This document shows, piece by piece, positions 1-58,429 of a DNA stretch of 58,429 bases (position 1 is its first letter; each line of letters begins with the position of its first letter). A program made the translations under genes and the position numbers. Origin of the DNA: Bacteroidota bacterium. Its GTDB lineage: Bacteria > Bacteroidota > Ignavibacteria > Ignavibacteriales > Ignavibacteriaceae. The DNA lies in assembly GCA_021777835.1 (NCBI GenBank), contig JAJYDC010000017.1:1-58429 (forward strand), written 5' to 3'. The notes under the pieces were generated by a model. The model did not search any database and was not told the origin of the DNA. It saw nothing but the letters and a program-made list of their open reading frames with translations.

Positions 1-232
1 ATTTAATTTTGTACTTTTCGAAAATAAATCTCACTAACTCAGAGTTACCGATATCGCCTTTAATGAATTCATAATTCTTTTTGGCTTCAGATTTTTTTAG
101 ATTTTCAAGATTGCCGGCATAAGTAAGCTTATCAAGATTAATTATATTATAATCGTCACGTTCATCAAGGATGTGGTTGATGTAGTTGCTTCCGATAAAG
201 CCCGCGCCGCCAGTTACTAAAATATTCTTCAT
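1..232 (-). CDS. rmlB: dTDP-glucose 4,6-dehydratase, N-terminal part (partial)
   Basis: The first 77 codons of a gene that runs off the left edge of the window. Translation begins [19 protein letters not shown], the Rossmann NAD-binding glycine motif GGAGFIGS, followed by INLDKLTYAGNLENL, which is typical of RmlB (the DKLTYAGN segment contacts NAD). RmlB converts dTDP-glucose to dTDP-4-keto-6-deoxyglucose in the cytoplasm, the second step to dTDP-rhamnose and other deoxysugars of surface polysaccharides. The catalytic Thr-Asp-Glu and Tyr-x3-Lys lie outside the window. It starts only 7 bases after the stop of the upstream barrel-like gene. The family is clear; the exact sugar pathway cannot be seen. 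Confidence 0.85.
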   Translation of the reverse strand, partial: MKNILVTGGAGFIGSNYINHILDERDDYNIINLDKLTYAGNLENLKKSEAKKNYEFIKGDIGNSELVRFIFEKYKIK

Positions 233-239
233 TTAATTC

Positions 240-986
240 CTAATAAGAAAATAGTCCAACAAAAATTCCTGCTTGAATATAAAAGCTATTACCGTTAATG
301 TCCGATGGTGCATCGGTAATATCCTTATTGTTATCATAAGTCCAGCTGCTACCAAAAGTATACTGATAGCCAGCACCAATTCGAAAGGATAAAAGATGAT
401 ATGCAGGAATATCAACATTTAAGGTTGGAGTAAAAAGCCAGAAACTATTTTTTAAAGAAGAAGCACCTAGTAAACCTTCAGAGGCACTATGCCAGTAGTT
501 ATTCCAGGTAATTGTGCCATTATTGCTGTAAAGTTGAATATTTAAGCTACCTCTTCCAATAACGGCGCCGAAAGAAACACCAAAATCTTTTATGAAAGGA
601 AGAGTGTACTCTAGCGTTAGACCACCTCCGCTTATTGAATAAACAGCCTCCCTATTATAGCTAGTGTAAGGAGCTGGATATAGTGGATAGAAAATTGCCG
701 ATGCAGTTCTTGATCCGCTAAACCCTATGCCACCAACTCTTAGATTTTTTATGAATCCGAGATAAATAAAGCCCGCACCACCTGACATATAGAACCCACT
801 TGAGGGCAATGAAGGTACACCAAAATTTTTTAGTTGAACATTTATTCCATCAACGTTTGGCATTATCCATCCACCTGTGTATCCACCCCCACCGCCAAAT
901 GGGGCATCGTAAAAGGGAGAGTCTTGGGGCATAATATTATGCGCCGAGATTATAAATAAGGCAATGAGGAAATAGAATCTTTTCAT
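240..986 (-). CDS. Putative outer-membrane beta-barrel protein
   Basis: A 248-residue exported protein. It has a signal peptide (MKRFYFLIALFIISAHNIMPQ, cleavage probably around residue 20), then a glycine-rich stretch near residue 30 (FGGGGGYTGGW), and alternating hydrophobic/aromatic segments ending in an aromatic residue (FVGLFSY), as in small outer-membrane barrels. I do not recognise a named family. Glycine-rich, tyrosine-rich proteins of this size are common in Bacteroidota-type genomes without known function. It sits between the DUF1460 gene and rmlB on the same strand, which gives little functional information. Confidence 0.6.
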   Translation of the reverse strand: MKRFYFLIALFIISAHNIMPQDSPFYDAPFGGGGGYTGGWIMPNVDGINVQLKNFGVPSLPSSGFYMSGGAGFIYLGFIKNLRVGGIGFSGSRTASAIFYPLYPAPYTSYNREAVYSISGGGLTLEYTLPFIKDFGVSFGAVIGRGSLNIQLYSNNGTITWNNYWHSASEGLLGASSLKNSFWLFTPTLNVDIPAYHLLSFRIGAGYQYTFGSSWTYDNNKDITDAPSDINGNSFYIQAGIFVGLFSY

Positions 987-1031
987 AAATAATTTCTTTT
1001 TTCTTCCAATCTAAGTTAGTAAAATTCGTTT

Positions 1032-1065
1032 AATCTGAAAACCAGAAAATTTATCTTTTCAGATT
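1032..1065. repeat. Inverted repeat between two minus-strand genes
   Basis: AATCTGAAAA (1032-1041) and TTTTCAGATT (1056-1065) form a perfect 10-bp stem with a 14-base loop in the 161-base gap between the DUF1460 gene and the barrel-like gene. On the minus strand it follows the DUF1460 stop and is followed by A/T-rich sequence without a clean U-run, so it is a weak terminator or attenuator candidate. Confidence 0.4.
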
Positions 1066-1147
1066 GGCATATTGTGATTGCGGGGTTACAGAATGGCAAA
1101 ATTTGAGCTAGGTAAATAATATTCCAAGTTTGCGATTTTAGCATCAT

Positions 1148-1996
1148 TTAAGGTTCAATTGCACGAAGAACTATTATACCAGTATCTTTTTTAACCTTTG
1201 AGAGATAATCTGCAAGTTTGAGATCGGATATTTGCACTTTATAACCAACATTCGGAGCGTGCATTAGATGAATACTTCCGTCTTTCATTTTAACAGCGAC
1301 ACCTACATGATTAATATCGAGTCCTTTGACGTCAGAGGTAAATGCTATCAGGTCGCCATTTTGGATTTCGCCTTCTATTTGAGAAATTTTTTCTTTTGGT
1401 ATGAAGTAATAAATGCGCTTATTAATTTCTTTTTCCTGTGACTCAATGATAGGAATAAACGAAGGATTTTCTTTGAGCTGGGCATAAAGGTCAGGGTGTG
1501 TTGACATAAAGGATACATTGAACTTAAGGGGAACTCCGCCGATTTCCTGAGAAATATTTTTTACAATTCCCTTTTTAATATTGTCATAGATCCAATCGGA
1601 GAAATAATGCAGTCTTGAGGGATATTGATCAATTACGCCGCCGCGATAGCGGATTTTTGTAAGTTCATTTTGATAATCTTTAAAGGTATCTTTCTTTTCC
1701 TTAATGCAGCGTGCAAATGCAAGATCAGTTTCAAGAAAAGTCGTGCAATCAAGTCCTGTAAGATTAACAACAAGGTTTTCGGTTTTCCCTTTTTCCAAAG
1801 TATGAGCAATATACTCAGTGCCGATAAAACTCTTTCCAATTGCAGCGATAACATCGCCAATGGGTTTAACTTGCAGGTTTTCTTCAGCAGCAAGATTAAA
1901 TTTCGATTTACAAATGTCAGCATCTTTTTCAGAGAAGATTTGCGCTCTAATAAGAGCTGAACTTGAGATAAGAAGAAGCAAAATAATCTTTATCAT
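1148..1996 (-). CDS. DUF1460 (NlpC/P60-fold amidase-like) exported protein
   Basis: A 282-residue protein with a signal peptide (residues 1-18, ending LIRAQ). The body matches the DUF1460 family, a permuted NlpC/P60-like cysteine amidase fold. The predicted nucleophile C84 is in GLDCTTFLE, and the predicted histidine H230 is in INHVGVAV. The GDLIAFTS motif before the His is also typical. Family members cleave or are thought to cleave amide bonds in peptidoglycan peptides, in the periplasm; N-acetylmuramoyl-alanine amidase is a common database label that is only partly tested. It lies 23 bases after dnaB on the same strand, so it may be co-transcribed. Confident in the family, less so in substrate. 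Confidence 0.8.
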   Translation of the reverse strand: MIKIILLLLISSSALIRAQIFSEKDADICKSKFNLAAEENLQVKPIGDVIAAIGKSFIGTEYIAHTLEKGKTENLVVNLTGLDCTTFLETDLAFARCIKEKKDTFKDYQNELTKIRYRGGVIDQYPSRLHYFSDWIYDNIKKGIVKNISQEIGGVPLKFNVSFMSTHPDLYAQLKENPSFIPIIESQEKEINKRIYYFIPKEKISQIEGEIQNGDLIAFTSDVKGLDINHVGVAVKMKDGSIHLMHAPNVGYKVQISDLKLADYLSKVKKDTGIIVLRAIEP

Positions 1997-2019
1997 AATA
2001 TATACAATTGAAATTTTAG

Positions 2020-3456
2020 TTAAATGATATCTTCACTATTTGGCTGTGAAGCAGATGAATATTCTTCAATTTGTCTAGCGTGAGCCAAATTTTCAAATCG
2101 GGCGTACTCTTTGATAAAAGCAAGTCTTATTTCGCCGACTGGACCATTTCTCTGTTTACCAATAATTATTTCTGCGACGCCTTCAGTTGTAGCGCCGTCT
2201 TCGGCAAAATTCTTAAGTCCATATACTTCAGGACGATTTAAAAATATTACAACGTCAGCGTCTTGCTCAATTGATCCAGATTCACGCAAGTTAGAAAGCT
2301 GAGGTCGTCTGTCTTTGCTAGTTTCCACAGCGCGGTTTAACTGCGCAAGGGCAATTACAGGAATATTTAATTCTTTAGCAAGTGCTTTTAAGGAGCGCGA
2401 GATATGTGAAATTTCCCGTTCGCGGCTTTCTGATTTGGGCGGTCCTTGCATTAGCTGAAGATAATCGATAATAATCATTCCGATGCCGTGTTCGGTTTTT
2501 AATCTTCTTGCCTTTGCTCTTATTTCCAGGACGGTTTGAGCCGGTGAATCATCTACAAAGATAGGAGATTCAATCAACTTATGAGCGTTCTTGCTTAATT
2601 TTACACCTTCTGACGGAGGCAGCTTACCTGTACGAACAAGATGTGCATTTAGTCTCCCTTCAGAACAAATCATTCTTATTACAAGCTGCATCGTAGACAT
2701 TTCAAGGCTAAAAATTCCTACAGGAATTTTATGATCAATAGCGGCATTTCTTGCAAGAGAAAGAGCTAATGCTGTTTTTCCCATAGAGGGTCTTGCTGCA
2801 ATTATTATTAAGTCGGATTTTTGAAATCCGCCTAACATTTCATCCAATTCATAAAATCCCGTTGGTACAGAAAATTGTTTTTTTGAATTTGAATGAATTG
2901 CTTCAATATATTCAAGAGCATCTCTTACGGCTCTATCCATATTTTGGAAAGATCTTTTTAGATGTGCCTCAGTTATTTCAAAAATCTTCTTTTCAGCTTC
3001 ATCTAAGATGTCAAATGCATCTTGAGTGCCATCATAAGCAGATTGTGCAATTTGATGAGAGCTAGAAATAAGTCCACGCAGAATTTGCTTTTCGAGGATA
3101 ATTTTCGAATGGTATTCGATATTTGCGGCTGAGGAAATATTTTGAGAAAGTTTACTTAAATAAACTGCTCCTCCAACGGCGTTTGTTTGCTCTCTCTTTT
3201 TTAATTCTTCATATAAAGTTACGGTGTCAATAGGTTCGCCTGCATCAAATAGGGCAAGCATTGCTTCAAAAATAAGCCTGTGCTCTTTCAGGTAAAAACT
3301 TTCAGGGGTTAAAAGCTCAATTGCTTTTGGGACGGCATCTTTTTCGATCATCATAGCACCAAGGACAGCGGCTTCTATTTCAGGGGCTGCTGGTGGTTTA
3401 ACATCAGCCGGGATTATACTTTCCAATGTTATATTTTGTTTTACAATTTTTGCCAT
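2020..3456 (-). CDS. dnaB: Replicative DNA helicase DnaB
   Basis: 478 residues, normal length. The N-terminal helical domain (about 20-165; PEIEAAVLGAMM is the standard opening) recruits primase. The RecA-type ATPase has Walker A RPSMGKTAL at 222-230, Walker B IIIDYLQLM and the downstream RESGSIEQDADVV motif. It is the hexameric helicase that unwinds DNA at the replication fork. There is no intein, although this gene is a frequent intein site. The 20-residue extension before the helical domain (to about PADVKPP) is proline-containing and unstructured. Start chosen at MAKIVKQNIT. It is followed by the DUF1460 gene and preceded, 13 bases away, by a uracil-DNA glycosylase. Confidence 0.97.
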   Translation of the reverse strand: MAKIVKQNITLESIIPADVKPPAAPEIEAAVLGAMMIEKDAVPKAIELLTPESFYLKEHRLIFEAMLALFDAGEPIDTVTLYEELKKREQTNAVGGAVYLSKLSQNISSAANIEYHSKIILEKQILRGLISSSHQIAQSAYDGTQDAFDILDEAEKKIFEITEAHLKRSFQNMDRAVRDALEYIEAIHSNSKKQFSVPTGFYELDEMLGGFQKSDLIIIAARPSMGKTALALSLARNAAIDHKIPVGIFSLEMSTMQLVIRMICSEGRLNAHLVRTGKLPPSEGVKLSKNAHKLIESPIFVDDSPAQTVLEIRAKARRLKTEHGIGMIIIDYLQLMQGPPKSESREREISHISRSLKALAKELNIPVIALAQLNRAVETSKDRRPQLSNLRESGSIEQDADVVIFLNRPEVYGLKNFAEDGATTEGVAEIIIGKQRNGPVGEIRLAFIKEYARFENLAHARQIEEYSSASQPNSEDII

Positions 3457-3469
3457 AGTATTAATAACT

Positions 3470-4279
3470 TTATTTTAATTGAGCCATCTCGTCATATAAT
3501 TTTCTAAAAAGCTGAACGTCTTCCCAGCATCCGCGTTTCCAATTTGGATTGCGAAGCAAAGCAGCCGGATGATATGTTACCATTACTTTAGCTTTGCCAA
3601 AGTCAAAAACTTTACCCCGAAGATTAGTTAAAGATTCCCTTTTTTTCAACAATCCAAGCGCTGAAGTTAAACCCAGGCATAATATTACCTTCGGGTTTAT
3701 AAGTTCAATTTGTTTATTTAGGTATGGCAAACAGGATTCCATTTCTGCCGGTAATGGCGTCCTATTTGCAGGAGGACGGCATTTAACAATGTTAGCAATG
3801 TAAACTTCTTCGCGAGAGAAATTTATAGCTTTAAGAATATCGGTGAGTAATTTGCCGGCTCGACCTACAAACGGCAATCCCTGGGCATCTTCATCGGCGC
3901 CAGGACCTTCACCTACCACAAGCACATCCGCATTAGGATTTCCAGTGCCAAATACAAATTTATTACGAGTCTTTCCGAGAGGGCATTTTTGACATTCGCA
4001 GATAAGTTTATTTAGTTCATCAAGGTTACTAGAGAACTGCCACTTTTCTTTCGGTTCTTCAATCAAGGGAATCTCTTTTAAATTTTCATTTTTCGAAGAC
4101 AATATCTTTTCTGAAATAATTTCTTTTTGGGATTTAACTACTTCAGACTGTTGAATTTTAGGTTCAAATTCGACTGAAGTTCTTCGTTTTAAGTTTTTAG
4201 TTTCAAACAACTCATCACCAAAAATTTCTTTTTGATCAATAAGCGATTGTAAAAGCAAGTCTTGTAATTTTTCATTCAT
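3470..4279 (-). CDS. Family-4 uracil-DNA glycosylase (Fe-S type)
   Basis: 269 residues. After a charged, low-complexity N-terminal extension (about 1-80), the glycosylase domain carries motif A GEGPGADEDAQGLPFVG (near 123-139) and motif B HPAALLRNP (near 237). Four cysteines, C96, C99, C167 and C183, are spaced as the 4Fe-4S ligands of family 4 UDG. The enzyme removes uracil from DNA arising by cytosine deamination or misincorporation. The domain is standard, but the extension is longer than in thermophile homologues and may be a flexible tether. It lies between coaBC (32 bases upstream) and dnaB (13 bases downstream), consistent with one transcript. Confidence 0.93.
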   Translation of the reverse strand: MNEKLQDLLLQSLIDQKEIFGDELFETKNLKRRTSVEFEPKIQQSEVVKSQKEIISEKILSSKNENLKEIPLIEEPKEKWQFSSNLDELNKLICECQKCPLGKTRNKFVFGTGNPNADVLVVGEGPGADEDAQGLPFVGRAGKLLTDILKAINFSREEVYIANIVKCRPPANRTPLPAEMESCLPYLNKQIELINPKVILCLGLTSALGLLKKRESLTNLRGKVFDFGKAKVMVTYHPAALLRNPNWKRGCWEDVQLFRKLYDEMAQLK

Positions 4280-4311
4280 TAAAACTAAGTATCCGATAAA
4301 AGGAAGAGAAG

Positions 4312-5526
4312 CTATTTTATAATTTTATGAAGTTCCGTTAAAATATTATTTGCTATTTGAAATTTAGATTGGAGTGGAAATTCAATTTCGTCCCCGGAGG
4401 AGTGAATGACGGTTACTTTATTTGTATCCGTTTCAAATCCGCTCTTTTCATCCTTTAGTGAATTCAGAACAATCATATTTAGATTTTTTGATTTTAACTT
4501 TCTGCCAGCATTTATTAGTTCATTATCAGTTTCAAGGGCAAAGCCAACAACTATTTTATTTTCTTTATTAAGAGAGGCTAAAATATCATCAGTTTCGATT
4601 AATTTAATTGATTTTAGCTTTTCTTCTTTTTTTATCTTGGTTGAAGAAACGGTTTCCGGTTTATAATCCGCGACAGCAGCGGACATAATTAGGATATCAT
4701 TTTCTTTAATTTTATTTACAACTTCCTTTTTCATTTCGGATGCAGAGCGAACTTTTATAAAATTAAATTCGGGATAAACATTTTCGTGTGACGGACCAGA
4801 AATTAAAGTAACATTTGCGCCACGAAGGAAAGCAGCCTTTGCAATTTGATAGCCCATTTTCCCGGAAGATCGATTTCCAATAAATCTAACAGGATCAATA
4901 TCCTCGTAAGTAGGGCCTGCAGTTACTAAAATATTTTTGCCGGACAAATCCTTTTTATATCCTGACAAGATTAATTCTGCAGCATCCATTATTCTAAGAT
5001 TATCAGCAAGTCTTCCAGAACCAGATAAACCGCTTGCAAGATGACCATACTCGGCATAAATTAGAAAGTATCCGAGACTTTCAAGTTTCTTAAAGTTCTC
5101 CTGAGTGATTTTATTCTCATACATATCGACATCTGCAGCGGGTGCTATTATAAGAGGTGAACGCAAAGCAGTAACCAAAGTTGTTAAAGCGTTATCTGCA
5201 AAGCCATGAACAATCTTTGCGACCGTATTAACCGTTGCCGGAGCAATAATCATCAAGTCGGCCCAAAGCGCATAATCTATATGCCATGTTGTCAGCGAAG
5301 AACCATTAGATTGTGAGACGGGAAAAGTATTTATAATAACCGGATTTTGGGATAGAGTAGCAAGAGTCAGAGGAGAAATAAACTCTGCAGCCGAAGGAGT
5401 CATCACAACTTTAACCTCAGCGCCGCGTTGGATAAGAGAACGAATAAGGAAAGCAGATTTGTAAGCAGCGATGCAGCCGGTTACGCCTAAAAGAATTTTT
5501 TTACCGGTAAGTACATCTTCGCTCAT
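4312..5526 (-). CDS. coaBC: Bifunctional phosphopantothenoylcysteine decarboxylase / phosphopantothenate-cysteine ligase
   Basis: 404 residues covering both halves. The N-terminal flavoprotein CoaC (about 1-190) starts GKKILLGVTGCIAAYKS and has the catalytic His in HIDYALWADL. The C-terminal CoaB (about 195-404) has GPTYEDIDPVRFIGNRSSGKMG and SAAVADYKP. Together they convert 4'-phosphopantothenate and cysteine (CTP-dependent) to phosphopantetheine for coenzyme A. Two CoaC positions differ from E. coli: the PAMN motif reads PAADVDMY (Asn to Asp) and the LACG lid motif reads LASG (Cys to Ser). I recall such variants from the Bacteroidota. It follows the rpoZ terminator and precedes the UDG gene. 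PanB, another CoA pathway enzyme, is at 51.2 kb. Confidence 0.95.
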   Translation of the reverse strand: MSEDVLTGKKILLGVTGCIAAYKSAFLIRSLIQRGAEVKVVMTPSAAEFISPLTLATLSQNPVIINTFPVSQSNGSSLTTWHIDYALWADLMIIAPATVNTVAKIVHGFADNALTTLVTALRSPLIIAPAADVDMYENKITQENFKKLESLGYFLIYAEYGHLASGLSGSGRLADNLRIMDAAELILSGYKKDLSGKNILVTAGPTYEDIDPVRFIGNRSSGKMGYQIAKAAFLRGANVTLISGPSHENVYPEFNFIKVRSASEMKKEVVNKIKENDILIMSAAVADYKPETVSSTKIKKEEKLKSIKLIETDDILASLNKENKIVVGFALETDNELINAGRKLKSKNLNMIVLNSLKDEKSGFETDTNKVTVIHSSGDEIEFPLQSKFQIANNILTELHKIIK

Positions 5527-5560
5527 AGTGATTTCAAAATTTAGTGAATTATTAAATAAC

Positions 5561-5582
5561 CGGCGGAAATAAACTTCCGCCG
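5561..5582 (-). terminator. Hairpin between rpoZ and coaBC
   Basis: CGGCGGAA (5561-5568) and TTCCGCCG (5575-5582) make a perfect 8-bp GC-rich stem with a 6-base loop. Read on the minus strand it is followed by GGTTATTTAATAATT, a T-rich tail. It lies 52 bases after the rpoZ stop, so it probably ends or attenuates the yicC-gmk-rpoZ transcript. Confidence 0.65.
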
Positions 5583-5634
5583 ATGGATTAAAAATTTATT
5601 AGTAATTAGTAAGAAGATGAATATTAAGTACTTA

Positions 5635-5922
5635 CTACTTATATCTATATTCAATATTTCCTGTAAGAAGTTCTGCTAAAGCCTGGATGTGTGGTTTTTC
5701 TTTCTTTTCAAAATCCAAAGCTATTTTAAGCTGTGCAGGGTTTTCAATATCTTCGCTCTCGTCGTCAGCAGCAGGAGCAGGAATAGTGCTAATCAAATTA
5801 GCATATTCAATTTTATTATCGTCATTTATTTGACGTGCTCTTTTTGAAGCTACAATGATAGCCTCATAAACATTTTGCGTTTTCTTGTCAATTATACGTA
5901 AATCAATTGGTTCAATCTGCAT
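5635..5922 (-). CDS. rpoZ: RNA polymerase omega subunit (RpoZ/RPB6-like)
   Basis: 95 residues. The segment NVYEAIIVASKRARQIN (about 18-34) is the conserved omega/RPB6 core that clamps the beta-prime C-terminus. The second core piece, PAQLKIALDFEKKEK then ALAELLTGNIEYRY, agrees with the omega of the Bacteroidota group rather than the shorter E. coli form. An acidic insert (DDESEDIEN, about 52-60) separates the two halves. Omega helps assemble RNA polymerase. Its start directly abuts the gmk stop, the usual gmk-rpoZ-coaBC order, which supports the call. Confidence 0.88.
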   Translation of the reverse strand: MQIEPIDLRIIDKKTQNVYEAIIVASKRARQINDDNKIEYANLISTIPAPAADDESEDIENPAQLKIALDFEKKEKPHIQALAELLTGNIEYRYK

Positions 5923-6498
5923 TTAATCATTTTCCTTTATAATATTATTTATAATGCTTTTAGTCTCTAATATAGCTTTTTTTAAATCTTTATTTTCTAC
6001 AAAATAATCAAATTTATCCTTAAGACTCAATTCCATTTTTGCGCGCTCAATTCTTTTCTTGAAATCCTCTTCGCTTTCTGTTTTTCTATTTCTCAATCTA
6101 GTTACAAGTTCATTTAAACTTGGCGGATAAATAAAAATTAATCTTGAGTTAGGATAGATACTTTGAACTTTTAATGCTCCTTTAACATCAATCTCTAATA
6201 ATACAGATTTCCCTAGCTTAATATTATCTTCAAGAAACTTTTTATATGTGCCGTAATAATAGTCGTAAACCCGTTCCCACTCCACAAACTCTTGATTTTG
6301 GATTTTCTCTTCGAATTCATTTTCTGATATAAAGAAATATTCTTTACCGTTAGTCTCTTCTTGTCTTTTACTTCTAGTAGTAGCAGATATCGAGAAAATC
6401 AATTCCGGGAAATCCTTTAATACTTCTTTTACAATCGTCGTTTTCCCTGTACCACTGGGGGCAGCGACGGCAATAATTTTACCAGATTTAACTTCCAA
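5923..6498 (-). CDS. gmk: Guanylate kinase
   Basis: 191 residues, typical length. P-loop APSGTGKTT (near 13-21), GMP-binding SATTRSKRQEETNGKEYFF, and WERVYDYYYGTYK are all the expected guanylate kinase motifs, followed by the LEIDVKGALKVQ segment. It phosphorylates GMP to GDP with ATP in the cytoplasm. It sits 3 bases after yicC and directly before rpoZ, a widely conserved cluster. Confidence 0.97.
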   Translation of the reverse strand: MEVKSGKIIAVAAPSGTGKTTIVKEVLKDFPELIFSISATTRSKRQEETNGKEYFFISENEFEEKIQNQEFVEWERVYDYYYGTYKKFLEDNIKLGKSVLLEIDVKGALKVQSIYPNSRLIFIYPPSLNELVTRLRNRKTESEEDFKKRIERAKMELSLKDKFDYFVENKDLKKAILETKSIINNIIKEND

Positions 6499-6501
6499 AT
6501 A

Positions 6502-7374
6502 TTACTCAAGATTTTGAATTTGTTCGCGAATTTTCTCAATCTCTTCTTTAATAAAAACTGAGTTGTGAATTGTAAAAGTAGAAATTGATTTCGACGAAAT
6601 AGTATTTGCTTCGCGATTCATTTCCTGACAGAGAAAGTTTAATTTTCTTCCCGGTTCGGACTCATTTAGGCTTTCTAAAAAGAACTTTATATGACTACGA
6701 AGTCTAACACACTCTTCTGTGATATCAGCTTTATCAGCAATAATTGCAAGTTCCTGCGGAAGTCTATCTTTGTCAATGTTTACATCACCGACAAGATTAT
6801 TTATTCTTTCCTTTAACTTTTCAAAATATTCGGAGGCAGCTGTTTCTGTATCTTTTTCAATCTTTTCAAGCTGGGACTCAATCATTTTAATACGCTGAAC
6901 AAGGTCTTTTGTAAGTTCTTTCCCTTCATTCTTTTTCATCTTAAGTAATTCTGAAAGCGCGGAATCTAATGCTTTTTTTATTAAATGAAACTCAGAATCA
7001 CTTAATTCAAGATCCGGGGTAGAAAAAATATCTGCATGATTCAAAAGATGATCGAGCTTTATTTTCTCATTTAGTTTTGCTGCTTTTTTTAAATCTTTTA
7101 TAAGAGATAAATAGGTCTTTAATTTCTCCTTGTTGATTAAGAGAGATTCATTAGCAGAACTGTTGCTCTTTAATAGAATTATAACTGAAAGTTTACCACG
7201 ATTAATTTTTGATTTAATGAATTCACGTATCTCATATTCCCTATTCATCAAAGATGCAGGTAATTTAAGCGAAATTTCAAGAAATCGACTATTTACGCTT
7301 TTTACCTCTACTTCAGAAGTATAGTTTTCATTCTGAGCTGACCCTTTTCCATAGCCTGTCATGCTATAAATCAT
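6502..7374 (-). CDS. yicC: YicC-family endoribonuclease
   Basis: 290 residues when started at MIYSMTGYGKG, the invariant N-terminus of the family. An in-frame upstream ATG would add 18 residues (MFANPKIIIFKFF) with no homology, whereas AGGA lies about five bases before the chosen ATG. The YicC-like N-terminal domain (EVKSVNSRFLEISLKLP) is followed by coiled coil and the DUF1732 C-terminus (LNFLCQEMNREANTISSKS). YicC proteins are hexameric endoribonucleases implicated in small-RNA decay. It is first in yicC-gmk-rpoZ. Confidence 0.93.
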   Translation of the reverse strand: MIYSMTGYGKGSAQNENYTSEVEVKSVNSRFLEISLKLPASLMNREYEIREFIKSKINRGKLSVIILLKSNSSANESLLINKEKLKTYLSLIKDLKKAAKLNEKIKLDHLLNHADIFSTPDLELSDSEFHLIKKALDSALSELLKMKKNEGKELTKDLVQRIKMIESQLEKIEKDTETAASEYFEKLKERINNLVGDVNIDKDRLPQELAIIADKADITEECVRLRSHIKFFLESLNESEPGRKLNFLCQEMNREANTISSKSISTFTIHNSVFIKEEIEKIREQIQNLE

Positions 7375-7455
7375 ACTAGTCCTATTAATAAAGAATTTAA
7401 AAATAATGATTTTAGGGTTGGCAAACAATATAAATCATCACTATTCCGTAGTCCC

Positions 7456-9498
7456 TTAAAAAGCCTCACCAATTCCAAAATGAATTTCCATTTGTTTCCA
7501 GAATGCTTTATGAATAATTGTCTTTTTATCCTGTGGATTATAAACCTTAAATCCAAAATCAATTCGAAAGGGTGCTATCTGCGAATAGTAACGAAGTCCA
7601 AACCCGGCAGATACGGCTAACTCATTAAATCTGAAGGAATTGTAGCCATTCCAGGTATTACCATAATCCGAGAATAATACAAAGCCTACCTTAGGCCAAA
7701 ACTTTCTTCTGAACTCAAAGGATCCTTCGACTAAAAACGTACCACCACGCAAACTATCACTTAAAGTTAAGCCAAAGTATTTTATTGAATCTCTAGGAAC
7801 TAGCTCTCTAGACCTCCAGCCTCGAACTGAATTGCTTCCACCGGCAAAAAAGGTTCTATTTGGAGGTATTACGTCATAGCCCCCTTGAATTGTCTGAATA
7901 TACCCTGTTTTAAATTTTATTGCAAATGTTGCATTATTGTCATTTGAGATCGGCAAGTAAAAAGCCGAAGTTTGTTGAAGTTTATAGAAGAGGGCTTTGC
8001 CGATTGTGGTTAAGTTTACCTGATCGCTTGATCCTAGATGTTGGTTAATGTCAAAGTTTGTTGATGATGAAGCACCTTCGACAATAAAAGAAAGATTGTC
8101 ACCTCTTGTCGGAAACATAACATCATTTGACTTTGAAGAACCAAACTCAGTACCAATTACTGTAGTCAGACTATTAGCGCTTAAGGATACAGTAGGGTCA
8201 CTTAAATTTGGATTATATCCGACGTATTCAAAAATAAGATAAGGATTTAGAAGAGTAATGTATGTATAACTTGGCATCTCAAAATCAAGACTCAACCTTG
8301 TTCCATAGGTACCAATATTTGATAAATTTTGAGTAATAGTCTGAAAATAAAACTCTATACTTGTTGCAATAGGGCGATTAAAAAGAAACGGCTGTTCAAG
8401 CTTAAGAGAAGACTGAAATGATCCTTGAAATGTTGAATCGCGTCTTCCGTGACTCTTAAAAAAGTCAGCATAATTAAAATGTATTACATCTAAGATTTCG
8501 CCTTTTGCATTTAGTGTCAGTTTTCGTGCATCGCCGAAGAAATTCTTTTTAGTGAAGGTAGCGCCTAGGCCTAAATTGAATTCTTCACGCTGATTGTCCA
8601 TAACTATTTCAGGTGACATTTCATTCATCATTCCGATATTTCCTTTAAGCAAAAGGGGCACCTGATTTCCCACAGTATCGGGTATATTAGAAGTAAGTTG
8701 AATAGTATTAAATAATCCGGTTCTAGCTAATCTGTATTGGCTAATGTCTATTTTGTTTTTGTCATAATAATCTCCGGGATTTATCATTGTAATTTGTCTA
8801 AGAAGATTATCACTAACCATGTCCTTACCGTTTCCTGATTTATCAATTACAATATTATTAATTTTATAGCGATAGCCGGTACGGAAAAAGATAACAAGAT
8901 TAACTTTGTAATGTGAAGTATCGATTAAAACATCAGTTGGTGCAGAGCGAGCTAGCATATAGCCTTCATTTTTCAATACTTCTATTGCTTTCGCAATATT
9001 TGAATAAACTATTTCCTCGGAGTACCTGGCCTTAGAACTAAAATCTTCCACAGCATATACTTCATTTGATATTTCAGGAATTACTTTATTTAATCCGCGA
9101 TAAATCACCTTTCCATAGGTAAAGGGGCGACCTTCGGAAATCGAATAAGTTAATGTTGCAGCTTTTTGACTAGTATCTATCTTATACGAAGAAGTAATTT
9201 TTGCGTCGAAATATCCATTAGACTTATAGAAGTCACCTAAAGAAAGTATATCAAGCGGGATAGTGGTTGAATCAAAATATTCAGGTCCTTTACCAAAGCT
9301 AGAAAATGAATGCAAGAATTTCCAATACCATTTGGGGGATTCCTTACTTACAATAATAGCCTTCAAGCCTTCTGAAGAGAAAGAATTGTTTCCGACAAAA
9401 TTAATTGCTTTAAGTTCGTATTGAACATTTTGCTGGGAAAATATCACAGCAGAAAGAAATATAACTATCGATAAAGTAAATGATATTTTTTGCTGCAT
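7456..9498 (-). CDS. Omp85-family outer-membrane protein (BamA/TamA-like), copy A
   Basis: 680 residues from MQQKISFTLSIVIFLSAVIFS, a clean signal peptide; an upstream in-frame ATG (9570) would prepend 24 residues that spoil it. POTRA-like repeats occupy about 25-280 (for example GRPFTYGKVIYRGL) and a 16-strand surface-antigen barrel the rest. The L6 motif appears as SNSVRGW (VRGF/Y class), and the protein ends in FGIGEAF with the C-terminal Phe recognised by the BAM machine. Omp85 proteins insert or transport proteins or lipids across the outer membrane. It is not in a bam/skp context, so a TamA-like or other special role is more likely than BamA, whose gene is at the right edge. Paralogue of the next gene upstream. 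Confidence 0.85.
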   Translation of the reverse strand: MQQKISFTLSIVIFLSAVIFSQQNVQYELKAINFVGNNSFSSEGLKAIIVSKESPKWYWKFLHSFSSFGKGPEYFDSTTIPLDILSLGDFYKSNGYFDAKITSSYKIDTSQKAATLTYSISEGRPFTYGKVIYRGLNKVIPEISNEVYAVEDFSSKARYSEEIVYSNIAKAIEVLKNEGYMLARSAPTDVLIDTSHYKVNLVIFFRTGYRYKINNIVIDKSGNGKDMVSDNLLRQITMINPGDYYDKNKIDISQYRLARTGLFNTIQLTSNIPDTVGNQVPLLLKGNIGMMNEMSPEIVMDNQREEFNLGLGATFTKKNFFGDARKLTLNAKGEILDVIHFNYADFFKSHGRRDSTFQGSFQSSLKLEQPFLFNRPIATSIEFYFQTITQNLSNIGTYGTRLSLDFEMPSYTYITLLNPYLIFEYVGYNPNLSDPTVSLSANSLTTVIGTEFGSSKSNDVMFPTRGDNLSFIVEGASSSTNFDINQHLGSSDQVNLTTIGKALFYKLQQTSAFYLPISNDNNATFAIKFKTGYIQTIQGGYDVIPPNRTFFAGGSNSVRGWRSRELVPRDSIKYFGLTLSDSLRGGTFLVEGSFEFRRKFWPKVGFVLFSDYGNTWNGYNSFRFNELAVSAGFGLRYYSQIAPFRIDFGFKVYNPQDKKTIIHKAFWKQMEIHFGIGEAF

Positions 9499-9754
9499 TA
9501 GAATAAATGATTTTCTTTTTACAAAGGTAATATAATTCGGAAAATAAATTGATAAAATTCGAGGTTTCAAGACGAAATTTTGGATTTTTAATTAAATTTG
9601 GTGTCTAAACCTTGATTTACTTGATTAAGTGATTAACTTGATTATAAGAAATGCTAGGTGCCGGGGTTGAAATATTTCAAATGTTTTATTTCAGAATTGG
9701 ATTATTGGAAAATCAATTCCTTTACATTTTCAATGAATGAAATGTTAAGATTTG
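9499..9754. other. Intergenic region between two Omp85 paralogues with short repeats
   Basis: 256 bases with no gene. It holds four imperfect units of CTTGATTA type at about 9611-9644 and a perfect 14-bp palindrome TTGAAATATTTCAA at 9667-9680. Either may be an operator for copy A, but AT-rich palindromes also arise by chance. Confidence 0.3.
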
Positions 9755-11764
9755 TTAGAAAGCCTCACCGATTCCAAATTGCACTTGAAGTTGTTGAAAC
9801 ACAATTTTATGGTCAAAAATAAACCTATGATCTCCCGGATCATAAAATTTGAATCCAAAATCCAACCTAAATGGAGCAACTGCAGTATAATAGCGAAATC
9901 CAATACCAACAGCAACGGCGAGTCCGTCGTAACGAAACTGTTTATAGCTTTCCCAAGTGTTACCAACATCTGAAAAAAGGACGGTACCAAAGTTCTCCAA
10001 AAATCGATATCTATATTCCATAGAGCTTTCAAGTAAGAATGCTCCGCCCTTTACGTTATTGATGCCATAAATGCTTAAAACACTATCACTACCTTGAGGA
10101 ACTAGTTGATTTGAGCGCCACGCACGAATTGAATTACTTCCGCCTGCGTAGAAAGTACGGTTTAGAGGAACTCCTGAAAATCCGCCATAAAAAGTCTGCA
10201 GATTTCCGACTTCCAATTTAAATGCAGCAATTGAATTTTTAATATTATCAAGCGGAATGTAGTATGAGCCAGTAAGTAAAATTTTATAAAACAATGAGCC
10301 GCTGTAATTTTGTTTGAGAACTCTTGAAATTAAAAGAGGAATTGAATTTGCCTCTTCAACATGAAACGATAAGTTATATCCTTGTGTGGGGAAAAGGATA
10401 TTATCGGCTGTAGTTGATGCGATATCTGCAGCAATATCCGAAATTAGTTTACTTGAAAGACTATCATTTAATGTACGGTACACTTCATTTGATTGTTCAA
10501 CGGTATAGGATGTACTAAGATGGTTTATAAAAGTATATGTTGGAAGTTCAAAATCCAGAGTGAAGGATGAACCGTAAACAGTGTTGTTATAAGTTGCCTG
10601 CTTGTCTATCTTAACATAAGTTTCCCATGATCCGAAGATTGGTTTGCCAAAAAGATAGGGTTGGTCAACCGTAATATGAGAATCAACATAACCAAGAAGT
10701 GTTGTGTCTTTATAAGAAAAATGTTTAATTAAATTTCCAAAATCAACATTAAATAAATTCTGCACACCGAAGGAAGAGCTGAGGGTAAGCTTTCTAGCAT
10801 CCCCGAAAAAGTTTTTTTTAATGTATGCTGCACCCAAACCTACGTTAAACGCGTTTTGTTGATTATTAAGGATTACTTCCGGAGAAAGTTCATTTAATAA
10901 ACCGATAGTTCCAGCCAATCTAATAGGGATTTTATGATCAGTTGTATCTTCATTAATGGCAGTAAGAATAGCAGACTCAAATAAACCAGTTCTATAAAGC
11001 CTTACCTGGCTTCTACGAAGCTCATCCTGATCATAATAATCGCCTGCTTTAATTCCGGAAATATTGCGGAGTAATTTTTCATTTACTAGCTTTGCGCCCT
11101 TGCCGCTTTTCTGAACGAGAACAGTGTCTATTTTATATCTTTTGCCAGGAATAAAGAAAATATCTACATTAGCTTTATTGGTAGAAGTATCCTTAATTAT
11201 AATTGTGCTATCGTAGCGGGCAAAAACATATCCATTATTCAATAATTCGGTTAATACGTTTGCCGTATTTTTTTGAATAGTGCTTTGAGAAAATCTTTGA
11301 TTTTCATTAAGGGATGTTTCATCATGAATTTTGCTCAAAACATCCGGCGGAACATCTTTCAAGCCCCTCAAATAAAGGCTTCCATATGTAGCAGGTTGAT
11401 TTTCAATAATTTTATAAATTATATTAACTAAATATTTCGATGTATCAGCTTTGTAGCTACAGGAAAATTGAGCATTAAAAAAGCCATTTGAATTGTAAAA
11501 CTCTTTAAGTGCAGTGAGATCAAGGGGAATTAGGGAAGAATCAAAGTATGAAGGTTCTTTTCCCAAGCTGCTGAAGGAATTAAGAAATTTCCAAAACCAT
11601 CCGGGTGTAATTTTCGAATAAACAACTTCACTTAAAGTCGAAGATGAAAAAGATTGATTACCTATAAACACAATTGAATTTATTTCAAAATTCTTTTTTG
11701 TCTGAGCAAACACCTGGCAGCTCAAGACAAGGGTTAAAATAATAAAAAGAAACTTATTCGACAT
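9755..11764 (-). CDS. Omp85-family outer-membrane protein (BamA/TamA-like), copy B
   Basis: 669 residues. Signal peptide MSNKFLFIILTLVLSCQVFA, POTRA-like region about 25-270, then a barrel. It shares layout and many motifs with copy A: WFWKFLNSFSSLGK versus WYWKFLHSFSSFGK, SNSIRAW versus SNSVRGW, and the identical C-terminus FGIGEAF. In copy B the L6 VRGF/Y motif is IRAW, losing the glycine next to the invariant Arg. The two genes are an old tandem duplication. Function is probably outer-membrane protein or lipid export; the substrate is unknown. The downstream gene is copy A and the upstream gene is a lipoprotein, which may be a partner. Confidence 0.83.
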   Translation of the reverse strand: MSNKFLFIILTLVLSCQVFAQTKKNFEINSIVFIGNQSFSSSTLSEVVYSKITPGWFWKFLNSFSSLGKEPSYFDSSLIPLDLTALKEFYNSNGFFNAQFSCSYKADTSKYLVNIIYKIIENQPATYGSLYLRGLKDVPPDVLSKIHDETSLNENQRFSQSTIQKNTANVLTELLNNGYVFARYDSTIIIKDTSTNKANVDIFFIPGKRYKIDTVLVQKSGKGAKLVNEKLLRNISGIKAGDYYDQDELRRSQVRLYRTGLFESAILTAINEDTTDHKIPIRLAGTIGLLNELSPEVILNNQQNAFNVGLGAAYIKKNFFGDARKLTLSSSFGVQNLFNVDFGNLIKHFSYKDTTLLGYVDSHITVDQPYLFGKPIFGSWETYVKIDKQATYNNTVYGSSFTLDFELPTYTFINHLSTSYTVEQSNEVYRTLNDSLSSKLISDIAADIASTTADNILFPTQGYNLSFHVEEANSIPLLISRVLKQNYSGSLFYKILLTGSYYIPLDNIKNSIAAFKLEVGNLQTFYGGFSGVPLNRTFYAGGSNSIRAWRSNQLVPQGSDSVLSIYGINNVKGGAFLLESSMEYRYRFLENFGTVLFSDVGNTWESYKQFRYDGLAVAVGIGFRYYTAVAPFRLDFGFKFYDPGDHRFIFDHKIVFQQLQVQFGIGEAF

Positions 11765-11805
11765 AAGAGATTAAAAAATAAAAGAAGAAAAATCCGGAAA
11801 GCCGG

Positions 11806-12432
11806 TTAGTACTTTAGAGTAACATCTTTATCTATAATTTTGAAAGCTGAAAAATCCCGTTTGAAATTGCCAATGAAGAAATTCTTAATTTCAGGGATGT
11901 CTATATTTGGCGAAAGATATAATGAAACCGGCCGACCCGGGACAGAAATAAAATGTGCATAATAAATCTTTTTTTCCTTAAAGTTAATAATATAGGAAAA
12001 TACCTCCCCGCCTCCGCTACCCAAGTAAAAGTCTTGTGAATTATAATAAACAAGTTCGTAATTAAACATTGGAAATTTAATTTTCTTGACAAGGCAGCCT
12101 TTGAATGAACCATTTAAAAGAGGCGTTTGGAAAGTTGAAACATACTGATCATTTTCCTGTTTTAATAGTGAAAACCGAATACCATAGTTCTTTTGCTGGT
12201 CAATTTCTGTCCCGGCAGATATTTCAATTATGGAGTCTGAGTCGAAGGATCCATTATATGCAAATTTCACATTATCCCCTAAGATATTTTTAGCTTGCTG
12301 CAATACAACCTCAGGATTGTTAAGATCAGGCTGGTTAACAGCAGGCTGATTTGATTGTTTTTTTCCTCCGCAAGAAAAAAAGAAGAGAGATAAAGATAAA
12401 AACAACGGGAGTAAATATTTATTTGATAACAA
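11806..12432 (-). CDS. Putative lipoprotein of unknown function
   Basis: 208 residues. Signal peptide with lipobox FFSC (Cys at about 21; MLSNKYLLPLFLSLSLFFFSCGG), followed by a short Gln/Asn/Pro linker and a beta-rich domain (about 40-208) with no motif I recognise. Its start overlaps the end of the L,D-transpeptidase-like gene by 14 bases, so the two are translationally linked. The Omp85 copy B gene follows 41 bases later. It may be an accessory lipoprotein of the neighbouring envelope proteins, but this is only context. Confidence 0.7.
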   Translation of the reverse strand: MLSNKYLLPLFLSLSLFFFSCGGKKQSNQPAVNQPDLNNPEVVLQQAKNILGDNVKFAYNGSFDSDSIIEISAGTEIDQQKNYGIRFSLLKQENDQYVSTFQTPLLNGSFKGCLVKKIKFPMFNYELVYYNSQDFYLGSGGGEVFSYIINFKEKKIYYAHFISVPGRPVSLYLSPNIDIPEIKNFFIGNFKRDFSAFKIIDKDVTLKY

Positions 12433-13111
12433 CTTTAGTTCCTTTCTTTACTACTGAATAAAGTTCATCCATATTTTCATTACTAATAGCAATTGACCCG
12501 TCTGTCCAATTATAAACAAAAGGAAGATATTTGAAAAGGAAATCCAATCTGCCTATTCCATGAATTCCCATATTTCCGCCAAGCTCAGTATTCGGATCAG
12601 GGCAAATGCCGTAATAATAGTCATATTTGATTTTATCAAATTCTTCTTGAGATATTAATCCTTTGCGTAAAGCTTCTGTTGCATCATAGATATTTGGATA
12701 ATTTATCTTAAAAAACTTATAATATTTGGTGTTAGTATCTATCTCGCAGATTTTATAATCTCCAACCGGAGTAGCCAGATCGCCGGCTTTGCTTTTGGGG
12801 ACGCTAACATTTCTGCCAAAATTAGCAGTATAACTTTTAATTAATACTGTATCATTATATAGCTTTAACGAGTAAGAACTTCTAGAAACGACTATTATAG
12901 GATCTTCCAGCTTGGTAAATCCTTTTCGAGACATATCTACAGATAGCGGGACCTCGCGCATGTTTATGATAATTCCGTAGACTATAACACCTGCAACAAA
13001 CAAAATTATTCCACCGCTAAAGAGGATTACACTCCTCAGTATATTTGTATTAAAATATGATGAGAGATATTCCCTTGTTTTTTTTATCAGTAGTTTATCT
13101 ATAATTTTCAT
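12419..13111 (-). CDS. L,D-transpeptidase-like (YkuD-fold) membrane protein with Ser at the Cys position
   Basis: 230 residues: cytoplasmic N-terminus, one membrane anchor (about 26-49) and a periplasmic YkuD-type domain. The fold markers are present: SYSLKLYNDTVLIKSY, the TPVGDYKI segment, GIHGIG with H184, and NWTDGSIAISNENMDELY. In active L,D-transpeptidases the last motif is xWTxGCIAxxN, with Cys the nucleophile that forms the acyl-enzyme on peptidoglycan tetrapeptide. Here residue 206 is Ser (codon TCA, two bases from TGC/TGT), so activity as a classical transpeptidase is doubtful. The domain may be a hydrolase, a binding protein or use Ser. It overlaps the downstream lipoprotein gene by 14 bases. 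Confidence 0.82.
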   Translation of the reverse strand: MKIIDKLLIKKTREYLSSYFNTNILRSVILFSGGIILFVAGVIVYGIIINMREVPLSVDMSRKGFTKLEDPIIVVSRSSYSLKLYNDTVLIKSYTANFGRNVSVPKSKAGDLATPVGDYKICEIDTNTKYYKFFKINYPNIYDATEALRKGLISQEEFDKIKYDYYYGICPDPNTELGGNMGIHGIGRLDFLFKYLPFVYNWTDGSIAISNENMDELYSVVKKGTKVVIK

Positions 13112-13285
13112 TTATTTGCTGTAAAAAGAAAATTTACCAGACGGAATAATATCTTTCAATTCAAAATTTAACGAAATTAATTCATATTTCTAAGTTAAAT
13201 ATTAGTACGGATTAATTGACGGAATTAAGTTGTCTTAAGATCTGTTAAGAATTTGAGAAGAAACCTTGTTTCCCTTAATAAAATA

Positions 13286-13318
13286 AAAACCCAACTTCCT
13301 TTTATGAAATTGGGTTTT
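13286..13318 (-). terminator. Rho-independent terminator after frr
   Basis: A 12-bp stem (11 of 12 paired) with AAAACCCAACTT at 13286-13297 and AAATTGGGTTTT at 13307-13318. On the minus strand it ends GGGTTTTTATTTTATT, a good U-tract, 43 bases past the frr stop. It closes the rplM-to-frr gene cluster. Confidence 0.85.
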
Positions 13319-13360
13319 GAATAATGCTATTTAAAATCATTTTAAGAAAAGTGGATTTGA

Positions 13361-13915
13361 CTACACTTCCATAATTTCCTTTTCTTTATGTTTCAGTACA
13401 TCGTCAATCTTCAAGATATGTTCATCCGTTAGTTTTTGGACCTTGTCTTCAGCTTCTTTTAATTGATCTTCAGAAATTTTCTTGTTTTTTTCTTCACGTT
13501 TCAGGTGTTCGTTTGCATCTCTACGAACATTACGAACTGCAATTTTAGACTCTTCGCCGAACTTTTTAACTAGCTTAACAAAATCTCTACGGCGTTCTTC
13601 ATTGAGCGGCGGAACAGGAATCTTCAAATTTGTACCGTCATTCACCGGATTAAAGCCCAGATTTGCTTCAAGAATTGCTTTTTCAACATGGCTTACTACT
13701 GACTTATCCCAAGGAGTAATTGATAAAGTATGTGCATCTAATACAGTAACATTAGCAAGTTGATTAAGAAGCGTCATATTTCCATAATAATCAACTTTAA
13801 TTCCGTCGAGCAGAGCGGTAGTTGCTTTTCCAGTTCTAATTTTCGATAACTCAGATCTAAGAGCCTCAAGGGATTTATCCATTCTTGCTCTTGCATCGCT
13901 AATAACTTGTTCCAT
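13361..13915 (-). CDS. frr: Ribosome recycling factor
   Basis: 184 residues, the normal length. It has the three-helix-bundle signature motifs: ARMDKSLEALRSELSKIRTGKATTALLDGI cut by the family (RTGKAT and VDYYG), LNEERRRDFVKLVKK and the C-terminal helix ending KEKEIMEV. With EF-G it splits the post-termination ribosome. It is the last gene of the rplM-rpsI-rpsB-tsf-pyrH-frr cluster and is preceded by AGAGGT seven bases before the ATG. Confidence 0.97.
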   Translation of the reverse strand: MEQVISDARARMDKSLEALRSELSKIRTGKATTALLDGIKVDYYGNMTLLNQLANVTVLDAHTLSITPWDKSVVSHVEKAILEANLGFNPVNDGTNLKIPVPPLNEERRRDFVKLVKKFGEESKIAVRNVRRDANEHLKREEKNKKISEDQLKEAEDKVQKLTDEHILKIDDVLKHKEKEIMEV

Positions 13916-14015
13916 AATAACCTCTGAAATTATATATTCAATACCCTATTTTCACAATTTGAATTTATTATACTATGAAAAGTAAGAAGCCAAAACTAAA
14001 AGGGCAAAATTTCTA

Positions 14016-14741
14016 TTATTTTTTAGGATCATTAATTACAGTACCGATTGCTTCGCCTTTAACTAGTTTTAATAGATTGTCAGCTACGTCCATATTAAAA
14101 ACAACAACAGGGAGATTGTTTTCACGGCACAGACTTATTGCAGTCATATCCATAACACGAAGGTTTTGTTTCAATACGTCTAGATAAGAAATAATATCAA
14201 ATTTAAATGCATTTGGATTTTTTTCAGGATCGGAATCAAAAACCCCATCAACGCGGGTACCTTTAATTATTACATCTGCTTCTATTTCAACAGCTCTCAG
14301 AGATGCTGCAGTGTCGGTACTAAAATAGGGATGTCCGGTTCCTGCTCCAAATATTAATACCCTGCCTTTTTCAAGGTGTCTAATTGCACGTCTTCTAATA
14401 TAAGGTTCTGCAATTTGTTCCATGTGGATAGCGCTCATCAACCGGGAATAAATACCCTTATGTTCAATTGCATTTTGGAGTGCAAGAGAGTTAATCATGG
14501 TGGCAAGCATTCCCATTTGATCACCAGTGACACGGTCGATACCTTGATCACTAGCGCTTAATCCACGATAAATATTCCCGCCTCCAATTACAATGCCAAG
14601 CTGAATGCCAATATCATAGACTTTTTTTACTTCGGTAGCGAAGAAATCAAGGACGTGATGGTCAATCCCGAATCCTTTTTCCCCCATCAAAGACTCGCCG
14701 CTTAATTTCAAAAGCACTCTTTTATATTTTAGATCGCTCAT
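14016..14741 (-). CDS. pyrH: UMP kinase
   Basis: 241 residues. Amino-acid-kinase fold with [16 protein letters not shown] at the N-terminus, [24 protein letters not shown] and [17 protein letters not shown], all diagnostic for bacterial PyrH. It phosphorylates UMP to UDP as a hexamer regulated by GTP/UTP. It stands between tsf and frr, the classical order. A strong terminator after tsf (14837-14865) suggests that pyrH-frr expression depends on read-through or a promoter in the 130-base gap. Confidence 0.97.
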
Positions 14742-14836
14742 ATCTCACATCTAGGTTATAATAATTTGAATTTCGAATTAGCTTGATTGATAATTAAGAT
14801 TTTACTTAGAGAATAAAAAATACAGTACAATATAAA

Positions 14837-14865
14837 AAAAGGTCTTAATAAAATTAAGACCTTTT
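14837..14865 (-). terminator. Rho-independent terminator after tsf
   Basis: Perfect 13-bp stem, AAAAGGTCTTAAT (14837-14849) and ATTAAGACCTTTT (14853-14865), with a 3-base loop. On the minus strand it ends in TTTTTTTATA, a classic U-tract, beginning 6 bases after the tsf stop. Confidence 0.9.
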
Positions 14866-14871
14866 CATAAT

Positions 14872-15729
14872 TTATTTTTTCTCATCGCCTAGGTGAAACC
14901 GGCGGAAGAGGTTTATTTTTACGTCAGTTCCGTGCTTAGAGTTGAATTCTTTAATTAAATCCGTTACAGTTTTTGTATTATCTTTAATGAAGGCTTGTTC
15001 AGACAGGCAATTTTCCTGATAGAATTTATTTAATTTTCCCTGAGCAATTTTATCAAGAATTTGTTCAGGTTTTCCTTCCTTGCGGGAAATTTCTTTATAA
15101 ATTTCTATTTCTTTTTCGATAAGATCCTTTTGAACCTCTTCACGATAAACGCAAATAGGTTTCATTGCCGCAACTTGCATAGCAATATCCTTACCTAGAT
15201 TCAGAAATTCTGCTTTTTTATCGCCGACATTGTCAAATTTAACAAGTACACCTAACTTTGCGCCAAGGTGAACGTAATCAACAACTTCGCCTTTAGGGGC
15301 TTCTTCAATAGAAAGTCTTGATATTTGAATTTTCTCGCCGACCTTCCCTAGTAGTTCTTCAAACTGATCTTTAATAGAAGGATTCTTTACAAGTAGATCA
15401 TCAACACTATTAGGCTTAGTTGAGCTTACAACTTCCAATACATTTTTAGCGAATTTAATAAAGTCTTCGCTGTTAGCAACAAAGTCTGTTTCGCAGTTAA
15501 CTTCAACAATAACGCCTGACTGCAAATCATCTGAAACTTTAGTAAGCACCATTCCTTCTTTAGCAGTTCTTTCAGCTCTTTTAGCTGCAACAGCAGCGCC
15601 TTTCTTGCGAAGTATTTCAATAGCTTTTTCAAAATCCCCATCAGCTTCGGTTAATGCTTTTTTACAGTCCATCATACCGGCGCCGGTTTTTTGTCTTAAT
15701 TCATTTACTTGAGCAGCAGTAATAGCCAT
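14872..15729 (-). CDS. tsf: Elongation factor Ts
   Basis: 285 residues. N-terminal UBA-like domain with VNELRQKTGAGMMDCKKALTEA (diagnostic TGAGMMDCK), then the core with CETDFVANSEDF. EF-Ts exchanges GDP for GTP on EF-Tu in the cytoplasm. The start ATG is 20 bases after the rpsB stop, the conserved rpsB-tsf pair, and the gene is followed at once by a strong terminator. Confidence 0.97.
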   Translation of the reverse strand: MAITAAQVNELRQKTGAGMMDCKKALTEADGDFEKAIEILRKKGAAVAAKRAERTAKEGMVLTKVSDDLQSGVIVEVNCETDFVANSEDFIKFAKNVLEVVSSTKPNSVDDLLVKNPSIKDQFEELLGKVGEKIQISRLSIEEAPKGEVVDYVHLGAKLGVLVKFDNVGDKKAEFLNLGKDIAMQVAAMKPICVYREEVQKDLIEKEIEIYKEISRKEGKPEQILDKIAQGKLNKFYQENCLSEQAFIKDNTKTVTDLIKEFNSKHGTDVKINLFRRFHLGDEKK

Positions 15730-15749
15730 TTCATTGTCCCTTTACATTA

Positions 15750-16538
15750 TTATGATTCTGAAGGAATATCTTCTTCTTTTTTAGCTTTTCCTTCTTCTTC
15801 TCTTTCTTTCTTAATTCTTTCATTTTGTGCAGTTTCTTCAGACTTTTTCTCAGCAGCTTTAGCATTACCTTCAATAACAGCATCTGCCATGAAATTAGTA
15901 ATTATTTCAACAGTCTTAACAGCATCGTCGTTTGCCGCAATTACATAATCAACTTCATCAGGATCGCAGTTCGTATCAACAATTGCGAATACAGGGATAT
16001 TAAGTCTTTTAGCTTCTTTAATTGCGATTGTTTCTTTCTTAATATCAACGACAAACATTGCGCCTGGAAGCTTTGACATAGTTTCAACGCCTTCAAGAAC
16101 TTTTTTTAGTTTGTCTTTTTCTCTGGTAAGGAACAATCTTTCCTTTTTAGTAATTTTATCGAAAGTTCCATCAGTTTCTTGTTTCTCAATATTGTTAAGT
16201 CTTTTAATACTTTTTCTGATAGTTGCAAAGTTGGTCAACATTCCGCCGAGCCATCTTTCGCTTACCCAATTAGCATCGCATCTTCTTGCTTCAGAATCAA
16301 TAACATTCTTAGCTTGTTTTTTAGTACCAACAAAAAGAACTTTCTTTCCTTCAGACACTAATTTTGATAGAGCATCCGAGGCTTCAATTATTTGATTTTG
16401 AGTTTTCTTTAAATCTATGATATGAATCCCGTTTTTTTCCATGAAGATATAAGGCTTCATTTTGGGATTCCAGCGACGTGTTAAGTGGCCGAAGTGCGCA
16501 CCAGCTTCAATAAGTTGAGTTATATTTAACTTTTTCAT
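15750..16538 (-). CDS. rpsB: 30S ribosomal protein S2
   Basis: 262 residues. Starts [27 protein letters not shown] (family hallmark AHFGH), has [12 protein letters not shown] and [12 protein letters not shown]. The last 35 residues are a charged Lys/Glu-rich tail ([18 protein letters not shown]), longer than in E. coli. It is preceded by AGGAG with good spacing and by a 125-base leader with two hairpins (16555-16634) that could be the site of autoregulation. First gene of the rpsB-tsf unit, downstream of rplM-rpsI. Confidence 0.97.
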
Positions 16539-16663
16539 TTTTACTCCTGTTTTTCTTGTCTATGAAATAGGCAAGTCTTCTACTTTCATCATCTTTACCT
16601 ACAATCCCATTTTATTCGGGACACAGGAGGTAAATCAGAAAGTATGAATGATAGATTAATAAA
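16539..16663 (-). promoter_or_regulatory. Candidate structured leader of rpsB (ribosomal protein S2 autoregulation)
   Basis: On the minus strand the 125-base gap between rpsI and rpsB can fold into two stems. The first is TTTACCT/AGGTAAA (16628-16634 with 16594-16600), enclosing TCCC/GGGA. The second is CTTG-CTA/TAG-CAAG (16555-16575), ending just before the rpsB SD (AGGAG). There is no U-tract, so a terminator is unlikely. E. coli rpsB has an S2-binding leader; whether this is one is inference. Confidence 0.45.
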
Positions 16664-17050
16664 TTAACGTTTAGAAAATTGAAATCTTTTTCTTGCTTTT
16701 GCTTGACCGTATTTCTTACGTTCAACCATTCTAGGATCTCTAGTTAAAAATCCTTCTGCTTTAAGGGCAGGTCGATAGTCTGGGTTAAGGGAGATTAGAC
16801 CTCTAGCAATTCCAAGTCTAATAGCTTGAGCTTGACCGGTAGTTCCACCGCCGTTGACATTAATAAAAACATCATACTGTCCGGAAGTGTTTGTGACTTT
16901 GAATGGATTAGTAATATCTTCTCTACTGAGTAACTGAGGGAAAGCCTTTTCAAACTCATTACCGTTAACGGTAATTTTACCATTTCCGTTTCTTAATATT
17001 ACTCTAGCTACAGATGTTTTTCTTCTACCTACAAAAATTTGATCTGTCAT
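16664..17050 (-). CDS. rpsI: 30S ribosomal protein S9
   Basis: 128 residues. [24 protein letters not shown] at the N-terminus and the basic C-terminal tail ending [14 protein letters not shown] are the family signatures; the final SKR reaches the P-site t[22 protein letters not shown] is intact. Its ATG overlaps the rplM stop by one base (TAATG), so the two are translationally coupled, with GGAG just upstream. Confidence 0.98.
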
Positions 17051-17499
17051 TATTTCTCCGTTAAACTAATTACTTCGGGTTTTTGAGATTGATGAGGATG
17101 ATTTGCGTCCGAGTAAACTTTTAATTTTTTAATTAACTTATTTCCTAATCTATTTTTTGGAAGCATTCCTTTTACAGCAGCTTCAATCACAAACTCGGGT
17201 TTCTTTGCCATAAGTTCAGAATAGCTTTTAATCTTCAATCCGCCAGGGTAACCTGAATAACTATAGTAGTTTTTCAGCATCTCTCTTTTACCGGTTACCT
17301 TAATTTGTTTTGCGTTTATCACAACCACAAAATCACCAGTGTCAGCGTTAGGAGAAAAGGTTGCCTTTTCCTTACCGCGAATAACTCTTGCAACTTTTGT
17401 GGCTAATCTACCTAATACTTGATCCTTGGCATCGATAACATACCATTTTCTATCCGCATCTTTGGTAGAGACAAATCTTGTAATTTTAGCTTGTTTCAT
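17050..17499 (-). CDS. rplM: 50S ribosomal protein L13
   Basis: 149 residues. It has [21 protein letters not shown], the [17 protein letters not shown] core and the [13 protein letters not shown] motif. It binds 23S rRNA early in 50S assembly. CGGAG lies seven bases before the ATG. First gene of the rplM-rpsI-rpsB-tsf cluster; the promoter should lie in the 155 bases upstream (17500-17654). Confidence 0.98.
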
Positions 17500-17654
17500 T
17501 AAATTTCTCCGAAATCAATAATCCATTTCAATAAAGGTTCCTAAATTAAGCTTTAAGAAAAAGAAAGTCAAGGATTTACAGGATAAAACAAGTAACATCA
17601 ATATTAAAAGCGTAACCGGATTTGAGATAATGTAGGCAAAAATGAAATAATTCA

Positions 17655-18431
17655 CTAGAAAAGTCTTCTTCCAAACTTAAAGGACTTAACCATTCCCCAG
17701 AAAATAGGCTGAAATGAGTTAAAATAATTCTTTCCGTCAATTATTAGTTTGAGACTATAGTCTTCATTAGAGTGAGTCCTTATATATATAGTTTGAGAAA
17801 TTTGCCCTTCTAATTCTTCAGGATCATTAAAATATATTTGATTTCCATTTATCTCAGTTTTGTTTTTAAAGCGTGATGGGTCAAACATGTCTTTATCTAC
17901 AACTTCAAGATGAACGTAAGGAGGGGGGGTAATTTTTGTTTGCTCAAACCAAAAGGTTACCCCGTCTAACTTATGCTTTAAGTCCTGGTCAATATAAGTC
18001 CACCCATTTGGATATTTCAAAGTAACATCTAGTGTATTTTCATGATAAAGTTGATCCAACTTGGTTGTATCTGCCCTCATTGCAGTAAAATTATAAAAGG
18101 TTTGAGAATGGTTTATATCCTCAGCTACACGCTTCGAGGATAGTAATTTTTCACTTTTTTCTTTTGCTGATTTATTAATATTAGCATTAACATTTTCTTT
18201 GACAGTGTTTTCTTGAGCAGGTAATTCATTAAGATCGTTATTAGGAGCCACCAATATGTAGTGAGGGTTTACTCGAGGTCTATCAGAAACTTCATTTATT
18301 ATGAATAGTATTACAAACAAGATAATTAAATGAAAAATTATAGAAGTAGAGGAACTAAAAATTGTATTTGTATCAGATGTTAATTTCATTATCATTAAAA
18401 TGAATATAAGACTTTGTAAATACTTTGCCAA
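17655..18431 (-). CDS. Membrane-anchored protein of unknown function (TonB-like N-terminal anchor)
   Basis: 258 residues. One hydrophobic segment (about 28-46; SIIFHLIILFVILFII) resembles the N-terminal anchor of TonB-type proteins. It is followed by a polar Asn/Lys/Glu linker (60-110) and a C-terminal beta-rich domain (about 125-255) without a motif I know. The start is uncertain: ATGs at 18431, 18395 and 18389 are all in frame and none has an SD. It is divergent from the epimerase gene and unrelated in context to the ribosomal genes beside it. Confidence 0.65.
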   Translation of the reverse strand: MAKYLQSLIFILMIMKLTSDTNTIFSSSTSIIFHLIILFVILFIINEVSDRPRVNPHYILVAPNNDLNELPAQENTVKENVNANINKSAKEKSEKLLSSKRVAEDINHSQTFYNFTAMRADTTKLDQLYHENTLDVTLKYPNGWTYIDQDLKHKLDGVTFWFEQTKITPPPYVHLEVVDKDMFDPSRFKNKTEINGNQIYFNDPEELEGQISQTIYIRTHSNEDYSLKLIIDGKNYFNSFQPIFWGMVKSFKFGRRLF

Positions 18432-18477
18432 TAAATTCTTTTAAGTAAATGGTATGTAAAAATAGTTATTACATTTT

Positions 18478-18508
18478 TTTGAAGCCATATACAAAATCTT
18501 TAATTTTA
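18478..18508 (+). promoter_or_regulatory. Predicted Bacteroidota-type sigma-A promoter of the epimerase gene
   Basis: TTTG at 18478-18481, a 19-base spacer, then TAATTTTA at 18501-18508, close to the group consensus TTTG-N19-TAnnTTTG. It predicts a start near 18515 and a leader of about 29 bases to the ATG at 18544. Confidence 0.55.
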
Positions 18509-18543
18509 CTCGCTTAATTTAATAAACTGTAGAAAGGCTTGAA

Positions 18544-19581
18544 ATGAAATTCCTTGTAACCGGGGGTGCTGGCTTTTTAGGGATAAACTTAATAAGATAT
18601 TTGAAATTGCGCGGTCATGATGTTGTATCATTAGATATAGTAAAGTTTGATTATCCGGATATTAATGGTAATATTTCAATTATAACAGGAGACATTCGAA
18701 ACAAAGAGACTGTAAAAGAAGCGATGAAAGGTATAGACGTTGTTGTACATACCGCAGCAGCCCTTCCTTTATATACACCTGAGCAAATCTTCTCTACAGA
18801 TATCGATGGGACAAAGAATTTATTAGAAGAAGCAGAAAAGAGTAAGGTTGAAAGATTCATTCATATTTCATCGACAGCAGTATATGGTATACCTGACCAT
18901 CATCCGTTATTTGAAGGAGACAAGCTTGACGGAGTCGGGCCTTACGGGAAATCAAAGATTAAAGCAGAGCAGGAATGCGACAATTATAGAAACAAGGGAA
19001 TGTGTGTTACTATTATCCGTCCTAAGTCATTTGTTGGACCAGAGCGACTTGGGGTATTCGATCTTTTCTATGATTGGGCATACGACGGAAAGGGGTTTCC
19101 GATGATTGGCAGCGGTAATAATCGTTACCAGCTCCTTGATGTAGAAGACCTTTGTGAAGCAATTTTGCTTTGCGCTACTCTTGAAAAGAATAAAGTAAAC
19201 GATACATTCAACATTGGTGCAAAAGAATATACTACTATGAAGGAAGACTACCAGGCTGTGTTAGATTATGCAGGTTTTGGGAAAAAGATTGTAGGACTTC
19301 CCGAAAAGCCAACTATTGCTCTATTAAAGATTCTTTCAGCACTTAAGCTGTCGCCTTTATATAAATGGGTATACGAAACTGCATCAAAGGATTCCTTTGT
19401 TTCGATTGAAAAAGCTGAAAGAGTACTAGGTTATTCCCCAAAATATTCTAATAAAGATGCGTTGATTAGGAATTACAAATGGTACAAAGAACACAAGAAT
19501 GACTTTAAGAATACCAGCGGTGTTTCTCACCGTGTACCGTGGAAACAAGGTTTATTAAGAATTGCGAAAGCGTTCTTTTAA
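18544..19581 (+). CDS. NAD(P)-dependent epimerase/dehydratase (extended SDR)
   Basis: 345 residues. Rossmann motif [11 protein letters not shown] at residues 6-16, [11 protein letters not shown], the catalytic Ser-Thr in HISSTAVYG and the catalytic Tyr-x3-Lys in YGKSK. These place it in the extended short-chain dehydrogenase family, acting on nucleotide sugars or similar substrates. The exact substrate cannot be read from sequence. It has its own promoter and is followed 51 bases later by the deoxyhypusine-synthase-like gene, so the two are probably co-transcribed and end at the terminator at 20695. Confidence 0.85.
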
Positions 19582-19632
19582 TTTGATCGGCAAAGTTTTA
19601 TATTAAAAATAAATGAAAGAAAGGAAATAATT

Positions 19633-20676
19633 ATGTCAAGTAAAAAGGACTATTTGAAAGGCACAATTGAGCACATTGATATTAAGAAGCACAATGTAGT
19701 TGAGCTGGTAGATGCAATGCAGCGTATGGCTTTTTCAGCAAGGGATTTGAACCGTGCTGCGAATATTTATGATAGAATGCTACGCGATAAGGATTGCGGA
19801 ATCATATTAACACTAGCAGGAAGTTTGTTCAGCGCAGGGTTAAAAAAGATTGTTTATGATTTAATTATGAACAACATGGTTGATGCAGTAGTATCAACGG
19901 GAGCACTTATGGTTGATCAAGATTTTTTTGAAGCGCTTGGCTATAGACATTATATAGGTACTCCGTTTAGTGATGATAACGAACTAAGAGAACTTCATAT
20001 TGACAGAATTTACGACACTTATATAGACGAAGATGAATTAAGAGTATGCGATGAAACTACCGGGAAAATATTTGACTCGCTTGAGCCGAAGCCTTATTCT
20101 TCGCGTGAACTACTTTGGGAATTCGGTAAGTATCTTGATGAAAACGGCGGACCAAAAGTTGAAGACTCAGTAATTTATGCAGCATACAAAAAGAACGTGC
20201 CTATTTTCGTACCGGCGTTCTCAGATTGCTCCGCAGGATTTGGTTTTATAATGCATCAGACCAAAAATCCTGACAGTCATGTTTCAATTGATTCGGCTAA
20301 AGACTTCTTGGAGCTTACAAAGATTAAGCTTCATAGTAATGAGACAGGTATATTTATGGTTGGCGGAGGAGTGCCTAAAAACTTTACACAAGATATTGTG
20401 GTAGCTGCCGATATATTGAAAGAAGATGCACCAATGCACAAGTATGCTATTCAAATTACAGTTGCAGATGTTCGTGACGGAGCGCTTTCAAGCTCTACAT
20501 TGAAGGAAGCCAGTTCATGGGGAAAAGTGGAAACTACTTTTGAGCAAATGGTATATTCTGAGGCGACAATTGCGATGCCTTTAATTACCGGTTATGCTTA
20601 CCATAAGGCTGCATGGAAAGAAAGAAAAGCAAGAGAGTTTCAGAAGATATTTTCAACAGCTAAAGTAGCAATCTAG
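19633..20676 (+). CDS. Deoxyhypusine-synthase-like protein
   Basis: 347 residues, full length. It carries family motifs: TLAGSLFSAGL (57-70), VDAVVSTGA, VPIFVPAFSDCSAG (189-202), IFMVGGGVPKNF (240-251) and EASSWGKVE with K298, the position of the lysine that forms the enzyme-butylamine intermediate in eukaryotic DHS. DHS transfers the aminobutyl group of spermidine (NAD-dependent) to eIF5A. Bacteria lack eIF5A, so bacterial members are thought to act on other amines (for example homospermidine-type products) or are untested. AAGGAAATAATT before the ATG gives a moderate SD. Neighbour of an SDR enzyme. Confidence 0.88.
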   Translation: MSSKKDYLKGTIEHIDIKKHNVVELVDAMQRMAFSARDLNRAANIYDRMLRDKDCGIILTLAGSLFSAGLKKIVYDLIMNNMVDAVVSTGALMVDQDFFEALGYRHYIGTPFSDDNELRELHIDRIYDTYIDEDELRVCDETTGKIFDSLEPKPYSSRELLWEFGKYLDENGGPKVEDSVIYAAYKKNVPIFVPAFSDCSAGFGFIMHQTKNPDSHVSIDSAKDFLELTKIKLHSNETGIFMVGGGVPKNFTQDIVVAADILKEDAPMHKYAIQITVADVRDGALSSSTLKEASSWGKVETTFEQMVYSEATIAMPLITGYAYHKAAWKERKAREFQKIFSTAKVAI

Positions 20677-20694
20677 TCGGAAGGTTACTATTAT

Positions 20695-20733
20695 ACCGCT
20701 GCCGCATTACTAGGGGCAGCGGTTTCTTCTTCT
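20695..20733 (+). terminator. Rho-independent terminator after the deoxyhypusine-synthase-like gene
   Basis: Perfect 9-bp GC-rich stem ACCGCTGCC (20695-20703) and GGCAGCGGT (20715-20723) followed by TTCTTCTTCTT. Begins 18 bases after the stop codon. Confidence 0.9.
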
Positions 20734-21060
20734 TAGATATCAAATAATTGACTTAGATTTCAATCTTATTATCCTTTCAAAAGAATCTTAGAGTACTACA
20801 AACTCATCAATTCATAATACTATATTATGGTATGGATCTGCCCAGAACCAGCCTTAGAAATTCAAATATTGAAATGTTATGTTTATCTCTGCTGATATAA
20901 AAGTTCCACAAAATATCATTGAGATTTGGATAATATATTTTTTGGGTCAGGAAATTTCGTATTTAGTTGATTTTAATGTTGTTTTTTCGAATGAAAATAT
21001 TTCATAGTTTAGGTGGTAAGAAAGTTAAAACATTTGCAAGAATTTGAGTAAATAAAATAA
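20734..21060. other. Intergenic region, nothing recognised
   Basis: 327 bases of AT-rich sequence before the class V aminotransferase gene. I see no tRNA, no small reading frame with an SD and no convincing promoter. A short palindrome TTCAAATATTGAA at 20861-20873 is the only structure noted. Confidence 0.4.
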
Positions 21061-22527
21061 ATGCAAGATTTAGAAGAGTATTTTAACGAGTTTAGAAAAA
21101 ATATTGTAGGGATAGATCAGACTTTTATTTCTCCTTTTGGTGAGAAGAAAATTATATATGCTGATTGGATTGCTAGCGGGAGGCTTTACTCGCCAATCGA
21201 GAAAAAGATAGTTGAGACTTTCGGGCCTTTCGTCGGAAACACCCATTCCGAATCGAGTATAACCGGGACAACGATGACTGTAGCTTATAAAACTGCGCAC
21301 GAAATAATTAAGAGGCATGTTAATGCAGGTAAAGATGATGTGATAATTACTGCCGGTTCAGGAATGACTGCGATGATAAATAAATTCCAGAGAATTTTAG
21401 GATTAAAGGTGCCAGAACAATTGAAGACGTATCTTAATTTGCCAAAGGAATTGACTCCTGTTGTTTTTGTAACGCACATGGAGCATCATTCAAATCATAC
21501 ATCATGGCTGGAGACTATTGCTGATGTAGTTTGTATTCAGCCGGATGAGGAAGGCTTGATTGACCTTGAAGATTTTGAGGTTCAGCTTGAAAGTTATAAA
21601 GATAGAAAATTAAAGATCGGGGCATTTACGGCTTGCTCAAATGTTACGGGTATTGAAACACCTTATTATCAAATGGCAAGAATGATTCATGAATTCGGCG
21701 GTTTATGTTTTGTGGATTTTGCATGTTCGGCGCCGTATGTAAATATTGATATGCATCCTGCTGATCCAATGGAAAAATTAGATGCGATATTCTTTTCCCC
21801 GCACAAATTCTTAGGCGGGCCTGGTACACCCGGGGTAGTAGTCTTTGATTCGCATCTTTATAAGAATCTTATACCTGATAATCCGGGGGGCGGGACAGTG
21901 GATTGGACTAATCCATGGGGGCAGCATAAATTTGTTTCCAATATTGAGCTTCGAGAAGACGGCGGAACTCCTGCTTTCCTTCAGACTATTAAGGCAGCAC
22001 TCTGTATAAAACTGAAAGAAGAGATGAAAGTAGAGAAAATGAAGGAAAGGGAAAGATATTTAGTTAAGACAGCAATTGAAGGTTTAAGGAAAATTCCGGG
22101 TCTCTACATACTAGCAAATAATGTTGAAGATAGGCTTGGGGCTATATCATTTTACATTTATAAAATACATTATAATTTATTAGTAAAAATTTTAAATGAC
22201 AGATATGGAATTCAAATGAGGGGCGGATGTTCATGCGCTGGGACATATGGGCATTATCTGTTGCACGTTAGTCCCGATCAATCCAAACACATAACTGAGA
22301 GAATAAACAAAGGAGACCTCTCAGAAAAGCCCGGCTGGGTAAGAATGTCTTTGCATCCTACAATGACGAATGATGAGTTAGAAATTATTATTGAGGCAAT
22401 CGGGGAAATAGTAAAAAATATTTCGTTATGGAAAAAGGATTATGAGTACTCCTCACATGAAAACGAATTCTTTCATATTTCTTATAATGATTCGGAAACC
22501 AAAATGATTAAGAGCTGGTTAGATTAG
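21061..22527 (+). CDS. Class V aminotransferase (cysteine-desulfurase-like)
   Basis: 488 residues, longer than the roughly 400 of SufS/IscS. The PLP lysine is K249 in FFSPHKFLGGPGTPGV, the THMEHHSNHTSW motif contains the His stacking on PLP, and a C-terminal RGGCSCAGTYGHYLL carries C390 and C392 at the position of the SufS persulfide cysteine. This suggests a sulfur-mobilising or related beta-elimination role, but it is not linked to suf or isc genes here. The Fe-S genes at 39.5-40.9 kb are far away. No SD is seen before the ATG. Confidence 0.85.
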   Translation: MQDLEEYFNEFRKNIVGIDQTFISPFGEKKIIYADWIASGRLYSPIEKKIVETFGPFVGNTHSESSITGTTMTVAYKTAHEIIKRHVNAGKDDVIITAGSGMTAMINKFQRILGLKVPEQLKTYLNLPKELTPVVFVTHMEHHSNHTSWLETIADVVCIQPDEEGLIDLEDFEVQLESYKDRKLKIGAFTACSNVTGIETPYYQMARMIHEFGGLCFVDFACSAPYVNIDMHPADPMEKLDAIFFSPHKFLGGPGTPGVVVFDSHLYKNLIPDNPGGGTVDWTNPWGQHKFVSNIELREDGGTPAFLQTIKAALCIKLKEEMKVEKMKERERYLVKTAIEGLRKIPGLYILANNVEDRLGAISFYIYKIHYNLLVKILNDRYGIQMRGGCSCAGTYGHYLLHVSPDQSKHITERINKGDLSEKPGWVRMSLHPTMTNDELEIIIEAIGEIVKNISLWKKDYEYSSHENEFFHISYNDSETKMIKSWLD

Positions 22528-22996
22528 AAATAACAGATATACTGATTTTCTTTTATAATAGCGATTAATAGATCATAGTTCTCCAATGTGAAAACACAAA
22601 AACATTTACAAAGATAAACCAGCATACCTTCCTTTATTCTTGAATTTCTTAGAGCAAAAGAGTCATTGATCATCTCGTAAAAAAGTCCAAGCCTGAATGA
22701 CAAAAGTCAAGCTTAAAATATTAACATTAGCGCTAAAAGGTCACGTAATTCACTAAAAGTTGTTGCTAAATTCTACGTTTTACCAAAGAATCATTCCCAA
22801 TCGTGAGAACGCGGATAAAACTCAATTCTCATTGGTGGTTATTAGACAATCATTTCTCAAAGCTTACGAATTTTTTATAATATCATTTACGGCATATTCT
22901 TTGTTTATACTAGGCAGAATTAAAAAAATGAGACTTTTAGACACATATAATTATTTTGTCACTAAAAATAATGATTAGTCATTAATCGAGGTAGGA
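22528..22996. other. Intergenic region upstream of the cytochrome cluster
   Basis: 469 bases without a supported gene. A 72-codon frame at 22760-22978 lacks an SD and protein-like composition. Near the right end are TAATTATTTTG (possible -7 element, about 22948-22958) and the palindrome TAATGA-TTAG-TCATTA at 22969-22984 just before the SD of the microprotein, which together could be a regulated promoter. Confidence 0.35.
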
Positions 22997-23071
22997 ATGA
23001 AAAACGTAATTTTATATTTGCTGTTTGTAGTAACGATAATAGCGTTGTTCGGATTTGCGTTCACTATATAA
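22997..23071 (+). CDS. 24-residue single-span membrane microprotein
   Basis: A 24-codon frame starting MKNVILYLLFVVTI and ending LFGFAFTI, almost wholly hydrophobic, long enough for one transmembrane helix with a positive N-terminus. The SD GAGGTAGGA is directly upstream (22987-22995) and is among the best in the window. It ends 41 bases before the 13-heme cytochrome gene, so it probably belongs to that operon. Tiny subunits such as CydX, CcoQ or NrfD-type accessory peptides accompany respiratory complexes; a similar role is inference. No homologue is recognised. Confidence 0.6.
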   Translation: MKNVILYLLFVVTIIALFGFAFTI

Positions 23072-23112
23072 AAATTAATAGAATAAAACACAGAAAAATA
23101 AAGTAGGCAAAC

Positions 23113-25356
23113 ATGTTGGTTTTCAATTCGAAGATAGTAGGTAATGATAAAAATTCTCAGCCTAAAGAGGGGCGGATAGATTTTAACAGAATATTAACCT
23201 TACTAATATTATCAATAATATTTTTATTAACAGTAAATAAGCTTAGCGCACAGACAAACGACGATTGTTTAACCTGTCATAGTGACAGTACGTTAACAAT
23301 GAAAAAGCAAGGGAAAGTAGTTTCTCTTTTTGTAAATGCGAACGATTTAGCACATTCAGTTCACCAAAAGTTACAATGTATATCATGCCATGTTGGTTTC
23401 AATCCAGATGATGATCCGCATAAGAAAGATATTCAGCCAATAGATTGCAAGTCATGTCACAAGGATGCAGCTGTTTTGCACCCCTTCCACCCGCAAATGA
23501 TGAAACTGAAAGGTGTAAGCGATAAACCTGATTTAAATTGCAAAGGCTGTCATGGCACACATGATATTATTTCGCCAAAAGTTCCCGGTTCAAAATTTTA
23601 TATTACAAATATGGTTGAAGCTTGCGGCAGCTGTCATCAAGCTGAGAAGCAACAATTCCTAAGGTCTGACCATGCTCAGGGACTAGCAGAAAATGTAAAA
23701 GGTGCGCCGAACTGTTACTCATGCCATAGATTTGCAATAACTTCATATTCGTATAAAGATACAGTTGCCTTAAAAGTTGCACAAGAAAAGCTATGTTTAT
23801 CGTGCCATCAGAATAACGCACAAATAAGAGAACGGACTTCACCGTCGGCAGGATTTATCACTGCATATGAAAATAGTGTACACGGTAAAGCTCTTTCGGC
23901 AGGAAACGGAAAGGCAGCGACATGTATTGATTGCCACACTGCTCACCAAATGAAAGCAGGAAGTGATCCCACTTCGTCGGTAAATAAATTTAACATCCCG
24001 AATACATGTGCAAAATGTCACGGAGCAATAGCCGACGAGTACAAGCAAAGTATACATGGGATTGCAGTATTAAAAGAAGGCAGAAGAGATGCGCCGGTTT
24101 GCACAGACTGCCATGGAATGCACAATATATTGAATCCTAAAGATCCAAAAGCACCGACATCGTTTGCAAATTTATCAACTCAAGTTTGTTCGCCGTGTCA
24201 TAGTTCAGTAAAGCTATCAGAAAAGTACGGATTGAATCCAAATCGATTATCAACCTTTAAGGATAGCTATCACGGATTAGCACTTCAGGGTGGAGCTACA
24301 ACGGTTGCAAATTGTGCAAGTTGCCACAGTGCTCATAATATTAAGCCGTCAACAGATCCAACATCTACAGTGTACAAAGGAAACCTGTCAAAGACTTGCG
24401 GCAAATGCCATCCAGGTGCAAATGAAAAGTTTGCAATTGGCAAAATTCACGTAACAACGACAGACAAGAAGTCTGAGCCAATCTTATATTGGATAGCCAC
24501 ACTATACATCTTAATGATTATAGTAGTCATAGGCGGAATGCTAATTCATAATATTCTTGATTTCATAAAAAAGGCAAGGATTAAGAAACTAAAACAGCAA
24601 GGATATATTAGGAATGAGATCCATAGCCATTCACTATATCTAAGGATGTCCGTCAATGAAAGGATTCAGCACATACTATTAACGGTAAGTTTTATTACAC
24701 TAGTAATCACGGGTTTTATGCTTCACTTCCCAGATGCATGGTGGGTTATTCATATTAGAGACCTCAGTGCGAATGCATTTATTTATAGAAGCAACCTGCA
24801 TAGAATTGCCGCTGTTATATTGGTAGCAACCAGTTTATATCACATTTTCTACCTTTCATTTACAGTTAGAGGTAAACAGCTCTTAAAAGATATGCTGCCA
24901 AAGCGTAAAGATTTATCGGATGCAATCGGGGTAGCATTATTTAATATTGGTATTTCAAAAAAGAAACCTCTACTTGATCGATTTAGTTATGTTGAGAAAG
25001 CAGAATATTGGGCTTTGGTTTGGGGAACGATTGTTATGACTATAACAGGGACAATTATGTGGTTTGACAATACCTTTATTGGGATAATAACGAAATCAGG
25101 ATGGGATATTGCAAGGACAATTCACTACTATGAAGCATGGCTAGCATTCTTAGCAATAGTAGTTTGGCATTTCTACTTCACCATATTTAATCCGGATATT
25201 TACCCAATGAACACATCATGGATAACAGGGAAAGTTTCGGAAGAAGAGTTAGCTGACGAACATCCGGCTGAACTTGAAAGAATCAAGAAAGAGCAATTTG
25301 AAGCTGAGAAAGCAAAAGAAGAAGATGTAAAAAATGATTTAACGGATAAAGATTAA
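23113..25356 (+). CDS. 13-heme cytochrome c fused to a cytochrome b membrane domain (CbcL-like)
   Basis: 747 residues. A signal/anchor helix (about 27-45) is followed by thirteen CxxCH heme c motifs between residues 52 and 433 (first CLTCH, last CGKCH). A membrane helix at about 456-482 is followed by a b-type domain with several helices (about 505-715) rich in His (LLTVSFITLVITGFMLHF, SNLHRIAAVILV, RTIHYYEAWLAFLAIVVWHFYF). The layout matches Geobacter CbcL-type quinol oxidases: quinol oxidised in the membrane, electrons passed to periplasmic hemes. The C-terminal tail is Glu/Lys-rich. The next gene, 20 bases on, is a NapC-like cytochrome. Partner acceptors are not in the window. Confidence 0.85.
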   Translation: MLVFNSKIVGNDKNSQPKEGRIDFNRILTLLILSIIFLLTVNKLSAQTNDDCLTCHSDSTLTMKKQGKVVSLFVNANDLAHSVHQKLQCISCHVGFNPDDDPHKKDIQPIDCKSCHKDAAVLHPFHPQMMKLKGVSDKPDLNCKGCHGTHDIISPKVPGSKFYITNMVEACGSCHQAEKQQFLRSDHAQGLAENVKGAPNCYSCHRFAITSYSYKDTVALKVAQEKLCLSCHQNNAQIRERTSPSAGFITAYENSVHGKALSAGNGKAATCIDCHTAHQMKAGSDPTSSVNKFNIPNTCAKCHGAIADEYKQSIHGIAVLKEGRRDAPVCTDCHGMHNILNPKDPKAPTSFANLSTQVCSPCHSSVKLSEKYGLNPNRLSTFKDSYHGLALQGGATTVANCASCHSAHNIKPSTDPTSTVYKGNLSKTCGKCHPGANEKFAIGKIHVTTTDKKSEPILYWIATLYILMIIVVIGGMLIHNILDFIKKARIKKLKQQGYIRNEIHSHSLYLRMSVNERIQHILLTVSFITLVITGFMLHFPDAWWVIHIRDLSANAFIYRSNLHRIAAVILVATSLYHIFYLSFTVRGKQLLKDMLPKRKDLSDAIGVALFNIGISKKKPLLDRFSYVEKAEYWALVWGTIVMTITGTIMWFDNTFIGIITKSGWDIARTIHYYEAWLAFLAIVVWHFYFTIFNPDIYPMNTSWITGKVSEEELADEHPAELERIKKEQFEAEKAKEEDVKNDLTDKD

Positions 25357-25376
25357 TAATAACAAGCTGAATTATT

Positions 25377-26894
25377 ATGAAGCTAAATTTTAAAAGAAAG
25401 AAACTTCCTCTATCATTTTACAACCCAATAACCTTATTTGGTTCGGGTTTAGCTATGCTCAGTTTCGGATTAATATTATTTCTGACTGTGCTCGAAGCAT
25501 TTAGCGAGGATAATAAACCTTATGCCGGAATATTAACTTTTATAATACTCCCCGGATTTTTGATTATGGGGCTTCTAATTATTGCCTACGGAATAGTTAG
25601 AGAACATAGAAGGGAGTTGCACGGGAAGTTTAGGGATAAACTTCCGGTAATAGACTTAAACGACAATAAGCACAAAAGAGCTTTTTTAATTTTTTCTGTC
25701 GGAACAATTCTGTTAATAGCTTTTACAGCTTTCGGAAGCTTTAAGGCGTATGAATACACGGAATCCGATGCATTTTGCGGTACTATTTGCCACAAAGTTA
25801 TGGAGCCAGAATATACAGCTTACAAGTATTCTCCTCATTCAAGAACCGGATGCGTTAATTGCCACATTGGACCAGGTGCAGGATGGTTTGTTAAATCGAA
25901 AATATCCGGAAGTTACCAAGTTTACTCTGTACTATTTCATAAATTCCCTCGCCCTATAGAGGCACCTATCAGCAACTTACGTCCTGCAAAGGAGACATGC
26001 GAACAATGTCACTGGCCTAAAGTATTTTACGGTGAAAAGGAAATTACAAACACTTACTATTTATCAGACGAGAATAATACCAAGATGACGCTTTCCATGC
26101 TAATTAAAATTGGCGGCGGAACACAGGAAACCGGAGTAACTTCCGGAATCCACTGGCATATGAACATATCAAATCAGATTACTTATCTTGCAACAGATCG
26201 CGAGCGACAAATAATTCCTTGGGTTGAAGCAAAATCTACGATAACGGGAAAAGCGACTATATATCGTAGTACTAGTGAAAAAGTTACTCCTAATGAATTA
26301 AAAAACGGCGAATACAGAACAATGGATTGTATTGATTGCCATAATAGAGCAACACATATGTACAGCCCACCGGCTACATCGGTTAATCACGTAATGGCTG
26401 CGGGATGGATTGATCCGACCTTACCTTACATTAAAAGCATATCGGTTAAAGTTTTGGATAGAGGCTATACAACAACAGAAATAGCGCTTGATAGTATAAA
26501 GACACTTGTTGAAGATTTCTATCAAGCAAACTTTCCAGAAGTTTTCGCAGGCAAAAGAGATAAAATTGAAAGTGCGATATTGCAGCTTCAAAAGATATAC
26601 TCAAGAAATTACTTTCCTTATATGAATGTAAGCTGGAGAAAATTTCCTGATAATATAGGTCACATGTACTCAGCTGGCTGTTTTAGGTGTCACGACGGAA
26701 AGCATGTTAGCTCGGACGGAAAAGTAATTTCAAATAAGTGCTCCACATGTCATACTATTTTATCTCAACAGATTGGAAATAAAAAGCCTGAGTTTTCGTT
26801 AAACGGTGTTGATTACATTCATCCTGTAAACGTCGATAAATCATGGAAATCAATGCTTTGCAGCGACTGTCATACTCGTCAGGAAACCCCTTAG
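25377..26894 (+). CDS. NapC/NirT-type multiheme cytochrome c (7 hemes)
   Basis: 505 residues. Three predicted membrane helices (about 17-39, 50-73, 102-122), then seven heme c motifs. The first is CGTICH at 134 (CxxxCH, typical of the NapC/NrfH quinol-binding heme), then CVNCH 159, CEQCH 208, CIDCH 318, CFRCH 435, CSTCH 455 and CSDCH 495. NapC-type proteins oxidise menaquinol and feed periplasmic reductases; the extra C-terminal hemes make this an extended member. It probably forms one complex or one pathway with the preceding 13-heme protein. No terminal reductase gene follows; YceI is next. Confidence 0.85.
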   Translation: MKLNFKRKKLPLSFYNPITLFGSGLAMLSFGLILFLTVLEAFSEDNKPYAGILTFIILPGFLIMGLLIIAYGIVREHRRELHGKFRDKLPVIDLNDNKHKRAFLIFSVGTILLIAFTAFGSFKAYEYTESDAFCGTICHKVMEPEYTAYKYSPHSRTGCVNCHIGPGAGWFVKSKISGSYQVYSVLFHKFPRPIEAPISNLRPAKETCEQCHWPKVFYGEKEITNTYYLSDENNTKMTLSMLIKIGGGTQETGVTSGIHWHMNISNQITYLATDRERQIIPWVEAKSTITGKATIYRSTSEKVTPNELKNGEYRTMDCIDCHNRATHMYSPPATSVNHVMAAGWIDPTLPYIKSISVKVLDRGYTTTEIALDSIKTLVEDFYQANFPEVFAGKRDKIESAILQLQKIYSRNYFPYMNVSWRKFPDNIGHMYSAGCFRCHDGKHVSSDGKVISNKCSTCHTILSQQIGNKKPEFSLNGVDYIHPVNVDKSWKSMLCSDCHTRQETP

Positions 26895-27080
26895 AAATTG
26901 ACATAGCTAGCTCCTATGTTTGGCTTGGTGACTTATTCAAATTATTCCTATCCAAGCCATCTTTTATTTTAAACCCACCTGGAGAGGAACCAATCATACT
27001 AAATTATACAAGCAATGCAATTTTGGAACTACAGTAATAACAAATTCGAAATATTTAGGTACCTGTGATGTTAATTGTAT

Positions 27081-27108
27081 TTTGTTGTAAAACCATATAT
27101 TATATTTG
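27081..27108 (+). promoter_or_regulatory. Candidate promoter of the YceI gene
   Basis: TATATTTG at 27101-27108 is a perfect match to the Bacteroidota -7 element TAnnTTTG. TTTG at 27081-27084 lies 16 bases upstream, shorter than the usual 19. It would start transcription near 27115, 37 bases before the ATG. Confidence 0.4.
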
Positions 27109-27151
27109 TTAAAATTAATGGGTATTTTAATCCAACCAGATAATAATTTTA

Positions 27152-27817
27152 ATGAAGTTAATAAATAGATATTTACTAATATTATTCTTAATGTTGTTAA
27201 TTAGTCCGATAATTAATTCTCAACAAAAGGATTTTATAAAATATGTTACTCAACCTGGTAGCAGGCTATGGATTGAGGGAAGCTCAACCATAAGTAGTTT
27301 CAATTGCAAAGCGAGATTACTAAAGGGTTTTGCATATATATATTCTAGTGATATTCTTAGTGAAAAGCTGACCAAGGGATTTAAAAAGGATGTTAATAAG
27401 GATGAGGTTGATGTAACAGTTTTGGTATATAGTTTGGATTGCGGATTAGAGGCAATGAATGAAGATATGTACCATGCAATGAAAGCCGCACAATTTCCTA
27501 CTTTACGTTATAACTTGATAGATGCTCATTTAATTTCGAAGGCAGATTCAGCCGGATGGTTTGAACTTGAGACTAAGGGTGAGCTTACTATTGCAGGAGA
27601 AACCAATGAGGTGGATATAATAGTAAAAGTTTTACATATGCAGAATGGGACATATAGGCTTATAGGGAGTAAAAGCCTAATGATGAAAGACTACGGGATA
27701 GAACCTCCTTCGCACCTTTGGGGATTAGTAAAAGCACACAACCGGCTTAAAGTATTTTTTGATCTTATTGTTGCAACAGATAAGGTATCTCAGCAAAGTA
27801 TACAGGGGAAAAACTAA
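27152..27817 (+). CDS. YceI-family exported lipocalin-like protein
   Basis: 221 residues with a signal peptide (about 1-23, ending INSQQ). SRLWIEGSSTISSFNCKA, the DVTVLVYSLDCGLEAMNEDMYHAMKA segment split by the family pattern, and GELTIAGETNEVDI are typical of YceI, a small barrel that in known members binds polyisoprenoid chains in the periplasm. Its function in most bacteria is unknown. It follows the cytochrome genes after 257 bases with its own promoter candidate, so a link to quinone or isoprenoid binding is possible but unproven. Confidence 0.88.
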   Translation: MKLINRYLLILFLMLLISPIINSQQKDFIKYVTQPGSRLWIEGSSTISSFNCKARLLKGFAYIYSSDILSEKLTKGFKKDVNKDEVDVTVLVYSLDCGLEAMNEDMYHAMKAAQFPTLRYNLIDAHLISKADSAGWFELETKGELTIAGETNEVDIIVKVLHMQNGTYRLIGSKSLMMKDYGIEPPSHLWGLVKAHNRLKVFFDLIVATDKVSQQSIQGKN

Positions 27818-27839
27818 TGTCTGAAAAATAGACATTAGT
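27813..27839 (+). terminator. Hairpin overlapping the yceI stop codon
   Basis: ACTAATGTCT (27813-27822) and AGACATTAGT (27830-27839) form a perfect 10-bp stem with a 7-base loop; the TAA stop lies in the left arm. No U-tract follows, so it is a weak terminator or an mRNA 3' stabiliser. Confidence 0.4.
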
Positions 27840-27951
27840 ACTGCAAATTATGCACCATTTTTAGACAGATAAGCTCTTAAGAATGATTAATTAAACTATT
27901 TCAAAGATTTTTCGATTATATTATTGGCACACGGATTGTTATTATTTTACT

Positions 27952-28039
27952 GGCTGTTGTTTGATGACTTACCTGCAGCTTCTTTATTGAAGATGAGGTT
28001 TTTGAATTTCCAGGTAAATTACTGAAACAAACAACAGCC
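27952..28039. repeat. Long two-part inverted repeat between yceI and the LytTR gene
   Basis: Outer arms GGCTGTTGTTTG (27952-27963) and CAAACAACAGCC (28028-28039) pair perfectly over 12 bp. Inner arms TTACCTG (27969-27975) and CAGGTAA (28011-28017) pair over 7 bp. On the plus strand the structure is followed by TATTTTATTTATC, so it can act as a terminator for yceI; it ends 9 bases before the convergent LytTR stop codon. Confidence 0.6.
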
Positions 28040-28047
28040 TATTTTAT

Positions 28048-28800
28048 TTATCCCAGCACATCTTTTAAATTATCATAGCCAGATTTGCTTACCGGCAGGA
28101 TAGTAGCATCATCTAATTTTACCTGATATGAATTCTTTTCAGCCAGCTCAATTCTTTTAATCCTCTTAACGGGTACAATAAAGGAACGATGAATTCTAAT
28201 AAAGTTTCGCGGATCAAGATGATCCTCAAAATATTTCATTGTTCTTTGCTTAAGATATTTCCCATCAGTAGAATAAATCATAACATAATCATCTTGAGCT
28301 TCGATATACTTTATGTTGTCTAAAGGCATTATAGTAATCTTTGAACCATCTTTAATGATTATTCTTTCAAGGAAGTCCGGTTTGCTATCATTTTCTTTAA
28401 TCAGATTTTGGATTACATCATGCTGAGGTGATTTGTTTTTTAAATGGTTAAATGCTTTTTCAATAGATTCATTGAATCGTTCTTTTGAGAAAGGTTTTAA
28501 TAAATAATCTGCAGCATTCACCTCAAAAGCTTTTAGAGCAAATTGATCGTATGCGGTAGTAAAAATAATAACAGGAGGTTTTTCAATAAGTTCAAGCATT
28601 TCAAAGCCTGTTATTTTCGGCATTTGTATATCTAAAAAGACGACATCCGGTTTTTCTTCGTTAATAATTTTGATGGCTTCGAATCCATTAGAGCACTCCC
28701 CGACAATTACAATTCCCTCTATATCTTCAAGGTATTTTTTTATTATCTCGCGTGCAAGTTTTTCATCATCAATAATCAAAGCTTTAATTTTATTCATCAT
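28048..28800 (-). CDS. LytTR-family response regulator
   Basis: 250 residues. Receiver domain 5-120 with acidic DD at 11-12, phospho-acceptor D57 (VVFLDIQMPK) and conserved Lys in DYLLKPF. The LytTR DNA-binding domain at about 145-248 has the signature RNFIRIHRSFIVPV. It lies 63 bases downstream of the LytS-type kinase gene and is its obvious partner. Targets are unknown; this type usually binds paired direct repeats near promoters. The candidate start at 28800 is MMNKIK; the next Met at residue 2 is equally possible. Confidence 0.93.
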   Translation of the reverse strand: MMNKIKALIIDDEKLAREIIKKYLEDIEGIVIVGECSNGFEAIKIINEEKPDVVFLDIQMPKITGFEMLELIEKPPVIIFTTAYDQFALKAFEVNAADYLLKPFSKERFNESIEKAFNHLKNKSPQHDVIQNLIKENDSKPDFLERIIIKDGSKITIMPLDNIKYIEAQDDYVMIYSTDGKYLKQRTMKYFEDHLDPRNFIRIHRSFIVPVKRIKRIELAEKNSYQVKLDDATILPVSKSGYDNLKDVLG

Positions 28801-28863
28801 GAAATGGAATTCCTAAAATTTACATTATTAATCTATTCACTTCTTCATATTGATTACAAAAGT

Positions 28864-29922
28864 TTATGAATTTTGCAAAGGGATAAAAAGTGATATCCTA
28901 AACAAATTATCTGTCTTCCTTACTTCCAAGAGATCATCCATCCCATAAATTAGCTTAAGTCTATTCTCAATATTTTGGAGTCCAATACCAGTACCGTTTT
29001 TAGATGAGAAATTGGGCTCAAAATTATTTTCGAGTGATATATTCAGGTAATCCTTCTCCTTAGTGCAAACTAATTTTAATGTCACTTTACTTAGTGTTTC
29101 ATAGACAGCATGTTTAATAGCATTTTCGAACAGCGGCTGCAGTATCATACTCGGAATTAATATTTCTTTACAGCCTTCGTCAATATCCTCAATAAATTCG
29201 AATTTATCTTCAAATCTTATTTTTTCAATCTCAAGATACAATTTAATATTTTTTAATTCTTCTCCGAAAGAATTTTTTTGCTGATCATTATTAGCTAAAG
29301 TAAAGCGGAGGAAATCAGCTAATTTTAGGATCATTTCTCTTGCTTTTGCAGGGTTGATAGTAGTAAGCGCACTCATTGAATTCAGGCTATTGAAAATAAA
29401 ATGCGGATTAATCTGGAACTTTAGAGTTTTAATTTCTGCTTCGGTAATAAGGTTTTTTAATTCAGATTCATGGATAATTTTTTCCTGAAAATTATTATAA
29501 TAAATTATAATGTAATAGAATGAAGAAATTAAGTAATAAAAAAGATTCCCGACAATAAATCGCCACATCAAAGTGTGAGTAAAGAAAGAAGGAAAGTCAT
29601 TCGTATAATTTAATATGGACCTAATAAAGAAATACCCTATTGCCAGCCATATAACAGAAGACAGGACTCCTCCAAGGATATGATCTACAATAATTTTTAT
29701 AATTTTATTATTTTCAAAAGAAATATACTTAGCTGGGAACCAGAAACTTAACCCTAACCCGCATAAGATGGAATTAAAGACCAAGCTATCTATTATGGCA
29801 GTTTCGCTAGAAATCTTTAGTTCAAAAAAGATAAGTGCATAATATATGGAAGCAATGATCAACCAAAAGGCAAGATAAAGGGCAAAATTTCTTTTCCTAT
29901 TCAGAATTGGGTTGGTTGACAT
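28864..29922 (-). CDS. LytS/YehU-type sensor histidine kinase
   Basis: 352 residues. Four hydrophobic helices in the first 150 residues form the sensor part with no separate periplasmic domain. The His_kinase signature QINPHFIFNSLNSMSAL at about 174-190 holds the phospho-His, and the ATPase has AIKHAVYETLSK (N-box) and GTGIGLQNIENRL (G-box). It phosphorylates the adjacent LytTR regulator. It is followed by that regulator and preceded, 21 bases away, by the LiaF-like gene, resembling the LiaFSR arrangement for sensing envelope stress. Confidence 0.92.
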   Translation of the reverse strand: MSTNPILNRKRNFALYLAFWLIIASIYYALIFFELKISSETAIIDSLVFNSILCGLGLSFWFPAKYISFENNKIIKIIVDHILGGVLSSVIWLAIGYFFIRSILNYTNDFPSFFTHTLMWRFIVGNLFYYLISSFYYIIIYYNNFQEKIIHESELKNLITEAEIKTLKFQINPHFIFNSLNSMSALTTINPAKAREMILKLADFLRFTLANNDQQKNSFGEELKNIKLYLEIEKIRFEDKFEFIEDIDEGCKEILIPSMILQPLFENAIKHAVYETLSKVTLKLVCTKEKDYLNISLENNFEPNFSSKNGTGIGLQNIENRLKLIYGMDDLLEVRKTDNLFRISLFIPLQNS

Positions 29923-29943
29923 AATACAAATTCAAATAATTTA

Positions 29944-30657
29944 TTAAAGATATTTTATTTCACCACCGCCAAATAAAGCGACTCCCTTTATAACCAGAGT
30001 ACGTGTTGAGTCAAAGGGTCCGCTGAAATTTCTTCGCCATTTATTTGAAAAGCCTCCGAACAGAGGGGTAACGTTTACGTTAACGTTCCATTCTTTAGGG
30101 ACAAATATACTTGTACCCCCAAACATTAATAAAACATCTATAACATTTTCGCCTTCGGCTAATTTACAATTAGACAAATCAATTTCTGATCCTCCGAAAA
30201 TTGCCGTAATATTTCCGCCTTTGAAATTCTCAGATATAATGACTTTATGGCCGCCGCCAAAAATTGAGACATCATCTAGCTCGTCTTTGTTAACCTGTTT
30301 ATTAAACCTATTGTGGCAATGGTGCCAATTTATATTTCTCTTAAACATTAGGTAAATTCCAAAGGCAATTAGCAAGACAGGAAAAAATATGTCGCTATTA
30401 TAATAGACATTAGGAAAAATTCTTGGAATCAGGAATAGAGCCCCGAGGAAAACCAGGAGAACGCCAAAGGCTTTGTTGCGGGAATTTTTAATAACAACTA
30501 GCCCCCATATGATTGCCCAAAAAGGAAGTGAGAAAATAATATGAGGTACATTAAAGTTTATTAGATCTAAAGTACTAAGCAGATATAAACCGCCTACAAA
30601 AATTAAAATTAAACCAAGAATTATTCTATTACTAAAAGAATTTCCATTATTATTCAT
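29944..30657 (-). CDS. LiaF-like / DUF5668 membrane protein
   Basis: 237 residues. An N-terminal four-helix DUF5668-type membrane region (about 10-110; IILGLILIFVGGLYLLSTLDL and repeats of hydrophobic segments) is followed by a beta-helix-like C-terminal domain with repeating SIFGGGHKV, AIFGGSEID, MFGGTSIF, LFGGFSNK and LFGGGEIKYL. This matches the cell-wall-active antibiotics response (LiaF C-terminal) domain. LiaF inhibits its kinase in Firmicutes. Here it is first in a three-gene unit with kinase and regulator, so a similar inhibitory role is a reasonable inference. AGAGGT precedes the ATG. Confidence 0.85.
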   Translation of the reverse strand: MNNNGNSFSNRIILGLILIFVGGLYLLSTLDLINFNVPHIIFSLPFWAIIWGLVVIKNSRNKAFGVLLVFLGALFLIPRIFPNVYYNSDIFFPVLLIAFGIYLMFKRNINWHHCHNRFNKQVNKDELDDVSIFGGGHKVIISENFKGGNITAIFGGSEIDLSNCKLAEGENVIDVLLMFGGTSIFVPKEWNVNVNVTPLFGGFSNKWRRNFSGPFDSTRTLVIKGVALFGGGEIKYL

Positions 30658-30733
30658 TTTATTACCTCTAATTTGTATTAACGATTCAATTATTTAACAA
30701 AGTATTGTTATTCTAAACCTAATAATAAGTGAT

Positions 30734-30946
30734 CTAATCTTCCAATTCTACGCAAAGAAATCCTTTTGAGTCAAATATTGAGACTAAGGATTGATAAATA
30801 TTCAAATCAGTTTCAACGCGGAAAATTTTGTCAGAATCTTCAAGATCAAAACTCCATTTACCATTTTTAACAATACTATCAATATGTGGTTTTAGGCTAA
30901 TTGCATCAGCCTTTGATTTTACAGATGTTTTAAATACAAGTATCAT
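30734..30946 (-). CDS. Small conserved protein, ferredoxin-like fold (HMA-like) predicted
   Basis: 70 residues, MILVFKTSVKSK at the N-terminus, then a helix (ADAISLKPHIDSIVKNG), two strands (KWSFDLEDSD, IFRVETDL), a helix (QSLVSIFDSKG) and a final strand (FLCVELED). This beta-alpha-beta-beta-alpha-beta order is that of heavy-metal-associated domains, but the MxCxxC metal motif is absent, leaving one Cys (residue 66). Function is unknown. It is divergent from metG and stands alone. Confidence 0.6.
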   Translation of the reverse strand: MILVFKTSVKSKADAISLKPHIDSIVKNGKWSFDLEDSDKIFRVETDLNIYQSLVSIFDSKGFLCVELED

Positions 30947-31147
30947 TTCTATTTACTTTATTGATGATAATTTCTTATCCGAAACATATAAGATAAGAGC
31001 ACAAACAGGAACATGAAATCGGTGAATTATAGAAAATTACCGGTCAATATTGAATAGCAGCCTTTATTTTAGAATTATCCTCCTATAGCGGATACTTAAA
31101 AAATACGTATATTTAGGAGGTAAAAATTCAAAATTATTGAGCACAAT

Positions 31148-33190
31148 TTGGTCAAAGAGAAAATTCTTGTAACTGCAGCGCTTCCGTATGCTAATGGACC
31201 TATTCATCTTGGTCATTTAAGCGGCGCTTACATACCTGCTGATATTTACGTTCGTTATCAACGATTAAAGGGAAGCAATATAATTTTTATCAGCGGTTCA
31301 GATGAGCATGGAGTTCCGATAACCATAACAGCTGATAAAGAAGGAGTTAAACCTCAGGAAATAATCAATAGATATCATAATCAGAACAAGGAAGCTTTTG
31401 AAAAATTAGGTGTAAGTTTTGATAATTATTCGCGCACCAGCCTTCCCATGCATCATGAAACTGGAAAGGAATTTTTCCTTAAATATTATAAAATGGGAAT
31501 ATTGAAAGAAAAGAAATCCTTGCAGTTTTATGATAATAAAGCTAAGATGTTCCTACCCGATAGATATGTTGAAGGCACGTGTCCTAATTGCGGGTTTGAA
31601 GAAGCCCGAAGTGATGAATGTGAAAATTGCGGAGCACTATATCAGCCTAATGAACTCAAGAACCCCAAGAGTAAAATCACGGGAGAAGAGCCAGTACTAA
31701 AGGAAACATCACATTGGTATTTTCCGCTGGGAAAATATCAGAAGCGGCTTGAAAATTATGTAAATGAGATGAATGAAAAATTCGGGTGGAAAGAAAATGT
31801 TCTTCAATATTGCAGAAGTTGGTTTAAGGATGGTTTGGAAGACAGAGCGGTAACAAGAGACCTTGATTGGGGGATAAAAGTTCCAATTGATTCTGCAGAC
31901 GGAAAAGTGCTTTATGTATGGTTTGAAGCGGTACTAGGATATATTTCATCTACGAAGGAACTCTCTGAGAAATTGGGTAACGTGGACTTATGGAAAGACT
32001 ATTGGTTAGACGAAAAAACAAAATATGTTGCTTTTATTGGGAAAGATAATGTGGTATTTCATTGCATTATTTTTCCATCAATGCTCATGGCATGGAATGA
32101 TGGCAGTGAAGAAAAATACGTCCTGCCACAAAATGTTCCGGCAAATGAGTTTTTGAACTTTGAAGGTAAGAAATTTTCTAAAAGCAGGAATTGGGGCATA
32201 AGTGTTACAGATTTTTTAGAAATATTCCCAGCTGATCCATTGAGATATACACTTGCAGCTAATCTTCCCGAGACACGTGACACAGATTTTTACTGGAAAG
32301 AATTTCAGCTAAGAAACAACAGTGAATTAGCAGATATTCTAGGAAATTTTATTAACCGTTCAATAACTTTTGTGCAAAAACATTTCGAAGGCAAAGTACC
32401 AGCGCAAGGGAAAATGGAGATAATTGATTCTGAAATGCTGAGCTTAATTTCAGAGTATCCGTCAAAAGTTGCAAAATTATTTGAGGCTTATAAGATTCGA
32501 GACGGTGTTTTGGAGATTATGAATCTAGCTCGAGCGGGTAATAAGTATTTTAATGACTCTGAGCCATGGAAAACTATTAAATCTGATAAAGATAAATGTG
32601 GCACGACGCTATATGTTTGCCTGCAGACTATATATACTCTAGCCGAGTTGATGTGGCCAGTAGTGCCATTTTCTTCTGAAAAGGTGTTCCATATATTAAA
32701 CGCAGAAAAGACTGAGTGGGAGAATTGCAGTAATAATAATTTAGAAACCGGGCATAGCCTTAATCAACCAGAAATTATCTTCCCGAAAATTGAAGATGAA
32801 GTAATCGAGAAACAAATGGAAAAACTAAACACAACAGAGAATAAAGCCGAAAATTTACCTGATGACATTGTAACAATAGATGATTTTTTGAAAATTAAAT
32901 TAAAGGTTGCTGAAGTCATTGGAGCTGAGAAATTAGAAAAGAGTGAAAAACTTCTGAAACTTTTAGTCAAACTGGAAAACGAAGAAAGGCAAGTAATTGC
33001 GGGAATTGCCAAAAGTTATAAGCCAGAAGAAATAATTGGGAAAAAAGTTATTATAGTTGCCAATTTAAAGCCGGCAAAACTGATGGGATACGAATCTAAA
33101 GGAATGGTCTTAGCAGTAGAGGATGAAAATGGAAATCTAAATGTACTTTCCACAAGCAGTATAGTAAAAAACGGGACAAGGGTAAAATAG
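31148..33190 (+). CDS. metG: Methionyl-tRNA synthetase with C-terminal tRNA-binding domain
   Basis: 680 residues. HIGH motif PYANGPIHLGHL, zinc knuckle CPNCGFEEARSDECENC, KMSKS region FEGKKFSKSRNW, anticodon-binding helices and a C-terminal tRNA_bind (OB-fold) domain from about 570 (IDDFLKIKLKVAEV to the end). It charges tRNA-Met. The first Met codon of the family alignment (MVKEKILVTAALPYANG) is TTG at 31148. The strong SD AGGAGGT (31115-31121) is about 26 bases upstream, too far for normal use; in-frame ATT codons at 31133 and 31136 sit nearer. The true start is therefore uncertain by up to five codons. Confidence 0.95.
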   Translation: MVKEKILVTAALPYANGPIHLGHLSGAYIPADIYVRYQRLKGSNIIFISGSDEHGVPITITADKEGVKPQEIINRYHNQNKEAFEKLGVSFDNYSRTSLPMHHETGKEFFLKYYKMGILKEKKSLQFYDNKAKMFLPDRYVEGTCPNCGFEEARSDECENCGALYQPNELKNPKSKITGEEPVLKETSHWYFPLGKYQKRLENYVNEMNEKFGWKENVLQYCRSWFKDGLEDRAVTRDLDWGIKVPIDSADGKVLYVWFEAVLGYISSTKELSEKLGNVDLWKDYWLDEKTKYVAFIGKDNVVFHCIIFPSMLMAWNDGSEEKYVLPQNVPANEFLNFEGKKFSKSRNWGISVTDFLEIFPADPLRYTLAANLPETRDTDFYWKEFQLRNNSELADILGNFINRSITFVQKHFEGKVPAQGKMEIIDSEMLSLISEYPSKVAKLFEAYKIRDGVLEIMNLARAGNKYFNDSEPWKTIKSDKDKCGTTLYVCLQTIYTLAELMWPVVPFSSEKVFHILNAEKTEWENCSNNNLETGHSLNQPEIIFPKIEDEVIEKQMEKLNTTENKAENLPDDIVTIDDFLKIKLKVAEVIGAEKLEKSEKLLKLLVKLENEERQVIAGIAKSYKPEEIIGKKVIIVANLKPAKLMGYESKGMVLAVEDENGNLNVLSTSSIVKNGTRVK

Positions 33191-33301
33191 CCAACCTAAA
33201 TGAAACCTAAATCGAATTCAATTACCTTGATTTTAATAGATTCAATAACTAAAATAGTCAGTTAAATTTTGCACTAACTTAATTTATAGGAGATATTCTA
33301 A

Positions 33302-35272
33302 ATGCTTTTACGGATTACAGCCTTTCTTTCACTTGCTTTAATGCTTTTATTTGTTTCCTGCGCACCTGAACATTCCCAAATTGTTTTGGCAAAATTCGGA
33401 GATCAAAAAGTAACAATGAAAGACTTTGAAGATGCGTATGCTAATAACGTAGGCGGATATGATATCGCAAAAAAAGACAGTCTTTCTGCGTTAAAGAAGT
33501 TTCTCAACTTATACGTTGATTTCAGGATGAAATTAAGAGATGCATACATAAGAGGATATCAAAATGATTCTTCTTCAAACGCGGAGTTAACTGATTATAA
33601 AAAGAAAATCGGCGTCAGTTATATATTAGAGAAGGAAATAGTTGACCCCGGAATTAGAGAATTATATGATAGAAGGAAATATGAGTACCGAGTGAGCCAT
33701 ATAATGTTTAGACCGGATTCAACCGGTTGGGAGCATGCTCGAGTACTGGCAAACGAAGTTTTAGATAGTATAAAGAATGGAGCAAACTTTGCTGAAATGG
33801 CAAAGAAATATTCACAAGACATATATTCCCGCAACGATGGCGGAGATCTTTATTATGTTACTGCCGGTGAGCTTCCTTATATGTTTGAAGATGCAGTATA
33901 TGCAACAAAACCAGGGCATGTTTATCCTGAAGTTGTGAAATCACCATATGGTTATCATATTATAGAAGTTACTGATAAAAGAATAAGGGTTCCAGAAATT
34001 CGTGCAAGTCATATACTTGCAACCTTTGCTGATTCTTCAGGAAAAATTGATTCAGCAAAAGCATTGGCAAAAATTGATACGGTAATGTATCAGTTGAAAC
34101 ATGGAGGAAATTTTGAAGAGTTAGCTAAAAAATATTCAGATGATCGCGGAACGAAAGCTCGCGGCGGGGACCTCGGATATTTTGGGTTAAGGATGATGAT
34201 CAAGCCATTTTCTGAAGCAGCTTTTAATCTAAAGAATATTGGAGATATTTCAGGAATTGTAAAAACTCAATATGGCTATCATATAATCAAATTAACAGGT
34301 AGGAAACCTAATCCAACATTTGAGGAAGACAAGCAAAATTTGACTAAAATCTTTCAGAAAACAAGATACCCGGTTGAATATGACAGTCTTGTTGCAAAAC
34401 TTAAAAGAGAATATAATTTTACTGTAAATCAATATAATTTTGAATATTTATTGAATCATTCAACTAAATCAAAAGTCGGTCAACCATTACCAGAAATGGA
34501 TGACACATTAACTCTCTTTACTTACGCAGGTAATAAGGAAAGTATTGCAGATTTCTGGGAAAGAATGAATTCAAAGAAGGAATTATTAAATAGACCTGTA
34601 AACTCTGGTTTATTGATTGAGGCACTGCAAAAAATCGGAGGTGATGTAGTTCTTGAAGAAGACGCAATGAATCTTGACAAGACTGACAAAGTCTTTGCTA
34701 ATTTAATGAAAAATTACCGTGACGGCATATATATTTTTAGATTACAACAAGATGAGGTATGGAATAAAGTAAAGTCTGATTCATCAGATCTTTATAAATT
34801 TTATTTAGAAACTAAAGACAACTACCGAAGTTCAGATAAAGTTAATTATGCTGAAATTTTCTCTGTATCAGATTCACTTATTCATCATTATTATGATCTT
34901 CTAAGAGAAGGCGCGTCGTTCGATTCTCTTGCCGGTTTGTATACAGAACAGCCTGGTTACAGGAAGCTCAAAGGAATTATTGGATATCAAGATATAAATT
35001 CGTCTGAACTTGCTTCAGTTGCCGATTCGTTACAGAACCCCGGAGACTATTCTAACATCATTAACACTAATGGCGGTTACGCAATTGTTTCCCTAATCGG
35101 AAAAGAACCGGCACATATTAAAACATTTGAAGAAGCCAAAGCAGAAGTAGCAGGCGCCTATCAGGATGCAGAAAGCAAGAAATTGGAGAAGAATTATATA
35201 AGTAGCTTAAGAAAATTATATAAACCAAAAATCTTTTATAATGAACTTTCTAAAGCATTTAAACAAAATTGA
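33302..35272 (+). CDS. Parvulin-type peptidyl-prolyl isomerase lipoprotein (two PpiC domains)
   Basis: 656 residues. Lipoprotein signal with lipobox VSC (Cys at about 20), a SurA-like N-terminal chaperone segment (KFGDQKVTMKDFEDAYANN), then two parvulin domains (about 130-225 and 230-335; VSHIMFRPD, GGDLYYVTAGELPYMF, ASHILATF, GGDLGYFGLRMMIKPF). A long C-terminal part (about 340-650) has a third, degenerate parvulin-like segment. It is a periplasmic or outer-membrane-tethered chaperone/isomerase for barrel proteins. AGGAG lies seven to ten bases before the ATG. First of three consecutive such genes. Confidence 0.9.
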   Translation: MLLRITAFLSLALMLLFVSCAPEHSQIVLAKFGDQKVTMKDFEDAYANNVGGYDIAKKDSLSALKKFLNLYVDFRMKLRDAYIRGYQNDSSSNAELTDYKKKIGVSYILEKEIVDPGIRELYDRRKYEYRVSHIMFRPDSTGWEHARVLANEVLDSIKNGANFAEMAKKYSQDIYSRNDGGDLYYVTAGELPYMFEDAVYATKPGHVYPEVVKSPYGYHIIEVTDKRIRVPEIRASHILATFADSSGKIDSAKALAKIDTVMYQLKHGGNFEELAKKYSDDRGTKARGGDLGYFGLRMMIKPFSEAAFNLKNIGDISGIVKTQYGYHIIKLTGRKPNPTFEEDKQNLTKIFQKTRYPVEYDSLVAKLKREYNFTVNQYNFEYLLNHSTKSKVGQPLPEMDDTLTLFTYAGNKESIADFWERMNSKKELLNRPVNSGLLIEALQKIGGDVVLEEDAMNLDKTDKVFANLMKNYRDGIYIFRLQQDEVWNKVKSDSSDLYKFYLETKDNYRSSDKVNYAEIFSVSDSLIHHYYDLLREGASFDSLAGLYTEQPGYRKLKGIIGYQDINSSELASVADSLQNPGDYSNIINTNGGYAIVSLIGKEPAHIKTFEEAKAEVAGAYQDAESKKLEKNYISSLRKLYKPKIFYNELSKAFKQN

Positions 35273-36071
35273 AATATTCACTTTTTTCGTCTTTGCCTCA
35301 ATCATTCTCTCAGGCTGCGGAAAGGAAAAAGTTAAAAAGGATTTTGTTGCAAGAGTAAATAATTCTTATCTAACAAAAGAGCAACTATCGTCATTGATGG
35401 CTGGCTATAGCGGAAAAAATTTTTATAGAGAAGAAGTTATTAGGAATTGGATTAACCAAGAATTATTATATCAGGAAGCGGTCAAAAACGGAATTCTAAA
35501 GGAAAGAAATTTTATTAGCTTGCTTGATAATTCAAAAAAGGAATTGGCAATATCTCTATTTCTTGAAAAGCATTTTAATGATGAAAAGCCTTCATATGAT
35601 TCAAAAGAAGTTGAAGACTATTATTCACAACATCAAAATGATTTTGCTGTCTTTTACAACACATATTATTTGAATATAGCTGATTTTAATAACGAGAATA
35701 AAGCTATTAAATTTCGTACTTTATTATTCGACAGTGATTGGGAAAAAGCATTAAATGTTTTTAAAGCTGATTCTTCAATTAATAATGTAAGATACGAAGT
35801 TTTACTGAACGATTACCAGATACAACCTGTTTCTATTCAAAGAATTGTTTCACAATTAAACCCACAGGAAGTAAGCATAGTGATAAATTATCAGCCCGGA
35901 CACTATGTTGTAGTACAGAAATTACAAACTTTTAATAAAGGAACAGTACCTCCTTATAATGTAATAAAATCAGAAGTAGAAAAGCGATTCGTGGCTAAAA
36001 TGAAAAATGATTTTTTACAAAGCTACATAAAAGATATTTATACAAATAATGATATAGAAGTTAAAAATTAG
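35241..36071 (+). CDS. PpiC/SurA-like lipoprotein, degenerate parvulin domain
   Basis: 276 residues. Lipobox LSGC (Cys at about 26). The N-terminal SurA-type chaperone segment is visible (VARVNNSYLTKEQLSSLMAGYSG ... NWINQELLYQEAVKNG), but the isomerase core lacks the usual HILI/HIL and GGDLG motifs, so it is probably a chaperone without isomerase activity. It overlaps the preceding gene by 32 bases and is followed 7 bases later by surA, so all three are expressed together and probably act in the same outer-membrane protein folding path. Confidence 0.8.
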   Translation: MNFLKHLNKIEIFTFFVFASIILSGCGKEKVKKDFVARVNNSYLTKEQLSSLMAGYSGKNFYREEVIRNWINQELLYQEAVKNGILKERNFISLLDNSKKELAISLFLEKHFNDEKPSYDSKEVEDYYSQHQNDFAVFYNTYYLNIADFNNENKAIKFRTLLFDSDWEKALNVFKADSSINNVRYEVLLNDYQIQPVSIQRIVSQLNPQEVSIVINYQPGHYVVVQKLQTFNKGTVPPYNVIKSEVEKRFVAKMKNDFLQSYIKDIYTNNDIEVKN

Positions 36072-36078
36072 GAGTCAG

Positions 36079-37350
36079 ATGAAATTTAAGATCATTTTAT
36101 TTTTGTTAATAGCCGCCATAAATATTTATTCACAAGAAGTTGTTGATAAAATAGCAGCCATAGTTGATAATGAAATAATTCTAAAAAGCGAACTTGATTA
36201 CCAGGTAAAAGTCCTGGCTGCTCAAAAGAAAATAGATCCTTCAACGCCTGGTTTAGAGCAACAGGTATTGAACACGATGATTGATGATAAGCTTGCATAT
36301 GCACAAACACTTCTAGATTCAATTACCGTATCCGATGACGAGGTAAACGCTCGTGTTAACTATCAGCTACAATATTTTGAGCAACAGTACGGTTCTAAGG
36401 AAAAAGTAGAGCAAATTTACGGGATGAGCGAGGAGAAAATAAAAAGAGAGCTCGAAGGTCCAGTTAGAAAGCAATTAATGGTTCAGAAGTTAGAAGAAAA
36501 AGATTTTGGAAATGTTCAGGCTACCTCACTTGAAGTACAAAAGTTCTTCAATACATATAAAGACAGTATCGGTATAATTCCTGAAAAAGTTAAGATTGCT
36601 CATATATTCAGAATTCCAATTGCAACTGAACAAATGAAAGAGGTTTATAGAAAGAAAGCCGAAGCAATTTTGGATTCAATAAAACATGGAGCAGACTTTG
36701 CCGAAATGGCAAAAAAATATTCAGAGGATCCAGGGAGTGCGGCAGATGGCGGAGACCTTGGTTGGGTTGGCAAAGGAGTATTTTATCCTCAATTTGAAGC
36801 AGCTGCATTTGAATTGAAGCCAGGACAAATATCTGACGTAGTGGAGTCCCCTGTTGGATTTCATATAATTCAAATGATTGCAAAACGAGGCGACAAAATT
36901 CACGTGCGCCATATTTTAATAAAGATAAAAAAAGGCGATCAGGCAGATTTAAGTGCTATTGAATTCTTAAGCAGCATTCGCGATAGCATTGTTAAAGGTG
37001 ACAGCACTTTCAGTTATTATGCTAAAAAATATAGCGACGATAAGGAATCAGCTCCATTTGGCGGCGATTTGGGTACTTTTTATTTAAATCAATTGGATCC
37101 TTCGATGTTGGATATAGTATCTAAATTAAAACCCGGCGAAATTAGCTTTCCAAAGCGAGTAGACTATGGCAAAGGCAATTACGGTTACCATATTGTGCTT
37201 CTTGAAAAAAGAATCCCACAGCATCAAGCAAGCCTAGCTACTGATTATGATGATATAAAAAAACTCGCTGATCAAGAGAAGAAGCAAAAGGAATATGATA
37301 AGTGGGTCCAAGAATTAAAGAAAAAAATATATTGGAAAATATTGTTATAA
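36079..37350 (+). CDS. surA: SurA-like periplasmic chaperone and peptidyl-prolyl isomerase
   Basis: 423 residues. Signal peptide (about 1-18, ending NIYSQ), SurA N-terminal domain with VVDKIAAIVDNEIILKSELDYQ, the hallmark of SurA, then two parvulin domains (about 172-272 and 273-375; IAHIFRIP with GGDLGWVGKGVFYPQFE; VRHILIKI with GGDLGTFYLNQLDP). It escorts unfolded outer-membrane proteins to the BAM complex. AGGAG (36070-36074) precedes the ATG. The related BAM and Skp genes are at the right end of the window. Confidence 0.93.
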   Translation: MKFKIILFLLIAAINIYSQEVVDKIAAIVDNEIILKSELDYQVKVLAAQKKIDPSTPGLEQQVLNTMIDDKLAYAQTLLDSITVSDDEVNARVNYQLQYFEQQYGSKEKVEQIYGMSEEKIKRELEGPVRKQLMVQKLEEKDFGNVQATSLEVQKFFNTYKDSIGIIPEKVKIAHIFRIPIATEQMKEVYRKKAEAILDSIKHGADFAEMAKKYSEDPGSAADGGDLGWVGKGVFYPQFEAAAFELKPGQISDVVESPVGFHIIQMIAKRGDKIHVRHILIKIKKGDQADLSAIEFLSSIRDSIVKGDSTFSYYAKKYSDDKESAPFGGDLGTFYLNQLDPSMLDIVSKLKPGEISFPKRVDYGKGNYGYHIVLLEKRIPQHQASLATDYDDIKKLADQEKKQKEYDKWVQELKKKIYWKILL

Positions 37351-37392
37351 TAAATTTTGGAGATATTGATTAATATTTAAAAGGAATTTCAA

Positions 37393-38388
37393 TTGAAACT
37401 TAGTGAATCCACGACAGATGATATTCAATTAGTTGAAAAACTTAATAACTCTGTAATAAATATTAAAAATGAAATTGGGAAAGTAATTATTGGGCAAGAC
37501 AAAATAATAGATCAACTTATTATTTCCCTTCTTTCAAAAGGTCACTGCTTGCTCATAGGGGTACCGGGACTCGCAAAAACGTTACTTATAAAAACATTAG
37601 CAGAAGTAATGCATTTAAGCTTTAACAGAATTCAATTTACTCCTGATTTAATGCCAAGTGATATTACAGGAACAGAGCTTGTTGAAGAAGATCCACTTTC
37701 AAAAAAGAGAAATTTTAGATTTATTCCAGGACCTGTTTTTGCTAATGTAGTCTTAGCAGACGAAATAAATAGAACTCCGCCCAAAACACAATCTTCACTA
37801 CTAGAGGCAATGCAGGAACATAGAGTTACGATAGCCGGGACTACTTACAAACTTGAAGAGCCATTCTTTGTGCTTGCAACCCAGAATCCAATTGAACAAG
37901 AAGGCACCTATCCTCTACCTGAAGCACAGCTTGACCGTTTTATGTTTAATCTTTGGTTAGAATACCCTTCTTTTAAAGAAGAAGTAAAGATTGTACAAGA
38001 TACTACGAGTGAATATTTACCAAAACTTACTAAAGTTATTAGCGCAGATGAATTAATTGGATTTCAAAACCTAGTAAGGAAAGTGCCTGTTGCGGAAAAT
38101 GTAATCGAGTATGCCGTAACTATGGTCAATAAAACCCGTCCGGACGGAGCGACAGCGCCGCAGTATATAAAAAATTGGATTAATTGGGGAGCAGGACCAC
38201 GCGCTTCACAGTATTTAATCTTAGCTGCAAAAACTAAGGCAGTAATTGAAGGTAGATTTACACCAAATATAGACGATGTCAAATTTGCAATGATTCCTAC
38301 TCTTAGACACAGAATAATAACTAATTTTAGTGCTGAAGCAGACGGGATAAATTCTGTTGAAATAATTAAGAAGCTACTTGAAGATTAG
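37393..38388 (+). CDS. MoxR-family AAA+ ATPase
   Basis: 331 residues. AAA_3 domain with Walker A GVPGLAKTLL, Walker B VVLADEINRTPPKTQSSLLEAMQE, sensor LATQNPIEQEGTYPLPEAQLDRFMF and a C-terminal lid (NINWGAGPRASQYLILAAK type motif). MoxR ATPases act as chaperones that assemble or activate protein complexes, often with DUF58 and von Willebrand proteins, none of which follows here. The initiation codon is TTG with AAAGGA about seven bases upstream. It ends the metG-chaperone strand and faces the AI-2E transporter gene. Confidence 0.93.
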   Translation: MKLSESTTDDIQLVEKLNNSVINIKNEIGKVIIGQDKIIDQLIISLLSKGHCLLIGVPGLAKTLLIKTLAEVMHLSFNRIQFTPDLMPSDITGTELVEEDPLSKKRNFRFIPGPVFANVVLADEINRTPPKTQSSLLEAMQEHRVTIAGTTYKLEEPFFVLATQNPIEQEGTYPLPEAQLDRFMFNLWLEYPSFKEEVKIVQDTTSEYLPKLTKVISADELIGFQNLVRKVPVAENVIEYAVTMVNKTRPDGATAPQYIKNWINWGAGPRASQYLILAAKTKAVIEGRFTPNIDDVKFAMIPTLRHRIITNFSAEADGINSVEIIKKLLED

Positions 38389-38434
38389 ACCCATACTTAT
38401 ATTATTGCATGAATAATATGATTGAAAAAAGCAT

Positions 38435-39487
38435 TTATTTGTGAGCAATAGTGTAATTCTTAAATGCAAAATAAACTTCCTTTGATATAGTTTTTATTAC
38501 AGTAGCCAAAGGAACTGCCAGCAACATACCAATAACGCCAAATAACTGACTCCCCCCTACAATTAAAAGAATAATAACAATTGGATGCATATCGACGCTT
38601 TTTGAAAATACATATGGTTGGACTATTCCATTATCTACGAAGTATACTGAAATAATGAGCAAAACAATTGTTGGAACATGTGATAAGTTGCCATACTGAA
38701 TGATTGAAATTACAATAGCTGGAATGCCGCCGATTACTGGACCAAAATATGGGACAAGATGACCAAGACCCGAAATTAATCCTAGCGGTAAAGAATTATT
38801 TACTCCGATAGCATAATATCCCAAACCGCATGCAACACCTACAAAAGCCGCATCGAAAATCCACCCTCGGACAAATCTTGCTAGTTGAATTGAAACTCGT
38901 TTTGCTACTCCATAAGTCATTTCAAAATATTTATTAGGGACAAAATGAAGCACTCCTTTAAGTAGAATTCTGTTATCTTTTAATAGATAAAAAGTGACGA
39001 ATGGAACTATTACTAATAATGTAATAATAGATACTAAGTTCGTAAGAAAAGTTGACAAACGATCGATTGAGTTGATTATACCAGATGAAATAAATTCCTC
39101 CAGTTTTTTCGTCAAATCACCAAGAGTAAAAAAAGGAAGGTATGCATAAATCTTTTGTTCAACTGAAAATATTTGATCGTGAAGTGAATGGACATGCAAA
39201 GCTGAAGTCAGCTGATTCATTTGAAAAAAGAATTGCGGAATCAGGTATGAAAGACCTAAATAAAATAAAAATCCGACCGTAGAAAATACAACAAGCGTTG
39301 CGCTTAATCTGTTAAACCCTTTCCACTCTAAAAAATTAACTACTGGATTAAATATAAGTGAAAGTAAAATTGAAATTGAGAGAATTATAAAAATCTCAGA
39401 AAGAGCGTAAAGTAAAAATGCAGTTAGCAGTACTCCCGCAATCCATAAAATAATCTTTACTTTTTTATTAGAATTTATTTCAGTCAT
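38435..39487 (-). CDS. AI-2E-family transporter (permease)
   Basis: 350 residues with about eight membrane helices, among them LWIAGVLLTAFLLYALSEIF at the start and the tail motif GGSQLFGVIGMLLAVPLATVIK of the family. The GLGHLVPYFGPVIGGIPAI motif is diagnostic. Members export AI-2, other solutes or Na+/H+; the substrate here is not predictable. It follows the NifU-like gene on the same strand, 23 bases away, without functional logic. Confidence 0.9.
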   Translation of the reverse strand: MTEINSNKKVKIILWIAGVLLTAFLLYALSEIFIILSISILLSLIFNPVVNFLEWKGFNRLSATLVVFSTVGFLFYLGLSYLIPQFFFQMNQLTSALHVHSLHDQIFSVEQKIYAYLPFFTLGDLTKKLEEFISSGIINSIDRLSTFLTNLVSIITLLVIVPFVTFYLLKDNRILLKGVLHFVPNKYFEMTYGVAKRVSIQLARFVRGWIFDAAFVGVACGLGYYAIGVNNSLPLGLISGLGHLVPYFGPVIGGIPAIVISIIQYGNLSHVPTIVLLIISVYFVDNGIVQPYVFSKSVDMHPIVIILLIVGGSQLFGVIGMLLAVPLATVIKTISKEVYFAFKNYTIAHK

Positions 39488-39510
39488 TAATTAGTCTTGG
39501 TGATTATATT

Positions 39511-39753
39511 CTACGAAACAGCTTCTACTCTACGTATTCCCGGAACATATTTTAATAAAGATTTTTCCACACCTGCTCTTAAAGTCATCTGAGACATTGG
39601 ACAAATATCGCAGGCGCCTTTAAACCTAACTTTTACAATAAGGTCTTCAGTTATTTCAACTAATTCGATATCACCATTGTCTGACTGCAGAAAAGGTCTT
39701 ATGGCATCTAGAGCTTTTAGAATTTCTTCTCTAATATTACTATTCATATTCAA
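39511..39753 (-). CDS. NifU C-terminal-domain Fe-S scaffold (Nfu-like)
   Basis: 80 residues, essentially only the Nfu domain: IREEILKALDAIRPFLQSDNGDIELVEI and the cluster-binding CDICPMSQMTLRAGVEKSL with the CxxC motif. It carries or transfers 4Fe-4S clusters to apo-proteins in the cytoplasm. It is 11 bases after the Mrp ATPase gene, a functional pair: Mrp delivers clusters in an ATP-dependent way and Nfu holds them. Both lack the rest of a suf or isc operon here. Confidence 0.92.
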   Translation of the reverse strand: MNMNSNIREEILKALDAIRPFLQSDNGDIELVEITEDLIVKVRFKGACDICPMSQMTLRAGVEKSLLKYVPGIRRVEAVS

Positions 39754-39764
39754 TAATCAAATAA

Positions 39765-40868
39765 TTATTCGTCACCCAAAATAATTTCCATTTTTGAAGA
39801 AGCTTCACCTGAAAGATTTCTGATGTTAATTTGGGCTGCCAACGATCTTGATATTTCTTTGATTATCTTTGCTTGTTCCGAATCAGGCGTATCATATAAA
39901 ATTGGAACGCCTTTATCACCGCCAACCCTAATCTGCGGCTGGATTGGAAGACCACCTAGAAACGGTGCTTCCAATTCAACTGCCATTTTAGATCCACCGC
40001 CAGTGCCAAATATATCATATTTTTTACCATTGTCAGGTGCTATAAAATAGCTCATATTCTCTATTACCCCCAAAATGGGTACATTAACTCGTGTGAACAT
40101 TTTTAATGCTTTACGCGCATCAATTAATGAAACTTCTTGAGGAGTTGTTACTATGACTGCACCTGTTAGCGGTATTGTTTGAACTAAAGTTAATTGAATA
40201 TCACCCGTACCGGGGGGCATATCAAAAATCAAGTAATCAAGTTCGCCCCAATCCACATCAGTCATAAATTGCTTCACTGCTCCGCTTGCCATTGGGCCTC
40301 GCCAAATCACTGGAGCATTATCTTCAACTAAAAGACCAATTGAAATAATCTTAATTCCGTAATTAGATAAAGGTATTATTTTCATGGATTGTTGATTTTG
40401 ATAGACTTTAGGTTTGTCTTTCAACCCAAGCATCATAGGTATACTCGGACCATAAATATCAGCATCAATCAGGCCTACGGATGCACCGTCGTTTGCCAAT
40501 GCAACTGCTATGTTAACTGCTACAGTGCTCTTCCCTACTCCCCCTTTACCGCTAGCAACCGCAATAGTGTTTTTAACGTTAGGAAGCAAAGAATCCTTTT
40601 TCTTATCTTGATGGGCTGTCACTTTTGCATCTAATTTAAGTTCAATTTTCTTTATTGATGGATATTCTTCCCTAATAGATTTTACAAATTTTTCTTTGAT
40701 ACTATCAACTGAATCTACCGGCAAGGGAAGTGCCAACTCTAATTCAAGTTCATTACCTTCCATTCTAAAATTTTTAATAGCATTAAGTATTAGGAAATTC
40801 TTGTTCAAGTTAGAGTCTTCTACTTTTTTTAAGTTATTTAAGATCTCACTCTTAGTTATATTAGACAT
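39765..40868 (-). CDS. mrp: Mrp/ApbC-type Fe-S cluster carrier ATPase
   Basis: 367 residues. N-terminal MIP18/DUF59 domain (about 5-90), P-loop ASGKGGVGKSTVAVNIA at about 109-125 with the deviant Walker A KGGVGKS, DADIYGPSIPMMLG and FDMPPGTGDIQLTL. These are the Mrp/NBP35 signatures. The CxxC that in E. coli ApbC binds the cluster (in the segment after ENMS) is absent: the sequence reads ENMSYFIAPDNGKKYDIFG. Such loss is common in some lineages. Neighbour of the Nfu-like gene. Confidence 0.92.
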   Translation of the reverse strand: MSNITKSEILNNLKKVEDSNLNKNFLILNAIKNFRMEGNELELELALPLPVDSVDSIKEKFVKSIREEYPSIKKIELKLDAKVTAHQDKKKDSLLPNVKNTIAVASGKGGVGKSTVAVNIAVALANDGASVGLIDADIYGPSIPMMLGLKDKPKVYQNQQSMKIIPLSNYGIKIISIGLLVEDNAPVIWRGPMASGAVKQFMTDVDWGELDYLIFDMPPGTGDIQLTLVQTIPLTGAVIVTTPQEVSLIDARKALKMFTRVNVPILGVIENMSYFIAPDNGKKYDIFGTGGGSKMAVELEAPFLGGLPIQPQIRVGGDKGVPILYDTPDSEQAKIIKEISRSLAAQINIRNLSGEASSKMEIILGDE

Positions 40869-40982
40869 TTTCTACCTATATTTTTCATTTATTATTATTC
40901 AAACTTAGCGAAATTATAGATTAGTTTGAATCATATTTTCAAGACATAATCTATATTTGATTCTCTATACAACTATCATATT

Positions 40983-41813
40983 TTAATTTACAGAGCTATT
41001 TACAACTACTTTCACAGCTATGCATTCATAGAGCGAACGATTTGATTGGTAATCAGACGAACTTCGCTTTATAATACGCCAACCATTAAATTCAAATACT
41101 CCCTTTGTTATAATTGATTCTATCAACTGTGATGAACTTGCCTTTCCACTTGCCTGTGCGATTAGCAAATTATCCAAAAGCTCAACAAGCTCTTTGTTTT
41201 GAGATAGGATTATTTGTTTTTGATTTAGACCTGTAACAATTGTGACTGGTTCGATTATTATGTTTGAAAGCTGTTGAATCTTTTGTGCTGCTGAAGTTTC
41301 GGCTGCTTCTAATTGTATCATTCTAGCTCTTGAATCAGATCCAACTAATCCTTTAGATGCACTCACCAAATCAAGCAGATAATTTCTTACTGAATTCAAA
41401 TCAGGCGCTTTTCGAATTGCATCTAAATTATTCCTGTTTTGAAGAGTTTTTGCTAGTATTGATATTTCCTTTAAATAATGGTTCCTTTGATTGTCAGGCA
41501 CAAGATACATTATCACTATATGAACTGGAATATTATCCGGCGATCCATAATCTATCCCCGAAGGGCTCCAACCTACTGAGCAAATTAAATCTTCATCATA
41601 GGGTACCCTGGCATGCGGACAAGCAAAACTTTTACCCAATGCCGTGTTTGTATTCTTTTCTCTCGTTAGAACCAATCCTGCAACATCAGTCCCATTTGGG
41701 ACTGATGGAATTGCTTCAATAATATGCGCTAACAATTGAAGTGAATCGAATTTATCATTATCTGGCAGTTCAATTAATCGCCCCTCTTCCAATGCATCCA
41801 ACATTGTGTCCAT
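40983..41813 (-). CDS. PTS EIIA (type 2)-like protein next to MgtA
   Basis: 276 residues when started at MDTMLDALEEGR. An upstream in-frame ATG (41846) overlaps mgtA by 31 bases, but GGAGGA lies 6-9 bases before the chosen start, which begins 2 bases after the mgtA stop. Residues 1-150 are a PTS_EIIA_2 domain; the phosphorylatable histidine is H67 in ACPHARVPYDEDL. The C-terminal half (about 160-276) is a helical plus small beta domain I do not recognise. EIIA domains regulate transport and enzymes by phosphorylation. The position suggests it adjusts MgtA, but this is inference. No EI or HPr gene is in the window. Confidence 0.8.
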   Translation of the reverse strand: MDTMLDALEEGRLIELPDNDKFDSLQLLAHIIEAIPSVPNGTDVAGLVLTREKNTNTALGKSFACPHARVPYDEDLICSVGWSPSGIDYGSPDNIPVHIVIMYLVPDNQRNHYLKEISILAKTLQNRNNLDAIRKAPDLNSVRNYLLDLVSASKGLVGSDSRARMIQLEAAETSAAQKIQQLSNIIIEPVTIVTGLNQKQIILSQNKELVELLDNLLIAQASGKASSSQLIESIITKGVFEFNGWRIIKRSSSDYQSNRSLYECIAVKVVVNSSVN

Positions 41814-41815
41814 TG

Positions 41816-44470
41816 TTAGTCTCCTCCGTATTTGTTGAAGAACCATACTTTAACAATATGGGTTAGAACGCTATAAGTTAATAAGAATCCGAAAATCCAT
41901 GCCCAATAAATTTCTGGCAGTGGTACAAAACCAAACATTTTTGCAAATGGAGAATATGGCAGCCACGCTCCAATAAGCATTATACTTAGTGTCGTGAGCG
42001 TCATCGACAAGGAAGCTCTGCTTCCGAAAAACGGTATTCGTCTTGTGCGAATAATATGTACAATTAATGTTTGAGTTAACAAGGACTCAACAAACCAGCC
42101 AGTCTGAAATAATCTTTCCAAATGTTCTTTATAGGAACCAGTAGCAGTAAGGTATTTACTAGCACCAAAGAAAAACCACATCAAGGCAAATGTTGCATAG
42201 TCAAATATTGAACTAATAGGACCAATATAAATCATAAATCTTTTTATATTATCTATATTCCACTTGAGAGGTTTAACAACAAGCTCTTTATCAACATTAT
42301 CAGTAGGTATGCCTGTTTGCGAAAAATCGTACAATAAATTATTAAGCAAAATTTGAATAGGTAGCATTGGTAGAAAAGGAAACATATAACTTGCGCCAAC
42401 TACACTAAACATATTTCCGAAATTGGAGCTTGCGCCCATACGAATATATTTTACAATATTCGCAAATACTTTACGACCTTCAATTATGCCATCTTCAAGA
42501 ACTAATAAACTCTTTTCAAGAAGGACTATATCTGCTGCCTCTTTTGCTACATCAACTGCTGAGTCAACTGAAATTCCTACATCCGCAGCGCGCAGCGATG
42601 GCGAATCGTTTATTCCATCACCCATATACCCAACTACATGACCTGACTGACGAAGTGAGACTATAACATTTTCCTTTTGAAGCGGCGATAGTTTTGCAAA
42701 TATGTCAAACTCTTGTACAGTTTTAGAAAAATCCTCAGAAGACAATCGACTTAATTCATCTCCAGTAATAATACGGTCAACTTGTAAACCAACATCCTTG
42801 CATACTTTCTTTGTAACCAGAGAATTATCACCGGTTAATATTTTAACAATAACACCGGTTTTCTTCAGGCTCGCAATGGCTTCTGCAGCCGATTCTTTAG
42901 GCGGATCAAAAAATGCAATATAGCCCAGTAATATTAAATCCTTTTCGTCACTTACAGTAAAAGTCTCTTTTGAAGAAGGATATTCCCTATAAGCAATTGC
43001 AAGTACACGGTAGCCATTATTATTAAGTGTCTCTACTTCCTCGTAAAGATCATCGTGTATCATATTTATTAAAGGATAAATTTCATCGTCATCCTGGTAA
43101 TGCGTACACACCGAATAAATTTCTTCAACAGCACCTTTACAGATTAATACATGGTCTCCCTCATACTCAACTATAACAGACATTCTTCTTCTTTGAAAAT
43201 CAAATGGCAACTCATCTACTAGTCTACACTTGCCTTCAACATTTAATTCAATATGCGAAAGGACTGCTCTGTCTATTAAGTTTCTTAATCCAGTTTGGTA
43301 GAAGCTATTCAGATATGCATACTGAAGAACATCGCGGCTTTCCCTGCCGGTTATATCAACATTCTTTTCGAGTACAACTTTATCTTGAGTCAATGTGCCA
43401 GTCTTATCAGTACAAAGTATATCAATAGCGCCGAAGTTTTGAATTGACGATAGATTCTTTACAATAACCTTTTTCTTGGACATTGTTAATGCCCCCTTTG
43501 CAAGGTTTACTGTCACTATCATAGGTAACATTTCCGGAGTTAAACCTACAGCAATTGAAAGTCCAAACAGTAATGCTTCGATCCAATTACCCTTAGTCAA
43601 TGCAACAATAAAGAATACAGCTAAAACCATCATTAACATGAATCGGATCATTAACCATGTAAATGACTTTACACCCTTATCAAAACTTGTCTCAACCCGT
43701 TTCTCAGTCAACTTCTCAGAAATAGAGCCAAAGTATGTCCTCGTACCAGTATTAACAACTACTGCTCTAGCAGTGCCGCTAAGAACGTTGCTACCTTGAA
43801 AACATGCGTTCTGTAATTCAAATACAAATCCGCTTTTTAAATTCATCGCTTCGGCCTTTTTCTCAATAGGCATTGATTCGCCTGTTAGAACTGATTGGCT
43901 AACAAAGAAATCCTTTGAGGAAATTAAACGAAGATCAGCCGGAATTATGGAGCCTGCATGGAGCAGCACAATATCACCGGGAACAACTTCTGACATTGGA
44001 ATTTCAATTTCTTTACCGTCTCTAATTAATAACACATGCGATTGTACTCTTTTTCCAAGTGCTTCAACTGCCATTGTAGATCTATGATCCAATACATATG
44101 AAAGACCCACACTAAGAATAACCATCATACTAACAATAAATGTGGACTCAACATCACCTAATATGGCAGACACAATCGCAATAATAAGCAATTGAATTAC
44201 AAGCGGACTGCGGCATCTATTGAAGATATCACCCCAAAAACCAATTCTTTTGGAATGCGCTAGTTCATTATAACCGTATTCATCTAAGCGCGTTTCCGCT
44301 TCTTCAGGTGTCAGTCCTTTTATATTAGTATTTAACTTGCTAAGAAAATCTTGAAGATCAAGACTACATACATCGATAAGATGTCGCTCATTTTCAGAAA
44401 CCTGATGTGGAGACTTTGCTTCTTTTGTAAATGTAGATGAGGAAATTTTAGAGAATATTGAACGAGCCAT
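41816..44470 (-). CDS. mgtA: Magnesium-translocating P-type ATPase MgtA (P-IIIB)
   Basis: 884 residues, full length. TGES at 196-199, phosphorylation motif DKTGTLTQD with D355, hinge GDGINDSPSLRAADVGISVD and the P-IIIB-type C-terminal helices. It imports Mg2+ at low external Mg2+. The SD is GGGGAGGT with good spacing. A 20-codon leader peptide frame and a hairpin precede it (see 44571-44757). The EIIA-like gene follows 2 bases after its stop. Ppk1 ends 299 bases upstream on the same strand, but mgtA has its own promoter. Confidence 0.95.
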   Translation of the reverse strand: MARSIFSKISSSTFTKEAKSPHQVSENERHLIDVCSLDLQDFLSKLNTNIKGLTPEEAETRLDEYGYNELAHSKRIGFWGDIFNRCRSPLVIQLLIIAIVSAILGDVESTFIVSMMVILSVGLSYVLDHRSTMAVEALGKRVQSHVLLIRDGKEIEIPMSEVVPGDIVLLHAGSIIPADLRLISSKDFFVSQSVLTGESMPIEKKAEAMNLKSGFVFELQNACFQGSNVLSGTARAVVVNTGTRTYFGSISEKLTEKRVETSFDKGVKSFTWLMIRFMLMMVLAVFFIVALTKGNWIEALLFGLSIAVGLTPEMLPMIVTVNLAKGALTMSKKKVIVKNLSSIQNFGAIDILCTDKTGTLTQDKVVLEKNVDITGRESRDVLQYAYLNSFYQTGLRNLIDRAVLSHIELNVEGKCRLVDELPFDFQRRRMSVIVEYEGDHVLICKGAVEEIYSVCTHYQDDDEIYPLINMIHDDLYEEVETLNNNGYRVLAIAYREYPSSKETFTVSDEKDLILLGYIAFFDPPKESAAEAIASLKKTGVIVKILTGDNSLVTKKVCKDVGLQVDRIITGDELSRLSSEDFSKTVQEFDIFAKLSPLQKENVIVSLRQSGHVVGYMGDGINDSPSLRAADVGISVDSAVDVAKEAADIVLLEKSLLVLEDGIIEGRKVFANIVKYIRMGASSNFGNMFSVVGASYMFPFLPMLPIQILLNNLLYDFSQTGIPTDNVDKELVVKPLKWNIDNIKRFMIYIGPISSIFDYATFALMWFFFGASKYLTATGSYKEHLERLFQTGWFVESLLTQTLIVHIIRTRRIPFFGSRASLSMTLTTLSIMLIGAWLPYSPFAKMFGFVPLPEIYWAWIFGFLLTYSVLTHIVKVWFFNKYGGD

Positions 44471-44570
44471 TAATACCTCCCCTCATAAATTTCAAAACCA
44501 ATCGAGGTTAAATAAAATTGTGTCCTACTTAATGCAGTTAAATTAAAACTATTGAAGATATTTAATTTTA

Positions 44571-44611
44571 TCATTGGCACCGGAAATTTTTACCCTAGGG
44601 AAAGCCAATGA
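44571..44611 (-). promoter_or_regulatory. Hairpin in the mgtA leader
   Basis: TCATTGGC (44604-44611, read on the minus strand) pairs perfectly with GCCAATGA (44571-44578) across a 25-base loop that contains the palindrome CCCTAGGG. It lies between the leader peptide stop (44631) and the mgtA SD (44475-44484). It is the natural candidate for a translation-dependent switch or terminator; the following TAAAATTAAATATC is only weakly U-rich. Confidence 0.5.
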
Positions 44612-44630
44612 GAATATTTTGGAGGCAATC

Positions 44631-44693
44631 CTAAGGAAGGTTAAAGTAAAATATTAAATTATTGTTAGCGCCAGGTTCATCTGAATCAGGCAT
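44631..44693 (-). CDS. Candidate mgtA leader peptide (MgtL-like, acidic/proline-rich)
   Basis: A 20-codon frame, N-terminus MPDSDEPGANNN, then LIFYFNLP and TAG. The SD AAAGGAAAG is five to seven bases upstream. The frame starts about 27 bases after the predicted mgtA transcription start and ends 160 bases before mgtA. Its first eight residues have two Pro and four acidic residues. In E. coli, MgtL (starting MEPDPTP) uses such an acidic/proline stretch to destabilise translating ribosomes at low Mg2+ and so switch on mgtA. The same logic here is inferred from composition and position, not shown. No homologue was searched. Confidence 0.65.
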   Translation of the reverse strand: MPDSDEPGANNNLIFYFNLP

Positions 44694-44726
44694 TTTCTTT
44701 CCTTTTAGTTATTAATAATTATATTG

Positions 44727-44757
44727 TAAAAATAATTTTTATTAGTTATTAATCAAA
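44727..44757 (-). promoter_or_regulatory. Predicted promoter of the mgtA leader and mgtA
   Basis: On the minus strand TTTG (44754-44757), a 19-base spacer and TATTTTTA (44727-44734), one base from the consensus TTTG-N19-TAnnTTTG. It lies after the ppk stop (44770) and predicts a start near 44720, so the leader peptide frame begins in the first 30 bases of the transcript. Confidence 0.6.
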
Positions 44758-44769
44758 ACAATCATGCAA

Positions 44770-46899
44770 TTATATTTTTGGCTTGGAGAATTTCCCGCAT
44801 GTCTTAATTACATGGTTCATAAGCAGTTCCTGAGAATCTATCCTTTTAGAATTTCCGTTAGTTTCCTTAAATGAATATGAAAGATTATTATGGAGCTCCC
44901 GTGCCTTTTCATTATCCTTTAATGAATATTTAAGTAATGTATTTTGTATCTCTTCCCTTAACTTTGGATCTTCTACCGGGAAAGCAATCTCCACTCTACG
45001 ATCTAAATTTCTTTGCATCATATCGGCGCTGCTTAAATAAAGCTCTTCCCTTCCGCCATTGTAAAAATAAAATACTCTGCTATGCTCAAGGTAACGCCCG
45101 ACTATACTTATTACATTAATATTCTCGCTCAAACCTTCAACTCCCGGAGTAAGGCAGCATATTCCTCTGATAATTAGGTCAATCTTAACGCCATTATTAG
45201 ATGCCTCATATAAAGCGCTTATTATCATCGGATCGACTAGAGCATTCATCTTAAGAGTAATTTTCCCCTCACCACCTGTTTTAACATTCTCAATCTCACG
45301 TAAGATCAATGAAATAATTTGCTCCCGCATATTAATAGGCGCAACAATAAGCTTTCTAAAATTAGTTTGCCTGGAGTAACCCGTCAAATAATTGAATATA
45401 TCTGAGACGTCCGAGCAAATATCATCATTACATGTAAACAATCCTAAATCAGTATATAACTTTGCCGTAGTTGAATTATAATTTCCCGTCGACATATGGA
45501 CATATTTTTTCACTCCGTCAGATTCCTTTCTAACGACCAGTGTCATCTTAGCATGAGTCTTCAAACCAACCAAACCATATACCACATGCACACCTACTTT
45601 TTCGAGTTCCTTTGCCCAAAAGATATTATTCTCTTCATCAAACCTTGCTTTAAGTTCCACTAAAACAGCAACCTGTTTATTACGCTCCGCTGCTTCAATC
45701 AAATATTTAATAATCGGAGAATCCGTACCAACCCTATATAACGTTTGTTTAATTGCTAAAACGTCCGGATCCTTCGCCGCTTGCTTAATAAAATCAATCA
45801 CAGGAGAAAAAGAATGGTAAGGATGATGCAGCAATATATCTTTTTGCTTAATAGTTGAAAAGATATCTTCTTCGTCATCAAATATCTTAGGTATAACAGG
45901 ATAAAAGGGTTTTGACTTTAAATGGTGGAGAGGAAGATCATATAGGGTAATGATATCGCTTAATCCAAGCGGACCGTCAAAAACATGAACGTCTTCTCTT
46001 TTTATTTGCAAGTTTTCTACCAAAGTCTCTACAATAAATTCGGGCATTTGATTTGCCACTTCCAATCTTACAACCGTACCGAATCTTCGCTGCCTTATAT
46101 TTTCCTCAATTACTCGTAGAAGATCATCTGCTTCATCCTCCTGAAGTTCAATATCAGTATCTCTAATAATACGGAAACGGTGAGCCTCAAGAATTTCCAT
46201 CCCTGGGAAAAGCAAAGGTAAATTTGCCTTTATCAAATCGCTTAGCCAAATAAACTTTGCGCTGAACTGCCCGTTAGTCTGTTCCTTCTTGTTTGGTTCA
46301 AAAATATTGTCAACGCGCATTAGGTGCGGTAATATGCTGGGGACTTTTACCCTTGCAAAATGGTTCTCACCATTTGGTTTTCTGATTAGAATCGCAAAGC
46401 TTAGGCTTAAATTAGAGATATAAGGAAATGGTCTTCCTGGATCGAATGCAAGAGGAGTAAGCACAGGATATATTTGTTGTTTGAAATACGCATCTAAAAT
46501 TTCCTTTTCATTATCTGTCAGCTCCGCATATCTCGCAACTATTATCTTATTTTCCTTTAATTGCGGCACTACTTCGTTCAGCCATACATCCGAAATCTGG
46601 TGAAGCATCGGCTCAAGAGCCTTTTCAATTTTTTGAAGTTGTGCTAATGGTGTTAATCCGTCTATCGACGGCTCAATAACTTTAGCAGCTATTTGCTCCT
46701 TCAATCCTGCGACTCTTATCATGAAGAATTCATCAAGATTAGAATGAAATATTGAAATAAATTTCACCTTTTCAAGCAAAGGAAGCTCTGGGTTCAATAC
46801 CTCTTCCAAAACCCGGCGATTAAATTCTATCCAACTTAAATCCCTATTAAAAAAGTTTTTAGGATCGTTATATTTTTTGAGTAAGTCTTTACCAATCAT
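44770..46899 (-). CDS. ppk1: Polyphosphate kinase 1
   Basis: 709 residues, typical length. N-terminal FFNRDLSWIEFNRRVLEEV, PHPYHSF-type motif (LLHHPYHSFSPVIDF), and both catalytic-site His segments: GLKTHAKMTLVVRK and YVHMSTGNYNSTTAKLYTDLGLFT. It reversibly makes polyphosphate from ATP. Polyphosphate stores phosphate and chelates Mg2+, so its place just upstream of the Mg2+ transporter may matter. There is a 560-base gene-free stretch upstream; the exact promoter is not clear. A near-palindrome GCCTTTTAAAGGC sits nine bases before the ATG. Confidence 0.96.
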   Translation of the reverse strand: MIGKDLLKKYNDPKNFFNRDLSWIEFNRRVLEEVLNPELPLLEKVKFISIFHSNLDEFFMIRVAGLKEQIAAKVIEPSIDGLTPLAQLQKIEKALEPMLHQISDVWLNEVVPQLKENKIIVARYAELTDNEKEILDAYFKQQIYPVLTPLAFDPGRPFPYISNLSLSFAILIRKPNGENHFARVKVPSILPHLMRVDNIFEPNKKEQTNGQFSAKFIWLSDLIKANLPLLFPGMEILEAHRFRIIRDTDIELQEDEADDLLRVIEENIRQRRFGTVVRLEVANQMPEFIVETLVENLQIKREDVHVFDGPLGLSDIITLYDLPLHHLKSKPFYPVIPKIFDDEEDIFSTIKQKDILLHHPYHSFSPVIDFIKQAAKDPDVLAIKQTLYRVGTDSPIIKYLIEAAERNKQVAVLVELKARFDEENNIFWAKELEKVGVHVVYGLVGLKTHAKMTLVVRKESDGVKKYVHMSTGNYNSTTAKLYTDLGLFTCNDDICSDVSDIFNYLTGYSRQTNFRKLIVAPINMREQIISLILREIENVKTGGEGKITLKMNALVDPMIISALYEASNNGVKIDLIIRGICCLTPGVEGLSENINVISIVGRYLEHSRVFYFYNGGREELYLSSADMMQRNLDRRVEIAFPVEDPKLREEIQNTLLKYSLKDNEKARELHNNLSYSFKETNGNSKRIDSQELLMNHVIKTCGKFSKPKI

Positions 46900-47459
46900 A
46901 AACTAATGCCTTTTAAAGGCTTTTAATATAAGACAATTTTAGATTTTTTTCCGTGTAAATCGGTATAGCATTTTTTATATATGCTATTTGAAGAAAATGC
47001 ATAATAAGATGAAAAGAAGCTTAAATATTTGCAAAATATCAATTAAACTAACTCTATGCCATTTATCTCACTATAAGATTTGCTCTCTAAAGCTTATATT
47101 ATTAAACAATTACGACTTTTTTAATTATTGCTTATTTGAATGCTCAGCTATCAAATTATGCAATAATCAAACTTCCCGTTAAAGACGATATATATAGATG
47201 CTGGTTTTGCTTCACAGCATATTTACTTTTTATGATATATATTTCGGAAGCTAAAATTTGAGTAGCGACTTATTCATTTATATGCCTGCGCATAAAGGCA
47301 TCAAGTATGTTGATCGCTGGAATGTTCTGCGGATGATCGCAATAAGTTTTAGACAATAAACACTTTTCATTTGGATATATAAAACTCTAATACCATAATA
47401 ATTATAACCAAGCTTATTCGTATAGACCCTGAGTTTGGGAATAGAAAGCATTCTGACCC
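46900..47459. other. 560-base divergent intergenic region between ppk1 and yciI
   Basis: No supported gene. A 64-codon frame (46988-47182) has no SD and an unlikely composition. An inverted repeat TAGCAT/ATGCTA spans 46966-46986 and ATGCCT/AGGCAT spans about 47282-47301. A 25-codon frame at 47282-47359 also lacks an SD. Promoters for both flanking genes should be here, but I cannot place them with confidence. Confidence 0.35.
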
Positions 47460-47759
47460 ATGAAACACTTTTTAGTAATAATTACATACATAGTTCCGCT
47501 AGAGAAAATCGATGAGATATTATCGCAACACAGGAAGTTTCTGCAAGAAGGGTATGACAAAAATATTCTTTTAATGTCAGGTCCTATGAACCCGAGGAGC
47601 GGAGGGGTGGTGCTAGCAAGAGCACAGACAAGTGATATTATAATAGATTTTTTTAACTTTGACCCTTATAAAGTTAATAATTACGCCACTTATAGTTTTT
47701 CAGAATTCGACCCGGTTAAGCACCAGGAATTTCTTAATTCATGGGTTAATGGCAAATAG
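47460..47759 (+). CDS. YciI-family protein
   Basis: 99 residues. N-terminal strand FLVIITY, then LEKIDEILSQHRKFLQEGYDKNILLMSGPMNPRSGGVVLARA, matching the YciI/dimeric ferredoxin-like fold with the His-Asp pair (H24 in SQHRKF, D65-type DFFNFDPY). YciI proteins are small enzymes or dehydratase-like domains of unclear substrate. It stands alone in the window. No SD is seen before the ATG; the protein match decides the start. Confidence 0.85.
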   Translation: MKHFLVIITYIVPLEKIDEILSQHRKFLQEGYDKNILLMSGPMNPRSGGVVLARAQTSDIIIDFFNFDPYKVNNYATYSFSEFDPVKHQEFLNSWVNGK

Positions 47760-47944
47760 ATTTAATTGTTTCAAATTAAAACATAAAACCGATTATTCTC
47801 AAAATAGATTAACACCGGCAATAAAGGTAGAAATTAGTATACATGAAATCTTTCATTTTTTAACCATTTCTTAGTCTATTATTTTCATTAGTGGTACAAG
47901 TTTTGAGTACGAATCTAATAAATTAAATAATTGACTTACAAAAT

Positions 47945-48856
47945 ATGCCAGATCAAAATAAAATAAGCACTGTAGTAGTTGACGACGATGTAAATTCAAG
48001 AAAGCTCTTGAATATACTACTTAAGAAATTCCCCGAGATAAATGTAGTCGGAGAAGCAGCAAATATTTCTAAGGCGTTGGACATAATAAAAGAACTGAAA
48101 CCTGATAGTATTTTCCTTGATGTAAAACTCGGTACTGGCAGCGGTTTTGATTTGATGAATAAGATATCTGCAGAATCAACGGTTATATTTATAAGTGCAT
48201 CAGAAGACTATGCGCTTCGTGCATTTGAAGTAAATGCGCTTGACTATCTTAAGAAGCCAATAGATTTTGATAGACTTTCAATTACAATCTCACGCCTACT
48301 TTCCAAAATTCAGGATAAAGAATTGCCTTTTGATAAGAGCAATTTAAGCAACAAGCCAGCTGCAACTTCTTCCGTTACTGAAATACACAGAGGTTATAAT
48401 CACGGCAAAATTGAACTAAGCAAGGTTCTTAATAATCATTTAATAAATGAAGACGACGATATTGAGGAAGAAGAGGATGACCTAGAATTAGAAGAAGGTC
48501 ATACAAATAAGAAAGCCCTTGAATACGATGATAGATTATTTATAACTGTTGACGGGATATCGCGCTTCGTTAAGATATGCACTATTCAATGTATAACTGC
48601 TGAAAAAGATTATACATATCTCTATTTAGAAGGACTTAAGAAAGTGCTGGTACTCAAACCAATGGTTGAATGGGAAGAAAGGCTGCCCTCTAAATATTTT
48701 GTCCGCATCCATCGCTCGACAATTGTCAACCTTGAATATGTAAATAAGGTTGAAAAATGGTTCAATTCCTCATACCATGTATTCGTTCAAAATATTACCG
48801 AGCCTTTTCAGATGAGCCGACGCTATGCTTCTAAACTAAAAGAAAGATTTAAATAG
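47945..48856 (+). CDS. Orphan LytTR response regulator with acidic linker
   Basis: 303 residues. Receiver domain 8-125 with DDD at 13-15, phospho-acceptor D59 (IFLDVKLG) and Lys in DYLKKPID. An unusually long linker (about 130-188) contains the acidic run NEDDDIEEEEDDLELEEG. The LytTR domain at about 195-300 carries KYFVRIHRSTIVNLEYV. There is no kinase gene beside it, so its partner must be elsewhere. Compare the kinase-paired LytTR regulator at 28.0 kb, which lacks the acidic linker. Confidence 0.92.
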   Translation: MPDQNKISTVVVDDDVNSRKLLNILLKKFPEINVVGEAANISKALDIIKELKPDSIFLDVKLGTGSGFDLMNKISAESTVIFISASEDYALRAFEVNALDYLKKPIDFDRLSITISRLLSKIQDKELPFDKSNLSNKPAATSSVTEIHRGYNHGKIELSKVLNNHLINEDDDIEEEEDDLELEEGHTNKKALEYDDRLFITVDGISRFVKICTIQCITAEKDYTYLYLEGLKKVLVLKPMVEWEERLPSKYFVRIHRSTIVNLEYVNKVEKWFNSSYHVFVQNITEPFQMSRRYASKLKERFK

Positions 48857-48898
48857 CATATTATTCACCTGTGCAATTCAACTGTATTCTCTTTCATT

Positions 48899-49255
48899 CT
48901 AAGAAATACTTTCTTTATCAATTTTCTTTAGCAATTTTAATTTCCCTGCAAACTGAAGCGCAAAATCTTCAATCATTTTTGAAACTTCATTATTCTGTGT
49001 AGCCCTCAAATATGTATCCGCCATTTTGGTCACTATTTGGTAGAAATGAATATTCATGTCGTCTACCAACATCTCCTTAGTCCATAAATCTATACCAAGA
49101 GTTGATTTTCCTTCATTATCCCAAAGTGAGATCATTAACGTACTGCAAGACTTTTTTCCGTCAAAACCTGCATCTGTTGCTTCCCATTCGATCTTCTCGG
49201 GCATTTTATTTTCATCTAGTTCAATACTAAAGTTTATCTTTGAATTCTTTGACAT
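48899..49255 (-). CDS. gldC: Gliding-motility protein GldC
   Basis: 118 residues. INFSIELDENKMPEKIEWEATDAG, the STLMISLWDNEGKSTLGIDLWTKEMLVDDM segment and FYQIVTKMADTYLRATQN match GldC, a small cytoplasmic protein found in gliding Flavobacteria and their relatives. Its exact molecular role is not known. The other gld and spr genes are not in the window, so it does not by itself imply gliding. Convergent with the orphan LytTR regulator gene. Confidence 0.85.
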   Translation of the reverse strand: MSKNSKINFSIELDENKMPEKIEWEATDAGFDGKKSCSTLMISLWDNEGKSTLGIDLWTKEMLVDDMNIHFYQIVTKMADTYLRATQNNEVSKMIEDFALQFAGKLKLLKKIDKESIS

Positions 49256-49446
49256 TTTCTATCCTTCAATTATCCTTTATAATTTTATTTACAATTATAC
49301 AAAATAGAAACGAAATCTTGTTTGATCTAAAACTTAACAGTAAGTCAATCATTACCAGTATGTTCTAAAAGAGCTAAGGATTTATAAATTTTATATCAAT
49401 AGCCGATCATACGTTAAAAGGAATTAAGCCGTATATTTCATTATCC

Positions 49447-49468
49447 CTGTACTTTACTTTTAGTACAG
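49447..49468 (+). promoter_or_regulatory. Dyad CTGTACT-N8-AGTACAG upstream of a barrel-like gene
   Basis: CTGTACT (49447-49453) and AGTACAG (49462-49468) are a perfect 7-bp dyad 60 bases before the ATG at 49528. A possible -7 element TTAATTTG lies at 49475-49482, so the dyad would overlap the -33 position and is a likely repressor or activator site. Confidence 0.4.
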
Positions 49469-49527
49469 TGACATTTAATTTGCACTTAAATAATTTTTAC
49501 AAGTTAATAAATATTTCTAAGTAAAAA

Positions 49528-50076
49528 ATGAAAAAGACTATTTTACTGTTTGTATTATTGATTGGTTCCTTTACTCCTTTAACAAAGTTAGATGCTCAAC
49601 CTTCGATGATAAGCGTTGGAGGAACAGTAGGAGGTGGCTACATAACAGGAAATCTGCCGTCGCAAGGAAGTTTTACTTCGTCCCTATTTGCTGAATTAAA
49701 CACTAGTCAGGAATTCGGATTCGATACACGATTAAGCTTTATATATTCAGCAAATATCAATGTCTTATTTCCGAGAAACAGCATAAATTATTATCCTTTT
49801 ATAAAAGGCATTTCAATTAAAGGTATTGTTAGCCAACCACTGTCAGGAATAATATTTGTCGAAGAAGGAATCGGGCCGCTAGCGTTAAACGATAGAACCT
49901 TCAGCCAAACAAATGCATGGGACTATGGAGTAGTATTTTCAATCTTGGCTGGAATTAAGATCGGTAATCTTCAAAGTAGATTGAGGTTAGGTGCAGGAGT
50001 TGAGTATGGACTTACATTCACAAATACGAATATAGGGTATTCCTCATTTCATATTCAAATACAATATTCATTATAA
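49528..50076 (+). CDS. Putative small outer-membrane barrel protein
   Basis: 182 residues with a signal peptide (MKKTILLFVLLIGSFTPLTKLDAQ, cut at about 24). The rest alternates polar and hydrophobic residues (VGGTVGGGYITGNL, LFAELNTSQEFGFDTRLSF, SRLRLGAGVEYGLTF) and ends HIQIQYSL, as in eight-stranded barrel proteins. I do not recognise a family. It is probably regulated through the dyad at 49447. It converges with the propeller gene; only 6 bases separate their stops. Confidence 0.65.
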   Translation: MKKTILLFVLLIGSFTPLTKLDAQPSMISVGGTVGGGYITGNLPSQGSFTSSLFAELNTSQEFGFDTRLSFIYSANINVLFPRNSINYYPFIKGISIKGIVSQPLSGIIFVEEGIGPLALNDRTFSQTNAWDYGVVFSILAGIKIGNLQSRLRLGAGVEYGLTFTNTNIGYSSFHIQIQYSL

Positions 50077-50082
50077 TAACAG

Positions 50083-51207
50083 TTAATCCGAATTTCGACT
50101 TTTTTTCTCTTCCCGGTTACTTAGCTTTCCCCCTCCCCAATGTGCCATTGGATTTGCAATTAGAACTTTAGTTAAGCCGTTGTCGGTACCAACCCATAAG
50201 CTTTTACCGTCAAAAAAAAGCGACGTTATTTTTGAGGACTGAATATTAATATCATTTAAATTAATTGGACTGATATAGCCATTTACCCTATTAATCATAA
50301 CAAGACCTTTGCCATAGTCCTTCTTTTCCTTCTTTTGAAACGAATAAACACCGGCAAATATTTCATTTCCAACCCTGACCATACAATAAACACCATCGGC
50401 TGGAAGACCGTCAATTTCTGATAGTCTTTCCCACTTTCCTTTTCTATTAAATTCATAAATTCCCCCGATATTAAATTTGGGGTTTTCGGCAGTAATAAAT
50501 TCATCAGTACCGAACCAGATATTAGCGGGGTCAAATAACATATCTGAGATAGAAACAGATTGGCCTTCTCCGTTAAAACCACCATCTTTGTTGTTTATAT
50601 ATGTCCATGCGTCTTTATCTTCAAGTCGCATATGTTTATTAAAAATATGAACACCTGATTCTGAACCGAACCAAATCAGGCTATCCCCATCAAGTTTTAT
50701 TGATTTTATGTTATTTGATTTTGAATCATTATTTATCATCAAGGAAAGATCCTGATATTTCTGCTTCCCCACTTCTAGCCTTGTAATATTTTCAAATCTT
50801 CCAATCCAAAGTACATTCTCTTGGGGATCATAACAAAGAGATCTAATCCAATTACCCATTTCCCCACCTAGCGAAAATTTCCTTTTATGCCACTGATCTT
50901 TGCGCTGATCCAAAATGTACAAGCCATCCGTGCCACCAGCCCAGACATAATTCTGATTTGCAGCTATACAATAAAAAAAGTTATTATCCAGATTCTTGTT
51001 AGCAGTAGAGTAATTGTACCATATATTATCATTATACGAATATCTATAAACCCCTTGCCCGTAAGTTGAAACCCACAGATTCTCTCCTACCTTAGTAATG
51101 GATGTAATAGTTGCGCCTTCAAGAAAATGGGCAGATTCAATTTTAGGAAAGGCATAATTTACAGTGGATATGGCTAAAATAAAAAACAGCAATATTTTAC
51201 GGATCAT
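50083..51207 (-). CDS. Exported two-component-regulator-propeller-like protein
   Basis: 374 residues from MIRKILLFFILAISTVNYA, a proper signal peptide with GAG seven bases upstream; an ATG 18 bases earlier would overlap panB by 14 bases. At least six Reg_prop-type blades follow, such as NLWVSTYGQGVYRY, VWAGGTDGLYILD, LWIGRFENI, IWFGSESGVHIFN, IWFGTDEFIT and LWVGTDNGLTKV. In hybrid two-component proteins such propellers sense ligands in the periplasm; here no membrane helix or kinase follows, so it stands as a soluble or surface propeller. It is the last gene of the envelope cluster. Confidence 0.75.
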   Translation of the reverse strand: MIRKILLFFILAISTVNYAFPKIESAHFLEGATITSITKVGENLWVSTYGQGVYRYSYNDNIWYNYSTANKNLDNNFFYCIAANQNYVWAGGTDGLYILDQRKDQWHKRKFSLGGEMGNWIRSLCYDPQENVLWIGRFENITRLEVGKQKYQDLSLMINNDSKSNNIKSIKLDGDSLIWFGSESGVHIFNKHMRLEDKDAWTYINNKDGGFNGEGQSVSISDMLFDPANIWFGTDEFITAENPKFNIGGIYEFNRKGKWERLSEIDGLPADGVYCMVRVGNEIFAGVYSFQKKEKKDYGKGLVMINRVNGYISPINLNDINIQSSKITSLFFDGKSLWVGTDNGLTKVLIANPMAHWGGGKLSNREEKKSRNSD

Positions 51208-51211
51208 TGTC

Positions 51212-52027
51212 TCAATAACTCTCATCGTCAGAAGGAAACTTTTTTTGTTTCACATCCTCGATATATTTTTTAACCGCATTGTTTATTTCATCTGCTAAAT
51301 GTGCATAATGACGAACAAATCTGGGGTGAAAATCAATGTTTAATCCAAGCATATCAGGAGTAACTAAAATTTGACCATCACAATGAATCCCGGCTCCTAT
51401 TCCTATGGTTGGTATTTTCAAGTGTTCAGTAATTTTTTTTGCAAGTTCGGAAGGTATTTTTTCCAACACTAATGCGAAAGCACCGGCTTGTTCCACAGCT
51501 TTGGCATCATTAAATATTTCTTCTGCTTCATCTGTGTCCTTTCCACGCTCCCTATAGCTTCCAAACTTGTGAATGCTTTGAGGGGTTAAACCTATATGTC
51601 CCATTACCGGAATACCAGCATCAGTAATTTTTCTAATTGTCTCAGCAATACGGATTCCTCCTTCAAGTTTAACGGCGCCTGCTGAAGTCTCTTTCAATAT
51701 TCTGCCTGCATTTCTAAACCCTTCATCAATACTTAACTGATAAGACATAAAGGGCATATCGACAACGATCATTGCTCTGCTAATTGCCTTGCTAACTGCT
51801 TTGGTATGATAGATCATCTCCTCCATTGTAACCGGAAGAGTAGTGTCATTGCCTTGGAATACATTGCTTAAGGAATCGCCTATAAGCACAATATCAATCC
51901 CCGCCTCTTCAAGCAGTTTAGCAGTAATGAAATCATATGCCGTAAGAGCTGAAATTTTCTTCCCGTTCTTTTTTAGCCATGATAACGTTAATGTAGTAAC
52001 CCGTTTTACTTCCTTTTCGCTGCTCAT
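51212..52027 (-). CDS. panB: 3-methyl-2-oxobutanoate hydroxymethyltransferase
   Basis: 271 residues. [45 protein letters not shown] and [22 protein letters not shown] are the PanB motifs, including the metal-binding Asp (GDSL) and the ketopantoate pocket. It transfers a hydroxymethyl group from methylene-tetrahydrofolate to alpha-ketoisovalerate, the first committed step to pantothenate. It follows the lipoyl transferase gene after 19 bases in the lipid A gene string; a second CoA gene (coaBC) is at 4.3 kb. Confidence 0.96.
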
Positions 52028-52046
52028 AATATTTTATTATTTCATT

Positions 52047-52823
52047 TTATGAAAAGACAGTTTGATTTATTCCCTCAGCTATCTCTGGAAAATTAGTATT
52101 ATTAAGCTTAACTTGGAAATGTTCTTCAAAACCTCTTACTAAACTATTTCCCAATTTATTATAATTTATTTCAGATCTTAAAATAGAACCTAGGTCTGTA
52201 GTTGTTTTACATATTTCCTCAGTATAAAGCGAAACATCGCCTATAGGTTCGTTTAAGTAGGTAACTACTTTTTTGTGGTAGTCTCCGCATAGAATTGATC
52301 CATGCTGCAAAATTGCATTACCTAATTTTCTTTGAGCACTGCCTACAAGTTTTTTCCCTAAAAATTTAAGTTCGTTTTTAGCAGAAACTGCAAAACATAT
52401 TGAGCTAATTTCTTCTTTATATACTTTTGGAAAGTCAGGTTGAATATTTTCCAATTCAACTAACTTTAGTTTTTCATCATAAAGAGATAAGCCTTGTTTA
52501 AGTGCAAGATTTATTTCATAATAAATATTCTTTGCAGAAGTTTGGCTGTCAACAGGGTAGATTACAGAATAAGTTAATTCTTCAGCGTGGAGTATTGCTC
52601 TTCCGCCAGTCGGTCTTTTTACTATATCAATACCATCTGACTTTGCTAAGGCAGTGTTTATTGAAGCAATATTTTGATTAGCTCCTAAAGAAATACAATA
52701 AGGATTCCATTGGTATAGTCTAAGAATTACCTCATTCTGTTTGGAGTGCCTTGCAAGATAAAGATCAAAATCCATATTAAATTGCCCTGTTCCGAAACCA
52801 CTATTTACAAATAGCCATTTCAT
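52047..52823 (-). CDS. Lipoate-protein ligase / octanoyltransferase (LipM-like)
   Basis: 258 residues of the LplA/BPL fold. RPTGGRAILHAEELTYSVIYP (about 70-90) is the substrate loop, and LGKKLVGSAQRKLGNAILQHGSIL (about 155-177) holds the catalytic-loop lysine. C143 in SICFAVSAKNEL lies where the LipM octanoyltransferase has its nucleophile cysteine, so it may transfer octanoyl from acyl carrier protein to lipoyl domains rather than activate free lipoate. It overlaps lpxA by 4 bases (ATGA), so it is coupled to lipid A genes. Confidence 0.85.
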   Translation of the reverse strand: MKWLFVNSGFGTGQFNMDFDLYLARHSKQNEVILRLYQWNPYCISLGANQNIASINTALAKSDGIDIVKRPTGGRAILHAEELTYSVIYPVDSQTSAKNIYYEINLALKQGLSLYDEKLKLVELENIQPDFPKVYKEEISSICFAVSAKNELKFLGKKLVGSAQRKLGNAILQHGSILCGDYHKKVVTYLNEPIGDVSLYTEEICKTTTDLGSILRSEINYNKLGNSLVRGFEEHFQVKLNNTNFPEIAEGINQTVFS

Positions 52824-53596
52824 TTACCTATCAACCCTCGCTTACTTTTGCCGAGAAATTCGAGAAGTGTTTTAACATAGCTATTATTTCCCATTTCAGT
52901 AATAATTTTATTCTTTGCCTGAGTGACATTTAATGAGTTATCGTATAAATAGCTATATGCTTTCTTGAGACTTAAAATATCCTCATTTGAAAAGCCGCGT
53001 CTTCTAAGTCCAATTATATTTAACCCATTAAATTCAAGTGGCTCGCCTGCTGTCAGAATAAAAGGTGGTACATCTTGAGTGACTCTAAAACCGCCGCCAA
53101 TCATACAATGCTGACCTACTATACAGAATTGATGGACAGGTGTCATACCGCCAATAATTACCCAATCTTCAATTGTCACGTGACCTGCTATTTGCACTCC
53201 ATTGGCAAGTATGCAATTATCGCCAACGGTTGTATCATGAGCAACATGAGAGTAAGCCATTAATAAACAATTCTTACCGACTCTTGAAAATCCTGTTTCT
53301 TTAGTACCCCTGTGCAAAGTAACAAATTCATGAATTACCGTGTCGTCATCAATAATAAAAAGTGTCTCTTCGTTCCCGAATTTCAAGTCCTGCGGAGTAT
53401 GTGCTATTGAAGCAGATTGATGAATTTTAACCCGATTACCAATTCTTGCACCATTATATATGACAGCATGTGGTCCAATTATACAATCATCTCCAATTTC
53501 AACATTTTCTTCAATAATTGCATACGGTCCGACCGAAATGTTATTTCCAATGTCAGCTTTTTTACTTACTATTGCAGTAGGATGAATATTTTCCAT
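52820..53596 (-). CDS. lpxA: UDP-N-acetylglucosamine O-acyltransferase
   Basis: 258 residues. A left-handed beta helix of hexapeptide repeats (IHPTAIVSKKADIG, ISVGPYAIIEENVEIG, CIIGPHAVIYNG) and the catalytic-loop His in YSHVAHDTTVGDN, then the C-terminal helical domain (GLRRRGFSNEDILSLKKAYSYLY). It adds the first acyl chain from acyl-ACP to UDP-GlcNAc, the start of lipid A synthesis. It lies 21 bases after lpxC/fabZ and overlaps the next gene by 4 bases. Confidence 0.97.
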   Translation of the reverse strand: MENIHPTAIVSKKADIGNNISVGPYAIIEENVEIGDDCIIGPHAVIYNGARIGNRVKIHQSASIAHTPQDLKFGNEETLFIIDDDTVIHEFVTLHRGTKETGFSRVGKNCLLMAYSHVAHDTTVGDNCILANGVQIAGHVTIEDWVIIGGMTPVHQFCIVGQHCMIGGGFRVTQDVPPFILTAGEPLEFNGLNIIGLRRRGFSNEDILSLKKAYSYLYDNSLNVTQAKNKIITEMGNNSYVKTLLEFLGKSKRGLIGK

Positions 53597-53617
53597 TATT
53601 ATACTTTAATAATTATT

Positions 53618-55033
53618 CTATAAATTAACAGAACTCTGTTCACGATCTACAATGCCTGCCATAAACTCAGCCTCGGCAACGAGCATTTCGTTCACATATG
53701 TTTTTCCCGCCATCATAACAACTTTATTTTTCTTATTAGTTAAATTTATTTCCATATACAGTTGATCGCCCGGCACTACCGGCTTCCTAAATTTTGCATT
53801 ATTTATTTGCATAAACATTACCAGCTTTTTTTCTGGATCAGGAAAAGCATTTAGTAGCAGAACACCGCCTGTTTGCGCCATAGCTTCAATTATTAAAACT
53901 CCCGGCATTACAGGCTGTCCGGGGAAGTGACCTTGAAAAAATGGTTCATTTATCGATACGGATTTTATTCCGATAACTTTCTTGTCCACTTCAAGATGAA
54001 CAATTTTATCCACTAAAAGAAACGGATATCGATGAGGAAGAATTCTTTGAATTGCATTTACATCAAAAACGACACCTTCTTTTTTCACAAATTGATATTT
54101 CTTAACTAGCTTCTTTTGTTGATATAATTTTCTAATTTGTTTTGCAAATTCAACATTGGCTTTATGTCCAGGTCTAGCCGCGAGAATTTGAGCTTTAACC
54201 GGGGCACCGATTAATGCTAGGTCACCTAATAAATCCAGCAATTTATGACGCACTGGTTCGTTCTTAAATCTCAACTGTTTACTATTAAGAATACCATTAG
54301 TACCTATTGTAACATTTTCCTTAATACCAAGCTTTATTCTTAAAGTCTCCAACTCTGCTTCATCAGAATTTCGATCAACAATTACTACGGCATTGTCTAT
54401 ATCGCCGCCTTTAATCAATCCGGCATCTGCTAATTGTTCAACTTCACTAAGGAAGCAGAAAGTTCTTGCCGGTGCAAATTCTGTAATGAATTCTTTCTCT
54501 AGATCAAATAATCCTGTATGTTGACTACCTAGTGCAGGGTTTTGATAATCAACCATTACCGTAGCGCGATAACTATCTAACGGAAGTGCTACAATATCAA
54601 TTTGATTTTCTTCGTTATGATAGGTTACGGTTTGATCTATTATTAAATAATCTTTAGGCGCTTCTTGCTGAACAAATTCAGCCTTCAACAGCTGCTCAAC
54701 ATAAGGCATAGAGCTTCCGTCTCCCACAGGAGGTTCAATTCCATCAAGTTCTATGATAAGGTTATCTATCTGAAGTCCAACTACTGCTGCCAGAACATGC
54801 TCTACTGTATGCACTTTTACTTCGCCGATTCCTAAAGTAGTGCCCCGGGAAACATCAACCACATTATCTGCAATTGCATGAATTTCAGGTAAACCCCCTA
54901 AATCAACCCTTATAAATTTAATCCCATAATTAATTGGCGCAGGTTTGAAAGTCATTGTGCAAGAAGTACCGGTATGCAGACCGATCCCGGACATTGAAAC
55001 TGGTTTGGTAATTGTTCTTTGTAATTCTAACAT
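53618..55033 (-). CDS. lpxC/fabZ: Bifunctional LpxC deacetylase / FabZ dehydratase
   Basis: 471 residues. LpxC (about 1-305): GIGLHTG, the zinc His in VHTVEHVLAA and HKLLDLLGDLAL. FabZ (about 315-471): ILPHRYPFLLVDKI with the catalytic His, and GHFPGQPVMPGVLIIEAMAQ with the catalytic Glu. LpxC commits UDP-acyl-GlcNAc to lipid A. FabZ dehydrates beta-hydroxyacyl-ACP, so the fusion places lipid A and fatty-acid use of the same acyl-ACP pool in one protein. This fusion is characteristic of the Bacteroidota/Chlorobi lineage. Between lpxD (123 bases upstream) and lpxA. Confidence 0.97.
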   Translation of the reverse strand: MLELQRTITKPVSMSGIGLHTGTSCTMTFKPAPINYGIKFIRVDLGGLPEIHAIADNVVDVSRGTTLGIGEVKVHTVEHVLAAVVGLQIDNLIIELDGIEPPVGDGSSMPYVEQLLKAEFVQQEAPKDYLIIDQTVTYHNEENQIDIVALPLDSYRATVMVDYQNPALGSQHTGLFDLEKEFITEFAPARTFCFLSEVEQLADAGLIKGGDIDNAVVIVDRNSDEAELETLRIKLGIKENVTIGTNGILNSKQLRFKNEPVRHKLLDLLGDLALIGAPVKAQILAARPGHKANVEFAKQIRKLYQQKKLVKKYQFVKKEGVVFDVNAIQRILPHRYPFLLVDKIVHLEVDKKVIGIKSVSINEPFFQGHFPGQPVMPGVLIIEAMAQTGGVLLLNAFPDPEKKLVMFMQINNAKFRKPVVPGDQLYMEINLTNKKNKVVMMAGKTYVNEMLVAEAEFMAGIVDREQSSVNL

Positions 55034-55156
55034 TAATTAAATCCGAAATAATGAATAATATATTTTAGAAATATAAGTAAATTCGTTTTCAAAGTAACGT
55101 AACAAGTCAAGAAATACAACAATAAGTGATCTTGCGAATTGAACTAAATAAAACTT

Positions 55157-56209
55157 TTAATTTTCTTTTAGTCTTTTAATTTCTTCGGTTAATTCTTGAA
55201 TTTGCATTTCAAGCTGTTTCAGCTTATCGGCATAATCAGGAAGGTTGCGAAAGTGGGCTTCTAATTTGAGAGCAGTTTTTAATTCCTTCGCAGGCGTTCC
55301 AAAATATTGCCCTGGTTTGGTTATTGATTTCGAAATTCCGGACTTAGCCATGATGATTGTGTGGTCTGCTATTTCAATGTGCCCGACAATTCCAACTTGA
55401 CCTGCAATTATATCGTGTTTACCTATTTTCGTGCTTCCGGATATCCCCGTCAACGCCGAAATAACCGTATCTTCTCCTATGATGACATTATGAGCAATTT
55501 GAACAAGGTTATCAACTTTAACTCCTCGCCTAATAATTGTGGCTCCAAGCGCCGCTCTATCCACCGATACATTTGAACCCAGTTCTACATCATCCTCGAT
55601 TATTACAATTCCTATTTGAGGTATCTTTTGGTAAACTTCCCTTTCATCAACATAAAATCCGAAGCCATCCGATCCTATTACAGTGCCTGGATTTATTATA
55701 ACCCGGTTGCCTATTTTGCATTTTTCACGAATACTTACATTTTGAAAAATAATTGTGTCCTTGCCAACTTCTACATTTTCAAGCAAAACTGTATTATGAA
55801 AAATCTTAGTGTTTTCTCCAATTTTACATCCAGCGGATACCACTACATTTTTTCCGATTGCCGCATTTTCTCCAATGCTAGCAGATGGATGAATTTGCGC
55901 AGTTTTATCAATCCCTTCCAATAAATAATCAGGGGTAAAATAATGTATTAACAATTTTGAAAATGCTTTATTGGGGTCTTTTACTTCGATATAGGTTAGA
56001 TCTGACCTTGTCTTATTAAAGCCGGGTTTGACTAGAATTGCAGATGCTTTCGTCGAATGAAAATATTTTTCGTAGGCAGGAAGATAAAGGAAAGTGATAT
56101 CACCTTTACATGCTTCATCTATTTTCGCAAGATTATTGATAATTAGATCTTTATCACCAACTAAATCTCCCCCGATTATTTTTGCTGCCTCGGATAATTT
56201 AAAACTCAT
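55157..56209 (-). CDS. lpxD: UDP-3-O-acylglucosamine N-acyltransferase
   Basis: 350 residues. N-terminal uridine-binding domain (about 1-100), hexapeptide beta helix (PSASIGENAAIGKNVVV, IGENTKIF and so on) with the catalytic His in VQIAHNVIIGEDT, and a C-terminal coiled-coil helix (about 315-350, LEAHFRNLPDYADKLKQLE). It adds the second acyl chain in lipid A synthesis. It lies 17 bases after skp copy 2, the conserved bamA-skp-lpxD order. Confidence 0.97.
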   Translation of the reverse strand: MSFKLSEAAKIIGGDLVGDKDLIINNLAKIDEACKGDITFLYLPAYEKYFHSTKASAILVKPGFNKTRSDLTYIEVKDPNKAFSKLLIHYFTPDYLLEGIDKTAQIHPSASIGENAAIGKNVVVSAGCKIGENTKIFHNTVLLENVEVGKDTIIFQNVSIREKCKIGNRVIINPGTVIGSDGFGFYVDEREVYQKIPQIGIVIIEDDVELGSNVSVDRAALGATIIRRGVKVDNLVQIAHNVIIGEDTVISALTGISGSTKIGKHDIIAGQVGIVGHIEIADHTIIMAKSGISKSITKPGQYFGTPAKELKTALKLEAHFRNLPDYADKLKQLEMQIQELTEEIKRLKEN

Positions 56210-56226
56210 TCAAATTCGCTCATATT

Positions 56227-56754
56227 TTATTGGAGTTTAAGCATATCCATTACCTGTGCCGTTATATCATACTTGTCTTTAGCATATAAGATTGATATAC
56301 TGGCACTTCTGTCAAAAACAAAATCAAGGTCATCTTTTTTTGCAACTTCTTGAATTGCATTAAACACCTTGTTCTGAACCGGCTTCATTAACTCTTCTTG
56401 TTTCTGAAATAACTCACCGTTTGTACCAAACTTTTTAGTACGATAATCATTTATTTGCTGATCAAGACTCTTAATATCTGATTCCAACTCATTCCTTGTT
56501 TGCTCTGTCATAATAAGTTTTCTTCTATCATAATCATCTTGCTTAGCTTTTTTTGCAGCTTCCATTTTGCTTAACTCGGCTTGCCAATCTCGAATTAGAG
56601 CGTCAAGCTTTAGCTTTGCATCCTGAGCATCCGGAATTTTATTTAGAATTGTTTTTGAATCAACATATCCAATCTTTAACTGGCCAAATGACATTCCCGA
56701 AAAAAATAAGAGGGAAAATAAGAGAAAAGAAAATACTCGCGTTTTCATTTTCAA
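56227..56754 (-). CDS. skp: Skp/OmpH-family periplasmic chaperone, copy 2
   Basis: 175 residues with a signal peptide (about 1-24, ending MSFGQ). KIGYVDSKTILNKIPDAQDAK is the family opening, then a long alpha-helical hairpin (about 45-140) that forms the tentacles of the trimer, and a beta C-terminus (AKKDDLDFVFDRSASISILYA). It holds unfolded outer-membrane proteins. GGAG precedes the ATG. Paralogue of copy 1, which lies upstream past a strong inverted repeat. Confidence 0.93.
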   Translation of the reverse strand: MKMKTRVFSFLLFSLLFFSGMSFGQLKIGYVDSKTILNKIPDAQDAKLKLDALIRDWQAELSKMEAAKKAKQDDYDRRKLIMTEQTRNELESDIKSLDQQINDYRTKKFGTNGELFQKQEELMKPVQNKVFNAIQEVAKKDDLDFVFDRSASISILYAKDKYDITAQVMDMLKLQ

Positions 56755-56836
56755 CTCCGTATTTAAATTAGTTTGGAAAATAACTTATTAAAGAGTATCA
56801 AATTTAAATAACACCCTCTTGTTGATTTGCACCAAT

Positions 56837-56878
56837 TAATTCATTATCCCCATTCTTTAGAACAGGGATAATGAATTA
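56837..56878. repeat. Strong inverted repeat between the two skp genes
   Basis: TAATTCATTATCCC (56837-56850) and GGGATAATGAATTA (56865-56878) pair over 14 perfect bp with a 14-base loop, 11 bases after the stop of skp copy 1. On the minus strand no U-tract follows (ATTGGTGC), so it may tune the skp/lpx mRNA rather than end it. Confidence 0.55.
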
Positions 56879-56888
56879 TATATAAATT

Positions 56889-57416
56889 TTATTTAGAAGT
56901 TTTAAGCTTATCTAATACTTTATAAGTAATGTCGTATGCTGGATCTGCATAAAGAAGAACAACATCACCGGCTTTATCAAAAACAAATTTCATACCTTCT
57001 TCTTTTGCAACTTCCTGAATGGCTTTATAGATTTTGTTTTTTACTGGAGTAAAAATCTTATCCTGTTCTTTATAGATATCACCTGTGCCCTGAGCAAATT
57101 TCTCTTTTTGATAGTCTAAGATACCATTCTGCTGAGCAATAAGTACTTGTTGTGCTGATTGCTTCTTGCTATCAGGCATTGTGTTAGCTTGCTTTTGATA
57201 GGTTTCAAGAGCTTGCTGATAATCAGCCTTGAGACTGTCAAGATGTGATGACCATTTATTTGTGAGTGCATCAAGATCACCTTGAGCTTTAATCGCTTCT
57301 GGAAGCTGATTCAATATTAACTGAGAATCCACATATCCAATTTTTTGTGTAGTTTGGGCAAATAATAAATTACTGCCAATCAATAGAACCGTTAAGATCA
57401 AAAGATGTTTTTTCAC
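56889..57416 (-). CDS. skp: Skp/OmpH-family periplasmic chaperone, copy 1
   Basis: 175 residues with a signal peptide (about 1-20, ending NLLFAQ). Opening KIGYVDSQLILNQLPEAIKAQ, a helical hairpin (about 40-135; Gln/Lys-rich) and a beta end (AKEEGMKFVFDKAGDVVLLYADPAYDIT). The same length and architecture as copy 2, so a tandem duplication. It lies 32 bases after bamA. The two copies may have different clients. Confidence 0.93.
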   Translation of the reverse strand: MKKHLLILTVLLIGSNLLFAQTTQKIGYVDSQLILNQLPEAIKAQGDLDALTNKWSSHLDSLKADYQQALETYQKQANTMPDSKKQSAQQVLIAQQNGILDYQKEKFAQGTGDIYKEQDKIFTPVKNKIYKAIQEVAKEEGMKFVFDKAGDVVLLYADPAYDITYKVLDKLKTSK

Positions 57417-57448
57417 TATTCTTACCTCTGAGTTTTGTTATAAGTTAA

Positions 57449-58429
57449 TTAAAAGCCTTTTCCAAATTGAAAGTTGAAAAGCCATGCTGGATCTTTTCCA
57501 TTTACTGCTCTTCTGTCGAATCCATAACCTAAGTCAAATCCAATAAGACCAATTGGATTTATCAATATTCTAGCACCTACGCCAGCTGATCTTCTTAAAT
57601 TCGCAAGATCTGTTGAAAGTATATCCTGATAAACATTACCCGCTTCGGCAAAGGCAAGCAAGAATATTGGAACAGGATCCTGTGTAACGGAGAATCTAAG
57701 TTCTGTTGTAAATCTTGTCATTACATTTCCCCCAAGCACATTACCATATTGGTCAATTGGACCTATAGATCTATCGTCGTAACCTCGAAGCGGGGTAGTA
57801 GCAATAACAAGCCCGTTGCCGCCCATGAAGAATTTCTCAAATGGGTTAATCTTAAAATTAGTTGCATAATCAAGCTCATGAATATAACCCATATCAGCTA
57901 CAGTATATAATACTATCTTATTTGTATTAAATAAGCTCTTGTACCATTCAGCAGTAAAAGTAATCTTATAATAGTTTACATCTCCGGGGAGAAAAGGACC
58001 GCCGGATAACTGCCCATCCAATACTACCGAGGAGCCACGAGCCGGGAAAATTGGGTTATCTATGTCTCGTCTGCTAATTGTTGCGCCGATAGTATATTGA
58101 TGTGTTGTACCTTCAGCATATGTACCGGCACCATTAATAACATCATTATATTGATATCTTAGCATTCCTTGGACATTGAAATAATCGTCCGGCCATTTTA
58201 GCCTTCGACCAACTCTTACAGTAGCTCCGCTTTGTTGAAGATCATAAATATATTGCTGTCTTGTGTCAAATACCTCAAATCCCAAAAGTGTTGGAGTATC
58301 CAAAAGCCATGGCTCTGTAAATCCAAGTGAGAATGTTCGATAATAATTTCCAACTCCGAATTGCCAATTAAAGCTTAAAACCTGTCCGCCGCCAATTGAG
58401 AATGGATGATCTAATGCAAAGTTTGACAA
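57449..58429 (-). CDS. bamA: Outer-membrane assembly factor BamA, C-terminal part (partial)
   Basis: 326 residues; the 5' end lies beyond the right edge. What is present is the Omp85 barrel: NWQFGVGNYYRTFSLGFTEPWLLDTPTLLGFEVF (family motif EPWLLDTP), GNGLVIATTPLRGYDDRSIG with the L6 RGY motif, and the C-terminal NFQFGKGF ending in Phe. BamA folds barrel proteins into the outer membrane. Its place directly before two skp genes and lpxD is the classical context and makes this the true BamA of the window, unlike the two paralogues at 7.5-11.8 kb. Confidence 0.93.
   Translation of the reverse strand: MSNFALDHPFSIGGGQVLSFNWQFGVGNYYRTFSLGFTEPWLLDTPTLLGFEVFDTRQQYIYDLQQSGATVRVGRRLKWPDDYFNVQGMLRYQYNDVINGAGTYAEGTTHQYTIGATISRRDIDNPIFPARGSSVVLDGQLSGGPFLPGDVNYYKITFTAEWYKSLFNTNKIVLYTVADMGYIHELDYATNFKINPFEKFFMGGNGLVIATTPLRGYDDRSIGPIDQYGNVLGGNVMTRFTTELRFSVTQDPVPIFLLAFAEAGNVYQDILSTDLANLRRSAGVGARILINPIGLIGFDLGYGFDRRAVNGKDPAWLFNFQFGKGF

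Follow-up and report, generated by a model that had tools for sequence, protein, structure and literature searches.

A putative ribosome-read leader switch ahead of magnesium transporter genes in Ignavibacteria-type genomes

We propose that magnesium import is controlled by a cis-acting switch that is read by the translating ribosome and conserved in Ignavibacteria-type genomes, a reading to which we assign a probability of about two in three. The window (the whole stretch of DNA analysed, 58,429 nucleotides) carries one copy, and the studied set comprises 30 loci, 24 before mgtA and 6 before mgtE. The mRNA would start shortly before a leader of 17-27 codons with an acidic/proline start (consensus MxDSDEPGA). 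With plentiful Mg2+, the ribosome would reach the leader stop codon and cover the 5' arm of a hairpin, A, so that a second hairpin, B, would form and bury the start of mgtE or, before mgtA, the start of a second short frame, ORF2. With scarce Mg2+, the ribosome would be destabilised and would abort (or pause) on the DSDEPG codons, far short of hairpin A; this hairpin, the first to form during transcription, would then capture the strand needed by B, and expression would be on. The sequences themselves show the conserved leader frame (ORF1), amino-acid-level selection at its start, a pair of hairpins with a strand in common, and the distances between these parts. Abortion at the motif, the Mg2+ response, the kinetic trapping of A and the route of output at mgtA are inferred; Mg2+ is taken as the signal because both controlled genes encode Mg2+ transporters.

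A short, Shine-Dalgarno-led frame before mgtA had been proposed in the initial annotation, which gave no strand. The frame is borne out at 44693-44631 on the minus strand, with the N-terminus MPDSDEPG (Table 1), and the plus strand at 44631-44693 holds no such frame. The order along the minus strand is the end of a polyphosphate kinase gene, a putative promoter, ORF1, two alternative hairpins, ORF2 and mgtA, with 160 nt between the end of the ORF1 stop codon and the mgtA ATG (44470). The mgtA product was identified by its score of 1106 bits against TIGR01524 (Mg-translocating P-type ATPase; cut-off 610.75). The polyphosphate kinase gene (46899-44770, minus) lies immediately upstream of the leader, and the ppk-leader-mgtA order seems to be kept, because short frames of the form MNHxxK..., like the polyphosphate kinase C-terminus, precede the leader in five other loci (L002, L007, L009, L014 and L018). 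A gene at 40983-41846, whose product has a PtsN/EIIA-like domain (55 bits against TIGR00848, under the cut-off of 103.5), shares about 30 bases with the 3' end of mgtA. In the host genome, rated 98% complete, MgtE was absent at E 1e-40 and CorA at E 0.001; MgtA may therefore be the main recognised Mg2+ importer there.

Table 1. Positions of the leader, its predicted RNA stems and neighbouring features in the window
Feature	Position	Strand	Basis
Possible -33 element, TTTG	44754..44757	-	Bacteroidota-type consensus
Possible -7 element, TATTTTTA (TAnnTTTG, 1 mismatch)	44727..44734	-	perfect form in 17/30 loci
Shine-Dalgarno region of leader, AAAGGAAAG	44697..44705	-	
Leader ORF1, MPDSDEPGANNNLIFYFNLP, then stop	44631..44693	-	sequence, orthologue comparison
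DSDEPG motif, codons 3-8, proposed abortion site	44670..44687	-	function inferred
Stem A, 5' arm CCTTAGGATTGCC, overlaps ORF1 stop	44624..44636	-	
Stem B, 5' arm TCATTGGC, bases in common with stem A 3' arm	44604..44611	-	
Stem A, 3' arm GGCTTTCCCTAGGG	44593..44606	-	
Stem B, 3' arm GCCAATGA, contains ORF2 start codon	44571..44578	-	
ORF2 (34 codons); its TAA stop and the mgtA start have one base in common	44470..44574	-	
Shine-Dalgarno region of mgtA, GAGGGGAGG	44476..44484	-	
mgtA, Mg2+-translocating P-type ATPase, 884 aa	41816..44470	-	TIGR01524

To assess conservation, mgtA relatives were collected by protein alone from 59 genomes, and the orthologue set consisted of the 15 loci (the window included) whose alignment started at residue 1 with at least 74% identity. 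A frame of the form M[PRQ]DSDEPG[A/T] was present in 13 of the 15, with its ATG 216-266 nt before mgtA; one orthologue (L008) is undecidable, with only 134 nt of upstream sequence, and one (L013) has no leader upstream. This recurrence among orthologues found via the pump protein alone goes beyond chance and confirms ORF1 as a real frame. The pattern and covariance sets described below enrich for the motif by construction, and 13/15 is the unbiased figure. The more distant mgtA genes at L015 and L017 have no leader upstream. Another distant gene, L016 (G034:C153; 53% identical), is preceded by a frame MDDPGGEKCSAL... (MDDPGGEKCSALNGVSSIVSIYDIRNSM behind CCGGAG), possibly an unrelated acidic/proline leader.

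Across the 13 leaders, codons 3-9 differ pairwise by 149 synonymous versus 22 non-synonymous changes, the latter stemming from Ala/Thr at codon 9, whereas codons 10-16 differ by 28 synonymous versus 450 non-synonymous changes. This contrast argues for selection on the amino acids of the peptide start and scarcely on the remainder; conservation is confined to roughly the nine N-terminal residues, and the rest of the peptide (roughly half or more) is variable. An acidic residue followed by proline occurs in 28 of the 30 peptides, the exceptions being L148 and L219. By the initial annotation, a frame or start that was not conserved in close relatives would have counted as refutation, and a search for synonymous substitution bias was suggested. 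The idea passed this test: the frame, the start, the acidic/proline N-terminus and the hairpin distance are all kept in relatives, and synonymous turnover is found inside the motif.

Further loci were gathered by a degenerate pattern search, a covariance search and reading of mgtA upstream regions. The pattern search over species genomes returned 51 loci, in records from Stygiobacter, Melioribacter, Ignavibacterium, Ignavibacteria, Ignavibacteriales and "Bacteroidetes bacterium" bins; 21 were short leaders (11 on contigs already found by the mgtA protein search, 10 new). The other 30 were dropped as long or far-upstream-open frames, or (L045 and L064) as short frames with no recognised Mg2+ transporter adjoining. 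Two Ignavibacterium loci, L070 and L080, have mgtE immediately behind the leader (397 and 401 bits to TIGR00400, which has a cut-off of 232.75), and mgtE proteins at cassette loci score 378-401 bits. MgtE is unrelated to the P-type ATPase MgtA; since the cassette precedes this gene too, it is tied to Mg2+ and not to mgtA alone.

The covariance model was built from 15 leaders and used to scan 395 genomes of the phylum and 391 of the class (overlapping sets); it recovered known loci as well as new ones. One scan gave 5 strong matches (E 7e-8 or better) plus G183, while its matches in G214, G047 and G038 were judged noise on reading. In the other, a Mg2+ transporter lies behind the match in 17 of the 18 genomes that have one; the exception, G375, was likewise judged noise. 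The new mgtE leaders are diverged (MPDSKEPGA in L200, MHSQDEPGA in L202, MSDSDEPDA in L213 and the motif-less MKESSSYIN in L219), and the adjoining mgtE genes are all above the TIGR00400 cut-off. Before mgtA, the covariance search added MTGSDEPGA (L216) and MNDSDDPGA (L217), and reading of upstream regions added MSDSDESGPD (L148), in which the acidic/proline start is rearranged. The partial mgtA proteins at these three loci match TIGR01524 best (507-517 bits), scores that fall under the whole-protein cut-off because the protein stretches are cut. No clear Shine-Dalgarno sequence precedes the leaders of L217 and L219, and extra in-frame ATGs lie just upstream of the leader in L007, L010 and L202.

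In the class, mgtE is present in 178 of 245 genomes. None of the first 40 mgtE upstream regions of the class list carried a Shine-Dalgarno-led leader of this kind. This survey is partial: two regions were merely 149-170 nt long, the genomes with later-found mgtE leaders (G048 and G227) were not included, and a leader without the motif, like that of L219, would escape the filter. One match without a Shine-Dalgarno sequence (L103) looks like chance. Among 40 mgtA upstream regions (of 60 phylum places), L148 and L144 were plausible and L149 looks like chance.

The hairpins that such a mechanism requires, mutually exclusive ones, are present in these leaders, although only as predictions. When the leader was cut just before the next Shine-Dalgarno sequence, inspection of the folds showed hairpin A at all 24 loci (mean z -2.8), least strongly at L009 (z -0.7), and it formed in the 6 added loci too. 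Stem A starts 50-61 nt after the leader ATG (mean 55.7, sd 3.0, 24 loci; 48-64 nt across all 30), and between 20 nt before and 3 nt after the end of the stop codon. The footprint of a ribosome at the stop codon would cover the base of A; that of a ribosome at codons 6-8 would not. With the 5' arm of A masked, hairpin B folded (mean z -3.3), its 3' arm carrying the start region that follows, which belongs to mgtE itself at the 6 mgtE loci and to ORF2 at the mgtA loci. The partners of B lie within the A 3' arm in 23 of 24 loci, the exception being L005, in its minimum-energy fold. The strand common to A and B in the main group is CATTGGTTCATCTCC against GGAGGTGACAATG and thus resembles the anti-Shine-Dalgarno end of 16S rRNA.

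RNAalifold on automatic alignments found no common structure, because register and loop length vary among loci, and swap tests and fixed-structure counts were therefore used instead. In the swap test, which is column-free, cognate arms over the 30 loci paired at -19.7 versus -13.4 kcal/mol for swapped arms (A) and at -18.3 versus -14.4 kcal/mol (B), with 0 of 10,000 permutations reaching the cognate value in either stem; for 7 loci under 70% identity the counts were 2/10,000 (A) and 19/10,000 (B), and the strictest de-replication left 2 loci, too few to carry weight. The cognate partner ranked first in only 7/24 loci (A) and 3/24 (B), as would be the case if many arms were near-interchangeable among relatives. 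In the fixed-structure counts over 15 loci, 91.2% of stem B cells were paired versus 40-67% when slid, and covariation was 0.171 versus 0.121, the former value being reached by 1 of 500 shuffles. For stem A in the same loci, 77.3% of cells were paired versus 34-67% when slid, and column covariation did not rise above shuffles (225/500); stem A shows one-base register slips between loci, and its second register was left out of the counts. For the full leader, 15 of the 24 minimum-energy folds, that of the window included, were read as B and not as A, and the openness of the start region averages just 0.26, versus 0.14 with the A 5' arm masked (higher in 22/24). The ON state must therefore depend on A being the first to fold. 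Attenuation by an intrinsic terminator was rejected: none lies between leader and mgtA, and the sole terminator-like site on the minus strand is inside mgtA.

Before mgtA, including in the window, the predicted stem B covers the start of ORF2 rather than that of mgtA. ORF2 is 15-60 codons long across loci; it runs into the mgtA start at 7 of the 20 loci measured (L001, L002, L068, L034, L051, L010 and L148), as TAATG in the window, and ends 11-86 nt before mgtA in the other 13 (the measurement leaves out L052, unresolved by the script, and L216). Translational coupling from ORF2 to mgtA is likely in the window. Some relatives must use a different output route: in L004 and L217 the start codon of ORF2 is gone while a long stem B remains. 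These two loci would suit a variant of the main reading in which output at mgtA runs by Rho-dependent termination or mRNA stability and not by ORF2 coupling. One description of MgtL, in the part of PMC11282234 available, has it act via Rho, and the accessible text of PMC12810186 describes a Mycobacterium tuberculosis M-box at which Rho termination is combined with the sequestering of a small ORF; for E. coli mgtA, the portion of PMC11552253 consulted reports no evidence of Rho termination. We regard the variant as possible though on the unlikely side, given that stem B covers mgtE's own start region at the 6 mgtE loci and that ORF2 reaches the mgtA start at the overlapping loci, the window among them.

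A codon-level feature of the motif bears on a different signal. Codons 7-8 (44670-44675 in the window) are CCT GGC in 26 of 30 loci, though the search pattern left the third base of both codons free, while the neighbouring D, S, D and E codons change synonyms freely; in the long frames of the window, CCT makes up 0.38 of Pro codons and GGC 0.22 of Gly codons. This near-invariance is a codon-level constraint for which we have no explanation. It would suit charged-tRNA attenuation, in which the ribosome stalls at Pro7-Gly8 when prolyl- or glycyl-tRNA is scarce, stem A forms, and Mg2+ acts only indirectly; the geometry would serve a stall as well as an abortion. However, the acidic residues, which a tRNA sensor does not need, are kept through synonymous changes. 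Classical attenuators use runs of codons, and a single Pro and a single Gly codon would make a weak sensor. We consider this explanation rather improbable.

Little credence is likewise due to a direct Mg2+ riboswitch, in which the RNA itself would bind Mg2+ and shift between A and B, with ORF1 merely part of the platform. The alternative between A and B is inherent in the RNA, and direct RNA sensing at E. coli mgtA is still debated, to judge from the accessible part of PMC11552253. However, the best-conserved part of the leader is the coding start, at the amino-acid level, and Rfam searches of the window region and of L001, L070, L200 and L202 gave only weak unrelated matches and, in L070, a tRNA; no RNA family of the leader, the M-box included, was found in these regions. 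Action of the peptide in trans as a small protein, for example on MgtA or MgtE with the hairpins a separate matter, would fit an N-terminus conserved at the amino-acid level and has precedents in MgtR and MgtU, small regulatory peptides of Mg2+ transporters (PMC8092293, seen in part), but is very improbable, as just the first nine or so residues are kept and the ATG-stem A spacing is tight while the stop moves by 23 nt.

Several loci count against our preferred reading of a ribosome-read Mg2+ switch: L219 lacks an acidic/proline start, it is rearranged in L148, L004 and L217 have no ORF2 start, and L013 is leaderless. The absence of the cassette from the 40 mgtE upstream regions surveyed also speaks against it. 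At L219 (G336:C180), before mgtE, the leader reads MKESSSYINLENKYSIKKTTLRK, then stop, and both hairpins are kept; the motif may have been lost naturally, or this leader may answer to another signal.

Leader peptides that gauge Mg2+ via ribosome destabilisation have been described in Proteobacteria (PMC8092293, PMC11282234 and PMC11552253, each consulted in part). In the MgtL model, as given in the accessible portions of PMC11282234 and PMC11552253, mgtA is repressed when the leader is translated in full at high Mg2+, and the repression is lifted when ribosomes drop off at EPDP under low Mg2+. The initial annotation had inferred MgtL-like sensing here, and the inference holds in the sense that the leader may work like MgtL: as far as those texts describe MgtL of E. 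coli and Salmonella, both are short mgtA-leader ORFs with acidic residues and proline near the start and with alternative RNA structures, completed translation being the OFF state. It does not hold in the sense that the leader is MgtL; the motif is DSDEPG rather than EPDP, which occurs in 0 of 30 leader peptides, and no RNA family was found in the regions searched. Further features of the present cassette that set it apart from MgtL are a hairpin B that buries a start region, the occurrence before mgtE and the second short ORF before mgtA.

Salmonella mgtQ, in the available excerpt of PMC8092293, has acidic codons that impede translation and alternative stems that free the mgtB site. The present leader resembles it, on that account, in its early acidic codons (Asp2 and Glu5 in mgtQ), in mutually exclusive stems and in the freeing of a transporter ribosome-binding site. 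The last feature holds, by prediction, at the 6 mgtE loci. Unlike the present leader (17-27 codons, at the 5' end), mgtQ as described there has 8 codons and is intergenic (mgtC/mgtB), a location not shared by the window, where the neighbours are polyphosphate kinase and the PtsN-like gene; its stem 2:3 frees the site with a ribosome on region 1, whereas the present A must be ribosome-free, and the transporter families are others. The M. tuberculosis M-box with its uORF is likewise a Mg2+ switch that hides a short ORF's start upstream of the main gene, but its sensor, in the part of PMC12810186 seen, is an RNA aptamer and not a nascent peptide.

It is an even question whether the cassette is a transporter-independent Mg2+ device that arose in Ignavibacteria independently of MgtL and of MgtQ, joining a nascent peptide to an anti-Shine-Dalgarno/anti-anti-Shine-Dalgarno switch before both mgtA and mgtE. 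A literature search, which left subscription literature mostly uncovered, found no report of such a leader in this bacterial group or before mgtE; the earlier remark that no example was known in the phylum met no counterexample, which does not prove that none exists. With a conserved peptide of unrelated sequence in another phylum, placed before Mg2+ transporters of two unrelated families, the principle would become general and open to direct testing. If the reading is true, mgtE would come under leader-peptide control and ribosome stability would be a general bacterial gauge of Mg2+. The leaders would also offer a second natural sequence class for asking which nascent-chain features destabilise ribosomes, with the near-frozen CCT-GGC codons and the motif-less relative L219 as built-in contrasts.

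In another Bacteroidota family, L144/L176 (G412:C7) has a Shine-Dalgarno-led frame MNDPDSCGDKC... (33 aa) before mgtA, followed by a second Shine-Dalgarno-led short ORF before whose start a GGTTC/GAACC hairpin folds; an A-like stem is visible by eye only and is absent from the minimum-energy fold. The motif occurs at 21 places in 81 genomes of that family, and among genomes with a known mgtA contig the starting locus alone coincides with it.

As for the promoter predicted in the initial annotation, a sigma70-like match is present (TTAATA-18-TACAAT at 44752-44723), but such matches are no more frequent than in shuffles (7 versus a shuffle mean of 8.1), and a sigma70-type promoter was rejected as support. 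The Bacteroidota-type promoter consensus is TAnnTTTG with an upstream TTTG, and an element of this type fits better, with TTTG 19 nt upstream of the possible -7 element. A perfect TANNTTTG lies 18-60 nt ahead of the leader in 17 of the 30 loci, whereas 300 mononucleotide shuffles averaged 1.5 such loci, with 5 at most.
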